Below, piece by piece: positions 1 through 64,000 of a stretch of DNA of 64,000 nt. A model generated the notes under the pieces. The model was not told the DNA's origin and did no database searches. It worked only from the letters and a program-made list of their open reading frames with translations. The stretch covers positions 992,001 to 1,056,000 of the forward strand of contig NZ_CP064654.1 of assembly GCF_015529805.1 (NCBI RefSeq). Direction: 5' to 3'. How positions within the stretch are numbered: the first letter of the stretch is position 1; each line of letters starts with the position of its first letter. The translations under genes and the position numbers were made by a program. Source of the stretch: Qipengyuania soli (lineage in GTDB: Bacteria > Pseudomonadota > Alphaproteobacteria > Sphingomonadales > Sphingomonadaceae).

Positions 1-384
1 TCCGAGGCCAAGCTTGGGACCTGTTCCTGCCAGCGTCAGGTCGGGGCGATGAACAAGGAGGTCGAGCAACCAGTGCGAAGCGACCACGATGGCGGCCCAA
101 GTGCTCGCGACGACATTGCGGCTTGCGTAATAGACCGCGCCACCGAACGCGATGGCGATCGCAATGGTGCCCAGCAGGCTGTGCGTTATCGGCATATGGT
201 AGAGATCGAGCGGGTTCATCCGGGTGATCCCGGGGACGATCCTCAGCTTTTCGATTCCGACGATGGCAAAGGTGAAGAAGAGCCAGTCGATCGCCTGCGC
301 GGCGATGAACAGCGTTCCGAGCCTTGGCGATTCGTCAGTTATGGCGCGGGCGGCGAAGGCCGTAGCGAAATGTCCGATATACAT
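1..384 (-). CDS. Membrane protein, 3' end outside window
   Basis: Reading the minus strand from an ATG gives 128 codons open to the left edge, so the C-terminus is missing. The protein begins MYIGHFATAFAARAI and alternates hydrophobic stretches with His-containing loops (LYHMPITHSLLGT, VASHWLLDLLVH). This pattern resembles small integral membrane proteins often annotated as membrane-bound hydrolase-like, but I cannot assign a reaction. It lies 7 bases downstream of the DUF2177 gene on the same strand, so the two are probably one transcription unit. Reality as a gene is supported by the continuous frame, hydrophobicity pattern and tight spacing; function is unknown. Confidence 0.7.
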   Translation of the reverse strand, partial: MYIGHFATAFAARAITDESPRLGTLFIAAQAIDWLFFTFAIVGIEKLRIVPGITRMNPLDLYHMPITHSLLGTIAIAIAFGGAVYYASRNVVASTWAAIVVASHWLLDLLVHRPDLTLAGTGPKLGLG

Positions 385-391
385 GGGCGCC

Positions 392-787
392 TCAGCCGAA
401 TTTCGTTGCGATATAGGTGGCCGCACTGGCTGCGACGGCGGTGGCGAAGGCTCCCCAGCAGATGTCGACGATAGTGATGGTGGTCGACCATTGGCGCAGC
501 GTAGATTGGTTTGTCAGGTCGTAGGTGGCGTAGCAAAGGGCACCCAACAGGGCCCCGTTCAATGCTGCATTCCCGACGCCACCGGCAAGTCCCGGGCGCA
601 CGGCGAACCACACCATTCCGGCGATGTAAGCTCCGTAGAACACCAATGCAGGGGCCATGCGGAAGCTGTCCGCCAGCATGTCACCGAGGTGGGGTCGGTA
701 GAAATTGTTTCCGGCCCAACCGAGCCAGAGTGCATCGAGCAGGCCGAACACCAGTGCCGCTGCAATGTAGGCGACAATCCACGTCAT
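392..787 (-). CDS. DUF2177 family membrane protein
   Basis: The 131-residue protein has about four transmembrane helices and the N-terminal pattern of DUF2177 (LLDALWLGW, then NFYRPHLGDML and APALVFYGAYIAGMVWFAV). The family is small, inner-membrane and of unknown function. It starts at an ATG and is followed after 4 bases by another membrane protein gene on the same strand. It is divergent from xseB across about 64 bases that should hold both promoters. Family assignment is by recognition of sequence pattern; no biochemical role can be given. Confidence 0.8.
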   Translation of the reverse strand: MTWIVAYIAAALVFGLLDALWLGWAGNNFYRPHLGDMLADSFRMAPALVFYGAYIAGMVWFAVRPGLAGGVGNAALNGALLGALCYATYDLTNQSTLRQWSTTITIVDICWGAFATAVAASAATYIATKFG

Positions 788-851
788 ATCCGCTCCCCGC
801 TTTTTCCGCTTACTTGACCGCGTGTTCGCGCACGGTCAATGCTCCACCGCG

Positions 852-1109
852 ATGGCAGAGGATCCCAAAGCGATTGGAGAGATGTCCTTCGAGGAAGCGC
901 TACGCGCCCTCGAGGGGGTGGTGCGGCAACTGGAGAGCGGCGAAGTCCCGCTCGACGAGAGCATCGACCTGTACGAACGCGGTGAGGCGCTACGCAAGGC
1001 CTGCCAGGCCCGCCTGGATGCGGCGCAGGCAAGGATCGAGAAGATTGTCCAAGGCACCGGCGGTGTTCCCTCTGGTACCGTGCCCTTCGACGCGGATGGG
1101 TCGCAGTGA
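852..1109 (+). CDS. xseB: Exodeoxyribonuclease VII small subunit
   Basis: The 85-residue product (MAEDPKAIGEMSFEEAL...) matches the small subunit of exonuclease VII, which binds XseA to degrade single-stranded DNA in both directions in the cytoplasm. The typical helical hairpin is visible: SFEEALRALEGVVRQLESGEVPLDESIDLYERG, quoted here only as its key blocks FEEAL, LESGEVPLDES and YERGEAL. A GTG 30 bases upstream in frame is possible, but the ATG gives the usual family length. The TGA stop overlaps the GTG start of ispA by 4 bases, a common pairing in proteobacteria, suggesting coupled translation. Confidence 0.93.
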   Translation: MAEDPKAIGEMSFEEALRALEGVVRQLESGEVPLDESIDLYERGEALRKACQARLDAAQARIEKIVQGTGGVPSGTVPFDADGSQ

Positions 1110-2014
1110 ACCTCGTGACCACCAAGCCGGACCTTCTGAGCGAGGCTTTCGAGCGTATCCAGGACGAAGTCGACAGCGCGTTCGACGCATTCCTTCCTGT
1201 TCCGCAGGACAGCCGTGCTCGCTTGGTGGAGGCGATGCGTTACGCGGCAATTGGCGGAGGTAAGCGGGTCCGACCACTGCTGGTCGTGGCTACGGCCGAA
1301 TTGTTCGGGGTCAATCACAATGCCGCGGTGAATGCGGGCTGTGCTGTAGAGGCGATCCACGCATACTCACTCATCCATGACGATCTTCCCTGCATGGATG
1401 ATGACGATCTCAGGCATGGCAAGCCGACCGTCCACATGGCCTTCGATGAAGCAACGGCTGTTCTTGCAGGCGACAGCCTCCACGCGCTCGCTTTCGACAT
1501 TCTCACTCAGCCTGACACCAGCACCGACCCATTCGTTCGCGCCGAGCTGGTGGCCACCCTTGCGCGGGCCAGCGGTCACGACGGAATGGCCGGCGGGCAG
1601 ATGATGGACATGATGTCCGAAGAACAGGATTACGACCTGCGGCAGGTGACCCGGCTGCAACAGCTCAAGACCGGCGCCCTGCTGGCCGCCAGTGTCGAGA
1701 TGGGCGCCGTGCTCGGCCGCATACCGCCGGAAGGACGCGCGCATTTGCGTGCCTATGCCCGCGACATCGGCCTTGCCTTCCAGATTGCCGACGACCTTCT
1801 CGACGTCGAGGGTGACCAGGACAAGGCCGGCAAGGCGCTGCGCAAGGACGAGGGGCAGGGCAAGCGTACCTTCGTCACGCTGATGGGCGTGGAGCAGGCC
1901 CGGGCACAGGCCGAAATGCTTGTGGAACAGGCAGGGAGCCATCTGGCCAGCCATGGCGAAGACGCCAGACTGCTGGTCGAACTGGCACGTTTCATCGTGA
2001 AGAGGGATCACTGA
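1106..2014 (+). CDS. ispA: Farnesyl/geranyl diphosphate synthase
   Basis: A trans-isoprenyl diphosphate synthase of 302 residues that condenses IPP with allylic diphosphates to make farnesyl (possibly geranylgeranyl) diphosphate for quinones, carotenoids and cell-wall lipid carriers. The first aspartate-rich motif is at residues 92-98 (DDLPCMD, the bacterial DDx4D form) and the second at about 229-233 (DDLLD). GGGKRVRP near residue 50 binds IPP. It starts with GTG overlapping the xseB stop, and its TGA overlaps the coaD ATG by one base. Chain length cannot be fixed from sequence reading alone, but the context with xseB is typical of ispA. Confidence 0.93.
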   Translation: MNLVTTKPDLLSEAFERIQDEVDSAFDAFLPVPQDSRARLVEAMRYAAIGGGKRVRPLLVVATAELFGVNHNAAVNAGCAVEAIHAYSLIHDDLPCMDDDDLRHGKPTVHMAFDEATAVLAGDSLHALAFDILTQPDTSTDPFVRAELVATLARASGHDGMAGGQMMDMMSEEQDYDLRQVTRLQQLKTGALLAASVEMGAVLGRIPPEGRAHLRAYARDIGLAFQIADDLLDVEGDQDKAGKALRKDEGQGKRTFVTLMGVEQARAQAEMLVEQAGSHLASHGEDARLLVELARFIVKRDH

Positions 2015-2523
2015 TGGCGAAGCGCATTGGCGTCTATCCGGGGACTTTCGACCCGATCACGCTCGGACACATGGACATTATCGAGCGCGGGGCGAAACTG
2101 GTCGACGAGCTGATCATCGGCGTGACCACCAACATCGCCAAATCGCCGATGTTCGACGATGAAGAGCGCATCGCGATGGTTGAGCGCGAAGTGGCCGCGA
2201 TCGGCTGCAAGAACTGCCGTGTCGTCGGTTTCAATTCGCTTCTCGTTGATTTCGCCGCAAAACAGGGGGCAACGACCATCGTGCGCGGGATCCGCGGCGT
2301 GACCGACTTCGAGTACGAATATCAGCTGACCGGCATGAACCGACAGCTGAACCATGACATCGAAACGGTCTTCCTCATGGCTGAAATTTCGTTGCAGCCG
2401 ATTGCCAGCCGGCTGGTGAAGGAAATCGCACTTTACGGGGGAGAAATCGAAAAGTTCGTGACCCCGGCTGTGCGGGCAGATGTCGAGGCGCGCGTCGCCA
2501 AACTCGGCAAGGTTGTGGGCTAA
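2014..2523 (+). CDS. coaD: Phosphopantetheine adenylyltransferase
   Basis: CoaD transfers AMP from ATP to 4'-phosphopantetheine, the penultimate step of coenzyme A synthesis. The 169-residue protein has the nucleotidyltransferase fold signature GTFDPITLGH (TxGH motif) at the N-terminus and the EISLQPIASRLVKE segment, the equivalent of the family's ISSTLVKE. Its length is normal. The ATG overlaps the ispA stop (TGATG), so xseB, ispA and coaD form a translationally coupled run. Confidence 0.96.
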   Translation: MAKRIGVYPGTFDPITLGHMDIIERGAKLVDELIIGVTTNIAKSPMFDDEERIAMVEREVAAIGCKNCRVVGFNSLLVDFAAKQGATTIVRGIRGVTDFEYEYQLTGMNRQLNHDIETVFLMAEISLQPIASRLVKEIALYGGEIEKFVTPAVRADVEARVAKLGKVVG

Positions 2524-2608
2524 CTGCTGCAGCGCCAAGCTATTCATTGAACGGACAGACCCCGCTCGCTAGAGCGTGCCCCACTCAAGACAATTCGACG
2601 GAATCACG

Positions 2609-3307
2609 ATGCTCAAGTCTTCCCTTGCCCTTGCTGCTGCCGCCCTCGTCGCGATCGCTCCCGTTGCCGCGATGGCGCAGGAAGCCGATGCAGCTGCACA
2701 GGCCACGGCTGATGCACCGGCCACCGATCAGCGCGTATTCCAGCCAATCAGCTACGACATGGCAGTCGATCCGGATAATATCCTTCTGCTCGACCTTTCG
2801 AACGGCCAGCGCGTTTCCATCCGTCTGATGCCTAGCTGGGCGCCGCAACACGTCGATCGCGTGAAGACGCTTGCCCGCCAGGGCTTCTACGATGGCATCA
2901 TTTTCCATCGCGTAATCGAAGGCTTCATGGCGCAGACGGGCGATCCGACCGGTACTGGTACGGGTGGCTCGCAGCTCCCTGACCTGAAGCAGGAATTCAA
3001 CAAGATGCCGCACGTTCGCGGCACAGTGTCGATGGCGCGCGCGGCCAGCGAAGACAGCGCGAACAGCCAGTTCTTCATCGTCTTCCTTCCGCGCTTTAGC
3101 CTCGACAACAAGTACACCAACTTCGGTCGCGTGATTTCGAACATGGCTGCGGTCGATGCGATCCAGCGTGGCGAGCCGCCTGCCAACCCCACGCGCATCG
3201 TTCAGGCATCCATCGCGTCCGACAACAAGCCGGTCCCGGCCGCCCCGGCACCGCGCATCGAGGCGAATATTTCCGCCGACGAGCTCAACGCGCCGATCGG
3301 CAACTGA
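2609..3307 (+). CDS. Exported cyclophilin-type peptidylprolyl isomerase
   Basis: A 232-residue cyclophilin that interconverts cis and trans prolyl bonds during protein folding. The ATG start gives a clear Sec signal peptide (MLKSSLALAAAALVAIAP, cleavage after AMA/Q), so it acts in the periplasm. Cyclophilin core motifs are present: FHRVIEGFMAQTGDP, GTVSMAR and NSQFFI. An upstream in-frame GTG would bury the signal peptide and is not favoured. It follows coaD by 85 bases and precedes queA by 39 bases, all on the plus strand. The C-terminal 30 residues are Pro/Ala rich. Confidence 0.93.
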   Translation: MLKSSLALAAAALVAIAPVAAMAQEADAAAQATADAPATDQRVFQPISYDMAVDPDNILLLDLSNGQRVSIRLMPSWAPQHVDRVKTLARQGFYDGIIFHRVIEGFMAQTGDPTGTGTGGSQLPDLKQEFNKMPHVRGTVSMARAASEDSANSQFFIVFLPRFSLDNKYTNFGRVISNMAAVDAIQRGEPPANPTRIVQASIASDNKPVPAAPAPRIEANISADELNAPIGN

Positions 3308-3346
3308 CTTTCATCTCGCGGCGCCCGCGACTATGCGAGCGCCGCT

Positions 3347-4378
3347 ATGAAGGTCGACCTCTTCGATTTCGAACTCCCGCAGGAGCTGATTGCCCTGCGC
3401 CCGGCGGTGCCACGCGATTCCGCGCGCATGTTGCTGGTCGAGGGAGGCGATGTGCCTTTCCGCGATTTCAGCGTCAGCGACTTGCACTCGCTGCTGCGCG
3501 CCGGTGACGTACTGGTTTTCAATGACACACGGGTCATCCCCGCCCAGCTCGAGGGCAGGCGGGGCGATGCCAAGATCGGTGCCACCCTGCACAAGCGTAT
3601 CGATCTCAGGCGCTGGCAGGCCTTTGTGCGCAACGCCAAACGACTGCGCCCCGGCGACCGTGTCGAGTTTGGCGGTGGCGTAGCGGCGATTGCCGAGGAC
3701 CGCCTGGCCGACGGGAGCATCGTACTCGCCTTCGAAGGCGACGAGCCGGTCGAGCTGCTGCTGGAGCGGGCAGGGCGCATGCCGCTGCCACCATATATCG
3801 CCGGCAAGCGTGCGACAGACGATCGTGATCGCGAAGACTACCAGACCATGTTCGCGCGCGAGGACGGCGCCGTGGCCGCCCCGACCGCCGCCTTGCACTT
3901 CACGCCGAATTTGATCGATGCACTCGATGCGGCAGGAATCGGGCGCGAGACGCTGACTTTACACGTCGGGGCAGGTACCTTCCTGCCGGTAAAGGTCGAC
4001 GACACCGACGACCATGCCATGCACGCCGAGTTCGGTCGTATCGACCCCGAGACGGCGGAACGCCTGAATGCCGTTCGCCGGAACCGCGGTCGGATCATCG
4101 CCGTTGGAACCACCAGTCTGCGCCTACTCGAAAGCGCGACAGGGGAAGATCGCATTATCAAGCCTTTCGCGGGAGACACTTCGATATTCATCACGCCCGG
4201 TTATCACTTCCGCGCGGTCGACGGGCTGATGACGAATTTCCACCTTCCCAAGTCGACCTTGATGATGCTGGTGAGCGCGCTGATGGGGCGTGATCGGATG
4301 ATGGCCGCCTATGAACATGCCATCGCCAACGGATACCGCTTCTACAGTTACGGCGATTCCTCGCTGCTGCTGCCCTAG
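3347..4378 (+). CDS. queA: tRNA preQ1(34) S-adenosylmethionine ribosyltransferase-isomerase
   Basis: QueA transfers and rearranges the ribosyl group of SAM onto 7-aminomethyl-7-deazaguanine at tRNA position 34, giving epoxyqueuosine. The 343-residue protein starts [19 protein letters not shown] and contains the family blocks [11 protein letters not shown] and [16 protein letters not shown]; length is normal. The partner gene tgt lies about 4.5 kb downstream, separated by an unrelated regulator, oxygenase and ABC genes. The TAG stop shares the bases CTAG with the stop of the convergent TetR gene. Confidence 0.96.
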
Positions 4379-4956
4379 CAAGCATCCGACGAAAACAGGC
4401 TGCGCTGGTCGATCAAGCGGTCGATCAATCCGTCTTCTGCGGGGATGCGCCCGTCGAGCATGAGCATGGCCACGCCATGGGCCACTGCCCACGCCTGCAG
4501 CGCGAGACGCTCGGCACTTTCCTTGTCCCCCGTGATTGCGAGCGAGTTCGCTGCCAGGAGTGCCTGCGCCTGGTCGTTTTCGGGACCATGAAGGACGGGA
4601 TCGCCCTGGGTGAACATGAAGCGAAACAGGGCAGGGTGGGCGAGCGCGAAGCGGACATAGGCACGTCCCGTTTCGGCAAAGGCGCCAGGTCCTCCCCCTG
4701 CCTTGTCGGAGGCCGCCTTCTGCGCGGTGTAGAGCATCTTCAACCCTTCGGTCGCCAGCGCATCGGCCAAGGCCTTCTTGTCGGGGAAATGTCGGTACAC
4801 TGCCGTTGGCGAGACCCCTACCGTGCGCGCCAGTTCGCGCAGGGAAATGTCCTTGCCTTCGCGTCCCTCCAGCGCGGCAATCCCTGCCTCGACGAGCGCT
4901 TCGCGGAGGCTTCCGTGGTGGTAGGCTTCATTCGATGTTGACACTGTTACCATCAT
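4375..4956 (-). CDS. TetR/AcrR family transcriptional regulator
   Basis: A 193-residue TetR-type repressor. The N-terminal HTH is clear ([22 protein letters not shown], key residues given in blocks: [20 protein letters not shown]), and the C-terminal ligand domain has the W-x3-HG signature in [11 protein letters not shown]. Two adjacent ATGs (4956 or 4953) are possible starts; a much longer upstream frame runs through the divergent oxygenase gene and is rejected. It is divergent from the carotenoid oxygenase-ABC operon, and an imperfect dyad plus a predicted promoter lie in the 42-base gap, so regulation of that operon is the likely job. Ligand unknown. Its stop codon overlaps that of queA. 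Confidence 0.9.
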
Positions 4957-4978
4957 CCGTATGTTTACAGCGTTCACT
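4938..4978 (+). promoter_or_regulatory. Predicted promoter and TetR operator of the oxygenase-ABC operon
   Basis: TTGACA (4938-4943) is followed after 16 bases by TATGTT (4960-4965), a reasonable sigma-70 promoter reading toward the oxygenase ATG at 4999. An imperfect dyad, TGTTACC at 4945-4951 against GTTTACA at 4963-4969 (5 of 7 pairs), overlaps both elements and also the start codon of the divergent TetR gene. A TetR dimer bound here would block both genes. Inference from position and partial symmetry only. Confidence 0.4.
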
Positions 4979-4998
4979 TTAGACGGAGCGAGTCGGAA

Positions 4999-6429
4999 AT
5001 GGCAAGCGTGATCGAAAAAACCATCCGCAAGGCGGTAGCCCCTGCAATCATGACCGTTGCGGGGATCAATCGTCGGCGTCTGGATGATGCGGACGAAAAT
5101 CCGTTCCTGCATGGCGTCCACACCCCGATGAAGTCGGAACTGACGCTGACCGACCTGACGGTTACCGGCACCATCCCGACGGAACTGGACGGTCGTTATG
5201 TCCGCATCGGTCCCAACCCGTTCGGTGAGGCCGGAAACGGGCATCACTGGTTTATCGGCGACGGTATGGTTCACGGCATCCGCCTCAAGGACGGCAAGGC
5301 CGAATGGTACCGCAATCGCTACATCAAGTCGCGCGAGCTCGAAGGGAAGGGCGGCCCCGCAGCCGCACCGGGACCGCGTCGCGGGTTCAGCGACACCGTC
5401 AACACCAACGTCCTTGGTGTGGGCGACAAGATCATGGCGTTGGTGGAAGCCGGCTCATACCCGGTCGAACTCGACGGCAATCTCGAAAGCGTCGCCTACA
5501 GCAACTTCGGCGGTGGGCTTGCCGGATCGTTTACCGCGCACCCGCACCAGTGCCCCGAAACGGGTGAACACCATGCCATCTGCTATCAGGGGGACGAGGC
5601 CGATCGCATCCGCCACGTCGTGCTCGACAAGCAGGGAACGGTCCTGCGAGAGACCGTCATCCCGGTCGCGCATGGCCCTTCGATCCACGATTGCGCGCTC
5701 ACCAGAAACTACGCGATCATCCTCGACCTGCCCGTGACCTTCTCGATGAAGGCGCTGCTGGCGGGACACAAGTTCCCGTATCGCTGGAACCGCGAGCACC
5801 AGGCCCGCGTGGGCCTCATCCCGCGCACCGGGTCTGCCGACGATGTGATCTGGTGCAACGTCGACCCTTGCTACGTCTTCCACGTCGGCAACAGCTTCGA
5901 GGACGGTACCGGACGTGTGATCATGGATGTCTGCGCCTATGAGACGATCTTCGATGGCGACATGCCTGGGCCTTATGGCCACCCGCTCGGACTGGAGCGC
6001 TGGACCATTGATCCCGCGGCCGGAAGTGTCGAGCGCGTCACTCTCGACGAAACCGCGCAGGAATTCCCGCGCCCGGACGAGCGATATTTCACCAAGCCCT
6101 ATCGCTACCTCTGGAGCGATGGGATTTCGGGCGAGGCGGATTTCTTCGGCTCGATGCCGATATACCGACACGACCTCGAGACGGGTGAGCGGATCGCGCA
6201 TTATTTCGGCGAAGGCAGCATGCCGGGCGAATTCGTCTTCGTCCCGCGCTCGGCAAGCGCACCGGAAGGTGACGGTTGGGTGATGGGCTATGTGGTCAAC
6301 CGGAATGCCGGGACGACCAGTCTCGAAATCCTCGATGCTGTTTCGCTGGAACCGGTTGCCTCGGTGCATATCCCCCACATCATCCCACCGGGCTTCCACG
6401 GGAACTGGATTGCCGCTAGCCACGACTGA
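4999..6429 (+). CDS. Carotenoid oxygenase family protein (RPE65/CCD type)
   Basis: A 476-residue, non-haem iron dioxygenase of the family that cleaves carotenoid, stilbene or lignin-derived double bonds. The four iron-binding histidines expected of the beta-propeller are visible: H181 (AHPHQ), H230 (SIHDCALT), H295 (YVFHVGN) and H467 (PPGFHGNW). Substrate cannot be told: lignostilbene-type and apocarotenoid-type enzymes share these motifs. There is no signal peptide. The stop codon directly abuts the GTG of an ABC ATPase (TGAGTG), and a TetR regulator is divergent, so enzyme and exporter are probably induced together. Confidence 0.88.
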   Translation: MASVIEKTIRKAVAPAIMTVAGINRRRLDDADENPFLHGVHTPMKSELTLTDLTVTGTIPTELDGRYVRIGPNPFGEAGNGHHWFIGDGMVHGIRLKDGKAEWYRNRYIKSRELEGKGGPAAAPGPRRGFSDTVNTNVLGVGDKIMALVEAGSYPVELDGNLESVAYSNFGGGLAGSFTAHPHQCPETGEHHAICYQGDEADRIRHVVLDKQGTVLRETVIPVAHGPSIHDCALTRNYAIILDLPVTFSMKALLAGHKFPYRWNREHQARVGLIPRTGSADDVIWCNVDPCYVFHVGNSFEDGTGRVIMDVCAYETIFDGDMPGPYGHPLGLERWTIDPAAGSVERVTLDETAQEFPRPDERYFTKPYRYLWSDGISGEADFFGSMPIYRHDLETGERIAHYFGEGSMPGEFVFVPRSASAPEGDGWVMGYVVNRNAGTTSLEILDAVSLEPVASVHIPHIIPPGFHGNWIAASHD

Positions 6430-7362
6430 GTGGAGCCGATTCTCGAACTCAGCGGCCTGACCAAGGTCTATCCCGGCGGGCTGAAAGCCCTCGACAATGT
6501 CGACCTGACGATCCGGCGGGGAGAGATCTTCGCCCTGCTGGGGCCTAACGGTGCCGGCAAGACCACCCTGATCGGTGCGGTTTGCGGACTTGTGCGTTCG
6601 AGTGGTGGGACCATTCGCGCTTTCGGACTCGATCTCGAAAGCGACTGGCGCAAGGCGAGGGCGCGTATCGGCCTAGTTCCGCAGGAAATGGCCACCGACA
6701 TGTTCGAGACGGTTTATCGCGCCGTCTCCTATTCGCGTGGACTGTTCGGCGTCTCGCCCGACAAGGCGCGGATCGAGGAAATCCTCCGGAGCCTTGCCCT
6801 GTGGGACAAGAAGGACGAGCAGATCCGGGCGCTCTCCGGCGGTATGAAACGCCGTGTCCTGATCGCCAAGGCACTAGCGCACGAGCCCGACCTGCTGTTC
6901 CTCGACGAGCCGACTGCGGGCGTCGATGTCGAGCTGCGCAAGGGCATGTGGGCGATCATCGACCAGATGCGTGCGCGTGGCGTCACGATCATCCTGACGA
7001 CCCATTACATCGAGGAAGCCGAGGAGATGGCCGACCGTGTCGGCATCATTTCCAAGGGCCGGATCCTTATGGTCGACGAGAAGGATGCCCTGATGGCGCG
7101 TCTCGGCCGAACCGAGGCGCATATAGCTCTGGCCGAGCCGATGGCTGAATTGCCAGCGGCCATTGCGGGCTTTCCGGTCGAGCTCGAGGAAGGCGGCACT
7201 TCGCTGCGCTATCGCGGTGGCGACGGCACGGGGAAGGGCAAGGCCGAGGTGGCAGAGGTGACCAAGGCGCTGACACGCGCCGGCATCGATTACACGGGCA
7301 TCGAGACCCGGGAGAGCAGCCTTGAAGACATCTTCGTCAGCTTGCTCGGGGAGGACGGCTGA
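6430..7362 (+). CDS. ABC-2 type exporter, ATP-binding subunit
   Basis: A 310-residue ATPase with Walker A GPNGAGKTT (residues 38-46), signature LSGGMKRR, Walker B LLFLDEPT and switch TTHYIEEAEEM. It resembles the YadG/NatA-type ATPases of ABC-2 exporters that energise small-molecule or lipid export. The GTG start follows the oxygenase TGA without any gap and its own TGA overlaps the permease ATG by one base, so all three genes are translationally coupled. The substrate may be the oxygenase product or an unrelated toxic compound; this is inference from coupling. Confidence 0.93.
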   Translation: MEPILELSGLTKVYPGGLKALDNVDLTIRRGEIFALLGPNGAGKTTLIGAVCGLVRSSGGTIRAFGLDLESDWRKARARIGLVPQEMATDMFETVYRAVSYSRGLFGVSPDKARIEEILRSLALWDKKDEQIRALSGGMKRRVLIAKALAHEPDLLFLDEPTAGVDVELRKGMWAIIDQMRARGVTIILTTHYIEEAEEMADRVGIISKGRILMVDEKDALMARLGRTEAHIALAEPMAELPAAIAGFPVELEEGGTSLRYRGGDGTGKGKAEVAEVTKALTRAGIDYTGIETRESSLEDIFVSLLGEDG

Positions 7363-8126
7363 TGATTGCCTGGCGTTCCACCTGGTCGATCTACAAGCGC
7401 GAGCTGGTCCGTTTCCTGCGTACGGCATTCCAGTCTGTGCTTGCCCCGGTGCTCACAACCTCGCTCTATTTCATCGTCTTCGGAGCGGCGATCGGCGGGC
7501 GGATGCCCGACCTCGGCGGGGTCGATTACGGCGCCTTCATCATTCCAGGCCTGTTGATGCTGACACTGCTCGGCGAAACAACCAGCAATTCGAGCTTCGG
7601 CATCTACATGCCCAAGTTCACCGGCACGATCTACGAACTGCTAAGCGCGCCGGTCGGTGTCGCGGAGACCCTGATCGGCTTCGTCGGCGCAGCGGCTACC
7701 AAGAGCCTCATTTTGGCGACGATCATCCTCGTCACCGCACGCCTCTTCGTGGACTATCACATCGCCCACCCGCTGCTTGCGGTGATCTACATCATGCTGG
7801 TCGCGGCCGCCTTCAGCCTGTTCGGCTTCATCCTTGGCATCTGGGCGGACAATTTCGAGAAGCTGGGCATCATTCCCATGCTCTTCCTCACCCCGCTGAC
7901 TTTCCTTGGCGGGACCTTCTATTCGATCGATATGCTGCCCAAGCCGTGGGACACGATCGCGCTGTTCAACCCGATCGTCTATCTCGTCAGCGGATTGCGC
8001 TGGACCTTCTATGGAAGTGCCGACGTCGACATTCGTGTCAGCTTCGCGATCACCATGGCTTTCCTTGCCATCTGCGTGGCTGTCATCGCCTATATCTTCA
8101 GGACAGGCTGGCGCCTTCGCGCCTGA
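7362..8126 (+). CDS. ABC-2 type exporter, permease subunit
   Basis: A 254-residue integral membrane protein with about six transmembrane helices and the ABC-2 signature region around PLTFLGGTFYSIDMLP and NPIVYLVSGLRW, like E. coli YadH. It pairs with the preceding ATPase (one-base overlap), forming a half-transporter likely to dimerise in the inner membrane. It ends the TetR-controlled unit; the next gene is 100 bases away with its own leader. Confidence 0.92.
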   Translation: MIAWRSTWSIYKRELVRFLRTAFQSVLAPVLTTSLYFIVFGAAIGGRMPDLGGVDYGAFIIPGLLMLTLLGETTSNSSFGIYMPKFTGTIYELLSAPVGVAETLIGFVGAAATKSLILATIILVTARLFVDYHIAHPLLAVIYIMLVAAAFSLFGFILGIWADNFEKLGIIPMLFLTPLTFLGGTFYSIDMLPKPWDTIALFNPIVYLVSGLRWTFYGSADVDIRVSFAITMAFLAICVAVIAYIFRTGWRLRA

Positions 8127-8210
8127 CAAATCCCTCAATTCGTTCATGAAACAGCAAGTGTATTGCTGAGATAGGGCACGTGCGTCGCGAGGGCGGCGCT
8201 CGATAATCAA

Positions 8211-8225
8211 AAAGGAAGTTCCTTT
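8211..8225 (+). promoter_or_regulatory. Inverted repeat overlapping the RBS of the barrel protein gene
   Basis: AAAGGAA at 8211-8217 and TTCCTTT at 8219-8225 form a perfect 7-base inverted repeat with one central base, ending one base before the ATG. In RNA, AAAGG could pair with CCTTT across a five-base loop and hide the ribosome-binding site (GGAAG). Such a weak hairpin could act as a translational switch. The symmetry is seen directly; the function is inference. Confidence 0.4.
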
Positions 8226-8226
8226 C

Positions 8227-9992
<1,766 letters not shown>

Positions 9993-10051
9993 CGCGTTGC
10001 GTTCACGACGGAATTGTATAGCTTCACCCCATTACTTGAATGGGGGGGCGC

Positions 10052-12049
10052 ATGACTTTCTGGAAGATAGCAAGCGGAGCGTGCTGTACGGCAATTGCTT
10101 TCGCATCTCAGGCCTTACAAGCCGGAACGGCGGAGGAAACTGCGGCCAAGTTTGCACTGCGGCCGGTTGTCCTCGACGTCAGTCTGTCGCCTTCGGGTGA
10201 CAAGATCTCCTATATCGCTCCCCAGGGCGATCGTGGCGAAATTCTCTACGTGATCGACCTCGCGGGTACGGCCCAGCCTGTGGCTGTTATCGCCAATTCG
10301 GAAGAAAACACCGATCTTGATGAATGCGATTGGGCAACCGATACGCATCTCGTCTGCTCCCTGTATTTCATCCGACAGGATGGAAACCTGCTCTTGGGGT
10401 ATGACCGGACGATGTCGGTTTCTGCCGTCGACGGGGCGGCTCGATTGATGTCCCAGCAGACCAATTCGCGCATGCTTCGCGTGACCCAGGACGGTGGTTC
10501 GGTGGTCGCACTGGACGTTCCGGGGGAGAAGAACCAGATCCTCATGACGCGGGACTGGGTCAAGGAACGGTCGATCGGAACGCGCGCTTCCAATGATCGC
10601 GAAGGGCTTGGCGTCGACAGCATCGATGTCACCACCGGCAAGCGTCAGATCAAGGTCCATCCGGACGTCGATGCCGAGCGATACATTGCCGACCAGTTTG
10701 GTGAGGTGCGCCTCAAGATGCGCCACGCGCGCGACCGCAGCACCGGCGTCTACAAGGAAGATCGTACTTACTATTATCGGCCGAAGGGCAGCAGCGAGTG
10801 GAAGATGCTGTCGAAGGAGACGCTACAGCCAGGGGGCGGAAACACGGGATTTGTCCCGGTCGCGGTCGATTCTGAGTTGGACATTGCATACGGCTTCGGA
10901 TCGAAGAACGGATATGATGCGATCTACAAGGTTTCGCTCGCCAATCCTGCGGTGCCGGAGCTCGTTTCGGCGAAGGATGGGATCGAGGTCGATTCCCTTA
11001 TTCGCGTGGGACGGCAACGACGTGTGGTCGGGGTGAGCTTCGCGACCGAAAGGCGCAATATCGACTATTTCGACCCGGTATTCCGCAAGCTTTCATCAGG
11101 TCTCGCGGCTGCCTTGCCCGGTAAGCCGCTTGTCAATATCGTCGATGCGAGCGCCGACGAGAACAAGCTGCTGATCATCGCTGCAAGCGACGTCGATCCC
11201 GGCACGGTTTACCTGCTTGATCGCAAGACCAACCAGATGGAACCCCTGCTCGACATGCGCAGCCACATGGATGCGTCGGCGATGGCGGAGATGAAGCCGG
11301 TCAACTTCACCGCCTCCGACGGAACCCAGATCCCCGGCTACCTCACCCTTCCCAAGGGTTCGACGGGCAAGGGGCTGAAGGCAATTGTTCTTCCGCACGG
11401 CGGGCCAAGCGCGCGCGACGAGTGGGGTTTCGACTGGCTGGTGCAATTCTTTGCCGCGCGCGGTTACGCGGTTCTCCAGCCCAATTTCCGCGGCTCGGCG
11501 GGCTATGGCGAGGCATGGTTCGGCCGCAATGGCTTCCAGGACTGGAAAGTGGCAATCGGCGACGTCAATGACGCAGGGCGCTGGCTGGTCAAGCAAGGAA
11601 TTGCCGATCCCACCAAGCTGGCCATCGTTGGATGGTCCTATGGCGGTTATGCGGCGCTCCAGTCGCAGGTCCTCGATCCCGACCTGTTCAAGGCTGTCGT
11701 GGCCATCGCGCCCGTGACCGATCTCGCCAAGATGCGAGAACATGCAACCTATTTCACCAATTCGCGCCTCGTGCGGGGTTTCCTGGGCGAGGGCGCGCAT
11801 GTCCGGGAAGGCAGCCCTGCGCAGAACGCTTCGGTGATGAAGGCCCCGGTCCTGCTGTTCCACGGGACTTTGGACCAGAACGTCGTGGTCGACCAATCGC
11901 GCTTCATGGAAAAGCGTCTCAAGGAAGTGGGTAAGGCTGTAACCTATGTCGAGTTCGACGGCCTCGATCATCAGCTTGAAGAATCCAAGGCACGATTCAA
12001 GATGCTCTCTGATATCGACAAGTTCCTCGATACGAACCTCGGAGGCTGA
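10052..12049 (+). CDS. Secreted S9 family prolyl oligopeptidase-like peptidase
   Basis: A 665-residue serine peptidase with an N-terminal Sec signal (MTFWKIASGACCTAIAFASQ, cleavage near LQA), a beta-propeller-like middle and a C-terminal alpha/beta-hydrolase domain. The nucleophile is Ser529 in GWSYGGYA, with the acid in LDQNVVVDQ and His in GLDHQLEE. S9 enzymes of this type (acylaminoacyl or dipeptidyl peptidases) degrade peptides after import into the periplasm. Start chosen at the second ATG, which begins the signal peptide and has a G-rich ribosome site. An M50-like protease gene follows after 2 bases. Confidence 0.92.
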   Translation: MTFWKIASGACCTAIAFASQALQAGTAEETAAKFALRPVVLDVSLSPSGDKISYIAPQGDRGEILYVIDLAGTAQPVAVIANSEENTDLDECDWATDTHLVCSLYFIRQDGNLLLGYDRTMSVSAVDGAARLMSQQTNSRMLRVTQDGGSVVALDVPGEKNQILMTRDWVKERSIGTRASNDREGLGVDSIDVTTGKRQIKVHPDVDAERYIADQFGEVRLKMRHARDRSTGVYKEDRTYYYRPKGSSEWKMLSKETLQPGGGNTGFVPVAVDSELDIAYGFGSKNGYDAIYKVSLANPAVPELVSAKDGIEVDSLIRVGRQRRVVGVSFATERRNIDYFDPVFRKLSSGLAAALPGKPLVNIVDASADENKLLIIAASDVDPGTVYLLDRKTNQMEPLLDMRSHMDASAMAEMKPVNFTASDGTQIPGYLTLPKGSTGKGLKAIVLPHGGPSARDEWGFDWLVQFFAARGYAVLQPNFRGSAGYGEAWFGRNGFQDWKVAIGDVNDAGRWLVKQGIADPTKLAIVGWSYGGYAALQSQVLDPDLFKAVVAIAPVTDLAKMREHATYFTNSRLVRGFLGEGAHVREGSPAQNASVMKAPVLLFHGTLDQNVVVDQSRFMEKRLKEVGKAVTYVEFDGLDHQLEESKARFKMLSDIDKFLDTNLGG

Positions 12050-12051
12050 CA

Positions 12052-12813
12052 GTGGCGAAGGAGAACAGGCAGATCGTTGTCCCGGCCAAGTGGGGCCTGC
12101 CCTATGCGGAGGATCAGGTGCAACCGGTCAAGAGGCGGGAACAGACTTATATCGTTGCCTTCGCGGTTCTGACGATCATCGCCTGGCAGACCCAGATCGG
12201 CACGTTGGTGCTGATGCCGTTCACCCTGCTTTCGACCTGGTGGCACGAGATGGCGCACGGCCTGACCGCGGCGGCGCTGGGCGCCAACTTCCAGCGCCTG
12301 GTGATCTTTGCCAATGGATCCGGCTATGCCGAACATTCCGGAGGCCTCTGGTCGGTGGGACAGGCCATAGTCGCGGCGGCGGGGCTGCTGGGTCCCAGTA
12401 TCGCAGGATCGTTGATGATCATCGCGTCGCGCTCGCGCCGCGCCACGCGACTGGCCTTGCTCGGCCTTGGCGCCGCCCTGCTTGTCACAACGCTGATCTG
12501 GGTGCGGTCGATCGTGGGCTGGGTGGTGCTGCCGCTATTCGCCCTTGCCGCGCTCTACATCGCGGCACGAGGCAGTGAGAAGTGGCAGCGCATATCAGTC
12601 GAGTTTCTCGGCGTGCAGGGCGCTGTAAGTGTCTACCAGGACTTCGACTACCTCTTCAGTCCGGGCGGGGTTGTTGGCGGGCACGCGGCCTTGTCGGATA
12701 CCGCCAGGATCGCCGATGCACTGATCCTGCCTTACTGGTTCTGGGGAGGGGCCATCACGGTGGCGATCGTTGCCATGGTCTGGAAAGCGCTCCAGGTCGC
12801 CAGCCGCTACTAG
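12052..12813 (+). CDS. M50-like membrane metalloprotease family protein
   Basis: A 253-residue membrane protein carrying the zinc-binding HEMAH motif (TWWHEMAHGLTAAALG, around residue 65) on a hydrophobic helix, as in the M50B-like family. About six transmembrane segments are visible. The second motif of site-2 proteases may be YQDFDYLFSPGG or DALILPY, but I cannot confirm it, so activity is uncertain. It starts with GTG two bases after the S9 peptidase gene and is likely cotranscribed with it. Its TAG stop shares CTAG with the small gene on the other strand. Confidence 0.82.
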   Translation: MAKENRQIVVPAKWGLPYAEDQVQPVKRREQTYIVAFAVLTIIAWQTQIGTLVLMPFTLLSTWWHEMAHGLTAAALGANFQRLVIFANGSGYAEHSGGLWSVGQAIVAAAGLLGPSIAGSLMIIASRSRRATRLALLGLGAALLVTTLIWVRSIVGWVVLPLFALAALYIAARGSEKWQRISVEFLGVQGAVSVYQDFDYLFSPGGVVGGHAALSDTARIADALILPYWFWGGAITVAIVAMVWKALQVASRY

Positions 12814-12980
12814 GCCGGCTCCTTCTCGCGCATCTCCAGGATTGTTCCCCTGTACGGGATGAAAGTACCCGTCCCGTCGAGAAACCCCGCGCCGATGGCA
12901 TTTGCCCGCGCCTGCGCCTCGCGCAAGCTATCATACCATTTGCCGCGGCGTTTGGGGGTCAGGAACCGGTATTGGGTCAT
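12810..12980 (-). CDS. Small hypothetical protein, 56 aa
   Basis: Basic protein starting MTQYRFLTPKRRGKWYDSL and ending ILEMREKEPA, with a possible single alpha-beta unit; family not recognised. The ATG is preceded by AGGTG at a proper distance, which favours this start over an upstream one adding 14 residues. It lies downstream of rpsD on the same strand but beyond the rpsD terminator hairpin. The stop overlaps the stop of the convergent M50-like gene. Good codon pattern and SD make it a probable gene. Confidence 0.6.
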   Translation of the reverse strand: MTQYRFLTPKRRGKWYDSLREAQARANAIGAGFLDGTGTFIPYRGTILEMREKEPA

Positions 12981-13044
12981 CGCACCTGCATTAAGCGCGA
13001 GGAGGCTCTCGGTTCCCTGCAAACCCCTGAAAATGCGGTGAATT

Positions 13045-13076
13045 GAAACGAAAAGGGCGGCCCCGCAGGACCGCCC
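13045..13076 (-). terminator. Rho-independent terminator of rpsD
   Basis: On the minus strand GGGCGG pairs with CCGCCC (13055-13076) around a partly pairing centre, followed by TTTTCGTTTC. It lies about 26 bases past the rpsD stop. Confidence 0.75.
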
Positions 13077-13101
13077 TCTTTCGTGACGATATCGTCGGAA
13101 C

Positions 13102-13716
13102 TTAGCGCGAGTAGAACTCGACGACCAGGTTCGGTTCCATGGTGACTGGGTAAGGCACTTCGTCGAGCTTCGGCACGCGGGTGAAGGTCACCTTGTCGTT
13201 GCCGTCGGTAGCGACGTAGTCGGGAATGTCACGCTCGGGCAGGCTCTGCGCTTCGATGACGAGCGCCATTTCCTGGGCCTTCTTGCCGAGGCTGATCACG
13301 TCACCGACCTTCACGCGACGCGAGGCGATGTTGCACTTCACGCCGTTGACGTAGATGTGGCCGTGCGAAACGATCTGGCGGGCCGAGAAGATGGTCGGCG
13401 CGAACTTGGCGCGGTAGACGACCATGTCGAGGCGCTGTTCGAGCAGGCCGATCAGGTTCTGGCCAGTGTCGCCCTTCATGCGCGACGCTTCGATGTAGGT
13501 GCGCTTGAACTGCTTTTCGGTGACGTCGCCGTAGTAGCCCTTGAGCTTCTGCTTCGCGCGCAGCTGGAGACCGAAGTCGCTCATCTTGCCCTTGCGGCGC
13601 TGACCGTGCTGGCCCGGGCCGTAAGAACGCTTGTTGACCGGCGAATTCGGACGACCCCAGATGTTTTCGCCCATCCGGCGGTCGAGCTTGTACTTGGCGC
13701 TGGTGCGCTTCGTCAT
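13102..13716 (-). CDS. rpsD: 30S ribosomal protein S4
   Basis: S4 is a primary 16S rRNA-binding protein that nucleates assembly of the 30S body. The 204-residue protein begins [16 protein letters not shown] and contains the S4 RNA-binding domain ([19 protein letters not shown] as blocks [21 protein letters not shown]). It is monocistronic here, set apart from the alpha operon where it lies in E. coli, with its own terminator and a hairpin-rich leader. Confidence 0.97.
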
Positions 13717-13741
13717 GAGACGTAATCCTTCAATTTGCTGT

Positions 13742-13798
13742 CACCATCCCATCGATGGTGCTTCAACCCGGCATCGCACCGCTGGAGCTGTTCTCCAG
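13742..13798 (-). promoter_or_regulatory. Two perfect hairpins upstream of rpsD, possible mRNA leader
   Basis: CACCATC/GATGGTG (13742-13760, 7 pairs, 5-base loop) and CTGGAG/CTCCAG (13782-13798, 6 pairs, 5-base loop) lie 26 and 66 bases before the rpsD start on its strand. S4 is autoregulated through mRNA structure in other bacteria, so a leader role is plausible. No promoter was clearly identified. The rest of the 258-base gap to the GMC gene holds nothing else I can name. Confidence 0.35.
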
Positions 13799-13974
13799 CG
13801 CGGCCACCGCTTCACCGGGGTACGGGGCCAATTCGCGAAGGCGCGCCATTAGCAGTTTTCCCGCTCGCGTCAACCGGTCTGCTTACACCGAATTGCCGTT
13901 GGCGCGTGGCTCGGTCGGGTGTAGCACGCCGGGATGGACAGGGCCGCACATCCCGGGAGAGGGGAGGCTGGTCA

Positions 13975-15801
13975 ATGCCCCAAACATTCGACTTTGTCGT
14001 CGTCGGTGGAGGTTCGGCCGGAGCAGCGCTTGCTGCAAGGTTGACTGAAGATCCGCAGGTCACAGTTGCACTGATAGAGGCAGGTGGAAAGCCGCCTGCG
14101 CACGAGGCGATGCCGATGGCTTGCGCTTCACTTCAGCTCGACCCCGAAACCGACTGGATGTTCAGGGGCAGCGCGGGGAAGGGTGCCCAAGGCTTCCTGA
14201 ACAAGACCGTTCCTGTCCCGCGCGGGCGGATGCTCGGTGGATCGTCGGGCATCAACTACATGGTCTATGTGAAGGGTCATCCCGGCGACTTCGACAATTG
14301 GGCCGCCCGCGGAGCAACCGGGTGGAGCTTCGCCGACGTCCGGCATTGTTTCGAACGCATGGAGGAAGTCCGGCCATCGAACGAGGCGATCATCGATAGC
14401 GAGGGACGGGGGACCTCGGGCCCCATCGGGGTGGGGATACGCTCGCCCGTCATCCCTGCCGCGCGGCAGTTCGTGCAAGCTGCGGAAGCGGTCGGGATCC
14501 CCTCGGGCGACTACAACGGCAGTGGCCGCTTCGATCCAAATGGAGTCGTCTCGCTGGTCCAGACCAACACAAGGGATGGTCGTCGTTCAAGCACCTATCA
14601 TGGCTATCTCGAAGGCAAGGCCGAAGAGAGAACCAACCTCACGATCATTACCGGAGCGCACGTCACGAAACTGCTGCTTGATGGAGACGGTCACGACCTT
14701 GCCTGTCGGGGAATAGAGTACCGTGATGCGACGGGGGGATTGCAGCAGGTTCACGCGCGCCGCGAAACCGTTCTCAGCGCCGGTGCAGTAGGATCCCCGC
14801 ACCTGCTGATGCTTTCGGGAGTCGGCTGTCGGCGCGAGCTGGAGGCGGTCGGCATCCACTGTCGCCTCGACAATCCGCACGTCGGCAAACACCTCAAGGA
14901 TCACTACCAGGTACCCATGGCGTTCAGGGCCCCGGGAGTAGGTGTTCCCCTCGCGGAGTTGGGATTGTCGGCAGGACCCGATGCCCTGCGCGGACCAGAC
15001 GGTCCGCTCCCGGAAGATCCCGTCGATGACGCAACCCTCAGCCCGGAAAAGCAGGCAATCAAGGATGAAGCGGAACGCCGGCTAGCCGAATGGAACGAAC
15101 ACGGCACAGGCTATGCTGCTTCCTCGATCTACGATGGCATCGGCTTTTTCTCGACCGGCCTGGGCGACGATTACACCCATGACGCGCAGATCGGATTTGT
15201 CCCCACGTGCTATGGTCGCGACGTGATTGCGGACCGCCTGCTGATCGATGTCGACCAGTTCTTCGACAATCCCGACGCAGTCTTCGCGCCCGAGGCGGAA
15301 AACGTGATCATCCTCGCCAGCAACTGTGTTCCCCATGGCGAAGGCGAACTGGTCATCTCGAGCGCCGATCCGTCGGTCCAGCCGGAAATCAACCTGAACT
15401 ATTTCGACGATCCCCACGACCTCAAAATCATGGTCGCAATCCAGCGCAAGGTGTTCGAGATTGCTGCCAACTGGCCCGGGGGATTGGGCGGATGGATGGC
15501 TCCTCCCAAGCTGGCAAAAATGCACGATTATCGCGATGGCGATGTGCCGAGCGACGCCATGCTGGAGAACGTGGCGCTGCATTTCGCGGCCACGGTCTAC
15601 CATCTTTCCTGCACATGCCGGATGGGGGATGTGGTCGACGAGCGCCTGAGAGTGAAGGGGGTGAAAAATCTTCGCATCGCCGACGCCAGCGTCATGCCCG
15701 AGATACCGAGCGGAAACATCAACGCGCCGAGTATCATGATCGGCGAGCGTGCTTCGGACCTGATCAGGGAGGATCACACGATCGCGATGGAAACGGCCTA
15801 G
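13975..15801 (+). CDS. GMC family FAD-dependent oxidoreductase
   Basis: A 608-residue choline dehydrogenase-like flavoenzyme. The FAD-binding Rossmann motif VVGGGSAGAA is at residues 9-18; GMC signature 1 is GRMLGGSSGINYMVYVKG and signature 2 is GAVGSPHLLMLSGVG (shown in pieces of under 20). The C-terminus has YHLSCTCRMG and GNINAPSIMIGE, where catalytic His and Asn reside. It likely oxidises an alcohol; the exact substrate is unknown. The start is fixed by GGGGAGG seven bases before the ATG; the upstream 80 in-frame residues are low-quality and rejected. A chorismate mutase gene follows. Confidence 0.9.
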   Translation: MPQTFDFVVVGGGSAGAALAARLTEDPQVTVALIEAGGKPPAHEAMPMACASLQLDPETDWMFRGSAGKGAQGFLNKTVPVPRGRMLGGSSGINYMVYVKGHPGDFDNWAARGATGWSFADVRHCFERMEEVRPSNEAIIDSEGRGTSGPIGVGIRSPVIPAARQFVQAAEAVGIPSGDYNGSGRFDPNGVVSLVQTNTRDGRRSSTYHGYLEGKAEERTNLTIITGAHVTKLLLDGDGHDLACRGIEYRDATGGLQQVHARRETVLSAGAVGSPHLLMLSGVGCRRELEAVGIHCRLDNPHVGKHLKDHYQVPMAFRAPGVGVPLAELGLSAGPDALRGPDGPLPEDPVDDATLSPEKQAIKDEAERRLAEWNEHGTGYAASSIYDGIGFFSTGLGDDYTHDAQIGFVPTCYGRDVIADRLLIDVDQFFDNPDAVFAPEAENVIILASNCVPHGEGELVISSADPSVQPEINLNYFDDPHDLKIMVAIQRKVFEIAANWPGGLGGWMAPPKLAKMHDYRDGDVPSDAMLENVALHFAATVYHLSCTCRMGDVVDERLRVKGVKNLRIADASVMPEIPSGNINAPSIMIGERASDLIREDHTIAMETA

Positions 15802-15858
15802 GGTCGCAGCCGACTTGGCGCTCGACAAAAGGCGCTGCAGAGGGCAGTGCGCCGCCCC

Positions 15859-16170
15859 ATGAACGAGACAATTCTGTTGCCCGAGGAATGTGAAACGATG
15901 GTCGAAGTTCGCGCCGGTGTCGACGCGACCGATCGCGAACTCATGCAATTGCTGGATCGTCGCTTCGGTTACATGCGAGCGGCGGCGCGGATCAAAACGG
16001 ACCGAAGTGTTGTGCGCGATGAAGCCCGAAAGGCAGAGGTAGTCGACAACGCGCGCGCGGACGCCGAAACGCGCGGCCTGCCGGGTCCGGATCTGGCCAA
16101 GATCTGGGACTTGTTGGTCGAGAGTTCGATAGCTTACGAACTCGTCGAATGGGACCGCATCAGGGCCTGA
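15859..16170 (+). CDS. Chorismate mutase, type II (AroQ fold)
   Basis: A stand-alone, 103-residue, all-helical chorismate mutase or isochorismate-pyruvate lyase-like protein. It shows RAGVDATDRELMQLLDRR with the active-site basic residues in R-x-G...D-x-ELMQLLDRR, a Lys in AARIKTDRSVVRDEAR, and a closing helix. It would convert chorismate to prephenate for Phe/Tyr synthesis. An upstream in-frame GTG (15847) has a closer AGAGGG and is an alternative start. It lies 57 bases after the GMC gene and may be cotranscribed. Confidence 0.85.
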   Translation: MNETILLPEECETMVEVRAGVDATDRELMQLLDRRFGYMRAAARIKTDRSVVRDEARKAEVVDNARADAETRGLPGPDLAKIWDLLVESSIAYELVEWDRIRA

Positions 16171-16182
16171 CGCGGCCGCGCA

Positions 16183-16407
16183 TCAATTACCGCGGTTGAA
16201 GCGGACCCACTCTTCCGACGTCATGCAGACCTTCTGCTTGCGCCTGCTGTTCATGTCGGTGCGGATGAACTTGCAGATCTCGTCTTCCTTCTTCGTCGCC
16301 GCGTCCTGGGTGTCGGCTTTTTCCTCCTTCCGCACCTCGTTGGCCTCCTGGGCGACCAGGGGGGTGGAAAGAAAGGCAAAGCAGCAGGCGATCACGGCAG
16401 TACGCAT
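16183..16407 (-). CDS. Small secreted hypothetical protein
   Basis: The 74-residue product begins with a Sec signal peptide (MRTAVIACCFAFLSTPLVA, cleaved before QEANE). The mature part is highly charged (VRKEEKADTQDAATKKEDE) and ends with ICKFIRTDMNSRRKQKVCM and EEWVRFNRGN, with two cysteines that could form a disulphide. I do not recognise a family with a known role. It is convergent with the chorismate mutase gene and downstream of trmJ. Confidence 0.75.
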   Translation of the reverse strand: MRTAVIACCFAFLSTPLVAQEANEVRKEEKADTQDAATKKEDEICKFIRTDMNSRRKQKVCMTSEEWVRFNRGN

Positions 16408-16481
16408 CGAAAAATCCTAAAACAAAACAAGCATCCAAGAGGGCCTAGATAGAGCCCACTCGATAGTCCATGGTCGCTCGA

Positions 16482-17207
16482 TCAACGACTTCGGGGTGGC
16501 CTTTCCAGCGAAGAAAGCACGCCTCGCAGCGTTCGTACTTCGAGGTGGTTCCAGCCTGGTTTGGTCAATACTCCACGCAACGTCCGTCGGGTTGCATCCG
16601 ACCGGCTTTCCGGAAGGTAATATCCCTTCGGCTCCAGCATGCGTTCAAGGTGCTCGATCAGGCCTTCGAGTTCTTCCTGCGGCGCCGGTGGGAGGAGTTC
16701 CTCCTGCGTGGGCTGCACCAGTTTCTGGTTCTTTGACCACTCATAGGCGCAAAGGATCACGGCCTGCGCGAGGTTGAGAGATCCGAATTCAGGATTGATC
16801 GGGACTGTCAGGATGGCTCGCGCAAGGGCGACGTCCTCGGTCTCGAGACCCGAGCGTTCGGGTCCGAACAGGAAAGCGCTGCGTCCAACATTCTCAGTCA
16901 TTTCGCGCGCTGCTTCTTCGGGGGTAAGAACCGGCTTTGTCACACCGCGTTTGCGCACCGTAGTCGCATAGACATGCGCGCAGTCGGCCACCGCCTCTGC
17001 GGTAGTGGCGAAAACCCGCGCCTGTTCGAGCACGGTGTCCGCTCCCGCAGCGGCGGGTCCGGCCGAGGGATTGGGCCAGCCGTCACGCGGCTCGACCAGG
17101 CGCATTTCGGTCAGGCCGAAATTGAGCATGGCGCGCGCCGCCTTGCCGATATTCTCGCCCAGCTGCGGCCGGACGAGTACCACCACGGGCTTGTTCGTAT
17201 CAGCCAC
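16482..17207 (-). CDS. trmJ: tRNA/rRNA 2'-O-methyltransferase, TrmJ/TrmH (SPOUT) family
   Basis: A 241-residue SPOUT methyltransferase expected to 2'-O-methylate tRNA position 32. Trefoil-knot motifs are present: [28 protein letters not shown] and [17 protein letters not shown]. The C-terminal third ([15 protein letters not shown]) matches TrmJ rather than short TrmH proteins. The GTG start overlaps the nrdR stop by 8 bases (GTGGCTGA), suggesting coupling; a start further upstream is inside nrdR. rpiB-glyA-nrdR-trmJ reads as one direction. Confidence 0.88.
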
Positions 17208-17676
17208 GCGACTTTCCGTCTTGGGCCGCTTCCTGCACGGTGCTGGCAAATTCTTCGAAATCGCGCGCTTCGCTGAAGTCGCGATAGACCGAGGCGAAAC
17301 GGATATAGGCCACGCTGTCGAGCTGGCGCAGGCCGTTCATGACCATTTCGCCGATGCGTTGAGAGGAAACCTCGGCCTCGCCCGCTGTTTCGACCTGGCG
17401 CTGGATACCGCTGACGAGCTGGTCGATGCGCTCTTGCGGCACGTCGCGCTTGCGGCAGGCGAGGGTTATCGACTGTTCCAGCTTGCCGCGGTCGAACGGT
17501 TCGCGACGGTCACCCGACTTGACCACCGTCACCTCGCGAAGCTGTACGCGCTCGAATGTCGTGAACCTGCCCCCACAGCTTGAACACTGGCGACGCCGGC
17601 GGATCGAGGTGTTGTCCTCGGTCGGCCGGCTGTCCTTTACCTGGCTGTCGTCATGTGCACAGAATGGGCAGCGCAT
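17200..17676 (-). CDS. nrdR: Transcriptional repressor NrdR
   Basis: NrdR represses ribonucleotide reductase genes when dATP fills its ATP-cone. The 158-residue protein has the zinc ribbon Cys3, Cys6, Cys31, Cys34 (MRCPFC, QCSSC), the segment [17 protein letters not shown] and an ATP-cone with [14 protein letters not shown] and [21 protein letters not shown] (in pieces). Normal length. It directly abuts the upstream 74-aa gene with no gap. Confidence 0.96.
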
Positions 17677-17901
17677 TTAGGTCCGTATACGTTTGTAGAG
17701 GGCGTAGCCTGCACCCGCGACACCGCCAATGAGCGGGCCGACCACCGGCACGAAGATACCTGCGGCGGCTCCGACAGCAGCACCCTTCAGGACCGGCTTC
17801 GATGAAGGATGATTGAGTCCTTCGTTGATCATGTCCTTGAGTTCTTCTGCCGCATCCGGAAACAGGTTGGGATCTTTGGGACGTTCATCGCGATCCGACA
17901 T
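17677..17901 (-). CDS. 74-aa glycine-zipper-like membrane protein (copy 2)
   Basis: An acidic N-terminal half (PDAAEELKDMINEGL) leads into NHPSSKPVLKGAAVGA, then a Gly/Ala-rich hydrophobic stretch (GIFVPVVGPLIGGVAGAG) and a basic tail LYKRIRT. This looks like a single hairpin-type membrane insert with glycine-zipper spacing. It aligns without gaps to the neighbouring gene at about 40 of 74 positions, so the two arose by duplication. The ATG is preceded by AGGAG eight bases away; an ORF extension of 15 residues is not needed. Function unknown. Confidence 0.8.
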   Translation of the reverse strand: MSDRDERPKDPNLFPDAAEELKDMINEGLNHPSSKPVLKGAAVGAAAGIFVPVVGPLIGGVAGAGYALYKRIRT

Positions 17902-17994
17902 GAATATTCTCCTGGAAATCGAATAGTTGTCGGAAGGAATGACCACAATTACAGCGCTATGTCACGCGAGTATTGGTCCAAGTTGGCGAAGAAA

Positions 17995-18219
17995 TCAGGG
18001 CCTTAGGCGCCTGTAAAGCATGAAGCCTGCTCCCGCGATAAGGCCAATGGGCCACGTTACCACTGGCAGGACTCCGCCCACGACCGCGCCAACCGCCGCA
18101 CCGGCAAGTACAGGTTTCGTGGACGGATGATCGAGGCCCTGCTTAAGCATGCTCTTCACCTCTTCCTGAGCGTCGGGAATGAGGTCGTGGTCCTGATGCT
18201 TGGGATCCTGTTCGTCCAT
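17995..18219 (-). CDS. 74-aa glycine-zipper-like membrane protein (copy 1)
   Basis: Paralogue of the next gene downstream, identical in length: acidic head (PDAQEEVKSMLKQGL), shared block HPSTKPVLAGAAVGA, then a hydrophobic Gly-rich stretch and LYRRLRP at the end. GGAGAGAG lies eight bases before the ATG and the glyA stop is 11 bases upstream, so it is probably cotranscribed with glyA. The conserved boxes (DAxEExK, GLxHPSxKPVLxGAAVGA, AGAGxxLYxR) define the family; I know no function for it. Confidence 0.8.
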   Translation of the reverse strand: MDEQDPKHQDHDLIPDAQEEVKSMLKQGLDHPSTKPVLAGAAVGAVVGGVLPVVTWPIGLIAGAGFMLYRRLRP

Positions 18220-18230
18220 ATGCTCTCTCC

Positions 18231-19544
18231 TCAGCGGCCGGGATAAACCGGGAAGGCAGCGCAGAGTTCGGCGACCTTGCCACGCACCGCTTCTTCGACC
18301 TGACCGTCACCCTCGGGGCCATTGCGCGACAGACCGTCTACCACTTCGGCGATGAGCGCGCCAATCTTCCGGAACTCTTCCGTCCCGAAACCGCGCGTCG
18401 TGCCTGCCGGCGTGCCAAGGCGGACGCCGCTTGTAACGAAGGGGCTGCGCGTGTCGTAGGGAATGCCGTTCTTGTTGCAGGTCAGCCAGGCGCGATCTAG
18501 GCCCTTCTCGGCATCCTTGCCGGTGACGTCCTTGGCCGTGAGGTCGACCAGCATAGAATGGTTGTCCGTGCCACCCGAAACCACGCGCAGGCCGTTTTCC
18601 TCGAGGCTCGCGGCAAGCGCACGGGCGTTGTCGACGACGCGGCGGGCATAGTCCTTGAAGTCGGGACGCAGCGCCTCTCCGAACGCAACCGCCTTGGCGG
18701 CGACGACATGCATCAGCGGACCGCCCTGGAGGCCGGGGAAGACCGCCATGTTGAGCGGCTTGGTCAGTTCCTCGTCGTTCCAAAGGATCACGCCCGAACG
18801 CGGGCCGCGCAACGACTTGTGTGTGGTGGTGGTGACCACATGGGCATGCGGGAAGGGGGAAGGATGTGCGCCGCCTGCGACAAGGCCGGAGATGTGGCTC
18901 ATGTCGACCATCAGGTAGGCGCCGACTTCGTCAGCAACCTTGCGGAAGGCTTCCCAGTCCCACACGCGTGAGTAGGCGGTGCCGCCGGCGATGATGAGCT
19001 TGGGTTTGTGCGCCTTGGCGGTCGCCATGACCTCGTCCATGTCGATACGCTCGTCCTCGCGGCGCACGCCATAGCTTACGGGCGAGAACCACTTGCCGCT
19101 CATGTTGACGGGCGAGCCATGGGTAAGATGACCGCCCGAATTGAGGTCGAGGCCCATGAAGGTGTCGCCCGGCTGAAGGAGCGCGAGGAACACAGCCTGG
19201 TTCATCTGGCTGCCCGAGTTGGGCTGGACGTTGGCGAAGTTGCAACCGAACAACTGCTTGGCACGCTCGATGGCGAGCGTCTCCACCACATCGGCATAGT
19301 CGCAGCCGCCGTAATACCGTTTGCCGGGATAGCCTTCCGCGTATTTGTTGGTGAAGACCGATCCGGTGGCTTCGAGAACGGCGGTCGAAGCGATGTTCTC
19401 CGACGCGATGAGTTCGATCTTGTCCTGCTGGCGCTTCAGTTCCTTACGGATGGCGGCATGGATTTCGGGATCGGCCTCGGCAAGCGTGTCATGCCAGAAG
19501 CGGTCCATCGGATCGCGGTCATGGGAAGCGGGCTGGGTGGCCAA
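18231..19544 (-). CDS. glyA: Serine hydroxymethyltransferase
   Basis: PLP enzyme interconverting serine and glycine with transfer of a one-carbon unit to tetrahydrofolate. The 437-residue protein has the PLP-lysine motif [16 protein letters not shown] and the usual [11 protein letters not shown] and [13 protein letters not shown] blocks. A TTG start is used: GGAG lies seven bases before it and it is four bases from the rpiB stop; an internal ATG 12 residues in is possible. Confidence 0.96.
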
Positions 19545-19545
19545 A

Positions 19546-19983
19546 TCAGGTCTCCGGGTTCGAAAGCTTGTCGACGCGGCGCTGATGGCGTCCGCCGGCG
19601 AAATCGGTGGTGAGGAAGGCTTCGAGACACGCCTTGGCCATGTCGCTGCCGGTCAGGCGCGCACCCATGGCAATGCAATTCGCGTCATTGTGCTCACGGG
19701 CTAGCGAAGCGGACAGAGGTTCCGACACCAGCGCGCAACGGACGGCAGGGTTGCGGTTGACGCTGATCGAAATGCCGATGCCCGATCCGCAGAGGGCAAC
19801 GCCGCGTTCTGCGGTCCCGTCGGCAACCACCGAGGCAAGCTTGTATCCGAAGTCCGGATAGTCGACGCTGTCAGTGGTATCGGGGCCAAGATCGGCAACC
19901 TCGTGCCCCTGCTCGATCAACCATTCACGCAGTTCGGCTTTAAGGTCGATGGCGGCATGGTCGGAGGCAATGGCGATACGCAT
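19546..19983 (-). CDS. rpiB: Ribose 5-phosphate isomerase B
   Basis: A 145-residue RpiB/LacAB-fold isomerase that interconverts ribose 5-phosphate and ribulose 5-phosphate. [15 protein letters not shown] at the start and the active-site loop [13 protein letters not shown] are typical, as is the final [11 protein letters not shown]. Start placed at the ATG giving the canonical N-terminus; an upstream in-frame ATG adds 20 unrelated residues. The stop is one base from the glyA start. Confidence 0.94.
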
Positions 19984-20154
19984 GGCGGCCCCATAGGCGA
20001 GGTAACCGATTCCCTCCACCCCAAAGCCTTGCTTTTCGACCACTGCTGTTGGACCGGGTGAACCGGCACATGTGGGTGAATACGTTGGTCGTCAGGAATC
20101 GAACAAAGGTCGACGAAGGCTTACTAATTTGAGCGATTGCTACATGATCCGGCA

Positions 20155-20718
20155 ATGGATCTCATGACCAACAGGCGCGATGCCCTATGCTTCGTGGGCG
20201 GAGGTCTTCTGCTGGGGAGTTGCGGCATGGCATCCCAATCGGAATCAGGCATAGCGACTCGTCCGGCAACGCTTGGCGACATACCCGAAATCGTCGGCAT
20301 ATTGGGCGCATATCGCGACAAACTTGCCCACTGGTCACCGCAATTCTGGCGCCCGGCACCGGGTTCGGCAGCGATGACGACGATGTATCTGGGGTCGCTC
20401 GTCGGGAAGGAGGAGCACATCTTCCTGGTGGCAGAGGAAGCCGGGGCGGTGATTGGCTTCGCGCTGGCGCTGGAAACCCCCGCACCTCCTGTATACGCCC
20501 CCGGTGATACCGGAACGCTCGACGATTTCGCTGTGTTGGACGATGAGCGATGGGAGGAAGTCGCAGGGGCTCTGCTCGCCGCAATCGTGCGCAACGCGAA
20601 AAAGCTTGGCTGGAAGCAGCTCATAGCAGTCAGCCCCAAGGCCGACGACCTGAAAAACCGCCTATTGGAAGAGGCTGGCCTCGTCGTCGCATCCCAATGG
20701 TGGACGACGAAGCTCTAG
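20155..20718 (+). CDS. GNAT-fold acetyltransferase with Tat/lipoprotein-type signal
   Basis: The 187-residue protein has an N-terminus that reads as an export signal: NRRDALCFVGGGLLLGSCG, with twin arginines, a hydrophobic core and a lipobox-like LGSC. The rest resembles an N-acetyltransferase: IATRPATLGDIPEIVGIL, EEHIFLVAEEAGAVIGFAL, TGTLDDFAVLDDERWEEVAG and a final EEAGLVVASQWWTTKL. The acetyl-CoA loop (usually Q/RxxGxG/A) is degenerate. Start among TTG 20137, ATG 20155 and ATG 20164 is uncertain. A surface-anchored GNAT would be odd because acetyl-CoA is cytoplasmic. Confidence 0.7.
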   Translation: MDLMTNRRDALCFVGGGLLLGSCGMASQSESGIATRPATLGDIPEIVGILGAYRDKLAHWSPQFWRPAPGSAAMTTMYLGSLVGKEEHIFLVAEEAGAVIGFALALETPAPPVYAPGDTGTLDDFAVLDDERWEEVAGALLAAIVRNAKKLGWKQLIAVSPKADDLKNRLLEEAGLVVASQWWTTKL

Positions 20719-20724
20719 CCAAAC

Positions 20725-22776
20725 TTACTGGTCCAGAAAGGACCTCATCTTGCGGCTGCGGCTCGGGTGCTTGAGCTTGCGCAGCGCCTTCGCCTCGATC
20801 TGACGGATACGTTCGCGGGTCACCGAGAACTGCTGACCGACTTCCTCGAGCGTGTGATCGGTGTTCATGCCGATACCGAAACGCATGCGCAGCACGCGCT
20901 CTTCGCGCGGCGTGAGCGAGGCAAGGACACGGGTGACCGTTTCCTTGAGGTTCGACTGGATCGCCGCATCGACCGGGATGATGGCATTTGGATCCTGAAT
21001 GAAGTCGCCCAGATGGCTGTCTTCCTCGTCGCCGATCGGCGTTTCGAGCGAAATCGGTTCCTTGGCGATCTTCATCACCTTGCGAACCTTTTCGAGCGGC
21101 ATCGAGAGGCGTGCGGCCATCTCTTCCGGCGTCGGCTCGCGACCTTCCTCGTGGAGGAACTGGCGGCTCGTGCGGACCAGCTTGTTGATCGTCTCGATCA
21201 TGTGGACCGGGATACGGATGGTGCGTGCCTGGTCGGCGATCGAGCGGGTAATCGCCTGCCTGATCCACCATGTCGCATAGGTGCTGAACTTATAGCCGCG
21301 GCGGTATTCGAACTTGTCGACCGCCTTCATCAGGCCGATGTTGCCTTCCTGGATGAGGTCGAGGAACTGCAGGCCGCGGTTGGTGTACTTCTTCGCGATC
21401 GAGATCACCAGGCGCAGGTTCGCCTCGACCATTTCCTTCTTGGCGATACGCGCTTCGCGTTCACCCTTCTGGACCATGTTCACAATGCGACGGAACTCGT
21501 CGAGCGCCATGCCGGTCTGGCTGGCGATGTCGGAGATTTCCGCACGGATGCGTTCTACCGCATCGGCTTCACGCTCGGCGAAAGCTGCCCACTTCTTGTC
21601 CTTCTTGGCGCGGTCGGTGAGCCAGGTATCGTCGAGCTCGTTGCCGATATAGGCATCGAGGAAGTCGGCGCGCTTGACCTTGTGGCGCTCGGCAAGGCGC
21701 AGCATCTGGCCACCCAGCGCCGTGAGGCGACGGTTGAAGGCGTAGAGGTTGTCGACCAGGAACTCGATCTTGGTCGCGTGGAATTGGACGCTTTCGACTT
21801 CAGCGGTGAGCTGTTCGCTCAGCGCTTCGTACTTCTTTTCCTTGGCCGGCGGGAAAGCCTCGCCGCGGCCCATGATCTCGACTCGCTCGGCCTGGAGCTT
21901 CTCGAACTTGCCGAAGAGGTCCGTGATGCGGGCAAAACGTTCGATGGCATCCGGCTTGAGCGCGGCTTCCATCTGGGCGAGGGACATGGTGTTGTCTTCC
22001 TCGTCGTCATCGTCCGCGGCGCGACGCTTGGACGAGCCTTCGCCGTCCTCGTCCTCGTCTTCGTCGACGTCTTCCTCTTCCTCGACCTCGTCGTCGTCGC
22101 GGATGGTCGGGCCCGCAGTCGCTTCGGAGATCTCGCCGTCGTCGTCATCGTCCTCGGCGTCGTCGGCGAGCTTGTCGGCAGGCGGTTCCTTGGAAAGCAT
22201 CGCGTCGAGATCGAGAATCTCGCGCAGCTGCATTTCCTCGTTGTTGAGGGCTTCGGACCACTGGATGATGGCGTGGAAGGTGATCGGGCTCTGGCACAGG
22301 CCCATGATCATCATGTCGCGCCCGGCCTCGATGCGCTTGGCAATGGCGATTTCGCCTTCGCGGCTGAGCAGTTCGACCGCACCCATTTCGCGCAGGTACA
22401 TGCGCACCGGGTCATCGGTGCGTTCGCCGGTCGCCAGCTTCTTGGAGGCCGCTGCAGTCTTTTTTGCAGGCTTCGAATCGTCGTCGTCGTCGTCCGAATC
22501 GTCGGCGGCGATTTCCTCGACGTCGTTGTCCGAATCCTCGGCCGCCTCGGCGTCCTCGTCACTCTCGACGATCTGCACGCCCATGTCGGACAGCGCTGAC
22601 TGGATATCCTCGATCTGGTCGGAACTCATCTCGCCCTGCGGAAGGGCGTCGTTGAGTTCGTCATAGGTGACGTATCCGCGCTTTTTCGCCTTGGCGATCA
22701 GCTTCTTGATCGATGCTTCGTTGAGATCGATCAGCGGTGCGTCGTCATTGTCGCCAGACTTCGACTTGGTGGCCAT
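20725..22776 (-). CDS. rpoD: RNA polymerase primary sigma factor (sigma-70)
   Basis: The 683-residue housekeeping sigma factor. Region 1.1 opens the protein, followed by a very acidic spacer (several D/E runs near residues 85-105 and 205-260); region 2 includes [24 protein letters not shown] and [11 protein letters not shown] (in pieces), and region 4.2 has [26 protein letters not shown]. It is 52 bases from the dnaG stop and probably cotranscribed with it, as in many proteobacteria. A 610-codon open frame on the opposite strand is a shadow. Confidence 0.97.
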
Positions 22777-22828
22777 AAACTTCAGTCAACCTAATCTGTA
22801 AGGCGTCCGGGACCTGCACCCTTAGCCA

Positions 22829-24676
22829 TCATGAACCCGTTTCGTCGGCCGCAGCAGCCTTCCGCCGCCCGAACTGTTTCAAACGCTCGTTAAGGGCCAG
22901 TAAGCGCTCGCGCAATCGGGCCTGTTCGGCGAAAGAACCTTCCGGGTCGCGATCGAAGCGCGCAGTCGCCTCCGCCAAAGCGGATTCGAGCGCGGGCCTT
23001 TCGACCAGCAGCGACACAGCCTCGGCCAGATCCTCGCGCGCATCACCCGGGTCGGTGCCTTCATCGAGGAAGGCGAAATGAGCTTTTTCCGGTGGGGCGG
23101 GAAGGCCGTGTGCGAGCGATATGGGCGATTGCGCGGACAAATCAAGCGTCTCGGCCGCCTCCAGCAGCGAATCGATGGCGGGACCGACATTTCTGTCACG
23201 CATGGCGAACTGGTGCAGGGCATGCTCGTGGCGGTGGATCTGGTCTGGGAACCGAACGAGGCCGGCAATAACGGCACGGGCAAGGGCGTCGCGTGAGCCA
23301 CCGGATATGGCCCGCGTAAGCTGCTCGCGCGCTACCGGCGACAGGGCGGGCGCGGGCTGCTTCCACTCGCCTTTTCGGAAGGTCTTGCGCGGCGCGAATT
23401 CGCGCTGTGGGCGCGAGGGGAAGGCGAATTCGGAAAACCGCTCGAGCAGCTCGCGCTTGTAGAGCGAACGGATGTCAGGGTGCTGGATGGTCTCGACATG
23501 GTCAAGCAGGCGCGCCTTGAGTCCGGCCTTGTCCTCGGGTGTGTCGAGGGGAGCGGACATGCGCTCAAAATCCCAAAGGGTATCGAGCAGGCTGACAGGT
23601 CGCGACAAAAGTTCCTCGATCGCACTTGCGCCCTTTTCGCGGATGAGGTCGTCCGGATCCATGCCACTGGGCAGGCGGACTATCGAGAGCGAGTGGGCAG
23701 GGCGAAGCATTGGCAGGACGCGCTGGATTGCCCGCATGGCCGCCCGCTGGCCGGCATTGTCGCCATCAAAGCACAGTATCGGCCGTTCGACCTGGCGCCA
23801 GAGCAGCTCGATCTGGTTCTCGGTCAGCGCCGTACCGAGCGGTGCAACCGCCTCGCGAATACCGGCGTTGGCGAGGGCGATTGCATCCATGTAGCCCTCG
23901 ACCACGATGATCCGCCCAGTCTGCCGGGCGGCAGGAGCAGCGCGGTGGAGGTTGTAGAGCGTACGCCCCTTGTCGAAGAGCGGAGTATCGGGGCTGTTGA
24001 GGTACTTCGGCTTGCCTTCGGGATCGAGCACGCGGCCGCCGAAGGCGATGACCCGCCCGCGCATGTCGTGGATGGGCAGCATCAGGCGATTGCGGAACCT
24101 GTCGTAGGGTTCCTTGTCTTCGACCGAGATACGCATGCCGGATTCGATCAGCATGGACTCGTCGAAACGAGATAACGCGCCCTTCAGTGCCTGCTTGCTT
24201 TCAGGCGCGAAGCCGAAGCCGAATTCGCGGATTGTCGCGTCCGAGAAGCCGCGTCGTGCAAGATAGGCTCTCGCCTGCGCCCCTTCGGGCGACGTCAGGT
24301 TGCCGGCGAACCATTCCTGCGCGGCGCCGGTCACGTCGTGAAGACTGGCGCGCTTCTCCGCCCGTTCCGCAGCACGCGGGTCGGGGGCAGGAACTTCCAT
24401 TCCCGCTTCGCCGGCCAGTTCCTTGACCGCATCCATGAACGGCATGCCGCGCTGGTCGGTCAGCCAGCGAATTGCGTCCCCATGCGCCTCACAGCCGAAG
24501 CAGTGGTAAAAGCCCTTCTCGTCATTGACGTAGAAGCTGGGCGACTTCTCGTTGTGGAACGGGCAGCAGGCCTTGTATTCGCGCCCCGCCTTGGTCAGGC
24601 GCAGGGTACGACCGATCACCGCGGACAACGTGGTCCGCGCGCGCAGTTCGTCGAGCCATTGGGGTGTGAGCGCCAT
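22829..24676 (-). CDS. dnaG: DNA primase
   Basis: DnaG makes RNA primers at the replication fork. The 615-residue protein has the CHC2 zinc-binding site (Cys38, His41, Cys59, Cys62: CPFH...CFGC), the RNA polymerase core with FGGRVLDPEGKPKYLNSP, and Toprim residues in IIVVEGYMDAIALANAG and FDGDNAGQRAA. The C-terminal helicase-binding part is present though divergent. It is preceded by a lipoprotein and yqeY, all minus strand. Confidence 0.96.
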   Translation of the reverse strand: MALTPQWLDELRARTTLSAVIGRTLRLTKAGREYKACCPFHNEKSPSFYVNDEKGFYHCFGCEAHGDAIRWLTDQRGMPFMDAVKELAGEAGMEVPAPDPRAAERAEKRASLHDVTGAAQEWFAGNLTSPEGAQARAYLARRGFSDATIREFGFGFAPESKQALKGALSRFDESMLIESGMRISVEDKEPYDRFRNRLMLPIHDMRGRVIAFGGRVLDPEGKPKYLNSPDTPLFDKGRTLYNLHRAAPAARQTGRIIVVEGYMDAIALANAGIREAVAPLGTALTENQIELLWRQVERPILCFDGDNAGQRAAMRAIQRVLPMLRPAHSLSIVRLPSGMDPDDLIREKGASAIEELLSRPVSLLDTLWDFERMSAPLDTPEDKAGLKARLLDHVETIQHPDIRSLYKRELLERFSEFAFPSRPQREFAPRKTFRKGEWKQPAPALSPVAREQLTRAISGGSRDALARAVIAGLVRFPDQIHRHEHALHQFAMRDRNVGPAIDSLLEAAETLDLSAQSPISLAHGLPAPPEKAHFAFLDEGTDPGDAREDLAEAVSLLVERPALESALAEATARFDRDPEGSFAEQARLRERLLALNERLKQFGRRKAAAADETGS

Positions 24677-24712
24677 AAGGTCGCAGACCTTATAGACCCG
24701 ACGCCGCCACCG

Positions 24713-25405
24713 CTAGCGCGGCTTCTTGCCCTCCACAGGCTTGTCCTCAGCCGGAAACGGCCCCCGTGCTGCCGAATGGTTACCGTCGACTTCGAGCAGG
24801 TAATTGTCGGCAGGTCCCGCAGGCGGGAGGGTCGACTGCCACCAGAAGGTGATGGTCGAACCGGGCTTCCAGCCTCCGCCTTCGGTCACGCGCCAGATCA
24901 GGCCGCCGTTGTCGAGGGTAGTGGTAATGGCCTCGGGAGCGCCAAGCGCCGCCTCCGCCTCGGCCTTCGCGTAGCCGATGGCACCGGTGAAGCCGTGCGC
25001 CTTCGCCGTCGTGCGGAAAAGCGTCGGCGCCGCTTCGACCACTTCAGGACCGGAGGTCGGCTTAATCTCATCCTTTTCGGCGTCGTCCAAAGTGACCTGA
25101 TGCACATAGGTGTAGAGCGTGCCTTCGGGCATCTTTCCGGGTACGCATTCGGTCACCTCGGCAGGACAGGCGACATAGCTGACCATAGTGCCGATCTCGG
25201 CGTTTCCGGCGCTGAGCACGGTTTCGACTTGCGAGCCCTGCGGCCCGACCACTTTCGCGCCGAGCGTCGCCAGGTTGAGGTCTGCGGCAACGAGGTTGCG
25301 CGGTGCGGCGACCGTGGCCGTCGGGGTGGGCAGCGGCTCGGGGTCGCTCTTGCCGCACGCCGCAAGCACAATCAGCAGGGGCAGGGCGAGCGCGTGACGC
25401 TTCAC
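24713..25405 (-). CDS. Lipoprotein of unknown function
   Basis: The 230-residue product starts with a lipoprotein signal (MKRHALALPLLIVLAACG, lipidated Cys17) and a Pro/Thr-rich linker. Two cysteines (VACPAEVTEC) may pair in the periplasm, and a later block GGGWKPGSTITFWWQSTLP is distinctive. No family with known function recognised. The GTG start overlaps the yqeY stop by 4 bases, so it is expressed with yqeY. Confidence 0.8.
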   Translation of the reverse strand: MKRHALALPLLIVLAACGKSDPEPLPTPTATVAAPRNLVAADLNLATLGAKVVGPQGSQVETVLSAGNAEIGTMVSYVACPAEVTECVPGKMPEGTLYTYVHQVTLDDAEKDEIKPTSGPEVVEAAPTLFRTTAKAHGFTGAIGYAKAEAEAALGAPEAITTTLDNGGLIWRVTEGGGWKPGSTITFWWQSTLPPAGPADNYLLEVDGNHSAARGPFPAEDKPVEGKKPR

Positions 25406-25854
25406 GAAAGCGCTTCCTTCACCAGGCCGCTGGCCTTGCTCATGTCGAGCGAAGCGCCGTGGCGGGATTTGAGTTCACCCATCAGGCGGCCCATGTCCTT
25501 CATACCCTCGGCGCCGATCTCGCCCTTGATCGCGGCGATGGCAGCGCGGGTTTCATCCTCGCTCATCTGCTTGGGCAGGAATTCCTCGATCACCGCGAGC
25601 TCGGCCTTTTCCTTGTCGGCGAGTTCCTGGCGTCCGCCGCCTTCGTACATTTCGATCGATTCGCGGCGCTGCTTGGCCATTTTCATGAGCACGTCGGTGA
25701 CGAGCTCATTGTCCTCCGGCTTCTTGTCCGAAGTGCGCAGTTCGATGTCGCGATCCTTGATCTTCGCCCCGATCAGGCGGAGCGCGGCAGTGCGCTCCTT
25801 GTCCTTGGCCTTCATGGCGGTGACGGTTTCGGCCTGGATTTTCTCGCGAAGCAT
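25402..25854 (-). CDS. yqeY: GatB/YqeY domain-containing protein
   Basis: A 150-residue, all-helical YqeY protein, homologous to the tRNA-binding tail of GatB; its role is not settled, though tRNA-dependent amidation is suggested. Typical motifs: LRLIGAKIKDRDIELR, EFLPKQMSEDE and GAEGMKDMGRLMGELK. The start gives MLREKIQAETV; an in-frame start 12 residues upstream is unnecessary. It sits directly upstream of dnaG-rpoD, a common arrangement. Confidence 0.93.
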   Translation of the reverse strand: MLREKIQAETVTAMKAKDKERTAALRLIGAKIKDRDIELRTSDKKPEDNELVTDVLMKMAKQRRESIEMYEGGGRQELADKEKAELAVIEEFLPKQMSEDETRAAIAAIKGEIGAEGMKDMGRLMGELKSRHGASLDMSKASGLVKEALS

Positions 25855-26018
25855 GGAAGTCCCTGTGTCAGTAAGCTGTGGATGATTCACGCCTCATTTA
25901 GGGCAGCGCGCCGCAAAGCCAAGACTTGTGCAGATTGGCGGGTTGACGGGACTCGTCGAGACCCCTAGCGGCTGGGTCTTAGCACACATCGCCGGAAACC
26001 CCTGACTCGGAGAGCCCA

Positions 26019-27197
26019 ATGGCCCTGTCCGCATTCTCGCACGCGCAACCCAAAGGCGCGACGGGAGTCCTCGTCCTCGCGGACGGAACTGTAATCTGGG
26101 GCAAAGGCTTCGGCGCGACGGGTTCTGCCGTCGGCGAGGTCTGCTTCAACACCGCCATGACCGGCTACCAGGAGGTGATGACCGATCCCTCCTACGACAG
26201 CCAGATCGTCACCTTCACCTTCCCGCACATCGGCAATGTCGGCGCGAACGAGGAAGATCACGAGAGTCGTGGCCTGGGCGCGGTTGGCTGCATTGTTCGG
26301 CAGGAGGTGACGCCGCAATCGAACTTCCGGGCGCAGCAGGAATTCGTCGAGTGGATGACAGCGCACGGAAAGATCGGGCTTTCGGGAGTCGACACCCGCG
26401 CCCTGACACGTCGCATTCGCCTTAACGGCGCGCCCAACGCGGTGATCGCACACAGTCCGCGCGGCGAATTCGACCTGAAGGCGCTAAAGAAACAGGCCGC
26501 CGAGTGGAGCGGGCTCGAAGGGCTCGACCTCGTTCCGTCCGTGACGCGCGGCGTTCTGGAGGACTGGCGCGGCGGGCATTGGCAGCTGGGCTTCGGCTAC
26601 CATGAGGCAGGCCACGAGCGCCCCCATGTCGTCGCGATCGACTATGGCGCCAAGGACAATATCTTCCGCAACCTGGTCAAGGCAGGGGCCAAGGTGACCG
26701 TCGTACCGGCGCGCAGCACGCTGGAGGAAATCCTGCGTCTCGAACCCGACGGCGTGTTCCTTTCGAACGGCCCCGGCGACCCGGCGGCGACGGGCGAGTA
26801 TGCCGTGCCGGTAATCAAGGGCCTGCTCGAGCGCGATATTCCGCTGTTCGGCATCTGCCTCGGCCACCAGATGCTCGGCCTCGCCGCGGGCGCAAAGACC
26901 GCCAAGATGTTCCAGGGCCATAGGGGTGCCAATCACCCGGTCCAGCGCGTGGGATCGAGCTGGGGCGAAAGCGAAGGCCTCGTCGAGATCACCAGCATGA
27001 ACCACGGCTTCGCGGTCGATGCCGACACACTGCCGGACTCGGTCGAACAGACCCACGTCTCGCTCTTCGACGGCACCAATTGCGGCATCTCGATCAAGGG
27101 CAAGAAGGCCTTCGGTGTGCAATACCACCCCGAGGCGAGCCCCGGACCGCAGGATAGCTTCTACCTTTTTGAAAAATTCGTTGGGATGCTCGGATAA
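26019..27197 (+). CDS. carA: Carbamoyl-phosphate synthase small subunit
   Basis: The glutamine amidotransferase subunit supplying ammonia for carbamoyl phosphate in arginine and pyrimidine synthesis. The 392-residue protein has the class I triad: Cys in GICLGHQM, and His-Glu in YHPEASPGPQDS. The N-terminal CarA domain (GYQEVMTDPSYDSQIVTFT) is intact. The TAA stop abuts the carB ATG with no gap. Confidence 0.97.
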   Translation: MALSAFSHAQPKGATGVLVLADGTVIWGKGFGATGSAVGEVCFNTAMTGYQEVMTDPSYDSQIVTFTFPHIGNVGANEEDHESRGLGAVGCIVRQEVTPQSNFRAQQEFVEWMTAHGKIGLSGVDTRALTRRIRLNGAPNAVIAHSPRGEFDLKALKKQAAEWSGLEGLDLVPSVTRGVLEDWRGGHWQLGFGYHEAGHERPHVVAIDYGAKDNIFRNLVKAGAKVTVVPARSTLEEILRLEPDGVFLSNGPGDPAATGEYAVPVIKGLLERDIPLFGICLGHQMLGLAAGAKTAKMFQGHRGANHPVQRVGSSWGESEGLVEITSMNHGFAVDADTLPDSVEQTHVSLFDGTNCGISIKGKKAFGVQYHPEASPGPQDSFYLFEKFVGMLG

Positions 27198-30100
27198 ATG
27201 CCCAAAAGAACTGACATCTCCTCGATCCTCGTCATTGGCGCTGGTCCGATCATCATCGGCCAGGCTTGCGAGTTCGACTATTCCGGCACGCAGGCGATCA
27301 AGGCGCTGAAGGAGGAGGGCTACCGGGTCGTCCTGGTCAACTCCAACCCCGCTACGATCATGACCGATCCAGAGATGGCCGACGCGACCTATGTCGAGCC
27401 GATCACGCCCGACATCGTTGCCAAGATCATCGAGAAGGAGCGGCCCGACGCGGTGCTACCGACAATGGGCGGGCAGACGGCGCTCAACTGCGCGCTCTCG
27501 TTGTTCAACGACGGCACGCTGGAGAAGTACGGCGTCAAGATGATCGGTGCCGATGCCGATGCCATCGACAAGGCTGAGAATCGCCAGCGTTTCCGCGCTG
27601 CGATGGACAAGATCGGCCTCGAAAGCGCGCGCAGCGGCGTGGCGCACACGGTCGAGGAAGCGCTCAATGTGCTCGAGACCACGGGCCTGCCCGCGATCAT
27701 CCGTCCCAGCTTCACGCTCGGCGGTACCGGTGGCGGCATTGCCTACAACAAGGCCGAGTTCGAGCGGATCGTGCGCGAAGGTCTCGACGCCTCGCCCACG
27801 ACCGAGGTCCTGATCGAGGAATCGCTCCTCGGCTGGAAGGAATACGAGATGGAGGTTGTCCGCGATCGCAAGGACAACTGCATCATCATCTGTTCGATCG
27901 AGAACGTCGATCCGATGGGCGTTCACACGGGAGACTCGATCACCGTCGCCCCGGCGCTGACGCTTACCGACAAGGAATACCAGATCATGCGCACCGCCAG
28001 CATCAACGTGCTGCGCGAAATCGGCGTGGAAACAGGTGGTTCCAACGTACAGTTCGCAGTCAATCCGAAGGACGGCCGCCTGATCGTCATCGAGATGAAC
28101 CCGCGCGTCTCGCGCTCCTCGGCGCTGGCATCCAAGGCCACCGGCTTCCCCATCGCGCGCGTCGCGGCGAAGCTGGCGGTTGGCTACACGCTCGACGAGA
28201 TCCAGAACGAGATTACCGGCGCGACGCCCGCCAGCTTCGAGCCGACCATCGACTATGTCGTGACGAAGATCCCGCGCTTCGCGTTCGAGAAGTTCAAGGG
28301 TTCGAAGAACGAGCTGTCGACCGCGATGAAGTCGGTCGGAGAGGTCATGGCGATCGGGCGCTGCTTCGCGGAATCGATGCAGAAGGCGCTGCGCGGCCTC
28401 GAAACCGGGCTGGACGGGTTCAACCGCGTGGTCGAGCTCGAAGGCGTGCCCAAGGACCAGATTTTCGCCGCCCTTTCGCAGCGTACGCCCGACCGCATCC
28501 TCAAGATCGCCCAGGCCTTCCGCGAGGGGCTGAGCGTCGAAGAAATCCAGCCGATCACCGGCTTCGACCCGTGGTTCCTGCGCCAGATCGAAGCGATCAT
28601 CTACGAGGAGCAGATGCTCGGCCACAACGGCCTGCCTCGCGACGCAGCGGAGATGCGTCGCCTGAAGGCCATGGGCTTCTCAGACAAGCGCCTCGCCACG
28701 CTGGCGGTGCGTTCGGTCGGCGTTGCGGGCGGGCTTGCCGAGACCCAGGCGCGGCGTTCGGGCCTGCTCCATGACGCGTTGCGCGCCATGGCGGGCGCGA
28801 CGAGCGAGGAAGAGGTGCGCAAGCTGCGCCACAAGCTCGGCGTCTATCCGGTCTACAAGCGGATCGACAGCTGCGCTGCCGAGTTCGAAGCGATCACGCC
28901 CTACATGTACTCGACTTACGAGGCGCCTACCTTCGGTGAGCCGGAAGACGAGGCGAACCCGTCGGACCGCAAGAAGATCGTCATTCTCGGCGGTGGCCCG
29001 AACCGCATCGGGCAGGGCATCGAGTTCGACTACTGCTGCGTCCACGCTTGTTTCGCCCTTGCCGAAGCCGGGTTCGAGACCATCATGGTCAACTGCAACC
29101 CGGAAACGGTCTCGACGGACTACGACACCTCCGACCGCCTCTATTTCGAGCCGCTGACAGAAGAGGACGTGCTCGAGATCATGCGCGTCGAGATGTCGAA
29201 GGGCGAGGTCGTGGGCGTGATCGTCCAGTTTGGCGGGCAGACCCCGCTGAAGCTTGCAGCTGCGCTCGAACGGGAGGGCGTTCCGATCCTCGGTACCAGC
29301 CCCGATGCCATCGACCTTGCCGAGGATCGCGAACGCTTCGCCAAGCTGGTCGCCAAGCTCAAGCTCAAGCAGCCCGACAACGGCATTGCACGCAGCCGTG
29401 ACGAAGCCGCCGCCGTGGCCCGCACCATCGGCTACCCGGTGCTCCTGCGCCCGAGCTACGTCCTTGGCGGCCGCGCGATGGAGATCGTCGATAGCGAGGC
29501 GCAGCTCGACGACTACATCAACACGGCGGTCAACGTTTCGGGAGACAGCCCGGTGCTGGTCGACCAGTATCTGCGCGATGCCGTCGAATGCGACGTCGAT
29601 GTGGTCTCGGACGGCTTTGAGGTTCGCATCGCCGGCGTCATGCAGCATATCGAGGAAGCCGGCGTCCACTCGGGCGACAGCGCCTGCACTCTGCCGCCGT
29701 ACAGCCTGCCCGACGACATCATCGCCGAAATGGAACGGCAGGCTGAGGCGCTCGCCAAGGCACTTCAGGTCCGTGGCCTGATGAACGTCCAGTTCGCGGT
29801 GAAGGATGGCGAGGTCTACCTTATCGAGGTCAACCCGCGCGCCAGCCGCACTGTGCCTTTCGTCGCCAAGGCCATCGGCCGCCCGGTCGCCAAGATCGCC
29901 GCACGCGTCATGGCAGGCGAGGGGCTGCACGAGTTCGAGCCCTTCGACATCCGCCCCAAGCACATGGCGGTAAAGGAAGCCGTCTTCCCCTTCGCGCGCT
30001 TCCCGGGTTCTGACCCGGTGCTGTCGCCGGAAATGAAGTCGACCGGCGAAGTCATGGGGATCGACAAGGACTTCCCTGCCGCTTTCCTCAAGTCGCAGCT

Positions 30101-30521
30101 GGGTGCTGGCATGCACCTGCCGCGCGAAGGCACGCTGTTCGTATCGGTGAAGGATAGTGACAAGGATGTCATCCTCCCCGCGGTGAAGACCCTGCTCGAC
30201 CAGGGCTTCAAGGTCATCGCCACGGGTGGCACGCAGCGGTTCCTTGCCGAGCGCGGCCTGGAGGTCGAGCGGGTCAACAAGGTGGCCGAGGGTCGTCCGC
30301 ACATCGTGGATGCGATCATCGACGGCGAAGTGGCGTTGATTTTCAACACCACCGAGGGTTGGCAGTCTCTTCTAGACAGCCAGTCCATCCGCGCGAGTGC
30401 GCTTGAGAAGAAGCTGCCGTACTACACGACAGCTGCCGCCTCGGTGGCCGTGGCACGATCCATAGCAGAGGTCTCGCCGAGCCAGCTTGAAGTGCGTTCA
30501 TTGCAAGACTATTATAGCTGA
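27198..30521 (+). CDS. carB: Carbamoyl-phosphate synthase large subunit
   Basis: The 1107-residue subunit with two ATP-grasp halves that phosphorylate bicarbonate and carbamate, and a C-terminal MGS-like allosteric domain (from about residue 960: [17 protein letters not shown]). Both halves begin with the expected blocks ([20 protein letters not shown] and [20 protein letters not shown], in pieces). Length is slightly above the E. coli protein. It lies directly behind carA. greA follows after 112 bases. Confidence 0.97.
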
Positions 30522-30550
30522 CAAGAACAAGACGCATTTCCCCTCCCGAC

Positions 30551-30593
30551 ATTCGAAGCGACAGGCTCCGCATCCTGCGGACCGGGTTCGAAT
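30551..30593. repeat. Nested inverted repeats between carB and greA
   Basis: ATTCGAA (30551-30557) and TTCGAAT (30587-30593) flank an inner perfect hairpin TCCGCA-tcc-TGCGGA (30567-30581). It could end carB transcripts or form a greA leader structure, although no T-run follows. The GGGTTCGAAT part looks like a tRNA T-loop, but the surrounding bases do not fold as a tRNA. Confidence 0.4.
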
Positions 30594-30633
30594 TGTCCCA
30601 GCGACGGGGTGAGTAAGGAAGGAACAGGGGCCC

Positions 30634-31101
30634 ATGGAAAAGGTGCCGATGCTGGCAGAGGGCTATGAGAAGCTGACTGCGGACCTCAAGGTCCTGCGCG
30701 CCGAACGCCCGAGGATCGTCGATGCAATCGAGGAAGCTCGCGCGCATGGCGACCTCTCGGAAAACGCAGAATATCACGCTGCCAAGGAGCGTCAGGGCCA
30801 GGTCGAAGCGATGATCGCAGAGATCGAGGACAAGGTCAGCCGCGCCCAGATCATCGATCCGACTACTCTCTCAGGCGACAAGGTGATTTTCGGTGCGACC
30901 GTCACCCTGCTTGACGAGGATGACAAGCCGATCAAGTACCAGATTGTCGGCCAGACCGAGGCCGATGCGAACAAGGGGCGGATCAGCTACAATTCGCCCA
31001 TTGGCCGTGCGCTGATCGGCAAGCAGGTCGACGAAGAGGTCGAAGTGACTGTCCCCTCAGGCGACAAGTTTTACCTCATCGAGAAGATCGAGTTCATCTA
31101 G
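30634..31101 (+). CDS. greA: Transcription elongation factor GreA
   Basis: GreA enters the RNA polymerase secondary channel and stimulates cleavage of backtracked RNA. The 155-residue protein (normal is about 158) has the N-terminal coiled coil with the acidic tip [20 protein letters not shown] and the C-terminal FKBP-like domain ([17 protein letters not shown]). RBS GGAAGGAAC lies upstream. Placement right after carAB is a frequent proteobacterial order. Confidence 0.96.
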
Positions 31102-31128
31102 GGCATCGCAAAGGGGGGGGCGAGAGCA

Positions 31129-31416
31129 ATGGCAACACCACCAATCAGGCTGGTCGCCGAAAAGCGTGTTGCCCGGCATTTCCTTGGCAAGGGCGCAACC
31201 AGCGCTGCCGATGCAATCGCCTATGAGCCCGATCTCGGGAGCCGAAAGCGAGCGTTCGACCGCTTGAAGGGCCTCGACATCGTGCGTCCCGGCGGACGCG
31301 ACCGCTGGTACCTCGACGAGGCTCGTTGGGCGGAATTGCGCTCTCAACGGCGGGGCCGCATGGTCACCATGCTCGCCGTGGGAGCCGCCATCGCCGCATT
31401 TGTCGTCACCCGCTGA
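31129..31416 (+). CDS. Small protein with winged-helix-like and C-terminal TM segment
   Basis: A 95-residue protein. Residues 20-70 (ATSAADAIAY, KRAFDRLKGLDIVRPGG, RWYLDEARWAEL) look like a short winged-helix unit, and the C-terminus ends with a basic patch and one membrane helix (MVTMLAVGAAIAAFVVTR). This suggests a tail-anchored protein. It follows greA by 27 bases with a G-rich ribosome site. Family and function not recognised. Confidence 0.7.
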   Translation: MATPPIRLVAEKRVARHFLGKGATSAADAIAYEPDLGSRKRAFDRLKGLDIVRPGGRDRWYLDEARWAELRSQRRGRMVTMLAVGAAIAAFVVTR

Positions 31417-31425
31417 AGCAAGCCT

Positions 31426-31914
31426 TCAGGCCAGCTGCTTCTCCATCGCCCAATTGTGGATCGGGACCATGTGATCGCCGTGCGCGATCTCGAATTCTCG
31501 CCTGTGCGTAGCCGTGTACCCCGAACGCTCGAAGGCCGGGCGGGCGAGATCGCTCGCCTCCGTATACAGCCTGGTGCAGCCGATCGCGCGGGCCTCCTGC
31601 TCCGAACGCTCGAGCAGCTTCTCCGCGATCCCGCGACGCGTATGATCGGGGTGGCAGTATAGATGGTCGAGGTGCCCATCGGCCTCGAGCAGCGTGTAGG
31701 CGACCGGACTGTCATCCGGGTCGGTCGCAACGAAGATAACATGCCCGGCAGCTGCGCGCTCGAGATACCGTTCTGGAGTGTGGTGACGCGCAAACCATGC
31801 GTCGACCTGTTGCTGCGTGTAGGCATGGGTTCCAATGTATGAGATCGCCGCCCCCATGATGCTGGCTAGAGCCTGGGCATCTTCGTCCCGGAAGCGGCGG
31901 ATCGCATACTCCAC
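31426..31914 (-). CDS. GNAT family N-acetyltransferase
   Basis: A 162-residue cytoplasmic acetyltransferase. The fold signatures are YAIRRFRDEDAQALASIM at the start, HLDHLYCHPDHTRRGIAEKL with the acetyl-CoA loop RRGIA, and a C-terminal ARPAFERSGYTATHRREFE. The acceptor is unknown. GTG start; it follows the DUF4170 gene by 12 bases on the same strand, so it may be the distal gene of the stress cluster. Confidence 0.88.
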   Translation of the reverse strand: MEYAIRRFRDEDAQALASIMGAAISYIGTHAYTQQQVDAWFARHHTPERYLERAAAGHVIFVATDPDDSPVAYTLLEADGHLDHLYCHPDHTRRGIAEKLLERSEQEARAIGCTRLYTEASDLARPAFERSGYTATHRREFEIAHGDHMVPIHNWAMEKQLA

Positions 31915-31926
31915 CTGATCAGTTCT

Positions 31927-32157
31927 TTAGGCGCTCGGATCGAGCAACTTGTGCAGGTGCACGACCACGTACTTCATTTCTGCATCGTCGACAGTCCGCT
32001 GTGCATTGGCGCGCCATGCGTCGACCGCAGCGTCGTAGCTGCTGAACACGCCGGCAACATGAATGCCTTCGGGGTCGGCGAAGGTCACAGCGCGGGGATC
32101 GGTCACGCGACCGCCCATGACGAGGTAGAGCGTCTGCTTGCTCTCGGTTTCTTCCAT
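31927..32157 (-). CDS. DUF4170 domain-containing protein
   Basis: The 76-residue protein matches the small alphaproteobacterial DUF4170 family: TLYLVMGGRVTDPR, HVAGVFSSYDAAVDAWRA, AEMKYVVVHLHKLLDP. Predicted as a compact alpha/beta protein with no signal; role unknown. It lies downstream of a hairpin terminator that separates it from the DUF883-like gene, and close to the GNAT gene. Confidence 0.85.
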   Translation of the reverse strand: MEETESKQTLYLVMGGRVTDPRAVTFADPEGIHVAGVFSSYDAAVDAWRANAQRTVDDAEMKYVVVHLHKLLDPSA

Positions 32158-32210
32158 TTTGAAGTCTTTCTCGAAGGGGGAGGAGGAGATTGCGTGCGCC
32201 CCATAGCGAA

Positions 32211-32242
32211 AGCGGCGCGACAGGCAACCCCGTCGCGCCGCT
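32211..32242 (-). terminator. Hairpin terminator after the DUF883-like gene
   Basis: AGCGGCGCGAC and GTCGCGCCGCT form a perfect 11-base-pair stem with a 10-base loop, 24 bases past the stop codon at 32267. Only a short TTTC run follows on the minus strand, so termination may be partial and read through into the DUF4170 gene. Confidence 0.6.
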
Positions 32243-32266
32243 ACGGCATGCTTAAAAAGTGGGCTC

Positions 32267-32800
32267 TCAGTGGGTCAGGCGCGTCTTGATGGCCTGAGCT
32301 GCACGCGATCCGCCACGCGTCGCCTTGCGAGATGTAGCCCGTAGGACCTCACCGGCGGCATCGAGCCTGCCTGCTGCTTCGCGACGTAAGTCACGGGCGG
32401 TCGAGGCTGCCGTTTCTCCAAAATCTTCGAAACGATCGCCAGCCAGGTGCGCTGCGTTGCTGGCGTTGTCGATCATGCGTGCACCGTATGCGAGGGCCGC
32501 GTCGGCAACGAGGCCGGCGAACACTCCACCACGTTTGCCTAGGCGGCGCCCCGGCTTGGTCATCGCGCCAATGGCGAGGCCGACGGCTATCGCGCCGCCG
32601 ATGACAGCGTAGGGGTGCTTTTTCGTGAATGCGACTGCAGTGTCTGCGGCGTCCTTCGCCTGGTCGACCAGGGTTCGCTGCTCGTTGCGCTTCTCACCTG
32701 CCTCGATGCGTGCGCGCAGCTGGTCACGCTTTTGCTGGTCGGAGAGCTTGCTGTCGGCACTGATAGGGGTGACGTTGGCGGGTTTGGCGGTGTCGGCCAT
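32267..32800 (-). CDS. DUF883/YqjD-like membrane-anchored protein
   Basis: A 177-residue protein: polar N-terminus, helical charged region, then TKKHPYAVIGGAIAVGLAIGAMT, the single hydrophobic segment seen in ElaB/YqjD-type proteins, and a basic helical tail (RDLRREAAGRLDAAGEV, RATSRKATRGGSRAAQAI). YqjD of E. coli is an inner-membrane ribosome-associated protein of stationary phase. A GGAAC-N17-CGTT promoter lies just upstream and GGAGG lies near the ATG, so EcfG control is likely. Confidence 0.75.
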   Translation of the reverse strand: MADTAKPANVTPISADSKLSDQQKRDQLRARIEAGEKRNEQRTLVDQAKDAADTAVAFTKKHPYAVIGGAIAVGLAIGAMTKPGRRLGKRGGVFAGLVADAALAYGARMIDNASNAAHLAGDRFEDFGETAASTARDLRREAAGRLDAAGEVLRATSRKATRGGSRAAQAIKTRLTH

Positions 32801-32832
32801 GATTTCCTCCAGAATATGTGTCTCGGCGATGA

Positions 32833-32858
32833 AACGCTAATCAGCGGCTCACCGTTCC
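32833..32858 (-). promoter_or_regulatory. EcfG-type promoter for the DUF883-like gene
   Basis: On the minus strand GGAAC (32858-32854), 17 bases and CGTT (32836-32833) match the alphaproteobacterial EcfG consensus. It overlaps the end of the preceding gene and leaves about a 25-base leader with GGAGGAAATC before the ATG at 32800. Confidence 0.7.
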
Positions 32859-33172
32859 TCCGCTTCGTCGCGTTCGGCTGCCGCATCGTCCGGTTCCTCG
32901 CCCAGTCCGAGCAGCGAAAGAATAGGATTGCGAGCGAACCACACGACCACTGCTGCGATTAGCGCCGCAAGTGCGCCCTTGTTGTCTTCGGCGACCTCGA
33001 CGGCTTCTTCGTAGATATCGACTGCGCCCTCTCGCACCTTGTCGAAGGCGCGTTCGGTCAGGCCACGTTGGGATAGGCCAGTCTTGAGGTGTTCCAGGTC
33101 GGCCTCCACCAAAGCTTTGGCGGAATCGCGCAAATAGCGATCTTCGATCATTCGGGCGCGACGGTCGCTCAT
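32849..33172 (-). CDS. Small membrane protein of the stress cluster
   Basis: A 107-residue protein: MSDRRARMIEDRYLRDSA, an amphipathic charged helix, then one membrane helix (GALAALIAAVVVWFARNPIL) and an acidic tail (EEPDDAAAERDEAEER). The organisation resembles YqjK/YqjD-like small proteins, but I cannot give a family name. The ATG overlaps the stop of the holin-like gene by 4 bases. A longer upstream frame is rejected because it runs inside that gene. Confidence 0.75.
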   Translation of the reverse strand: MSDRRARMIEDRYLRDSAKALVEADLEHLKTGLSQRGLTERAFDKVREGAVDIYEEAVEVAEDNKGALAALIAAVVVWFARNPILSLLGLGEEPDDAAAERDEAEER

Positions 33173-33597
33173 TCGCCAGAATCCTCGAATGCCGAACGGA
33201 TATCTTCGATACGCCCCTTTAGCAGTCGCAAGAGAACGAAACCCGCTATGACTAGGAACAGGGTGACGATGCCGGTCGCGATCCACGGTCCCACGAGCGG
33301 GACCAGTGCGATTACGACACCCACGGTCGCGGCGATCAGCGCAAGGTGGAAGACCCCAAAGGCTCCCAAGCCAAAGGCTACCGCCCCGGCTGCGCGATTG
33401 GCCGCATAACCCGCGCGGCTCTTCTGGAACGCGACTTCTGCCTCGGCATAAGTCTTTCCGTCGTCGATCAGCGCGAAGATATCGTCGGTGAGCGAGGGAC
33501 CGTTACCGGTGCCTTCCTCTTCCGACGGACCATATTCATCGGGCAGGTCGAGCGGTCCGGAAAACTCTTCCGACCGCTCGATACCTTCATCTCTCAT
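33169..33597 (-). CDS. Phage holin-superfamily-like membrane protein (YqjE type)
   Basis: A 142-residue protein with an acidic N-terminus (EYGPSEEEGTGNGPS), an amphipathic helix (LIDDGKTYAEAEVAFQKSR) and two long membrane helices (AVAFGLGAFGVFHLALIAA, and IATGIVTLFLVIAGFVLLR). This matches the Phage_holin_3_6/YqjE family, which is chromosomal and not phage-derived. It lies 24 bases after the YqjD-like gene and is coupled to the next gene. Confidence 0.8.
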   Translation of the reverse strand: MRDEGIERSEEFSGPLDLPDEYGPSEEEGTGNGPSLTDDIFALIDDGKTYAEAEVAFQKSRAGYAANRAAGAVAFGLGAFGVFHLALIAATVGVVIALVPLVGPWIATGIVTLFLVIAGFVLLRLLKGRIEDIRSAFEDSGE

Positions 33598-33621
33598 CTG
33601 CAGCCCCTCCGCGTGGTCGGA

Positions 33622-34245
33622 TTAGCGCGACCGGCGGAACAGGCGGGACAGGAAGAAGCCTGCAATTGCGGCGATGCCGATGGCGGTGCCGGGGCTCTTG
33701 CGGACGAATTCGCGACCATCTTCGACGAGGTCGTCGACTGTCTTTTCGTCGAGCTTCGCGGCATATCCATCGAGCGTGCGCGATGCCGAACGGGCATAGT
33801 CGCCATACTTGGCACCGAGGCGGTCATCGACTTCCTGGGCGTTTTCGTTGACCACGCGGCTGAGGGCGCGCAGGCCTTCGCCCGCCTTCACCTTGCCTTC
33901 GGTGGCCAGTTCCTTGCCCTTGACCTTGGCATCGGCTCCATAGGCCTTCGCATCGGCCACCCAATCTTCGCTCTTGCCCTTGGCCTGATCGCGGTAGGCG
34001 ACAGCGCGGTCGCGGCCTTCGGCCTTGAGGGCGGCAGCGCCTGCCTTGGCTTCTTCGAGCGCGGCGTTGAAACGCGACTTCGCTTCTGTGCGGTTATCAG
34101 TGGTCATGGGAGTGGTCTCCTTTGCTTCACCCTTGCTTGCCGCGGGCTTGCGCGGCTTTGCGGTGGTGGACTTTTTCGCGGTGTTTTTCTTGGTTCCGGT
34201 GGTCTTGGTCTTCTTTGGCGCCCCGGTTGCTGGAGTGTCAGCCAT
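33622..34245 (-). CDS. YqjD-like tail-anchored protein with Lys/Thr-rich N-terminus
   Basis: The 207-residue protein has a highly basic low-complexity N-terminus (KKTKTTGTKKNTAKKSTTAK), a long charged helical middle (several K/E-rich stretches) and a C-terminal membrane helix (GTAIGIAAIAGFFLSRLF) ending FRRSR. The order basic-helix-TM fits DUF883/YqjD proteins that link ribosomes or nucleic acid to the inner membrane; the link is inference. AAGGA precedes the ATG. It is the first gene after an EcfG-type promoter. Confidence 0.78.
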   Translation of the reverse strand: MADTPATGAPKKTKTTGTKKNTAKKSTTAKPRKPAASKGEAKETTPMTTDNRTEAKSRFNAALEEAKAGAAALKAEGRDRAVAYRDQAKGKSEDWVADAKAYGADAKVKGKELATEGKVKAGEGLRALSRVVNENAQEVDDRLGAKYGDYARSASRTLDGYAAKLDEKTVDDLVEDGREFVRKSPGTAIGIAAIAGFFLSRLFRRSR

Positions 34246-34315
34246 CGTTCTTGTCCTTGCCCTCAAATTCGTATTCATCACCGCTACTCTTGTCGAACGC
34301 GGTAGTCCTTGATGC

Positions 34316-34340
34316 AACGCAACTTGCGCCCCGATGTTCC
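34316..34340 (-). promoter_or_regulatory. EcfG-type promoter for the YqjD/YqjE-like cluster
   Basis: GGAAC (34340-34336), 16 bases, CGTT (34319-34316) on the minus strand is an exact match to the general stress sigma factor EcfG consensus. It reads toward the ATG at 34245 with a leader of about 65 bases. Confidence 0.75.
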
Positions 34341-34349
34341 GGAGCATAG

Positions 34350-35708
<1,359 letters not shown>

Positions 35709-35713
35709 CGGGG

Positions 35714-35729
35714 CACCTCTATTGAGGTG
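35714..35729 (+). terminator. Short hairpin after eno
   Basis: CACCTC-tatt-GAGGTG is a perfect 6-base-pair stem six bases past the eno stop, followed by ATTGTCA; weak terminator candidate. Confidence 0.4.
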
Positions 35730-35786
35730 ATTGTCACGCCGCTCCACCGGGGTTAGCGTTGAGAAAACGCACCCGGGAGAGAGGGT

Positions 35787-36836
35787 TTGGTTTCATTTCC
35801 GGCACATCCTGACGATGTGACGCCGCAATGGCTTGGCGAAGTGCTGGATGCAGAAGTGCGTTCGGTCAGCTGGAAGCCTATCGGTACGGGCCAGGTCGGC
35901 GACAGCGTCAGGTTCACGCTGGAAGCTGACGGCGCACCGCGCACCCTTGCTGGCAAGTTTCCGGCAGCTGACGCCGCGAGCCGCGGCACGGCAATCATGT
36001 TCGGTCTCTACCGCAAGGAGGTCGAGTTCTATCGCCAGACCGCACCGCATCTCGAAGTGCGCGTGCCGAACGTTCACTTCGCAGATGTTAGTGAGGATGG
36101 TGGCGAGTTCATCCTTCTCTTCGAGGATGTGGGACCTGCTCGTCAGGGTGACCAGATCGCAGGGTGCGGGATAGAGGATGCACGTCACGCCATGAGGCAG
36201 GCGGCGGCCATCCATGCCCCGAGCTGGGGCAGGGAGGACCTGCTTCAGGCAGCGTGGATCCAGCCGCCTGCCAGCCTGGGCGAGACGATTGCCGGTCTTT
36301 ACCCCCAGGCCCAAGCGGTATTTCGTGAGCGCTATGCGGACTCGCTGGAACCAGAACTGATGCGCATTTGTGAGGAACTCGCCGAAGCCGCGCCCATCTG
36401 GTTCCATCGCACCGAGCCGCCGAAGTGCATCGTCCACGGCGATTTCCGGCTCGACAACATGCTGTTCGATATCGGGGGCGGGGCGGAACCGATCGCGGTA
36501 CTCGACTGGCAGACCGTGACCATCGGCAATGCCCTCACGGACGTCGCATACTTCATGGGTTGCGGCATCGGCGAGAAGCTCTGGCGCGATAACGAAGATG
36601 AATTGCTGGACCTGTGGCTGGCCGAGATGACGGCTCACGGCGTGGAGCTTACGCGCGAAGAGGTCTGGGATGACTACCGCCGCGGCGTGCTCCATGGCGT
36701 GAGCACGGCAGTATTCAGCGCGGCTTTCGTCGAGCGGACGGCACGCGGAGACGACAACTTCCTGTCCATGGCCCGAGGTTCCTGTTCACTTGCACTCGCG
36801 CGTGACAGTATCGGTGCACTGAAGGAGACGATTTGA
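35787..36836 (+). CDS. Phosphotransferase (APH/choline kinase fold) family protein
   Basis: A 349-residue small-molecule kinase-like protein. The catalytic loop is CIVHGDFRLDNMLFD and the metal-binding motif is AVLDWQTVT, as in aminoglycoside/ecdysteroid kinase families. The N-lobe includes LAGKFPAADA and an ExxFY segment. Such proteins in environmental proteobacteria often phosphorylate CoA-pathway or unknown alcohols, not antibiotics. TTG is the start codon, with GGGAGAGAGGG upstream; no better ATG exists. It overlaps the next gene by one base. Confidence 0.85.
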   Translation: MVSFPAHPDDVTPQWLGEVLDAEVRSVSWKPIGTGQVGDSVRFTLEADGAPRTLAGKFPAADAASRGTAIMFGLYRKEVEFYRQTAPHLEVRVPNVHFADVSEDGGEFILLFEDVGPARQGDQIAGCGIEDARHAMRQAAAIHAPSWGREDLLQAAWIQPPASLGETIAGLYPQAQAVFRERYADSLEPELMRICEELAEAAPIWFHRTEPPKCIVHGDFRLDNMLFDIGGGAEPIAVLDWQTVTIGNALTDVAYFMGCGIGEKLWRDNEDELLDLWLAEMTAHGVELTREEVWDDYRRGVLHGVSTAVFSAAFVERTARGDDNFLSMARGSCSLALARDSIGALKETI

Positions 36837-37927
36837 TGGTCCTGACCCGCGGTGACGAATATCCGATCCACCAGACGCCTGAACCCATCGCCTATTCCGG
36901 GACGGACCGGAATTTCTACGACCGCTATTTCTTCAACGGCTATGCGCCAGACGGCAGCGGCTTCTTCGCGATCGCGCTGGGTGTGTATCCCCATCTCGAT
37001 GTCATCGACGCACACTTCAATTTTATCCGTGACGGTGTGCAGCACTGCATCCATGCCAGCGCCGAACTTCACATGGAACGCATGGCGATGGCTGTCGGGC
37101 CGATCTCGATCGAAGTGCTCGAGCCGCTCAACAAGCTTCGTATCCGGCTCGAGCCGTTCGAGGGAATGGCGGCAGACGTGACCTTCACCGGGCGAGCCTT
37201 TCCCATCGAGGAACCGCGCTTCACCCATCGTATCGGTCCGCGCGCATTCATGGACTACACGCGGATGACCCAGAACGGCCGATACGAGGGCTGGATCGAG
37301 GTCGACGGGAACCGCCGCGATCTCGCGCCGGATACAATGGGCACGCGGGATCGCAGCTGGGGAGTTCGTCCCGTCGGGGCACGGGACCCGCAGCCCATGC
37401 CCGGTCACACATTTCCCGGCTTCTTCTGGCAGTGGACACCGGTCAATTTCCCCCAAGGTTCGCTGTTCTTCCACGTCAACAACGACGAACACGGCGAGGC
37501 TTGGAACACTCGGGCCGCATGGGCGGACGAGGGCGCGGAAGCTGCGCAATTGTCGGAAGGGCATGGCAGCATGCGTACCCGCCTTCACCAGGGCACACGC
37601 TGGCCCGCGGGAGGCACCCTATCGCTCGCCGTGCGCGGAGCTCCGGAACAGGTGAGCTTCGAACCGCTGGGGCGCTTCCAGATGCGTGGCCTCGGCTATA
37701 CGCACCCGGAATGGGGCCACGGGCACTACAGGGGACCGCTGGTGGTCGAGCGTGAGGATATCCATCTGGAGGATCTCGACCCTCTGTTGCCCGAGAATCT
37801 CCACGTCCAGATGCCCGTCCGCGTTGAAGCCGGCGACGGGACCGTCGGTATCGGTGTGTTCGAACAGCTGATCATGGGGCCGTTCTCGCCGCTGGGGCTG
37901 ACCCAGTTCCTCGACGGGGCGACCTAA
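36836..37927 (+). CDS. Uncharacterised protein coupled to the phosphotransferase
   Basis: A 363-residue, mostly beta-strand protein with no signal peptide: NFYDRYFFNGYAPDGSGFF, GTRDRSWGVRPVG, FWQWTPVNFPQGSLFFHVN and YTHPEWGHGHYRGPLVVE. The TRDRSWG and W-x-W pattern recalls the double-lipocalin fold of CrtC/AttH-like proteins, but similarity is too weak for me to assign it. It is translated from an ATG that overlaps the phosphotransferase stop (TGATG), so both act in one pathway. Its TAA stop overlaps the stop of the convergent transporter gene. Confidence 0.75.
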   Translation: MVLTRGDEYPIHQTPEPIAYSGTDRNFYDRYFFNGYAPDGSGFFAIALGVYPHLDVIDAHFNFIRDGVQHCIHASAELHMERMAMAVGPISIEVLEPLNKLRIRLEPFEGMAADVTFTGRAFPIEEPRFTHRIGPRAFMDYTRMTQNGRYEGWIEVDGNRRDLAPDTMGTRDRSWGVRPVGARDPQPMPGHTFPGFFWQWTPVNFPQGSLFFHVNNDEHGEAWNTRAAWADEGAEAAQLSEGHGSMRTRLHQGTRWPAGGTLSLAVRGAPEQVSFEPLGRFQMRGLGYTHPEWGHGHYRGPLVVEREDIHLEDLDPLLPENLHVQMPVRVEAGDGTVGIGVFEQLIMGPFSPLGLTQFLDGAT

Positions 37928-38754
37928 CGGGCGAGGAGCAGGGTCGCGACCCCGACGAAGATCAGCACTCCGCCGAAGATTTTAAGGCGGTCCGCCCTCT
38001 CGCCCAGGAAGAGGACCGCGATCACCAGCGCGAACAGGATCGAGCTTTCGCGCAAAGGGGCGAGGCGCGGCAGGTCGCCGATGGAATAGGCCAGCAACGC
38101 CAGTCCATAGGAAACCACACCCAATGCTCCGGCAAGTGTGCAGGACTTCCAGTTGGCCCGTGCGTAGATCAGGAATTCGCTACCTCGCCACGCGCCGAAA
38201 CCCGCACCGATTCCTGCGCCAAGGATGAGAAATGCCCAGGCAATGTATGAAGCCGGGCTGGGGGCATTCCGCACACCGCCGGCGTCAAGAACGGTGTAGC
38301 AAGCCACTGCCAATCCGGTCAGCAATGAGTATCCCAATGCGGCAGGCGTCAGATGGCGACCGATTGCGCTGAGCATTATCCCGCTCACGACCAGTCCCAT
38401 ACCCATTGCAATGGGTAAGGTGATCGCATCGCCTAGAATGAAAACTCCGCCCATCGCTGCGAACACCGGAGCCGTGCCGCGCATAACCGGATAACTGGCG
38501 CTCATGTCCGACACTTCGAAGGCGCGGACCAGTGCGAGGAAATAGACGGCATGCACCATCAGCGACCCCGCCAGCCAGCTCCAGGCGCCAGACGGCATGG
38601 GGAAGAACAGCACGGCCGGAAGCACGAGCAGACCGCCGCTGAGGTCGATCAGCGCACGACGCGCCAGCTTGTCGTCGCCAGACTTGAGGACGGCATTGAC
38701 CACCGCATGGATGGCGCCAGAGGCAACCATCATCATTGCGGGGCCGTCGATCAT
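37924..38754 (-). CDS. EamA/DMT-superfamily transporter
   Basis: A 276-residue permease with ten predicted membrane helices in two EamA repeats: ASGAIHAVVNAVLK...SASYPVMRGTAPVFAAMGG, then SYGLALLAYSIG...RESSILFALVIAVLFLGER. It starts four bases after the ribH stop on the same strand, so it belongs to the riboflavin-gene unit. EamA proteins include the riboflavin importer RibN, making flavin transport a reasonable hypothesis only by context. An upstream in-frame extension runs antisense to nothing but through ribH and is rejected. Confidence 0.82.
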   Translation of the reverse strand: MIDGPAMMMVASGAIHAVVNAVLKSGDDKLARRALIDLSGGLLVLPAVLFFPMPSGAWSWLAGSLMVHAVYFLALVRAFEVSDMSASYPVMRGTAPVFAAMGGVFILGDAITLPIAMGMGLVVSGIMLSAIGRHLTPAALGYSLLTGLAVACYTVLDAGGVRNAPSPASYIAWAFLILGAGIGAGFGAWRGSEFLIYARANWKSCTLAGALGVVSYGLALLAYSIGDLPRLAPLRESSILFALVIAVLFLGERADRLKIFGGVLIFVGVATLLLAR

Positions 38755-38758
38755 CGCA

Positions 38759-39181
38759 TCATGCAGCGAAGCGCTGTTGCAGCGCGAACAGGGCGAGGGC
38801 GGCTTTCGCTGCCTCGCCACCCTTGTCCTTCTGATGGCGATCCGCGCGGACGATGGCCTGTTCCTCGTTCTCGACCGTGAGGATGCCGTTGCCGATCGCG
38901 ACACCGTCCATGGTGAGCGCCATGATCCCGCGCGCACTTTCGCCGGCGACGATCTCGAAGTGATAGGTCTCGCCGCGGATGACGACGCCGACGGCAACGT
39001 AGCCATCGTAGCGTTCGCTTTCAGTCGCCAGCGCGATGGCGCCCGGAATCTCGAGTGCTCCCGGAACCGTCAGAACCTCGACTTCGTGGCCAGCGGCCTC
39101 CAGCGCCGTACGGGCACCATCGACCAGCATGTCGTTGAGGTGGTCATAGAAACGGGCTTCGACGATGAGAAAACGGGCCAT
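38759..39181 (-). CDS. ribH: 6,7-dimethyl-8-ribityllumazine synthase
   Basis: Lumazine synthase condenses the RibB product with aminouracil to form the direct riboflavin precursor. The 140-residue protein has the substrate loops [13 protein letters not shown] and [16 protein letters not shown] and the [11 protein letters not shown] region. Starts at [11 protein letters not shown]; the upstream in-frame start adds eight residues and overlaps the CYTH gene. It lies downstream of the ribB fusion and CYTH genes, two bases after the latter. Confidence 0.94.
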
Positions 39182-39183
39182 GA

Positions 39184-39729
39184 TCAATCCTTGGGAATGC
39201 CGCATTGGGCGAGTGTGTAACCTTGGTAGCGCGGATCGTCGCTGACGTCCGCAAGGCTCCAGGAGGGGTTCGGGAGGGCGGCGAGCTCTGCGCCATCCTC
39301 GAGTTCGATTTCGGAGAGCCAGAGCCCTTGCAGCGGGCCGTCGAACCTGTCGACCGAATAATCGAAACCATCGTGCGCGAGTTTGAAGCGCGTCTTGATC
39401 AGTTCGATGGCCGGTAAATCACACAGGACGCGATGCTCGGCATCTTCGATGTATGCCGTGACGATCGGTCGGGCGAGGGGATCAACGCACTCGTACTTGC
39501 GTGTCAACTTCCACACTCGCTCGTCCCCGCATGACATCTCGCGGAGGCGCAACCTGGTTCCCTCGATATAGCGATCGCGGATTGTGATCGGATCTTTCAA
39601 CGCCTCGAGATCGATGCTTTCGTGATCGACGAGCCAGCGGCGCTCGCGTTCGAGGTGCGCGTACTTGGGCTCCGCAGCCTCGTGGGCGGCAGTCCTCATG
39701 CGCTTCAACAGGAAGCCTGAAGCGTTCAC
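39184..39729 (-). CDS. CYTH domain-containing protein
   Basis: A 181-residue triphosphate-tunnel-type protein: ERERR at residues 27-31 is the ExExK-like signature (Lys replaced by Arg), followed by alternating charged strands ([42 protein letters not shown]). Members hydrolyse triphosphates or bind polyphosphate. The GTG start overlaps the ribB stop (GTGA); an ATG ten residues in is an alternative. Role in a riboflavin cluster is unknown. Confidence 0.82.
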
Positions 39730-40997
39730 TCCGGTATCGGGCGCTCGCCCGTGACGGAAATGCCGTATCCTTCGAGGCCGACGACGTTGTGATGCGAGTT
39801 CGTTAGCAATTCCATCTCATGCACGCCGAGGTCGGCGAGAATTTGCGCTCCGACCCCGTATTCGCGCAGTTCGCCGCTGTCCGCAGGACGGACACCGCCA
39901 ACCTCGTTCTGCAGGCTTTCCGGTCTGTTCGGCATCAGCAGGACGACAACCCCGCTACCGTTGTCGCCGATGGCTTTCATGGCCCGTTGCAGAGTGCGCT
40001 TGCGCTCACCCCGGCGGCCGAGGACGTCGTCGAAGATGGAAATACGATGCATGCGGACGAGAGTGGGCTTGCCTTTCTCGACCGCGCCCTTTTGCAGGGC
40101 GACATGCGTGCTCCCGTCGACGGCATTGCGATAGGTCATTGCTTTCCAGTCGCCGCCATAGTCGGAGACGAAAGCACTTTCACTGGCCCGCTCGACCAGG
40201 TGGTCATGCCGCATACGGTATTCGATGAGGTCGCGAATGGTCCCGATCTTCAATCCGTGGCGGCGGGCAAACCCGACGAGGTCTTCCAGGCGAGCCATGC
40301 TGCCGTCCTCGTTCATGATCTCGCAGATCACGCCCGAAGGGTTGAGACCCGCAAGCCGCGAGATATCGACTGCTGCCTCGGTATGGCCGGCACGAACGAG
40401 CACGCCGCCATCACGGGCGATCAGCGGGAAGACGTGGCCCGGCGTAACGATATCCTGCGCATTGCGAGTCGGGTCGATTGCCACCGATACAGTGCGCGCG
40501 CGGTCTGCTGCGGAAATACCGGTGGTGACCCCTTCGCGCGCCTCGATCGACACGGTGAAGGCTGTTTCATGGCGGGTCCCGTTGCTGCGGCTCATGAGTT
40601 CGAGGCCGAGCTGCTCGGTGCGTTCACGGGTCAGCGTGAGACAGATGAGGCCGCGGCCATGCATCGCCATGAAGTTGATGGCATCGGGTGTCGCCATTTG
40701 CGCTGGAATGACCAGGTCGCCCTCGTTCTCGCGATCCTCGTCATCTACCAGGACGAACATGCGCCCGTTGCGCGCTTCCTCGATTATTTCTTCGATGGGC
40801 ACCAGGACTGGCGTTTCATCGTTGGCATCGAGGAATCGCTGGAGTTTGCCGAGGGTGTCTGCCGTCGGGTTCCAGCCATCCTCCGCGCAGTCGCGCAGGG
40901 TGTTGGCATGGAGCCCGGCTGCTCGTGCGAGGCCCGCCCGGGTCATGGAGCCTTCCGTGACGATGGTACGAACGCGAGTGATGGTGTCAGTGGTCAT
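39726..40997 (-). CDS. ribB: HTH-RibB-RibX fusion: DHBP synthase with N-terminal DNA-binding domain
   Basis: A 423-residue fusion. Residues about 16-56 form a Cro/C1-type helix-turn-helix (SMTRAGLARAAGLHANTLR, then NPTADTLGKLQRFL). Residues about 75-278 are 3,4-dihydroxy-2-butanone 4-phosphate synthase with DEDRENEGDL, GTRHETAFTVSIE, TPGHVFPLIAR and GHTEAAVDISRLAG. The last 140 residues are positioned like GTP cyclohydrolase II but contain no cysteine, so the zinc site is absent and this is a degenerate RibX-type domain; a separate RibA must exist. A perfect dyad lies in its promoter, hinting at self-regulation. Start: ATG with no clear ribosome site. Confidence 0.88.
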   Translation of the reverse strand: MTTDTITRVRTIVTEGSMTRAGLARAAGLHANTLRDCAEDGWNPTADTLGKLQRFLDANDETPVLVPIEEIIEEARNGRMFVLVDDEDRENEGDLVIPAQMATPDAINFMAMHGRGLICLTLTRERTEQLGLELMSRSNGTRHETAFTVSIEAREGVTTGISAADRARTVSVAIDPTRNAQDIVTPGHVFPLIARDGGVLVRAGHTEAAVDISRLAGLNPSGVICEIMNEDGSMARLEDLVGFARRHGLKIGTIRDLIEYRMRHDHLVERASESAFVSDYGGDWKAMTYRNAVDGSTHVALQKGAVEKGKPTLVRMHRISIFDDVLGRRGERKRTLQRAMKAIGDNGSGVVVLLMPNRPESLQNEVGGVRPADSGELREYGVGAQILADLGVHEMELLTNSHHNVVGLEGYGISVTGERPIPE

Positions 40998-41004
40998 GCG
41001 ACTC

Positions 41005-41033
41005 AGTCTATCACATCGTAATGTGATTACCAA
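41005..41033 (-). promoter_or_regulatory. Predicted ribB promoter with operator dyad in the spacer
   Basis: Minus strand: TTGGTA (41033-41028), 17 bases, TAGACT (41010-41005). The dyad ATCACAT-N4-ATGTGAT (41010-41027) fills the spacer. Transcription would begin about at the ribB ATG (40997), so the mRNA would have little or no leader. A weaker half-related dyad CATCA-N5-TGATG lies at 41045-41059. Dyad and spacing are seen; repressor identity is inferred. Confidence 0.5.
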
Positions 41034-41067
41034 TTCCGCTACGACATCATTGTGTGATGGGGGGTGG

Positions 41068-41143
<76 letters not shown>

Positions 41144-41200
41144 ACACTGCGGCTTGCCGCGTGGCCGGATAAACCGGCGCCCCGACTCGGGGGAGGCGCT

Positions 41201-41228
41201 CATATAGCGGGCCTCGCGCGGATTGAAA
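41201..41228 (-). promoter_or_regulatory. Possible promoter of tRNA-Lys
   Basis: Minus strand TTTCAA (41228-41223), 16 bases and TATATG (41206-41201), about 58 bases upstream of the tRNA 5' end. The -10 is good, the -35 weak. Confidence 0.35.
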
Positions 41229-41254
41229 GGCCTTAAATGGAGCAAAATCGGGCG

Positions 41255-41554
41255 TCAGGAAAAATATATTTCGCGGCCGTCTTCGGTAAGAGTGATGGGC
41301 GCGCTCAACACATCGTGGGTAGGCATTCCCCGGGTAATCAGGCGCTCGTGTTCGAGCGCTCTCAATGCCACGAATACCTTCTCGAGCGGAGCATCGAGCA
41401 TCCTGCGCAAATCCCATATAGTCAGCGATTTACCACGCTCGCCAGCCTTGCCGACGAGGTGAAATATTTCGTTGCCCAGTTCGATCGATGACCGGACGCG
41501 AATGACGCGCATGTCTGTGTCGGACACACGTCGTCCGACGGTGGGCGAATTCAT
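41255..41554 (-). CDS. Small winged-helix protein
   Basis: A 99-residue protein with one likely winged-helix domain: FHLVGKAGERGKSLTIWDL, LDAPLEKVFVALRALEHERLI and a wing ending DGREIYFS. The start is uncertain: ATG 41554 gives the compact domain with a Ser/Arg lead, while ATG 41635 has AGG at a fair distance and adds 27 basic residues. It is divergent from the LuxR gene. Probably a transcription factor; target unknown. Confidence 0.6.
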   Translation of the reverse strand: MNSPTVGRRVSDTDMRVIRVRSSIELGNEIFHLVGKAGERGKSLTIWDLRRMLDAPLEKVFVALRALEHERLITRGMPTHDVLSAPITLTEDGREIYFS

Positions 41555-41698
41555 TTTTGGCTTGTTCAATTTGCGATCCCTTCGCCGACCAGACCTCTCT
41601 CCAAGGTTGATCGACAATGCCGCGCCAATTATCATTTTCGACCTGTCGCTGAAAGTAGCAAAGCCGGGGGACAGCCGGCGGCTACCCGGGAGAGGGGT

Positions 41699-42406
41699 AT
41701 GCTCGACACGCTGCTCGAAATCGAAAAACTCACCGATGTCGGTGCGGTGCTCTTGCTCGCCAGCGAGTTCGCATCTGGCCTTGGTGCCGTGCGACAGAGT
41801 TACCATTTTTCCCCGGTTCTGGATTCGGCCAACTCGGATCGTACTGCCGTTGTGGCCTCGGGGTTCGCAGACGAGTGGATGGACCTCTACCATCGGGATT
41901 TTCGAAGCCACGATCCGATCCCTGAACGGACCATGCGCCATGGTCAGCGGATCAGTTGGCGCGAGGCGATGGAACTGGAAGAGAATACTCCCGAACATGA
42001 GGCCTACTTCTCGGCGATGCGAGACCACGGATTACATCACGGGTTCGGCCTCCCCCTGTTTGGCCCCGGCGGACGCGAGGCTTACGCAAGTTTCGACTTC
42101 GATCGTCCGATGGAGAGTGCAGACGCCCCTATGCTGGCCAAGCTGGGTGCGGTAGCCCAGGCATCGCAGGCGCGGGTTAGCCGCCTGCTCAACGAAGGAC
42201 GTGAAAGCCCGGTTCTGTCTGACCGGGAGACCGAGGTGCTGCGGTGGCTGGCGCGGGGAAAATCGGTGACCGAGATTGCGACCATCCTCGACCTCTCGCC
42301 TGAGACGGTCCGGACTTATTCGAAGAGGCTTCACGACAAGCTGGGCGCCCACAACCGCGTGGGTGCGATTATCCGTGCGCTGAAGTTGAACCTGCTTCGG
42401 CTCTAG
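41699..42406 (+). CDS. LuxR-family regulator with autoinducer-binding domain
   Basis: A 235-residue quorum-sensing-type regulator. The ligand domain retains residues equivalent to those contacting acyl-homoserine lactones: W60, Y64, D72-P73 and W87 (ADEWMDLYHRDF, HDPIPER, ISWREA). The C-terminal HTH is LSDRETEVLRWLARGKSVTEI and DLSPETVRTYSKRLHDKL (in pieces). No luxI-type synthase is in the window, so it is a solo here. GGGAGAGGGG precedes the ATG. Its stop shares CTAG with rodA. Confidence 0.9.
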   Translation: MLDTLLEIEKLTDVGAVLLLASEFASGLGAVRQSYHFSPVLDSANSDRTAVVASGFADEWMDLYHRDFRSHDPIPERTMRHGQRISWREAMELEENTPEHEAYFSAMRDHGLHHGFGLPLFGPGGREAYASFDFDRPMESADAPMLAKLGAVAQASQARVSRLLNEGRESPVLSDRETEVLRWLARGKSVTEIATILDLSPETVRTYSKRLHDKLGAHNRVGAIIRALKLNLLRL

Positions 42407-43521
42407 CCCGACAGTCCCGAGCGAGGCGCCATCTGGTTCCAGCGGTTGACCATCATCAGTGATCCCAAGCAGATCATGTTCGTCATCATGGAGCTACCGC
42501 CGTGGCTCATGAAGGGGAGTGGAATGCCCACCACCGGTGCGAGCCCCATGACCATCATCAAATTGATGGCTACGTAGAAGAAGACGGTCGCTGTCATCCC
42601 GGTCGCCAGCAACTTGCCGAAGCGGTCGTTGCTGTTGCGAGCGACGGAAAGGCCCCAGCTGAGGATGAGGGCGAATGCGCCCAGCACCACCAACCCGCCA
42701 ATAAATCCCCACTCTTCCGCCATCGTGGCGAAAATGAAGTCGGTATGCGGTTCCGGTAGGTAGTTCAGGTGACTTTGCGACCCCTCGTTGAAGCCCTTGC
42801 CCGAAAAGCCGCCAGAACCGATCGCGATCTTTGACTGGGTAATGTGATAGCCGTCGCCCAGCGGATCGCTTTCCGGATCGAGGAAGGTGAAGACGCGCTT
42901 TTGCTGGTATTCCTTGAGTCCGAAGAAGAAGGCGAGCGGGGCAATCACCGCGCCTGCTGCACCTGCTCCCACGAACCAACGCAGCGGCAGTCCGGCGACG
43001 AACATTACGATCGCGCCACCGAAGCCGATAGCAAGCGATGTCCCAAGGTCGGGCTGCAGCAGGACGAGAGCCATGGGCAGCCCAATGATCGCGCCCGCAG
43101 GAACGAGCGAACGCCAGGTCGGAACCATACCGACGGGCAAGCTGGCATAGAACCGGGCCAGTACCAGGACGATGGCGGGCTTCATCAACTCCGACGGCTG
43201 TAACTGCATGAAACCGAGGTCGAGCCATCGCTGGCTGCCACCACCAACGAAACCGACCGCTTCAACGATCACCAGCAGGAGGACGATCACGCCATAAATC
43301 GGAAAGGCGAAGAACATCGCGAGATCGCGGGAAAACCTGCTGAGGACGAAAGCCATCGTCAGGAAGACGCAAAAACGCATGAGGTGCGACAGGGCGTAGG
43401 GAGTCCATGACCCGCCTGCAGCCGAGTAGAGCACCAAAGCGCCGAAACAAATCAGCGTCACCAGCGGGAACAGCATCTGCCAAGGCTGCCGAGCGATAGG
43501 GGCAGGGACGATACCTGTCAT
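42403..43521 (-). CDS. rodA: Rod-shape peptidoglycan polymerase RodA
   Basis: SEDS-family glycosyltransferase of the elongasome, working with PBP2. The 372-residue protein has about ten membrane helices and the SEDS loop YLPEPHTDFIFATMAEEWGF, plus GSQRWLDLGFMQLQPSELMKP. It is the last gene of the mreBCD-mrdA-rodA unit and overlaps mrdA by 4 bases. Confidence 0.95.
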   Translation of the reverse strand: MTGIVPAPIARQPWQMLFPLVTLICFGALVLYSAAGGSWTPYALSHLMRFCVFLTMAFVLSRFSRDLAMFFAFPIYGVIVLLLVIVEAVGFVGGGSQRWLDLGFMQLQPSELMKPAIVLVLARFYASLPVGMVPTWRSLVPAGAIIGLPMALVLLQPDLGTSLAIGFGGAIVMFVAGLPLRWFVGAGAAGAVIAPLAFFFGLKEYQQKRVFTFLDPESDPLGDGYHITQSKIAIGSGGFSGKGFNEGSQSHLNYLPEPHTDFIFATMAEEWGFIGGLVVLGAFALILSWGLSVARNSNDRFGKLLATGMTATVFFYVAINLMMVMGLAPVVGIPLPFMSHGGSSMMTNMICLGSLMMVNRWNQMAPRSGLSG

Positions 43522-45662
43522 TGCGGCCCGGGGGTACCAGTGGCTGGAGTTGTGGTCGGGACGCCAGCCGCCGCATCTGTCGCAACTGGCGCTGGGTCAA
43601 TTATCGAGGAAGGCGGGGGACTGTCTTCGTGCGGCTGCGTGTCATTGCGCGGTCGCACAGTCTCACCTGCGATTTCTTCCTGTCGCCGCGCGTCGATCCG
43701 TGCCTCTGCCTCAACCTGGTCGAAGATGTCCTCGTCACGTGCAGGAACTGGCTTTACGGATTCACCGGCTGCAGCGGCATATGCGCGATACCGTGCATCG
43801 AGCCGTTGTTGCGCGGTACCGCCCCACTGCGCTTCCATTGAGCGCAGGGCATCCATTCCCTTCGCGGGATCGAACAGGAACGTCATGACGTCCCTTGCAA
43901 TCGGATAGGCCGCACCCGACCCCCCGCCGTGCTCGATGACGACAGCACCGGCGTACTTCGGTTTGTCGAACGGGGCGAAGAAGATGAACAAGCCGTGGTC
44001 CCGATACTTCCATGGTCCCGATTTACCGTTCGACAGGTTCAGGCCGACGACCTGCGCCGTCCCGGTCTTTCCAGCCATCATCACGTCGGGAATGGGCAGG
44101 CGCGCCCTTCCGGCCGTTCCTGGACCGTTGACGACATCGCTCATGGCCTGTCGGACATAGCGCACATGCTCTTCATTGAAGTCGGCCTTCGCGAAGCGGG
44201 TCGATTCCTTCTTGAGCAGGTTAGGCGCAAGGTGCCGGCCGGTCGCCAGTCGTCCTGCCATGACCGCCAGCTGCAAGGGATTGGCAAGCATGTAGCCTTG
44301 CCCGATCGTGGCGTTGACCGTGTCGAAGGTCTGCCATTCGCGACCGTACTTCTTGAGCTTCCACGCAGGGTCGGGAACTGTGCCGTAGAACTGGCTTGCC
44401 ACGGGCAGATCGAATTGCTGTCCCATCCCGCAGGTACGGGCCATCGCGGCGATGGGGTCCATGCCAATCCGCTGCGCGAAGTGGTAGAAATACACGTCGC
44501 AGGATTGGTAGATGCCCTTGGCCATATTGACCATTCCGTGCCCGCGACGGTTCCAGCAGCCGAAAACGCGGTTCCCCACCCGTAGTCCGCCTCCGCAGAA
44601 GACCGACTCGTCCGGGTCAAGACCGGCCTTGAGGAAGGACATCGAGACCATCGGCTTCACGGTCGAGCCTGGGGGATACAGCCCCTTCAATACCTTGTTG
44701 CGCAGCGGAACGCGCTCATCCTCGCTAAGCATTGCGTATTCAACTCGACCGATGCCTTGCGAAAAGCTGTTGGGGTCGAAGCTCGGCATGGATGCCATGC
44801 AGAGGATGTCACCGCTTTCGCAGTCCAGCACCACTACCGAGCCGCTCTCCAGCCCGATGCGACGCGCGGCATAGTCCTGCAGTGGCCCGTCGATGGTCAG
44901 CTGCACCGGATCGCCCTGGATATCTTCGCGCGTTTCGAGGTCGCGTACGATGCGGCCGGATGCAGTCACTTCTACGCGCCGCCCGCCGGGGATCCCGCGC
45001 AGTTCCTGCTCGAACTGCTTTTCCAGCCCATCCTTGCCGATTTTGTAGCCGGGCGTGACGAGCAGTGGATTGCGATCCTGCTCCTTGAATTCCTCGGCAT
45101 TAGCTGCGCCGACGTAGCCGATAAGATGACCTACCGAAGGTCCCGTCGGATAGTAGCGAGAAAAGCCGCGTTGGGGCACGACGCCGGGAAGATCGGGCAA
45201 CCGGACGCTGACAGCCGCGAATTGTTCGTATTTCAGTCCAGACGCCACCTCGACAGGCTGGAAACCAGGAGAATCGTCGAACGCCTTGCGAACGTCTGCA
45301 GCCTGGTTCTTGTCGAGCGACAGAATGCGGGTGAGTTCCTCCAGCGTCTTGTCCGGGTCAGGGGTGCGGTCGGGAATGATGTCGACACGGAAGTCCGCCC
45401 GATTTGATGCGAGCGGTGCACCATTGCGGTCGAGTATCCAGCCTCGTCGCGGCGGGATGAGGGACAGGTTGACGCGATTGCTTTCGGATTCGAGCTTATA
45501 CTTCTCGTTCTCCGCAATGGCGATGTAACCCATGCGCGCGGCGAGCAGGACTCCCACCCCTCCCATCGCCGTTCCGATAACGAAGGTTCGGCGGTCGAAG
45601 GCATTGTCGAGCATCGTCTGGGTGAGGATGCTGCTCTGCCGCTTTTTCCCGAAGCGCCTCAT
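43518..45662 (-). CDS. mrdA: Penicillin-binding protein 2 (class B transpeptidase)
   Basis: Cross-links peptidoglycan during cell elongation. The 714-residue protein has one N-terminal membrane helix (RTFVIGTAMGGVGVLLAARM), a dimerisation/pedestal region with NRVNLSLIPPRRGWILDRNG, and a transpeptidase domain with active-site Ser in PGSTVKP and the KTGTAQ box. The C-terminus has a Pro/Thr-rich tail of about 70 residues. Start fixed by the 4-base overlap with mreD; longer upstream frames are shadows. Confidence 0.94.
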   Translation of the reverse strand: MRRFGKKRQSSILTQTMLDNAFDRRTFVIGTAMGGVGVLLAARMGYIAIAENEKYKLESESNRVNLSLIPPRRGWILDRNGAPLASNRADFRVDIIPDRTPDPDKTLEELTRILSLDKNQAADVRKAFDDSPGFQPVEVASGLKYEQFAAVSVRLPDLPGVVPQRGFSRYYPTGPSVGHLIGYVGAANAEEFKEQDRNPLLVTPGYKIGKDGLEKQFEQELRGIPGGRRVEVTASGRIVRDLETREDIQGDPVQLTIDGPLQDYAARRIGLESGSVVVLDCESGDILCMASMPSFDPNSFSQGIGRVEYAMLSEDERVPLRNKVLKGLYPPGSTVKPMVSMSFLKAGLDPDESVFCGGGLRVGNRVFGCWNRRGHGMVNMAKGIYQSCDVYFYHFAQRIGMDPIAAMARTCGMGQQFDLPVASQFYGTVPDPAWKLKKYGREWQTFDTVNATIGQGYMLANPLQLAVMAGRLATGRHLAPNLLKKESTRFAKADFNEEHVRYVRQAMSDVVNGPGTAGRARLPIPDVMMAGKTGTAQVVGLNLSNGKSGPWKYRDHGLFIFFAPFDKPKYAGAVVIEHGGGSGAAYPIARDVMTFLFDPAKGMDALRSMEAQWGGTAQQRLDARYRAYAAAAGESVKPVPARDEDIFDQVEAEARIDARRQEEIAGETVRPRNDTQPHEDSPPPSSIIDPAPVATDAAAGVPTTTPATGTPGPQ

Positions 45663-46213
45663 TGCGTCCTCATCCAGCGCGTAAGGCGCAGGCGATCGAG
45701 GCGCGCGACCACGCGTGCGACGATGGGAAATGCCAAGATGGAAAAGAGCAGCTGGGGCACGAGAGAAATGAACGAATGAATCGTGGGAGTGGCGCCGGAC
45801 AGGATCCAGCCACCGACCAGATAGGCCGCAATCAATATACCAGCTGTGAACCAGTCCTGCCAGAAACTGCGCCAGGGCAGGCGGGTTTCGATGATTTCGA
45901 TCGCTATGAGTGCCAGCGACCATGAGAACACGCCGAAGCCGAACGGCTGACCATTGAACAGGTCATCGAACATTCCGAGCGGAAGTCCGGCCCAGACCGG
46001 CAGCAACCCGGGCCGCACCAGTCTCCACCCCAGCAGGAGGAGAAACCCGAGCGGTGGCATCATGGGAAGCGCGACAGCGATCAGGAATACAGGTAGGATC
46101 GAGGCTGCGAGCACGCTCAGCCAAGGTAGGACATTCGCAACGAGCGTCGAATGCGATCTATTGATACGGCTTCCATAAGCATCGCTGCGCGAACGCGGGT
46201 TCATCCGCTCCAT
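45659..46213 (-). CDS. mreD: Rod shape-determining protein MreD
   Basis: A 184-residue inner-membrane protein with about five helices (FLIAVALPMMPPLGFLLLLG, GMFDDLFNGQPFGFGVFSWS), placing between mreC and mrdA. It helps scaffold the elongasome. Overlaps mreC by one base and mrdA by four. Confidence 0.9.
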   Translation of the reverse strand: MERMNPRSRSDAYGSRINRSHSTLVANVLPWLSVLAASILPVFLIAVALPMMPPLGFLLLLGWRLVRPGLLPVWAGLPLGMFDDLFNGQPFGFGVFSWSLALIAIEIIETRLPWRSFWQDWFTAGILIAAYLVGGWILSGATPTIHSFISLVPQLLFSILAFPIVARVVARLDRLRLTRWMRTQ

Positions 46214-47103
46214 CAGTCGGACAGCTCCTGTTCGACCGGCGTCTTGAGTGCCTCCACCGCTTCACGCTCGAAGATGGGTTCGACAGCGACAAAGTCTGTG
46301 GCTGCAGGATCGCTGACAACCCGTGCAAGGCCACCGTCGTCGGTGACCTGAGTAACGATGGCCACGGCAATTCCGGGGCGGTAATAACCGCCAGCACCAC
46401 TGGTGACGAAGAGGTCCCCGGGCTTGAGCGGATTGATTCCGAGATTGATAAGACGGATACGCAGCAGACTGTCACCGCGTCCTTCAGCGAATGCCACGAC
46501 TTCATCCTTTGCCCGGCGTACCGGCAGGACACTTTCGCTGTCGGTCAGAAGAAGAACGCGGGCGCTGTCGCCACCCACTTCCAGCACCCTGCCGACAATG
46601 CCGCGCGGTGAGCGGATGGGCATTCCCACTTCAACACCCTTGTCCCGACCTGCGCCAACATAGGCGAAGCGGCGCGTGCTCGATGCGGAGGATCCGATCA
46701 GGCGGGCAACCGCGACAGGCTTAATCGCCTTGTCGTCGAGGCCTAGAAAGGTCTTGAGACGCTTGTTTTCTTGGCGGATCGCATCTGCCTCGGCGAGCCG
46801 AATGCGCGCGATTTCCATTTCCCGCTTGAGTGCAGCATTCTTCGAACCGGCGCGATAGTATCCGGTGATCGAATCCCACCAACTCTTGCTCTCGGTGCGA
46901 ACCGTGGCGCTTGCCTCCGTAGCAGGCGCGATCGTGTCGCTCGCACCGCTCCGCGCCCAGCCGAACAGGTTGGGCTGGAACAATGAGAGCGTAAGCAGCA
47001 CGGCGCCGATGAGAGCGCCGATGCCGGCAATAATGTAGCCGGTGAAAAGGTTGTACTGCGCCCTGCGCGAATAGCTCGAGCGCCGTTGGCCTGTCGGCGC
47101 CAT
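46213..47103 (-). CDS. mreC: Rod shape-determining protein MreC
   Basis: A 296-residue bitopic protein: one N-terminal membrane helix (YIIAGIGALIGAVLLTLSLF), a coiled coil (LKREMEIARIRLAEADAIRQENKRLKTF in part), and a beta-rich periplasmic part (VARLIGSSASSTRRFAYVGAG, SPRGIVGRVLEVG). It links cytoplasmic MreB to PBP2. 13 bases separate it from mreB. Confidence 0.94.
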   Translation of the reverse strand: MAPTGQRRSSYSRRAQYNLFTGYIIAGIGALIGAVLLTLSLFQPNLFGWARSGASDTIAPATEASATVRTESKSWWDSITGYYRAGSKNAALKREMEIARIRLAEADAIRQENKRLKTFLGLDDKAIKPVAVARLIGSSASSTRRFAYVGAGRDKGVEVGMPIRSPRGIVGRVLEVGGDSARVLLLTDSESVLPVRRAKDEVVAFAEGRGDSLLRIRLINLGINPLKPGDLFVTSGAGGYYRPGIAVAIVTQVTDDGGLARVVSDPAATDFVAVEPIFEREAVEALKTPVEQELSD

Positions 47104-47116
47104 GGAAAGTCCTTCC

Positions 47117-48340
<1,224 letters not shown>

Positions 48341-48355
48341 CTACCCTGCAGTCTC

Positions 48356-50158
48356 ATGCCTGAAATTCGCCGCCTGCCCGAGAATCTCGTCAATCGCATT
48401 GCTGCGGGAGAGGTGGTGGAGCGCCCGTCGTCGGCGCTCAAGGAACTGGTCGAAAATGCCATCGACGCAGGTGCCACGCGGATAGCGGTAAAGCTGGTCG
48501 ACGGCGGTCTGGCGAGTCTCGAAGTTACCGACGATGGCTGCGGCATGTCGCCCGACGAAATGGCTCTTGCCCTCGAACGCCATGCAACATCGAAGCTACC
48601 GGACGAAGCCATCGAGCAGGTGGTCACATTGGGCTTCCGCGGAGAGGCTCTGCCGAGCATTGCCAGTGTCGCGCGGTTCACTCTCGAAAGCCGGCCTCAG
48701 GGCGCCGAGCAGGGTTGGAAGCGCGTCGTCGATCATGGCGAGCTGGTCGCGGAAGGCCCTGCGGCCCTGCCGCCCGGAACGCGGGTGCGGGTCGAGAACC
48801 TCTTCGGGAAGGTGCCGGCACGCCGCAAGTTCCTGCGCACTGCACGAAGCGAATATGCGGCATGCGTCGATGTCGTGCGCCGTCTCGCCATGGCGCGGCC
48901 CGACGTTGCGATCACGCTCGATCATGCCGACCGCAGGGTGCTCGGCCTCCAAGGTGGGGAGGGCTTGGAGAATCGCGTCGCCCAGATCGTTGCGCGCGAA
49001 CTAAAGGACAATGGCGTTTCGATCGATGTCGAACGCGGAGCAATGCGGCTGACCGGGATCGCCGGTCTGCCAACCTACAATCGCGGCATCGCCGATCACC
49101 AGTACCTTTTCGTCAACGGTCGCCCGGTGAAGGACCGCCTGCTGACCGGCTCAGTCCGTGGCGCCTACGCCGACATGCTGGCGCGCGACCGCCATGCGGT
49201 GCTCGCCCTGTTCCTCGACCTCCCGCCCGAGGACGTGGACGTGAACGTCCATCCGGCGAAGACAGAAGTCCGCTTCAGGGATGCGCAGGCTGTGCGCGGC
49301 TTCATCGTCTCGGGGCTAAGGCAGGCGCTGGCCACCGGCGACAAGCGTAGCGCGCAATCTCCCGACGCGGGGGCAATGTCACGCTGGCAGGCAGAGCCGG
49401 TTCGCGAAGAGCCTGCACCGGCGCTGCGGTCGATCTTTGCCGGACGCGACTGGACAGCGCCGCAGCCGCGCGTTGCGGAGGCCAATGCCGTGTGGCGCGG
49501 TGTCGAAGCGGAGGTCATGGCTGCTCCACGGGGGAGGGCGGAGGAGGCCTCGCCCGTGACCGCCGAGGAACAGGATTTCCCCCTGGGCATCGCGCGCGGG
49601 CAGGTCGCCAACACCTACATCGTTGCCGAGACCAAGGACGGGCTGATCCTGGTCGATCAGCACGCCGCGCACGAACGTCTCGTGCTGGAGCGGTTGCGTG
49701 CTGCGGGAGCGGAGGACGCTGTCTCCCGGAGCCAGGCATTGCTGATCCCTGAAGTGGTCGAGATGGACGAGACATCCTGCGACAGGCTCGAGGATGCTGC
49801 CGACAAGCTCGCTGAACTCGGACTGGCCATCGAGCGCTTCGGCCCCTCTGCCATGCTGGTCCGCAGCATGCCCCACGCCATCGCAAGGACCGATCCCGAA
49901 AAGCTGTTACGCGACATCGATGACGACCTTGCCTTGAACGGCGAAGCTTTGCTGCTTGGCGAGAAGCTCGATCTGGTGCTGGCCACCATGGCATGTCACG
50001 GCTCGGTTCGGGCGGGGCGCCCTTTGCGCGTCGACGAAATGAACGCTCTTCTGCGTGAAATGGAGCGGACACCACGTTCGGGCCAATGCAACCATGGGCG
50101 GCCCACGTGGGTTAAGCTCTCCATGGAAGACGTCGAGAAACTCTTCGGGAGGCATTGA
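48356..50158 (+). CDS. mutL: DNA mismatch repair protein MutL
   Basis: A 600-residue GHKL ATPase: ELVENAIDAGATRI, VTDDGCGMS and GFRGEALPSIASV are the nucleotide-binding motifs. The C-terminus carries DQHAAHERLVLE, matching DQHA(X)2E(X)4E, the metal-dependent nicking endonuclease motif found in MutL of bacteria without MutH. The protein thus probably makes the strand nick itself. Its stop overlaps the next ATG by one base. Confidence 0.96.
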   Translation: MPEIRRLPENLVNRIAAGEVVERPSSALKELVENAIDAGATRIAVKLVDGGLASLEVTDDGCGMSPDEMALALERHATSKLPDEAIEQVVTLGFRGEALPSIASVARFTLESRPQGAEQGWKRVVDHGELVAEGPAALPPGTRVRVENLFGKVPARRKFLRTARSEYAACVDVVRRLAMARPDVAITLDHADRRVLGLQGGEGLENRVAQIVARELKDNGVSIDVERGAMRLTGIAGLPTYNRGIADHQYLFVNGRPVKDRLLTGSVRGAYADMLARDRHAVLALFLDLPPEDVDVNVHPAKTEVRFRDAQAVRGFIVSGLRQALATGDKRSAQSPDAGAMSRWQAEPVREEPAPALRSIFAGRDWTAPQPRVAEANAVWRGVEAEVMAAPRGRAEEASPVTAEEQDFPLGIARGQVANTYIVAETKDGLILVDQHAAHERLVLERLRAAGAEDAVSRSQALLIPEVVEMDETSCDRLEDAADKLAELGLAIERFGPSAMLVRSMPHAIARTDPEKLLRDIDDDLALNGEALLLGEKLDLVLATMACHGSVRAGRPLRVDEMNALLREMERTPRSGQCNHGRPTWVKLSMEDVEKLFGRH

Positions 50159-50643
50159 TGCGGTTCGCAATTACTGTTGCCTTGCTATTGCTTGGCGCCT
50201 GTTCCTCGGAACCTAGCGAGGCGGACCGGCAGGCCGCAGTGGCTGAAGTCGAGGCAAACCAGGAAGCACCGCCGGAAATGCTCGACCCGCGTCCGATCCG
50301 CTATCCCGATATCGAGAAATACGGGCTCTATGGGGCGGGGTGCAACTTCGCGCCCGACGGTGGCGGCCTTGGCGCGATTGCGCTGGCCATGGCGGACGAA
50401 GGCTACATGAAGCGCGGAGAGGAGATTCTGCGATTTGCGGCCGACAAGGGCAGCGATGAGCTGCCCTATCTCGCGCGGCACAAGTACGACGGGAAGGATT
50501 ATTCCTTCACGCTCGATCTCGACCGGGACAGCGGTGCGCCGACCGGTGACGAGACCAGCGACTATTCGGGAACACTAACCGTCAAGGACGGGAAGGACCG
50601 GGTCGTCTATCGTGCGACAGGGATCGCACAATGCGGCGCCTGA
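50158..50643 (+). CDS. Small lipoprotein, DUF unknown
   Basis: A 161-residue product with the lipobox signal MRFAITVALLLLGACSSE (Cys15). The mature part has GAGCNFAPDGGGLGAIALAM and ends in GIAQCGA; two cysteines could pair. Acidic and Gly-rich; family not recognised. It is translated from an ATG that overlaps the mutL stop, so it shares mutL expression. The stop is one base from the convergent MaoC gene. Confidence 0.8.
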   Translation: MRFAITVALLLLGACSSEPSEADRQAAVAEVEANQEAPPEMLDPRPIRYPDIEKYGLYGAGCNFAPDGGGLGAIALAMADEGYMKRGEEILRFAADKGSDELPYLARHKYDGKDYSFTLDLDRDSGAPTGDETSDYSGTLTVKDGKDRVVYRATGIAQCGA

Positions 50644-50644
50644 C

Positions 50645-51103
50645 CTAGTCAGTACCCTGCGGGTCGCGGGTACGGATCAGGCCGTTCGACACCATCTCCA
50701 TGACCGGTTCGTCATCCTGGTTGAACACGGTGAGTTTGCTCTTGAAGATGCCCATTTCGGGCCGGCTCGCACTGCGACGTTTCTCGATCACCTCGCTCTC
50801 GCACCGCAGGGTATCGCCGGGATAGACCGGCTTCTTCCAACGCAACTGGTCAACGCCGGGTGAGCCTAGGCCGGCCTGTTTGTTGGCTTTCAGGTTCTCG
50901 ACGAGCATCGCCATCGTCATCGCGCAAGTATGCCATCCGCTGGCGGACAGGCGCCCGAAATGGGTCTGCGCCGCTGCGGCATCGTCAAGATGGAATGGCT
51001 GGGGGTCGTAGCGGGAGGCGAAGTCGATGACCTCTTCGCGAGTGACCTCGTAATGCCCGAAAGCTTGCTTGTGCCCGACGGCAATGTCTTCGTAAAACTG
51101 CAT
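50645..51103 (-). CDS. MaoC family (R)-hydratase-like protein
   Basis: A 152-residue single hot-dog domain hydratase: FYEDIAVGHKQAFGHYEVTREEVIDFASRYDPQPFHLDDAAA (in pieces), with the hydratase Asp-His pair in FASRYDPQPFH, then GWHTCAMTMAMLVEN and RWKKPVYPGDTL. It may hydrate trans-enoyl-CoA. An upstream TTG start is less likely than the ATG. It follows the Grx-MauE gene by 16 bases. Confidence 0.88.
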   Translation of the reverse strand: MQFYEDIAVGHKQAFGHYEVTREEVIDFASRYDPQPFHLDDAAAAQTHFGRLSASGWHTCAMTMAMLVENLKANKQAGLGSPGVDQLRWKKPVYPGDTLRCESEVIEKRRSASRPEMGIFKSKLTVFNQDDEPVMEMVSNGLIRTRDPQGTD

Positions 51104-51119
51104 TGCAAATTGCAATGGA

Positions 51120-51866
51120 TCAGGCGGCAGGGCTTAGCAACATCCAAATCGCCATGGCGATCATGGCAAGGTTCTCGGTCAGCGAAACGAAGCCGAGCGG
51201 CACGTTGCTCGATCCTCCGACGCAGGCGCATTTGATATCGCGTTTCTGGATATACACCGCATAGAACACGCTGACGGCACCGATCGTCCCGATGAACAGT
51301 GCGACCGGGATGGAAATCCAGTCGAACGCGTGAGCGGCCATCAGGACCCCGGCGCCGAACTCGAGAAAGGGGTAAGCGTAGGAATATGGCACCAGGCGTC
51401 GGCCCAGGAGGTCGTAACCGAGGAACATCGAAGAGAACTTCTCGACATCCTGCAGTTTGAGCATGGCGAGGATGACCATCGAAAACGAGATGAACCACTC
51501 GGCAGCGCGCATTGTGAGCGCATTCCCAAAGCTCAAATGGCTGACCGCCAGCGCAAGCGCCGCGGCCGCGACAAACACGGCCAGCACCGGAATGTAACTT
51601 GTCGACCCCGCCTCGGGGAGTGGCCTGCCAAGGTATTTGCGGAGGTCGGTGTAACCACCGATCCGTTCGCCACCGATGAAGATCTGCGGTGTTGTCGAGA
51701 CAGCGTGCCGCTCTTTGAAATTGTCTGTCTGCTCGCGGGTGGTGAGGTGGTGGTCCTCAACCTTGAAGCCGTTCTTCTCGAGAAGCCATTTGGCTTTCAC
51801 GCCATAGGGGCAAACATGGGTGTCCATCACCATGCGATGGATTTCGGCGGTCTTGGTGTCGGTCAT
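51120..51866 (-). CDS. Glutaredoxin-MauE fusion membrane protein
   Basis: A 248-residue fusion: residues 10-85 are a glutaredoxin-like domain with HVCPYGVKAKW (single Cys19, monothiol type) and STTPQIFIGGERIGGYTDLR; the rest has four membrane helices of MauE/DoxX type (FISFSMVILAMLKLQDVEKF, RLVPYSYAYPFLEFGAGVLM) and a C-terminal CACVGGSSNVPLG. A membrane thiol-redox carrier is suggested. It follows DUF1206 by 10 bases and is likely expressed from the EcfG promoter upstream of it. Confidence 0.87.
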   Translation of the reverse strand: MTDTKTAEIHRMVMDTHVCPYGVKAKWLLEKNGFKVEDHHLTTREQTDNFKERHAVSTTPQIFIGGERIGGYTDLRKYLGRPLPEAGSTSYIPVLAVFVAAAALALAVSHLSFGNALTMRAAEWFISFSMVILAMLKLQDVEKFSSMFLGYDLLGRRLVPYSYAYPFLEFGAGVLMAAHAFDWISIPVALFIGTIGAVSVFYAVYIQKRDIKCACVGGSSNVPLGFVSLTENLAMIAMAIWMLLSPAA

Positions 51867-51876
51867 CCTGAGAATG

Positions 51877-52680
51877 TCAGGCGCGAAATTTGGGTTTCAA
51901 CCCCTCGGGCCCGAAATCTGGGATGATCCGATAACGCGCGGTCACGAGGCTGAAGACGCCGAACATGATCAGGCCGACGGCAACGAAAGTGTAGAGCAGG
52001 CCATTGTCGCGCAACGACAAGATGGCCTCGCCAAGTCCCTTGATCTGGCTCTCGCTTGAAAACCACGCACCCTTGATCATCGACCAGCCGATTATGGCGA
52101 AGACGATACTGCGTGCCGCGTGGCCAATCTGCCCGACCGTTTTCACGCCGCCAGGTGCGCGCGCACTGATGCGGTTCATGAAGCTGGCGGTCGCGGTTTT
52201 CTTGGCCTGCATGAATGCGCCGACCATGAAGCCAATGCCAAGAATGCCGATGAGCACCGAGCCCAGGTCCATCGACAAGACGGTGCCTGCCATTTCCTGG
52301 CTGCCACCATCGGTGTCCGAACTCTGCTTTTCACCCACGGCAAATTGATAGCAGGCGTAGGAGAGGAAAAGGTGTGCAACGCCGCTCGCAACATCGCCCA
52401 CGCGCTTCAGCAGGCCCTTGGTGTCGCTGCCGTGGTGCTGGATGTCGCCGATTGCAGAGATGAGCCTGAAGCCTGCATAGGCCAGCAAGCCAATGGCCAT
52501 GAGCCAAAGTAGAGGCGTGCCAAAGGGAACTTCCTGGAGATAGTCGTAGACCGCTGCGCCGCCGCCCTTGGCTTCACCGGCGGTGCTGAGGGCGAGATAT
52601 CCGAGAAGCAGGTACGTAATGCCGCGCGCTGCAAATCCCACGCGGACCAGCCAGTTGAATTTCTCGGATTTGTCTACCAT
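51877..52680 (-). CDS. DUF1206 domain-containing membrane protein
   Basis: A 267-residue protein with three repeats of two membrane helices, each opening with a similar motif: RVGFAARGITYLLLGYLAL, RVGDVASGVAHLFLSYACY and QIGHAARSIVFAIIGWSMI. This triple pattern is DUF1206, of unknown function. The ATG lies about 26 bases past an EcfG-type -10, with GAGG before it, so it is a general stress gene leading an operon with Grx-MauE and possibly MaoC. Confidence 0.9.
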   Translation of the reverse strand: MVDKSEKFNWLVRVGFAARGITYLLLGYLALSTAGEAKGGGAAVYDYLQEVPFGTPLLWLMAIGLLAYAGFRLISAIGDIQHHGSDTKGLLKRVGDVASGVAHLFLSYACYQFAVGEKQSSDTDGGSQEMAGTVLSMDLGSVLIGILGIGFMVGAFMQAKKTATASFMNRISARAPGGVKTVGQIGHAARSIVFAIIGWSMIKGAWFSSESQIKGLGEAILSLRDNGLLYTFVAVGLIMFGVFSLVTARYRIIPDFGPEGLKPKFRA

Positions 52681-52706
52681 CGCCTCACTTCCCTTGTTTC
52701 ACGCAC

Positions 52707-52732
52707 AACGGCGCGAACCCGCCGAGCGTTCC
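52707..52732 (-). promoter_or_regulatory. EcfG-type promoter for DUF1206-Grx-MauE
   Basis: GGAAC (52732-52728), 17 bases and CGTT (52710-52707) on the minus strand match the EcfG consensus exactly. The ATG at 52680 follows after a leader of about 20 bases that contains AAGGGAAG and GAGG. Confidence 0.75.
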
Positions 52733-52751
52733 GGGAAAAGGGAGCCGCTGG

Positions 52752-54017
52752 TCAGTTCTTGAGTGCGGGAAGGATCGGGTCGACGGTCCCGTCCGACGGT
52801 GTCGACTGGGGCAAGCCGATCAGCTTGCGAACCAGCGGAGCAACTGACGTATTCTGGAAATTGGGCAACTTCGTCCCGGGGCGAAACGCAGGCCCGTTGG
52901 CGATGAACAGCGCATCCATTTCCTTTGCGAACGGATCGTACCCGTGCGTCCCGCCGGACCATGGGGAGGTTGGCTTGGTGGGGAGAATGTTCCAGCCCAC
53001 TTCGGCGAGGCAAAGGTAGCTGGGAATGCGCGGGTGCGTGCCGTATTGGAAGCGCGCCGGGATTTCCGACTTGCGCCAGCACTCCATGTGGTCATGCGGT
53101 TTCAGGAGAGCCGCTTCCAGTTTCGTTGCATTGCCAGCTGTTGCCTCGAACGTCGCGTAAGGGCCGTTTTCAACAAGTCTGTAGAATGCCGGATCCACCA
53201 AGGAGTCGAGCGCGATAACCCGTTCAGAACTGGTCGCGGCCATTCCATGGTCGGCAACGATGACCAGGTTGGCCGGTTGCCCCAGCTTGGCCAGCCCGTC
53301 GACCAGCATGCCGACGTATTTGTCGACATCGCGAAGGGCGGCGTTCACCTCCTCGCTGTCGGGTCCGCCATCGTGTCCGGCGGTATCCACCGTGTCGAAA
53401 TAGAGCGTGACGAAAGCCGGCCTGATGTCGGCCGGTCGACGGAGCCAGTCGAGCACGGAATTGACCCGCTGCGTGTTCGTGACCTGCATCGAGAATGCCT
53501 GCCAGTCCTGCGCCATCACGCCACCCTCGACCGGACCCCAGCCTTCGACCTTGCCGCCCCATGGCACTGCCGAGCCGGGCCAGAACATCGCTGCGCTGCG
53601 GATGCCGGCTTCCTCGGCTTCGACCCAAACAGGCTTTGCGTCGGACCACCAGAAGGGATCGACCGTGGCCATGGTGAAGACCTCGTTCGGTCGGGCTGGA
53701 TCCTCCATCTTGTTGGCAGTGATACCGTTATGGTCGGGCACCAGGCCCGTCACCAGGGTCCAGTGATTGGGAAAGGTCTTGCTGGGAAAGGAAGGGGACA
53801 TGTCCGCCCGGACGCCGGTTGCAGCAAGCCCCGAAAGCGTCGGGGTCATGCCGCGTTCGAGATAGTCCGAACGGAAACCGTCGATGGAGACAAGGATGGT
53901 CACCGGCTCGCGTGCCTCCTGGACCGCCACCGGGGCGGAAGCGCTTTCCACCGCAGGAGCACAGCCTGACAGTGCGAGAGCAGCGGCGGCGATTGCAGTG
54001 GTGAACCGGTGACCCAT
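52752..54017 (-). CDS. Ectonucleotide pyrophosphatase/phosphodiesterase-like lipoprotein
   Basis: A 421-residue alkaline-phosphatase-superfamily enzyme. Lipobox signal MGHRFTTAIAAAALALSGC; metal-binding SIDGFRSDYLE; nucleophilic Thr in FPSKTFPNHWTLVTGL; further metal ligands in DTVDTAGHDGGPDS and VADHGMAA. Typical of NPPs that hydrolyse phosphodiesters in the periplasm or outer surface. Start at the inner ATG, with GAGG eight bases before it. It follows the His/Met-rich gene by 10 bases. Confidence 0.9.
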   Translation of the reverse strand: MGHRFTTAIAAAALALSGCAPAVESASAPVAVQEAREPVTILVSIDGFRSDYLERGMTPTLSGLAATGVRADMSPSFPSKTFPNHWTLVTGLVPDHNGITANKMEDPARPNEVFTMATVDPFWWSDAKPVWVEAEEAGIRSAAMFWPGSAVPWGGKVEGWGPVEGGVMAQDWQAFSMQVTNTQRVNSVLDWLRRPADIRPAFVTLYFDTVDTAGHDGGPDSEEVNAALRDVDKYVGMLVDGLAKLGQPANLVIVADHGMAATSSERVIALDSLVDPAFYRLVENGPYATFEATAGNATKLEAALLKPHDHMECWRKSEIPARFQYGTHPRIPSYLCLAEVGWNILPTKPTSPWSGGTHGYDPFAKEMDALFIANGPAFRPGTKLPNFQNTSVAPLVRKLIGLPQSTPSDGTVDPILPALKN

Positions 54018-54027
54018 CTTCATTTCC

Positions 54028-55461
54028 TCAATGTCCCCCGCCGACGAGTGACAGCCGTGCGAAGACCGTCGCGCCGAAGGGGTTCTTTCCATAAACGCCG
54101 TCGAGCACGTCAGGCTTGCCATAGAAGGCGCCTGAAGCGCCCAACGCAAGCTCGAACGGCTTCAGATCGATCCGATGCGCATAGCCGAACTGGAACTTCG
54201 ACACACGAAAACGCTGGTCATGTAGCGGATCGTCATGGTCGGGGAAGAGCTCGTCATTGGCGACGTTCTCGAACCGGCCAAATACGGTGTTCGACTTGTC
54301 AAGGTCGTAGTTGACCTCTGCCAGCCATGCGGTCAGCGGGCTATCGTCGTGTTCCTCGCCCGGCAGTTCGTCCGCGTGATCTTCGACCCTGCGCTTCGAA
54401 CTGAAAGCCAGCATGGCCGAAAGTCCGTCGAAGTTGGCGTAGTGAGCCGATGCCGTGAAGCGACGTTCGTCCTCACCGGGATGGACCGCCTCGGGTTCCT
54501 TGATCCAGCCATAGCTGGCCTGGATCGCCAGGTTCGCGCTGGGCGTCAGGGTGCCGCGAAGCGAATAGCTGTCGAGCTTGGGCGTCTCGATATCCCACCG
54601 GTCCTCATCCGGCTCTGCGCCGCGGAACAGCGATCCCTCAAGCTGGAAGGCTGAAGTCTTCACGCCTGCGGTCACGACGCCGTAGGTGATGTGCGTGGAA
54701 TCGAACCAGTGATGGGTGATCGGCGGTTCCGGATTGAGGGCTGCGGAATCGCGATGCATGAAGGCGCTCGGTCCGAGTGCCGGTTCGCCCACCGGGCCGC
54801 CGTAAAGGAACACCGTGGCTCCTTCACCGACATTTACGTCGATGCGTGCAGCAAGCTCCATGAAGAGGTCGTGAGGATGCTGCCGGTCGACCAGTGGCTC
54901 GCCGTCGGCGGTTTCCCCGGTCGCGAAGAGGTTGGGATAGCCCCTCGCATCCATGAGCGGTTCGAGGCTGAACATGCTCTTCAACTGGATGCGCCCCCAG
55001 CCGGTCTGGCGCTCCGCATTGAGCATGCCCATCGAAGTCACGTAGAGCTGGTCGTCACCGCGCGGGCCCGAATGGTCGGTGTACTGCGTCGAGACGAAGC
55101 CGTGGGCCATGACCATCCATGGGTCGTTCGCCAGCATCAGGCCATGATGACCCATGGGCATACCCCCGCAAGCGCCGCCGACGCCCTCAGAAGCACCGGG
55201 TAGAAGCGAAGTTCCGGAACCCTCCTTGGTGCGCAGGACGTATCCGATCGCGATGCAGGCATCGTCCTCGGCCATTTGGTGCTGGCCGTGATCCATCTGG
55301 GAATGGTCCATTTGCGAATGGTCCATTTGTTCCATGTCGTGTGACTGGTCGGCGGTTTCGCTAGCCGATTGCGGTGTCGCATCATGATGCGAATGGTCCT
55401 GCGCTGCGGCAGGATATGCGATGACTGCGCCGCCAAGCAGCGCCAGAGTGCGAAGTATCAT
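54028..55461 (-). CDS. Outer-membrane protein with His/Met-rich N-terminus, metal-linked
   Basis: A 477-residue exported protein. After a signal peptide (MILRTLALLGGAVIAYPAAA, cleaved before QDHSHHD) comes a repetitive metal-binding stretch (MDHSQMDHSQMDHGQHQ), then many aromatic beta-strands and conserved blocks LVDRQHPHDLFMELAA, GEPALGPSAFMHR and WFDSTHITYGVV. This family, found near copper or silver resistance genes, is probably a barrel in the outer membrane. Metal specificity is inferred from the His/Met repeats only. Confidence 0.78.
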   Translation of the reverse strand: MILRTLALLGGAVIAYPAAAQDHSHHDATPQSASETADQSHDMEQMDHSQMDHSQMDHGQHQMAEDDACIAIGYVLRTKEGSGTSLLPGASEGVGGACGGMPMGHHGLMLANDPWMVMAHGFVSTQYTDHSGPRGDDQLYVTSMGMLNAERQTGWGRIQLKSMFSLEPLMDARGYPNLFATGETADGEPLVDRQHPHDLFMELAARIDVNVGEGATVFLYGGPVGEPALGPSAFMHRDSAALNPEPPITHHWFDSTHITYGVVTAGVKTSAFQLEGSLFRGAEPDEDRWDIETPKLDSYSLRGTLTPSANLAIQASYGWIKEPEAVHPGEDERRFTASAHYANFDGLSAMLAFSSKRRVEDHADELPGEEHDDSPLTAWLAEVNYDLDKSNTVFGRFENVANDELFPDHDDPLHDQRFRVSKFQFGYAHRIDLKPFELALGASGAFYGKPDVLDGVYGKNPFGATVFARLSLVGGGH

Positions 55462-55518
55462 TATGGTTGGTCCGTCTGTTTGCCTTGATTGGTCGGCGCT
55501 GGGGCCGTCGAATCCTGA

Positions 55519-55833
55519 CTAGAGACGGGGCGGAGGCGTGTCGGGCGGGGGCGCGCGGGAGCTGAGCCGGGCCACCAGGTCCGTCACCGGCGATATGCCG
55601 GTCAATTCCACAAGAGCAAATTCGTCGGCGGGGGTGCTCAGGGGCGCGCATCCGATGCATTGGTGTGACGATGCAGTAGCGGCATGGTCATCATTCGACT
55701 GCCCGCCTTCATGATGGGATCTGCCATGATGAGTCTGAGCTGCCGAGGCCTGCATTTCGCCGCAGGTGCTCGCGCGAGCAAGGCCCGGCAAGGCCAGCAT
55801 CACGACAAACAGGGCAAGCATCAGCGTCCGCAT
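55519..55833 (-). CDS. Small His-rich exported protein
   Basis: A 104-residue protein with signal peptide MRTLMLALFVVMLALPGLA, mature part rich in His (TCGEMQASAAQTHHGRSHH, DDHAATASSHQCIGCAPL) and Cys, then a Pro-rich C-terminus. It resembles the small unannotated proteins in copper-handling clusters. It lies 57 bases upstream of the His/Met-rich outer-membrane gene and is probably in the same unit. Confidence 0.75.
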   Translation of the reverse strand: MRTLMLALFVVMLALPGLARASTCGEMQASAAQTHHGRSHHEGGQSNDDHAATASSHQCIGCAPLSTPADEFALVELTGISPVTDLVARLSSRAPPPDTPPPRL

Positions 55834-55868
55834 GGTACGTATCTAGGTGGTTCCGGCTGCGCTGCCAA

Positions 55869-56969
55869 TCACACGTTGAACTTGAACAGCATCACGTCGC
55901 CGTCCTGCACCACGTATTCCTTGCCTTCCTGGCGCAGCTTGCCGGCTTCCTTCGCGCCGCCTTCGCCGCCGAGTCCGACATAGTCGTCGAAGGCGATGGT
56001 CTCGGCGCGGATGAAGCCGCGTTCGAAATCGGTATGGATTTCGCCCGCTGCCTGCGGAGCTTTCGCACCGCTCGGGAAGGTCCATGCACGGGCTTCCTTT
56101 GGTCCGGCGGTGAAGAATGTCTTCAGGCCGAGCAGTTTGTAGCCTGCGCGGATGACACGGCTGAGGCCGCTTTCGTCGAGCCCGAGTTCGGTAAGGTATT
56201 CGGCGCGATCCTCGGCAGGCATGGCGACCAGTTCGCTCTCGATGGCTGCCGAGACGACGACCGCTTCCGCGCCCTCGGCAGCGGCCTTGGCGAACACCAG
56301 TTCGGACAGGGCATTGCCGGTCGAAGCATCCTCTTCCGCGACGTTGCAGACGTAGAGAACGGGCTTGGCGGTCAGCAGCTGTGCCTGGCGGAATATCCGT
56401 GCCTCTTCATCGTCCTTGGGCTCGGTCAGGCGGGCAGGTTTGCCCTCGCGCAGCAGGTCGAGTGCCTGGCCAAGGACGGAGGCCATCAGCTTCGCTTCCT
56501 TGCCGCCGCCGGTTGCGCGCTTGGCTGCGGCAGGAACGCGCTTCTCGAGACTTTCGAGGTCGGCGAGCATCAGCTCGGTTTCGACCACCTCGGCATCGGC
56601 AATCGGATCGACCTTGTTGGCGACGTGCTGGATATCGTCATCCTCAAAGCAGCGCAGCACGTGGACGATCGCATCCACCTCGCGGATGTTGCCGAGGAAC
56701 TGGTTTCCCAGGCCCTCGCCCTTGCTGGCACCCTTCACGAGGCCGGCGATATCGACGAAGGCGAGCTGCGTCGGGATGATCTTGGCGCTGCCGGCAATGG
56801 CGGCAATCTTGTCGAGCCGCTCGTCCGGCACCGAGACCTGCCCGACATTGGGCTCGATCGTGCAGAACGGGTAGTTCGCGGCCTGCGCGGCCTGCGTTTC
56901 GGTCAGTGCATTGAAAAGGGTGGACTTGCCCACGTTGGGCAGGCCGACGATCCCGCAACGGAAACCCAT
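55869..56969 (-). CDS. ychF: Redox-regulated ATPase YchF (Obg-like)
   Basis: A 366-residue OBG-family P-loop ATPase of near-universal occurrence: G1 GLPNVGKSTLFNALT, G3 DIAGLVKGAS and the TGS domain at the end (TFPSGAKAPQAAGEIHTDF, EYVVQDGDVMLFKFNV). It binds ribosomes and may affect translation or oxidative stress. Standard length, independent transcription unit. Confidence 0.96.
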   Translation of the reverse strand: MGFRCGIVGLPNVGKSTLFNALTETQAAQAANYPFCTIEPNVGQVSVPDERLDKIAAIAGSAKIIPTQLAFVDIAGLVKGASKGEGLGNQFLGNIREVDAIVHVLRCFEDDDIQHVANKVDPIADAEVVETELMLADLESLEKRVPAAAKRATGGGKEAKLMASVLGQALDLLREGKPARLTEPKDDEEARIFRQAQLLTAKPVLYVCNVAEEDASTGNALSELVFAKAAAEGAEAVVVSAAIESELVAMPAEDRAEYLTELGLDESGLSRVIRAGYKLLGLKTFFTAGPKEARAWTFPSGAKAPQAAGEIHTDFERGFIRAETIAFDDYVGLGGEGGAKEAGKLRQEGKEYVVQDGDVMLFKFNV

Positions 56970-57033
56970 CGAAAACTCCGGAATATGGCTTTGGCCGCGC
57001 CCTTAGCCAGAAGCGGAAAGGATTGCCAGCAGA

Positions 57034-58029
57034 TCAGGCCTTGTGAACAGCCCGGACGAGCGGCCCAAGCGGCGATCTACCGAGCCATTCTACCTGCGTG
57101 CGTGCGCAGACCTCGTTGATTGCGACCTGCGGGATGTCTCCACCGCTCACCGGGAGCCGGAGCGGCCGCGTGCCAGGGGGCATGCCAAGAACACGCGCCA
57201 TCGCTTTGGGCACGTCCATGGGGTCGGCAGTGCGCCCCGAACCATCTTCCTGTCCCATGCGTGCGACTACCTGCGGGTACCCGTCCAGATGGCGCTGATC
57301 CACGCGCTCCTTCAGCTCCTTCGAATAACGGTTTCGGTTGACCCAGACTTTGGTGGGATAACCACCCGGCTCGATGATAGTGACGCCGATATTATGCGGC
57401 ACAAGCTCGTAAGCGAGTTGCTCGAACAATGCTTCAACCGCGAATTTCGTTGCCGAATAGTGGCCTGCGTATGGGACAATCACGCGTCCCAACTGGCTGG
57501 ACACTGCGAATATGTGGCCCTGCTTCCCGGCCCGCATACCGGGGAGTACGGCGCGGGCCAGTCTTTGGTACCCGAGGACGTTCGTATCGAAAGCCAGGCG
57601 CGTCGCTTCCATGTCCTGGACTTCTATCGGCCCGGTAATGCCGATGCCCGCATTGTTGACGAGTACATCCATGCCGCGTCCGGCAATTCTCTCGGCCTCT
57701 GCCACGCCCGCAGCGACCTGCGCATCGTCGAGCACATCGATTTCGATGACATGGATGTCCAGCTTCTCGTCCCGGGCAAGTTTCCGCAATTCCTCCGCCT
57801 CGGGCCGGGGAAGGTTGCGCATGGTGGCAAAAACCTTCGCCCCCGCGCGCGCGAAGAGTTCGCTAGCAAGGCGCCCGAACCCGGATGAAGTGCCCGTGAT
57901 CAGTATGGCCTTACCAGAAAGTCCGCTCGCCGGTTCGATCGCATCCGCCAATGCTACGCGACTTCCGGCAAGTGTCGCTCCGGTGGCGGCGGCTCCGGCC
58001 AGAAGGCTCCTGCGATCAATCTGCGGCAT
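57034..58029 (-). CDS. Short-chain dehydrogenase with Tat signal peptide
   Basis: A 331-residue SDR. The N-terminus is a twin-arginine signal (DRRSLLAGAAATGATLAGS, cleaved near ALA/DA). The Rossmann motif TGTSSGFGRLAS and NNAGIG, plus catalytic Ser (SSQLG) and YSATK, are intact. It would be an exported NAD(P)-type oxidoreductase, unusual because cofactors are cytoplasmic; alternatively the protein folds with cofactor before Tat export. It is divergent from the TPR lipoprotein gene. Confidence 0.88.
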   Translation of the reverse strand: MPQIDRRSLLAGAAATGATLAGSRVALADAIEPASGLSGKAILITGTSSGFGRLASELFARAGAKVFATMRNLPRPEAEELRKLARDEKLDIHVIEIDVLDDAQVAAGVAEAERIAGRGMDVLVNNAGIGITGPIEVQDMEATRLAFDTNVLGYQRLARAVLPGMRAGKQGHIFAVSSQLGRVIVPYAGHYSATKFAVEALFEQLAYELVPHNIGVTIIEPGGYPTKVWVNRNRYSKELKERVDQRHLDGYPQVVARMGQEDGSGRTADPMDVPKAMARVLGMPPGTRPLRLPVSGGDIPQVAINEVCARTQVEWLGRSPLGPLVRAVHKA

Positions 58030-58111
58030 TTGCTCTCTCCCTTGCTTCGAATCCTAACACCGCGCCCGGTGCTTTCATCAATGGTTTATTCTCTCGTGGT
58101 AGGCGTAAACC

Positions 58112-59635
58112 ATGATCCGCAATCGACTGCTTTCCACCACGATCCTGATAGCCGCGGCGCTGTCCGCATGCTCGCCGAGCCCGGAGACGAGCTTTGCCAA
58201 CGGACGCGAAGCATTCGCCGCCAATGATTACCGCGGGGCGCGTGTCGCACTGATCAGTGGGCTACGCGAAAAACCCGATGACCATGAAATGCGCGTGCTT
58301 CTGGCGCGGACCCAGATTGCACTCGGCGATGGGGAAGGTGCCACATCTACGCTGGCAAAGTTGCCAAAGGAAATGACGGACCGCCCGGACGTGGCTGCTG
58401 TGGCAGGTGAGGCCGAAGTCCTGCGCGGTCAGTACGACAAGGGCATTGCCCTGGTCGACGGGCTGGAAACGGGCGCCGCCGACCGGGTTCGCGCTCTGGC
58501 TTATATCGGGTTAGGCGAGGTCGACAAGGCGGCAGAGGCGTTTGCAGCCGGTGCCGGCCGCGCAGCGCCCGATGCTTCGCTGCTGGCTTCCTATGCCCGC
58601 TTCTCGCTGCTGCAGGGCGAAGCTGCCAAAGCCGACGCATTGGTGGGCAGGGCGCTCAAGCTCGACCCGCGAATGGTCGAGGCTCACCTGGTTCGTGCCG
58701 ACATGCGCCTGGCGCGAAACGAATTGCCCGGCGCGCTCGCATCGTTCGATCGCGTGCTCGAACTGCATCCCGCCAATTTCGACGGGCGCGTTGGCAAGGC
58801 GGAAGTGCTGATCTCGCTTGGACGCCTCAAGGATGCTGAACCCCTGGCGGCGAGCCTTTCGGAAGAAGCACCTGACGAGCAATCGGTCATCTTCCTGTCC
58901 GCAAGGCTGGCAGGGAAGCAAGGCGACTGGGCCAAGGTCCGGTCCATCCTCCAGCCACATGAGGACGAGTTGCGGGTCAATCCGGTCGTCACAGCGCTCT
59001 ATGGTCGGGCGCTTATCGAGCTCGACCAACCAGCGGTAGCACTGGGCGTTTTGGAGCCTTCACTCAAACGCCATGGCGGATCGCGAGCCCTAAGGCGGCT
59101 TGTTGTGCGGGCGCAGCTGGCTTCGCGCGACCCTGCGGGCGCGCTGGCCACGATCCGTCCGCTTGCGAGCAGACCCGATGCCACGCCCGAGGAACTGAAG
59201 CTGGCCAGTCTTGCAGCCAAGGGCGCTGGGAGCGATGGCGCGGCATCGTTCGAAAAGCGTCTCAGCACACCCTCACCCGAATGGATCGGCGGTGAATTAG
59301 CAAAAGCCGATCGCGCACTCCGCAACCGGCAATGGAGCGATGCGGAGTCTCTCTATCAGAGCATCCTGACCCGGACCGGCGGCGAAAACGCGATGGTCCT
59401 CAACAATCTTGCCTTTGCCAAGCAGCAGCTGGGCAAGGATAGCGAGGCGCTCGACATGGCGCTTCGTGCAGTCAAGCTGGAGCCGGAGAACGCCTCGATC
59501 CTCGACACCGCAGGCTGGATGCTGGTCCAGTCCGGTTCGAAGGCCCGCGGTCTCGAAATGCTCAGGCGCGCAGCAAAGCTCGACCCGGACAATCGCACGA
59601 TTGCCCGTCATCTGGGACAGGCCGAGGCGAGCTAG
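58112..59635 (+). CDS. TPR-repeat lipoprotein
   Basis: A 507-residue lipoprotein (signal MIRNRLLSTTILIAAALSAC) almost wholly built of TPR-type helical hairpins (FANGREAFAANDYRGARVALI, YARFSLLQGEAAKADALVG, SYQSILTRTGGENAMVLNNLA in part). TPR lipoproteins named PrsT accompany PEP-CTERM/exosortase systems; here a PEP-CTERM protein gene is the convergent neighbour, so an export-assembly role is possible. The specific partner is unknown. Confidence 0.85.
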   Translation: MIRNRLLSTTILIAAALSACSPSPETSFANGREAFAANDYRGARVALISGLREKPDDHEMRVLLARTQIALGDGEGATSTLAKLPKEMTDRPDVAAVAGEAEVLRGQYDKGIALVDGLETGAADRVRALAYIGLGEVDKAAEAFAAGAGRAAPDASLLASYARFSLLQGEAAKADALVGRALKLDPRMVEAHLVRADMRLARNELPGALASFDRVLELHPANFDGRVGKAEVLISLGRLKDAEPLAASLSEEAPDEQSVIFLSARLAGKQGDWAKVRSILQPHEDELRVNPVVTALYGRALIELDQPAVALGVLEPSLKRHGGSRALRRLVVRAQLASRDPAGALATIRPLASRPDATPEELKLASLAAKGAGSDGAASFEKRLSTPSPEWIGGELAKADRALRNRQWSDAESLYQSILTRTGGENAMVLNNLAFAKQQLGKDSEALDMALRAVKLEPENASILDTAGWMLVQSGSKARGLEMLRRAAKLDPDNRTIARHLGQAEAS

Positions 59636-59661
59636 GCACCAAACATCGGCACGAAATGAAA

Positions 59662-59689
59662 GCGGCGCGTGATCGAAACCACGCGCCGC
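59662..59689 (-). terminator. Shared hairpin between the TPR and PEP-CTERM genes
   Basis: GCGGCGCGTG and CACGCGCCGC form a perfect 10-base-pair stem with an 8-base loop. On the minus strand TTTCATTTC follows, so it suits the PEP-CTERM gene; it may also end the TPR transcript. Confidence 0.6.
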
Positions 59690-59718
59690 CGAATGCGCTT
59701 GAATTGTATGGCCGACGC

Positions 59719-60441
59719 TCAGGCGTAGGCTACGCGAACCTTTGTCGCTGCCTGCCCACGTCCACGGGCGCCGAACGCAATGGCCAGGACAGCCATGCCG
59801 AACAGCAGGACCATGCCTGGTTCGGGGACGTCGTTGCCGCCCGACGAGCTGGTCGAGGTGATCTGGCGACCGCTGGCCGAGGTCACGCCGTCAATACCGC
59901 TGATCGACTGGTAGCGGACAAAGAAGTCGTCGAGGGTCAGGCTTGCAGGCGCCGTGCCGAAGCTGAGGCTCAGCGTGCCGGTCCCAGTCGCACCATCATA
60001 GACGCCGCCCGAACCGCCGCCTGCGCAGCTTCCGGTGCTCTGGGCCTGGAAACAGACGTCCACGGTGCCGATACCGTTCGGATAGTTGGAATCAGTGTTT
60101 GTGTAGCCGTAGGTTCCGGTGCTGGTCGCCGCGTCGATGTCGGGGTCAGTGTTGAACGCGAAGCCCGAGACACGCGAGGTAATGCCATCGTCAGCCGCGC
60201 CGGTGTTGGTCAGCGAATAATCGAAGGTGTAGATGCCGTTTTCGATCGCCGTAAGCGTGAGCGTGAGGGAGGAATTGAGACCGTCGAGCGAGGGGCCACC
60301 ATTGACGAAGCCGTCGAAATCGATGGTAAAGCTGTCGCCGACCGAGCCGGAATCCAGCAGGATCGGTTCCGCGATCGCGGGAGTGGCAGTCGCCAGTCCG
60401 ATGAGTGCCATGGCACTGGTGATGAAACGCTTGAAGTTCAC
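59719..60441 (-). CDS. PEP-CTERM sorting-domain protein (cistern-like)
   Basis: A 240-residue exported protein: signal peptide MNFKRFITSAMALIGLATATPA, a Ser/Thr/Gly/Asp-rich beta domain with two Cys (DVCFQAQSTGSCAGG), and a C-terminal sorting signal VPEPGMVLLFGMAVLAIAFG followed by Arg-rich ARGRG. This is the PEP-CTERM signal recognised by exosortases; the cistern family name is my best guess. The GTG start with GGGGG six bases before it is preferred over an upstream TTG. Confidence 0.85.
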   Translation of the reverse strand: MNFKRFITSAMALIGLATATPAIAEPILLDSGSVGDSFTIDFDGFVNGGPSLDGLNSSLTLTLTAIENGIYTFDYSLTNTGAADDGITSRVSGFAFNTDPDIDAATSTGTYGYTNTDSNYPNGIGTVDVCFQAQSTGSCAGGGSGGVYDGATGTGTLSLSFGTAPASLTLDDFFVRYQSISGIDGVTSASGRQITSTSSSGGNDVPEPGMVLLFGMAVLAIAFGARGRGQAATKVRVAYA

Positions 60442-60579
60442 AATTGCCCCCAAATCGGAATGACTTGCCTGATTTGCAGGTTCCGAAGTGTCACGTCCTT
60501 AGTGGCATTGCCAGCGCGCAGTCGGGTCTGTCTCAAAGGGGAACAAGCTGCTGGAAGGATGCTAACCGCTCGCGAGTGG

Positions 60580-61149
60580 TCAGTCCTGCAGGCGTAACGC
60601 CAGTTCACTCATGAAACGGGCATCGTCTCCACGAGCGAGCCATTCAGCTTCCGCGCCGATAGCCGCCAGCATGTCGGCAAGGTCGTCCATTTCCGACTTG
60701 GCATAATTACCCAACACATGGCCGGTGACTCGCTCCTTATCGCCGGGATGACCGATGCCAATCCGTACCCGCCGAAAATCCGGCCCGAGGTGCTGGTTGA
60801 TGCTGCGCAGGCCATTATGCCCGGCCAGTCCACCCCCGGTCCGAACCTTTACCTTGAACGGGGCAAGGTCGAGTTCGTCATGGAACACTGTCAGGGTGTC
60901 GACATCCAGCTTGTAGAAGCGCAGTGCCTCGCTCACCGAACGGCCGCTCTCGTTCATGTAAGTTGCGGGTTTAAGCAGCAGGATCTTCTGGTTGCCGATC
61001 CGACCTTCCTGCACCCATCCCGAAAACTTCTTCTGGACCGGGCCGAAATCGTACATCTCCGCCAGCAGGTCGCAGACCATGAAGCCGACATTGTGCCGGT
61101 GGAGCGCATATTGCGGTCCGGGATTTCCGAGGCCAGTCCAGATCTGCAT
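60580..61149 (-). CDS. pth: Peptidyl-tRNA hydrolase
   Basis: Releases peptide from stalled peptidyl-tRNA. The 189-residue protein has LGNPGPQYALHRHNVGFMV with catalytic His20, FHDELDLAPFKVKVR and GLAGHNGLRSINQHLG. Normal length. rplY and DUF1330 are upstream in the same direction, a frequent order for rplY-pth in proteobacteria. Confidence 0.96.
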   Translation of the reverse strand: MQIWTGLGNPGPQYALHRHNVGFMVCDLLAEMYDFGPVQKKFSGWVQEGRIGNQKILLLKPATYMNESGRSVSEALRFYKLDVDTLTVFHDELDLAPFKVKVRTGGGLAGHNGLRSINQHLGPDFRRVRIGIGHPGDKERVTGHVLGNYAKSEMDDLADMLAAIGAEAEWLARGDDARFMSELALRLQD

Positions 61150-61163
61150 GCGCGGCTGCTAGC

Positions 61164-61664
61164 TCAAGCGAGCGCGTCGAGAAAGGCCTGCGCCTCTGAA
61201 GGGCGACGGAAACGAACGATCCGTCCGGGGAAAGCCCCGAGGCGACGTTCGAGCGCTGGCGTTTTCACGCGACGAAAGACGGCGACGTTGTGGAGAAATT
61301 CGAGATCGAACCTTTCGGGACATCCCGGCGGGGCATCGGGACGGACGGTTCCGTGCAGTGTCGTGATGCGCTTCACCAGGCGCCAGAGACACAGTAACGT
61401 CGGATAGTCGAGCAGGATCGCCGTGTCGGCCAGAGCCAGCCTGCGTTCCATGCTGCCGCCGTAATTGCCGTCGATGATCCAGCTGTCGCCTGCAAGCAGC
61501 GTGTCGAGCTTGGCATCCCAGTCTGCCGGATCAGGTTCGGTCCAGCCTGGCAGGTGGTAGTGTGCGTCAAGGTGGATCAGGGGAAGGCCACTGTGCTGCG
61601 CGAGAGCGCGAGCAAAGGTCGACTTTCCCGCCCCTGGCGAGCCGATGACGAGGACGCGCTCCAC
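61164..61664 (-). CDS. P-loop kinase-like protein (topology modulation/adenylate kinase type)
   Basis: A 166-residue P-loop NTPase: Walker A VIGSPGAGKSTFARALA, LIHLDAHYHLPGW and IIDGNYGGSMERRLALADT are typical of the FlaR-like/DNA topology modulation family, whose members are small adenylate kinase-fold proteins without known substrate. GTG start, 12 bases after the DUF1330 gene. Confidence 0.85.
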   Translation of the reverse strand: MERVLVIGSPGAGKSTFARALAQHSGLPLIHLDAHYHLPGWTEPDPADWDAKLDTLLAGDSWIIDGNYGGSMERRLALADTAILLDYPTLLCLWRLVKRITTLHGTVRPDAPPGCPERFDLEFLHNVAVFRRVKTPALERRLGAFPGRIVRFRRPSEAQAFLDALA

Positions 61665-61676
61665 GATCTTGCGAGG

Positions 61677-62093
61677 TCAGGCGGTGGGCCAGATCGGCAA
61701 CAGCCGCGAGTCCGCGACCGCAGCGGTCCGATGGCAAGTGATGCGCTGGGCTTCGGGATCGGAAGCGAATGCGAGGAAGCTCTGCTGGTTCGCTTGCCGA
61801 ACGAGAACGACGTAGTCCCAAGCCTCCTCAGCCGGACCGATCAGGAATCCGTCCGCGCTGCCTGAAAACAGGACCTCACCCCCACTGGCCACCAGCAAGG
61901 GCTCAAGCTCGTCCATGTAGATGCGATAGGCCTGTTCGCCTGTCACTCCGCCTTCCGGCTCCAGCGCGGGTGCGTGCGAGTAATCGGCACGCTCGCGGAA
62001 GCGCAGCAGGTTGAGCATCACGACCGCTCCCGGTTTCGGGTTGCCGAAGAAGCGTGCTCCCTGTTCGGGCGTAACTTCCAGGTATTCTGCCAT
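61677..62093 (-). CDS. DUF1330 domain-containing protein
   Basis: A 138-residue alpha/beta-barrel dimer-type protein: VVMLNLLRFRERADY, YMDELEPLLVASGGEVLFSG and YVVLVRQANQQSFLAFAS match the DUF1330 pattern. Function unknown, soluble. It is separated from rplY by a strong terminator. Confidence 0.85.
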   Translation of the reverse strand: MAEYLEVTPEQGARFFGNPKPGAVVMLNLLRFRERADYSHAPALEPEGGVTGEQAYRIYMDELEPLLVASGGEVLFSGSADGFLIGPAEEAWDYVVLVRQANQQSFLAFASDPEAQRITCHRTAAVADSRLLPIWPTA

Positions 62094-62110
62094 GACTTCC
62101 CCTCCATAAA

Positions 62111-62142
62111 AGCAAAACGCCGGCCCCTCTCGGGACCGGCGC
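62111..62142 (-). terminator. Rho-independent terminator of rplY
   Basis: CGCCGG pairs with CCGGCG (with a CCC/GGG inner extension and one bulge), followed on the minus strand by TTTTGCTTTT. It is about 32 bases past the rplY stop. Confidence 0.8.
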
Positions 62143-62173
62143 TTCAGGAAACCCGCGAAGGGTGGGGCAGGGA

Positions 62174-62860
62174 TTACTCCGCGCCGCCTTCTTCTTCGGT
62201 GGTTTCTTCTTCTTCGGCTTCGTCAGCAGCCTGGGCGCTGGCGGGTACCGAAGCGGCGTCGGCCGACGAAGTGTCGCCTTCGGCCTTCTTGAGTGCCGAG
62301 GGAGCGACCAGCGTGGCGATGGTGAAGTCGCGATCGGTGATCGCGCTCTCGCTGCCGGCGGGCAGGGTCACTTCGCTGATGTGGATCGAATCGCCCACAT
62401 CCTTGCCGGTGACGTCGATCTCGATTTCGCTCGGGATCTTGTCGGCATCGCAGATGAGGTCGAGTTCGTGACGGACGATGTTCAGAACGCCGCCCTTCTT
62501 GAGGCCCGGGCTCTTCTCTTCGTTGGCGAACACGACAGGCACGTTCACTTCGACCTTCGCGCCCTTTGCAAGGCGGAGGAAGTCGACGTGTTCCGGGCGG
62601 TCGCTCACGGGATGGACAGCGACGTCCTTGGGAAGCGTGCGGACCTTCTTGCCACCGATCTCGATCTCGACGATCGAGTTCATGAAGTGGCCGGTGCCGA
62701 GCTGGCGAACCAGTTCCTTGGCTTCCACGTGAATCAGTGTGGGTTCTTCCTTGCCGCCGTAAATCACGGCAGGGACGCGGCCATCGCGGCGCAGTTGACG
62801 GGAGGCTCCCTTGCCAGCCCGTTCGCGCGCCTCGGCCGGCAGGGTCAGAGCGTCGCTCAT
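62174..62860 (-). CDS. rplY: 50S ribosomal protein L25/general stress protein Ctc
   Basis: A 228-residue L25 of the Ctc type: N-terminal 5S rRNA-binding domain ([26 protein letters not shown] in part) with a C-terminal TL5-like domain and an acidic Glu/Ala tail ([17 protein letters not shown]). It starts [11 protein letters not shown]; a long upstream in-frame run is not coding. Located before pth as in many bacteria. Confidence 0.95.
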
Positions 62861-63012
62861 CTGTATTGCCTTTCGAATGCGTTTGAATGCTTCGGTCCGC
62901 CACGCCTCCAGGGATGACCATGACGCCGAAGGGCGCGCCATTAGGGGGAAGGGGGACAAAAGGCAAGCCTTGGTGTGCAGGGCCGGAAATCCCGCCACAG
63001 AGCTGCGCCAGG

Positions 63013-63903
63013 CTATTGCGTCCTTGCCACGCTGTACCCGCGGGCCTCGAGCATTGCCGCAAGACCATCGGGTCCGCCCATGTGGCCGGCGCCCACTGCG
63101 ACGAGAGGTTTCTCTGGGCGTGCCAATATGGTCGCCAGTTTTGCTGACCATTCGCGATTGCGCCGTACCAGCAGTGCCTCGCGCAGTTCCGGATCGGCGA
63201 GCATTCCACCGTCGGCAGTGCGGGATAACGCATCCACATCGCCGCGCAGCCAATCTCGGGCGAGACGGTCGTCTTCCGAGGTTCCGTCGGTGATCTCGTC
63301 GATCACCGCCTGCAACAGGTCGCGTTGATCGGTCTCGGGCAGGGTGTCGAAAATCGACAGTTGCCTTTGCGCGCCTTCCAGCTCCTCGACACTCCGGCCC
63401 CTGAAGTCGGCCAGCAGGGCGAGATCGGCACCATTGCCCCCGTCGCCATCCTGTGCGGCCTGGGCGAGGGCAAGGGCGGCGGCCCATGTCTCCATTGTGT
63501 CGAGATCACTTTCGGCAATACTCGCCTTCTCGAGCGCTGCATCGAGTTTTTCCCTGTAGGCTGGAGTCACGCGGCTGCGGATTTTGCCTTGCGGACCGTC
63601 GAACGCCAGCCTGCGGAATTGCGCTGCCATTGCCGCTCCATCCGCGAGATTGCCGACCTCGACAACCAGCAGGTCGGCCTCGTCGATCGCGGACTGCAGC
63701 CGGGCAGTACGCCATCTGGTTCCTTCAGGCAGGGCATGGATCGTTCCGAAGAGCCAGCCTTCAACGTTGCCCGAACCATCGCGGATTTCCCACAGGGCCG
63801 GTTGGGAGCCAGCCTCGGCAAACTCCTTGTCCTTCTTGCCGCACCCGGCAAGCAACAGTGTCCCGAAAAGGACACCGAAGATCGCTTTCGCCAGCGGGTT
63901 CAT
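63013..63903 (-). CDS. TraB/GumN family lipoprotein
   Basis: A 296-residue lipoprotein ([22 protein letters not shown]) of the TraB/GumN (TIKI-like) family: [24 protein letters not shown] with GTIH metal residue, [11 protein letters not shown], and the end [12 protein letters not shown]. Members are membrane-associated putative metalloproteases of unknown substrate. A second copy lies just upstream, so it is tandem. Confidence 0.85.
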
Positions 63904-63922
63904 GCGCTCACGGATCGCTGGC

Positions 63923-64000
63923 CTACTGGACCCGCTCGACCCGGAATCCGCGCTGCGTGAGATAATACTGGACGCTCTTTTCCCCGGCGAGGTGGCCTGC
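63923..64000 (-). CDS. TraB/GumN family protein, C-terminal fragment (5' end outside window)
   Basis: Reading in from the right edge on the minus strand gives AGHLAGEKSVQYYLTQRGFR and then VERVQ before a TAG. This matches the end of the adjacent TraB gene ([22 protein letters not shown]), so it is the tail of a tandem paralogue cut by the window edge. The stop is 19 bases from the neighbour's ATG. Confidence 0.75.
   Translation of the reverse strand, partial: AGHLAGEKSVQYYLTQRGFRVERVQ

Follow-up and report, generated by a model that had tools for sequence, protein, structure and literature searches.

Which job is done by four small membrane proteins encoded beside the enolase gene, and what switches them on, are the questions raised by a locus of Qipengyuania soli lying in the window analyzed here (the whole stretch of DNA, 64,000 nucleotides, from contig NZ_CP064654.1). 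The family which carries this eno-linked cluster consists mostly of environmental bacteria. The reading we prefer, and to which we give about an even chance of being right, is that genes A to D form an inner-membrane operon controlled by EcfG, a variant of the YqjD/YqjE cassette, the products of which tether a cytoplasmic partner, and the transcription of which excludes that from the eno promoter.

The gene cluster beside eno

An earlier note on this DNA reported four consecutive genes for small membrane proteins, and all four reading frames are present, on the minus strand, from 34245 to 32267; the range it considered (31927-34340) also takes in a fifth gene, coding for a DUF4170 protein. The features of the locus are the following.

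Gene A, 33622..34245, minus strand: 207 aa; variable N-terminus, Ala/Lys/Glu helices, predicted C-terminal membrane anchor of the YqjD type
Gene B, 33169..33597, minus strand: 142 aa; PF07332 (Phage_holin_3_6), hydrophobic hairpin
Gene C, 32849..33172, minus strand: 107 aa; one hydrophobic segment, residues 67-85
Gene D, 32267..32800, minus strand: 177 aa; predicted glycine-rich anchor of the YqjD/YgaM type and basic helical tail
DUF4170 protein gene (PF13773), 31927..32157, minus strand: conserved downstream neighbor of A-B-C-D
eno (enolase), 34419..35708, plus strand: divergent neighbor, named by sequence recognition
P1, 34316..34340, minus strand: GGAAC-N16-CGTT, probable EcfG promoter of A-B-C(-D)
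P2, 32833..32858, minus strand: GGAAC-N17-CGTT, probable EcfG promoter of D
Probable housekeeping promoter of eno, 34323..34352, plus strand: CTTGCG at 34323-34328 and GCATAGAGC at 34344-34352, interleaved with P1
Dyad GGTGTnnTA-N6-TAnnACACC, 34374..34397, plus strand: 24 bp, within the eno leader

Genes B and C overlap by 4 bp, and A to D may well be co-transcribed; the DUF4170 gene is a conserved neighbor and at most a candidate member of the operon. The order eno-A-B-DUF4170 is kept in all 20 regions taken from 19 other genera of the family, and the cluster sits beside eno in every locus inspected (50, plus the 20 distant regions). The dyad in the eno leader is the sole copy in the genome at one mismatch or fewer, and an Rfam scan of positions 31000-35000 gave no match at E<=1. 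The GNAT neighbor F was rejected as a homologue of ElaA (in E. coli, elaA adjoins elaB).

B is the only one of the four proteins to exceed a curated family cut-off, that of PF07332 (41.9 vs. 28.4 bits), and 22 of 22 aligned B rows match this model at E<=0.1. YqjE is over the PF07332 cut-off as well. A direct alignment of B and YqjE fails (prob 0.5), and no match to B was found among solved structures at E<=0.1. The Pfam name of the family brings up a phage origin, the cluster being either a holin/lysis or an anti-phage module. This is scarcely credible: YqjE belongs to PF07332 too, A, B and C have no PHROGs family and D only a 15-bit match of unknown function, PADLOC gave only two weak matches, both to A and at about 11 bits, and the cluster keeps its place beside eno in all the loci inspected.

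Two conserved motifs and probable EcfG control

The motifs GGAAC-N16-CGTT and GGAAC-N17-CGTT, earlier noticed in front of A and D, lie exactly there. P1 ends 70 bp upstream of the ATG of A (34245), P2 32 bp upstream of the ATG of D (32800), and the -35 box of P2 falls within the last codons of C. The count of motifs alone is not surprising, since the 4 found in the window with spacers of 15 to 18 nucleotides (1.95 expected) are reached in 13 of 100 shuffles, and genome-wide strict matches (39) are fewer than those of a reversed-pattern control (85). The non-chance feature is the position and the conservation of the motifs, not their number.

Conservation in related genomes, on which the earlier note had made its reading depend, was found for both motifs. 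Strict P1 occurs in 34 of 34 eno-A intergenic regions of the Qipengyuania type (shuffle mean 0.07, maximum 2, in 300 shuffles) and strict P2 in 31 of the 34 loci, in the 110 bp upstream of D (shuffle mean 0.12, maximum 3); the set includes the window's own copy, and its members are not independent because many are closely related. Seven further genomes of the same genus have P1 in seven cases and P2 in six; 4 of the 41 loci in the two sets together lack strict P2. When P2 was aligned without requiring the motif, each box column was at least 94% identical, the 17 spacer columns 35-82%, and the boxes stay 56-59 bp from D although the end of C shifts.

Strict P1 resides in 9 of 16 sister-genus loci, which were read whole, and is missing in 7. 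The 20 distant regions have strict P1 in 9 cases (shuffle mean 0.04) and, with a looser -10, in 15 (shuffle mean 0.20), the remaining 5 having no P1 motif even so. Strict P2 is missing in all 15 sister-genus loci tested. D lies downstream of B in 14 of the distant regions, of which 4 have strict P2 and 10 do not. The idea that P2 is confined to the Qipengyuania lineage was dropped because of these 4 regions and the 6 further same-genus genomes with P2.

GGAAC-N16-CGTT is the experimentally derived GSR promoter of Sphingopyxis granuli, as given in excerpts of PMC7083833, and the GSR promoter of S. melonis is close to it (excerpts of PMC6599016). One S. melonis promoter sequence published in Table 1 of the latter had no match in 295 genomes of one genus, guessed to be Sphingomonas. 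The genome analyzed contains nepR, over the Pfam cut-off, then an EcfG-like ORF recognized by eye, and this locus has GGAAC-N16-CGTT upstream. Features of an EcfG regulon are found in the A-D cluster as well, with GGAAC-N16/17-CGTT a short distance upstream and NepR and EcfG-like genes in the same genome. As both motifs are conserved, and the nepR/ecfG-like locus has the same promoter, EcfG control of A-D is strongly supported at the sequence level, and expression of the four genes would be EcfG-dependent.

P1 and the probable eno promoter

The spacer of P1 contains GCAAG, that is, CTTGC on the opposite strand, probably the -35 box of a divergent eno promoter. All 49 aligned loci keep the putative eno boxes, GCAAG and TAT.C, unchanged, and 6 of these loci lack strict P1. 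One more locus, L153, does not have TAT.C. The eno promoter was not found by a scan with a generic E. coli-type sigma-70 consensus. In this lineage the EcfG -35 box sits between the putative -35 and -10 boxes of eno, and the eno -35 inside the EcfG spacer. A stress motif interleaved with an apparent eno promoter was seen in many genomes of the family; the earlier note is silent on this arrangement, as it is on the near-universal presence of A in the family's listed genomes.

Given the interleaved boxes, EcfG at P1 and the housekeeping holoenzyme at eno should exclude each other, the two promoters being probably mutually exclusive, and transcription under stress should lower that of eno. That we are dealing with a hard-wired, repressor-free switch between growth and stress, in which enolase transcription goes off as the membrane-tether operon comes on, is a tentative and rather doubtful proposal. 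If true, the interleaving would tie the stress response to central metabolism in a simple way that needs no repressor.

Three observations would suit a cluster not controlled by EcfG at all, with GGAAC...CGTT boxes kept for some other reason and genes serving general membrane organization: the probable eno promoter constrains part of P1, genome-wide the motif shows no enrichment over the reversed pattern, and the sister-genus loci tested lack P2. Yet the 6 loci with eno boxes and no strict P1 indicate that the former do not force the latter, and P2, which has no overlap with eno, keeps both boxes at 56-59 bp from D while the end of C moves. We regard the absence of EcfG control as improbable.

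Membrane anchors and possible function

Protein A features amphipathic Ala/Lys/Glu helices (core EAKSRFNAALEEAKAGAAAL) and a variable N-terminus of about 50 aa. The N-terminus is basic in this genome, but not universally so, since 4 of 46 orthologues carry a net negative charge there (of 48 extracted, L013 and L037 were left out as truncated extracts lacking the core motif). Of the 213 listed genomes of the family, all but one (212) have A, yet no Pfam or NCBIfam family is matched above a curated cut-off by A, C or D. In D, a glycine-rich anchor (approximately residues 62-81) is followed by a basic helical tail of about 95 aa. In hhalign comparisons with YqjD, ElaB and YgaM, the anchor of A scores 37.0, 32.6 and 32.8, the anchor of D 40.9, 33.9 and 42.7; the maximum for 100 shuffled YqjD tails is 17.9 (A) and 21.3 (D), and E. 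coli YhaH, used as negative control, scores 10.1 and 13.9. These values, far above the shuffled controls, suggest that both proteins have a membrane anchor of the YqjD/ElaB/YgaM kind. Proteins of the window are below the Pfam cut-off for the glycine-zipper anchor PF19029, which is matched at E<=0.1 by 14 of 20 D rows and 13 of 24 A rows.

The DUF883 N-domain (PF05957), the ribosome-binding part of YqjD, is absent from A-D and was not found over cut-off in the whole genome; the DUF883_C match of D is below cut-off (17.6 of 27 bits). The earlier description of D as DUF883-like holds for the anchor, not for the N-domain. The likeness to yqjD-yqjE-yqjK proposed along with it stands for B, which shares the PF07332 family with YqjE, and for the anchors of A and D, not for C, which was rejected as YqjK (PF13997) on comparison, and as a third anchor protein on the anchor comparison.

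In E. coli the operon is yqjC-yqjD-yqjE-yqjK, and YqjD is a DUF883 protein, anchored by its C-tail, which binds 30S. Both clusters encode a tail-anchored protein, then a PF07332 protein, then a third small membrane protein, share a similar anchor, and are probably controlled by a general-stress sigma factor, sigma-S there and EcfG here. Unlike their E. coli counterparts, A and D are without the DUF883 N-domain and C is not YqjK-like; an extra anchor protein, D, is preceded by a probable stress promoter of its own and continues past the anchor into a long tail, the cluster adjoins eno, and the sigma factor is different. E. coli ElaB and YgaM resemble A and D in the anchor region (hhalign 33-43), but are not encoded beside a PF07332 gene and have DUF883 N-domains. 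Excerpts of PMC10746276 and PMC10502375 describe a sigma-S promoter for yqjD and the binding of ribosomes by YqjD at the membrane.

In the preferred reading of an EcfG-controlled tethering operon, PhyR would take off NepR, and EcfG-RNA polymerase would transcribe A-B-C, possibly with D, from P1, and D additionally from P2. A and D would insert by the YqjD-type glycine-rich anchor, at the C-terminus in A and mid-protein in D, with their long helical segments (basic in this genome) facing the cytoplasm, and B and C as membrane partners. The most likely job would be to hold some large cytoplasmic partner of negative charge at the membrane while growth is arrested, as YqjD does in E. coli; ribosomes rank first as candidate cargo, by analogy, and nucleic acid second. 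If this is true, gamma- and alphaproteobacteria both place YqjD-type anchors under unrelated general-stress sigma factors, membrane tethering could be argued from both groups to be a core part of growth arrest, and EcfG control of membrane ribosome hibernation becomes directly testable.

Under the same EcfG control, the helices of A and the tail of D might instead coat the inner membrane in a LEA- or apolipoprotein-like manner, stabilizing it under desiccation, osmotic or oxidative stress with no ribosome involved. The lack of a detectable DUF883 N-domain in A-D would fit such envelope protection, as would the prominence of envelope genes in the Sphingopyxis GSR regulon (excerpts of PMC7083833) and the long helices predicted for A, weakly, by AlphaFold (pLDDT 65 for A and 61 for D, too weak for a fold search). 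All 24 A rows match the Apolipoprotein model at E<=0.1; these matches, however, are weak (17.1 bits for the window protein vs. a cut-off of 90) and are also given by YqjD and ElaB, and the anchor is specifically YqjD-like. Protection of this sort is possible, though on the unlikely side. The only match of the A profile among solved structures, the ATP synthase b-delta chain (E 0.0019), is taken as coiled-coil similarity.

Three relatives (L058, L059 and L060) carry a second PF07332 cassette at a separate locus. Like the eno-linked copy, from which it lies away, it has, upstream of a PF07332 protein, an ORF whose end looks tail-anchor-like by eye; it differs in its stronger PF07332 scores (73-82 bits).

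The cluster and its two probable EcfG promoters

Four consecutive membrane-protein genes (A to D) lie on the single 2.91 Mb contig of the host genome, divergent from the enolase gene eno. The host genome falls into one genus with Qipengyuania species. Probable promoters for EcfG, the sigma factor of the general stress response (GSR), precede A and D (P1 and P2, respectively).

Features of the locus (window positions)
Start at 34419, plus strand: eno, divergent from A
34340-34316, minus strand: P1, GGAAC-N16-CGTT, 70 bp upstream of A
Minus strand: A, 207 aa, first gene of the cluster, divergent from eno
Minus strand: B, 142 aa, next after A
Minus strand: C, 107 aa, sharing 4 bp with B
32858-32833, minus strand: P2, GGAAC-N17-CGTT, 32 bp upstream of D
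Minus strand: D, 177 aa, after C
31927-32157, on the minus-strand cluster side: DUF4170 gene, downstream of D and followed by a GNAT acetyltransferase gene

Judged from its sequence, the host genome has a GSR. A match to NepR, the EcfG partner released by PhyR, scores above cut-off at genome positions 2078123-2078224, and an EcfG-like ORF lies downstream of it, with GGAAC-N16-CGTT upstream. In Sphingopyxis granuli, experiments yielded this GGAAC-N16-CGTT motif as the GSR promoter (PMC7083833). That of Sphingomonas melonis is nearly the same, and S. melonis sites cluster at most 100 bp from start codons (PMC6599016), a distance within which both P1 and P2 fall.

Bare motif counts are weakly informative (4 in the window vs. 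1.95 expected; 39 exact, or strict, motifs genome-wide vs. 85 for the reversed pattern), position and conservation strongly so. Conservation was monitored in loci gathered around B, 57 in all, of which 50 were kept after removal of seven duplicates (among them L033, a duplicate of L003 of Q. xiapuensis). Similarity divides these into two groups: the Qipengyuania-type loci number 34 (L001-L011 and L028-L057 minus duplicates, with L028 coming from the window itself), the sister-genus loci 16 (L012-L027, including L025, named Qipengyuania in its record, yet with a B only 42% identical). Strict P1 is found in 34/34 and strict P2 in 31/34 Qipengyuania-type loci, many of them close relatives and hence non-independent; 300 dinucleotide shuffles gave means of 0.07 and 0.12, and maxima of 2 and 3, respectively. 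The P2 exceptions have CATT as -10 (L011), CGTT just 8 bases beyond GGAAC (L057), or no motif seen upstream of D (L054). In the seven same-genus genomes that had no locus in the first sample and were added afterwards, strict P1 occurs in 7/7 and strict P2 in 6/7, the exception (L153) reading GGAAC-N17-TGTT. Both motifs described in the earlier note are in place, and conserved in related genomes as it had asked to see. P2 columns are at least 94% identical in the boxes and 35-82% in the spacer. The distance from P2 to D is 56-59 bp in motif-bearing loci, although the end of C shifts by tens of bases: the P2 boxes track D, and not the C reading frame.

Distribution across the family

Of the order's 296 genomes, 212 were matched by a profile of A built on 24 rows (the window's protein plus 23 of the 48 extracted orthologues). 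Among the genomes listed, every match belongs to the window's own family, and one family member (G086) has no match; a further 64 genomes without a match fall outside that list. The order eno (divergent)-A-B-DUF4170 is kept in all 20 distant regions, which represent 19 further genera of this family. C was recognized by profile at E<=0.01 in 16 of them, in some weakly, and in 15 on repetition. D lies downstream of B in 14; the sole D matches in L107 and L115 lie within or adjoining A. In seven sister-genus loci (L019-L023, L025, L027) the reading frames of C and D share 4 bp.

Strict P1 occurs in 9/16 sister-genus loci, was not found in the other seven (L019-L024, L027), and is present in 9/20 distant regions (shuffle mean 0.04, maximum 2). 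The looser GGAAC-N16-18-[CGT]GTT is found in 15/20 (mean 0.20, maximum 2). Strict P2 was not found in any of the 15 sister-genus loci tested, and occurs in 4/14 distant regions with D (L112, L116, L120, L122; raw count). P1 is therefore the more general of the two, P2 being a regular element within the Qipengyuania group, occurring here and there in other genera, and absent from the tested sister-genus loci.

The DUF4170 gene lies downstream of the cluster in 20/20 distant regions and 49/50 nearer loci, the contig ending there in the exception (L016). A 95-aa ORF (31129-31416) adjoining greA, with a terminal hydrophobic stretch and without Pfam family, has similar sequences in only five loci (L019-L023).

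Relation to YqjD and YqjE

The earlier note likened the cluster to E. coli yqjD-yqjE-yqjK. B exceeds the PF07332 cut-off (41.9 vs. 28.4 bits), as does YqjE (75.8 vs. 28.4); in the alignment of B, each of the 22 rows matches PF07332 at E<=0.1. The likeness of B to YqjE holds at the level of this shared family, but the two do not align directly. The likeness of A and D to YqjD is likewise partial: both fall below the DUF883 cut-offs, but their profiles align to the anchors of YqjD, ElaB and YgaM with scores of 37.0, 32.6 and 32.8 (A), and 40.9, 33.9 and 42.7 (D), far above 100 shuffled YqjD tails (best 17.9 vs. A, 21.3 vs. D); an unrelated E. coli membrane protein scored 10-14. A and D align to each other at the same anchor, and C gave no such signal. 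A hydrophobic segment lies close to the C-terminus in every one of the 46 A orthologues that carry the core motif, and the N-terminus is net positive in 42 of them. Models of A and D predict, with modest confidence, long helices. Each of three relatives (L058, L059, L060) has, at another place in its genome, an additional PF07332 gene that is a stronger match and is preceded by a gene for a tail-anchor-like protein.

In E. coli, as described in PMC10746276 and PMC10502375, YqjD, ElaB and YgaM are under RpoS control and recruit ribosomes to the inner membrane in stationary phase; a separate sigma-S promoter for yqjD lies within yqjCDEK, and growth is arrested when YqjD or YqjE is overexpressed. 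The window combines similar anchor proteins (A, D) with a YqjE family member (B) and two probable promoters for EcfG, which corresponds functionally to RpoS. Together these features favour a reading in which the cluster proteins, induced by stress, would form a tether at the inner membrane. The ribosome may be the cargo, a proposal weakened by the absence of the DUF883 N-domain; the main rival to a tether is a LEA-like role in membrane protection.

We read the cluster as a variant of the YqjD/YqjE cassette. YqjD and EcfG never occur together in one paper of the literature searched. Among the matches listed, 'holin' is absent from the EcfG/PhyR literature and DUF883 from the literature searched, and enolase appears, within the Erythrobacter/general stress response/EcfG/enolase literature, in PMC10890935 only, which does not mention EcfG. 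The locus may already figure in published supplementary regulon tables.

A probable eno promoter interleaved with P1

The P1 spacer, in the window as in relatives, contains GCAAG, which reads CTTGC in the eno direction, and TAT.C beyond GGAAC forms a -10-like region for eno (GCATAGAGC in the window). Both are invariant in 49/49 aligned loci (34 + 9 + 6, L024 left out), including six without strict P1; in the seven added same-genus loci GCAAG is found in 7/7 and TAT.C in 6/7 (missing in L153). In P2 no GCAAG is conserved. The simplest reading of these sequences is a housekeeping eno promoter, the -35 and -10 of which would alternate with the EcfG boxes of the opposite strand. An E. coli-style scan did not detect it; presumably it is akin to the housekeeping promoters of alphaproteobacteria (TTGaCgS ... 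GCTAnAwC). The looser EcfG motif lacks GCAAG at that spacer place in six distant regions (L105, L111, L114, L115, L117, L123), and the overlap is therefore neither inherent in the EcfG motif nor family-wide.

The eno leader carries, after CCCCATTTGGGG, a 24-bp dyad (34374-34397; GGTGTnnTA-N6-TAnnACACC), either an operator or an RNA hairpin, with no Rfam match. The dyad is absent from L056, L147, L149 and L151-L153, is found in many Qipengyuania-type loci, and has a single genomic copy at up to one mismatch.
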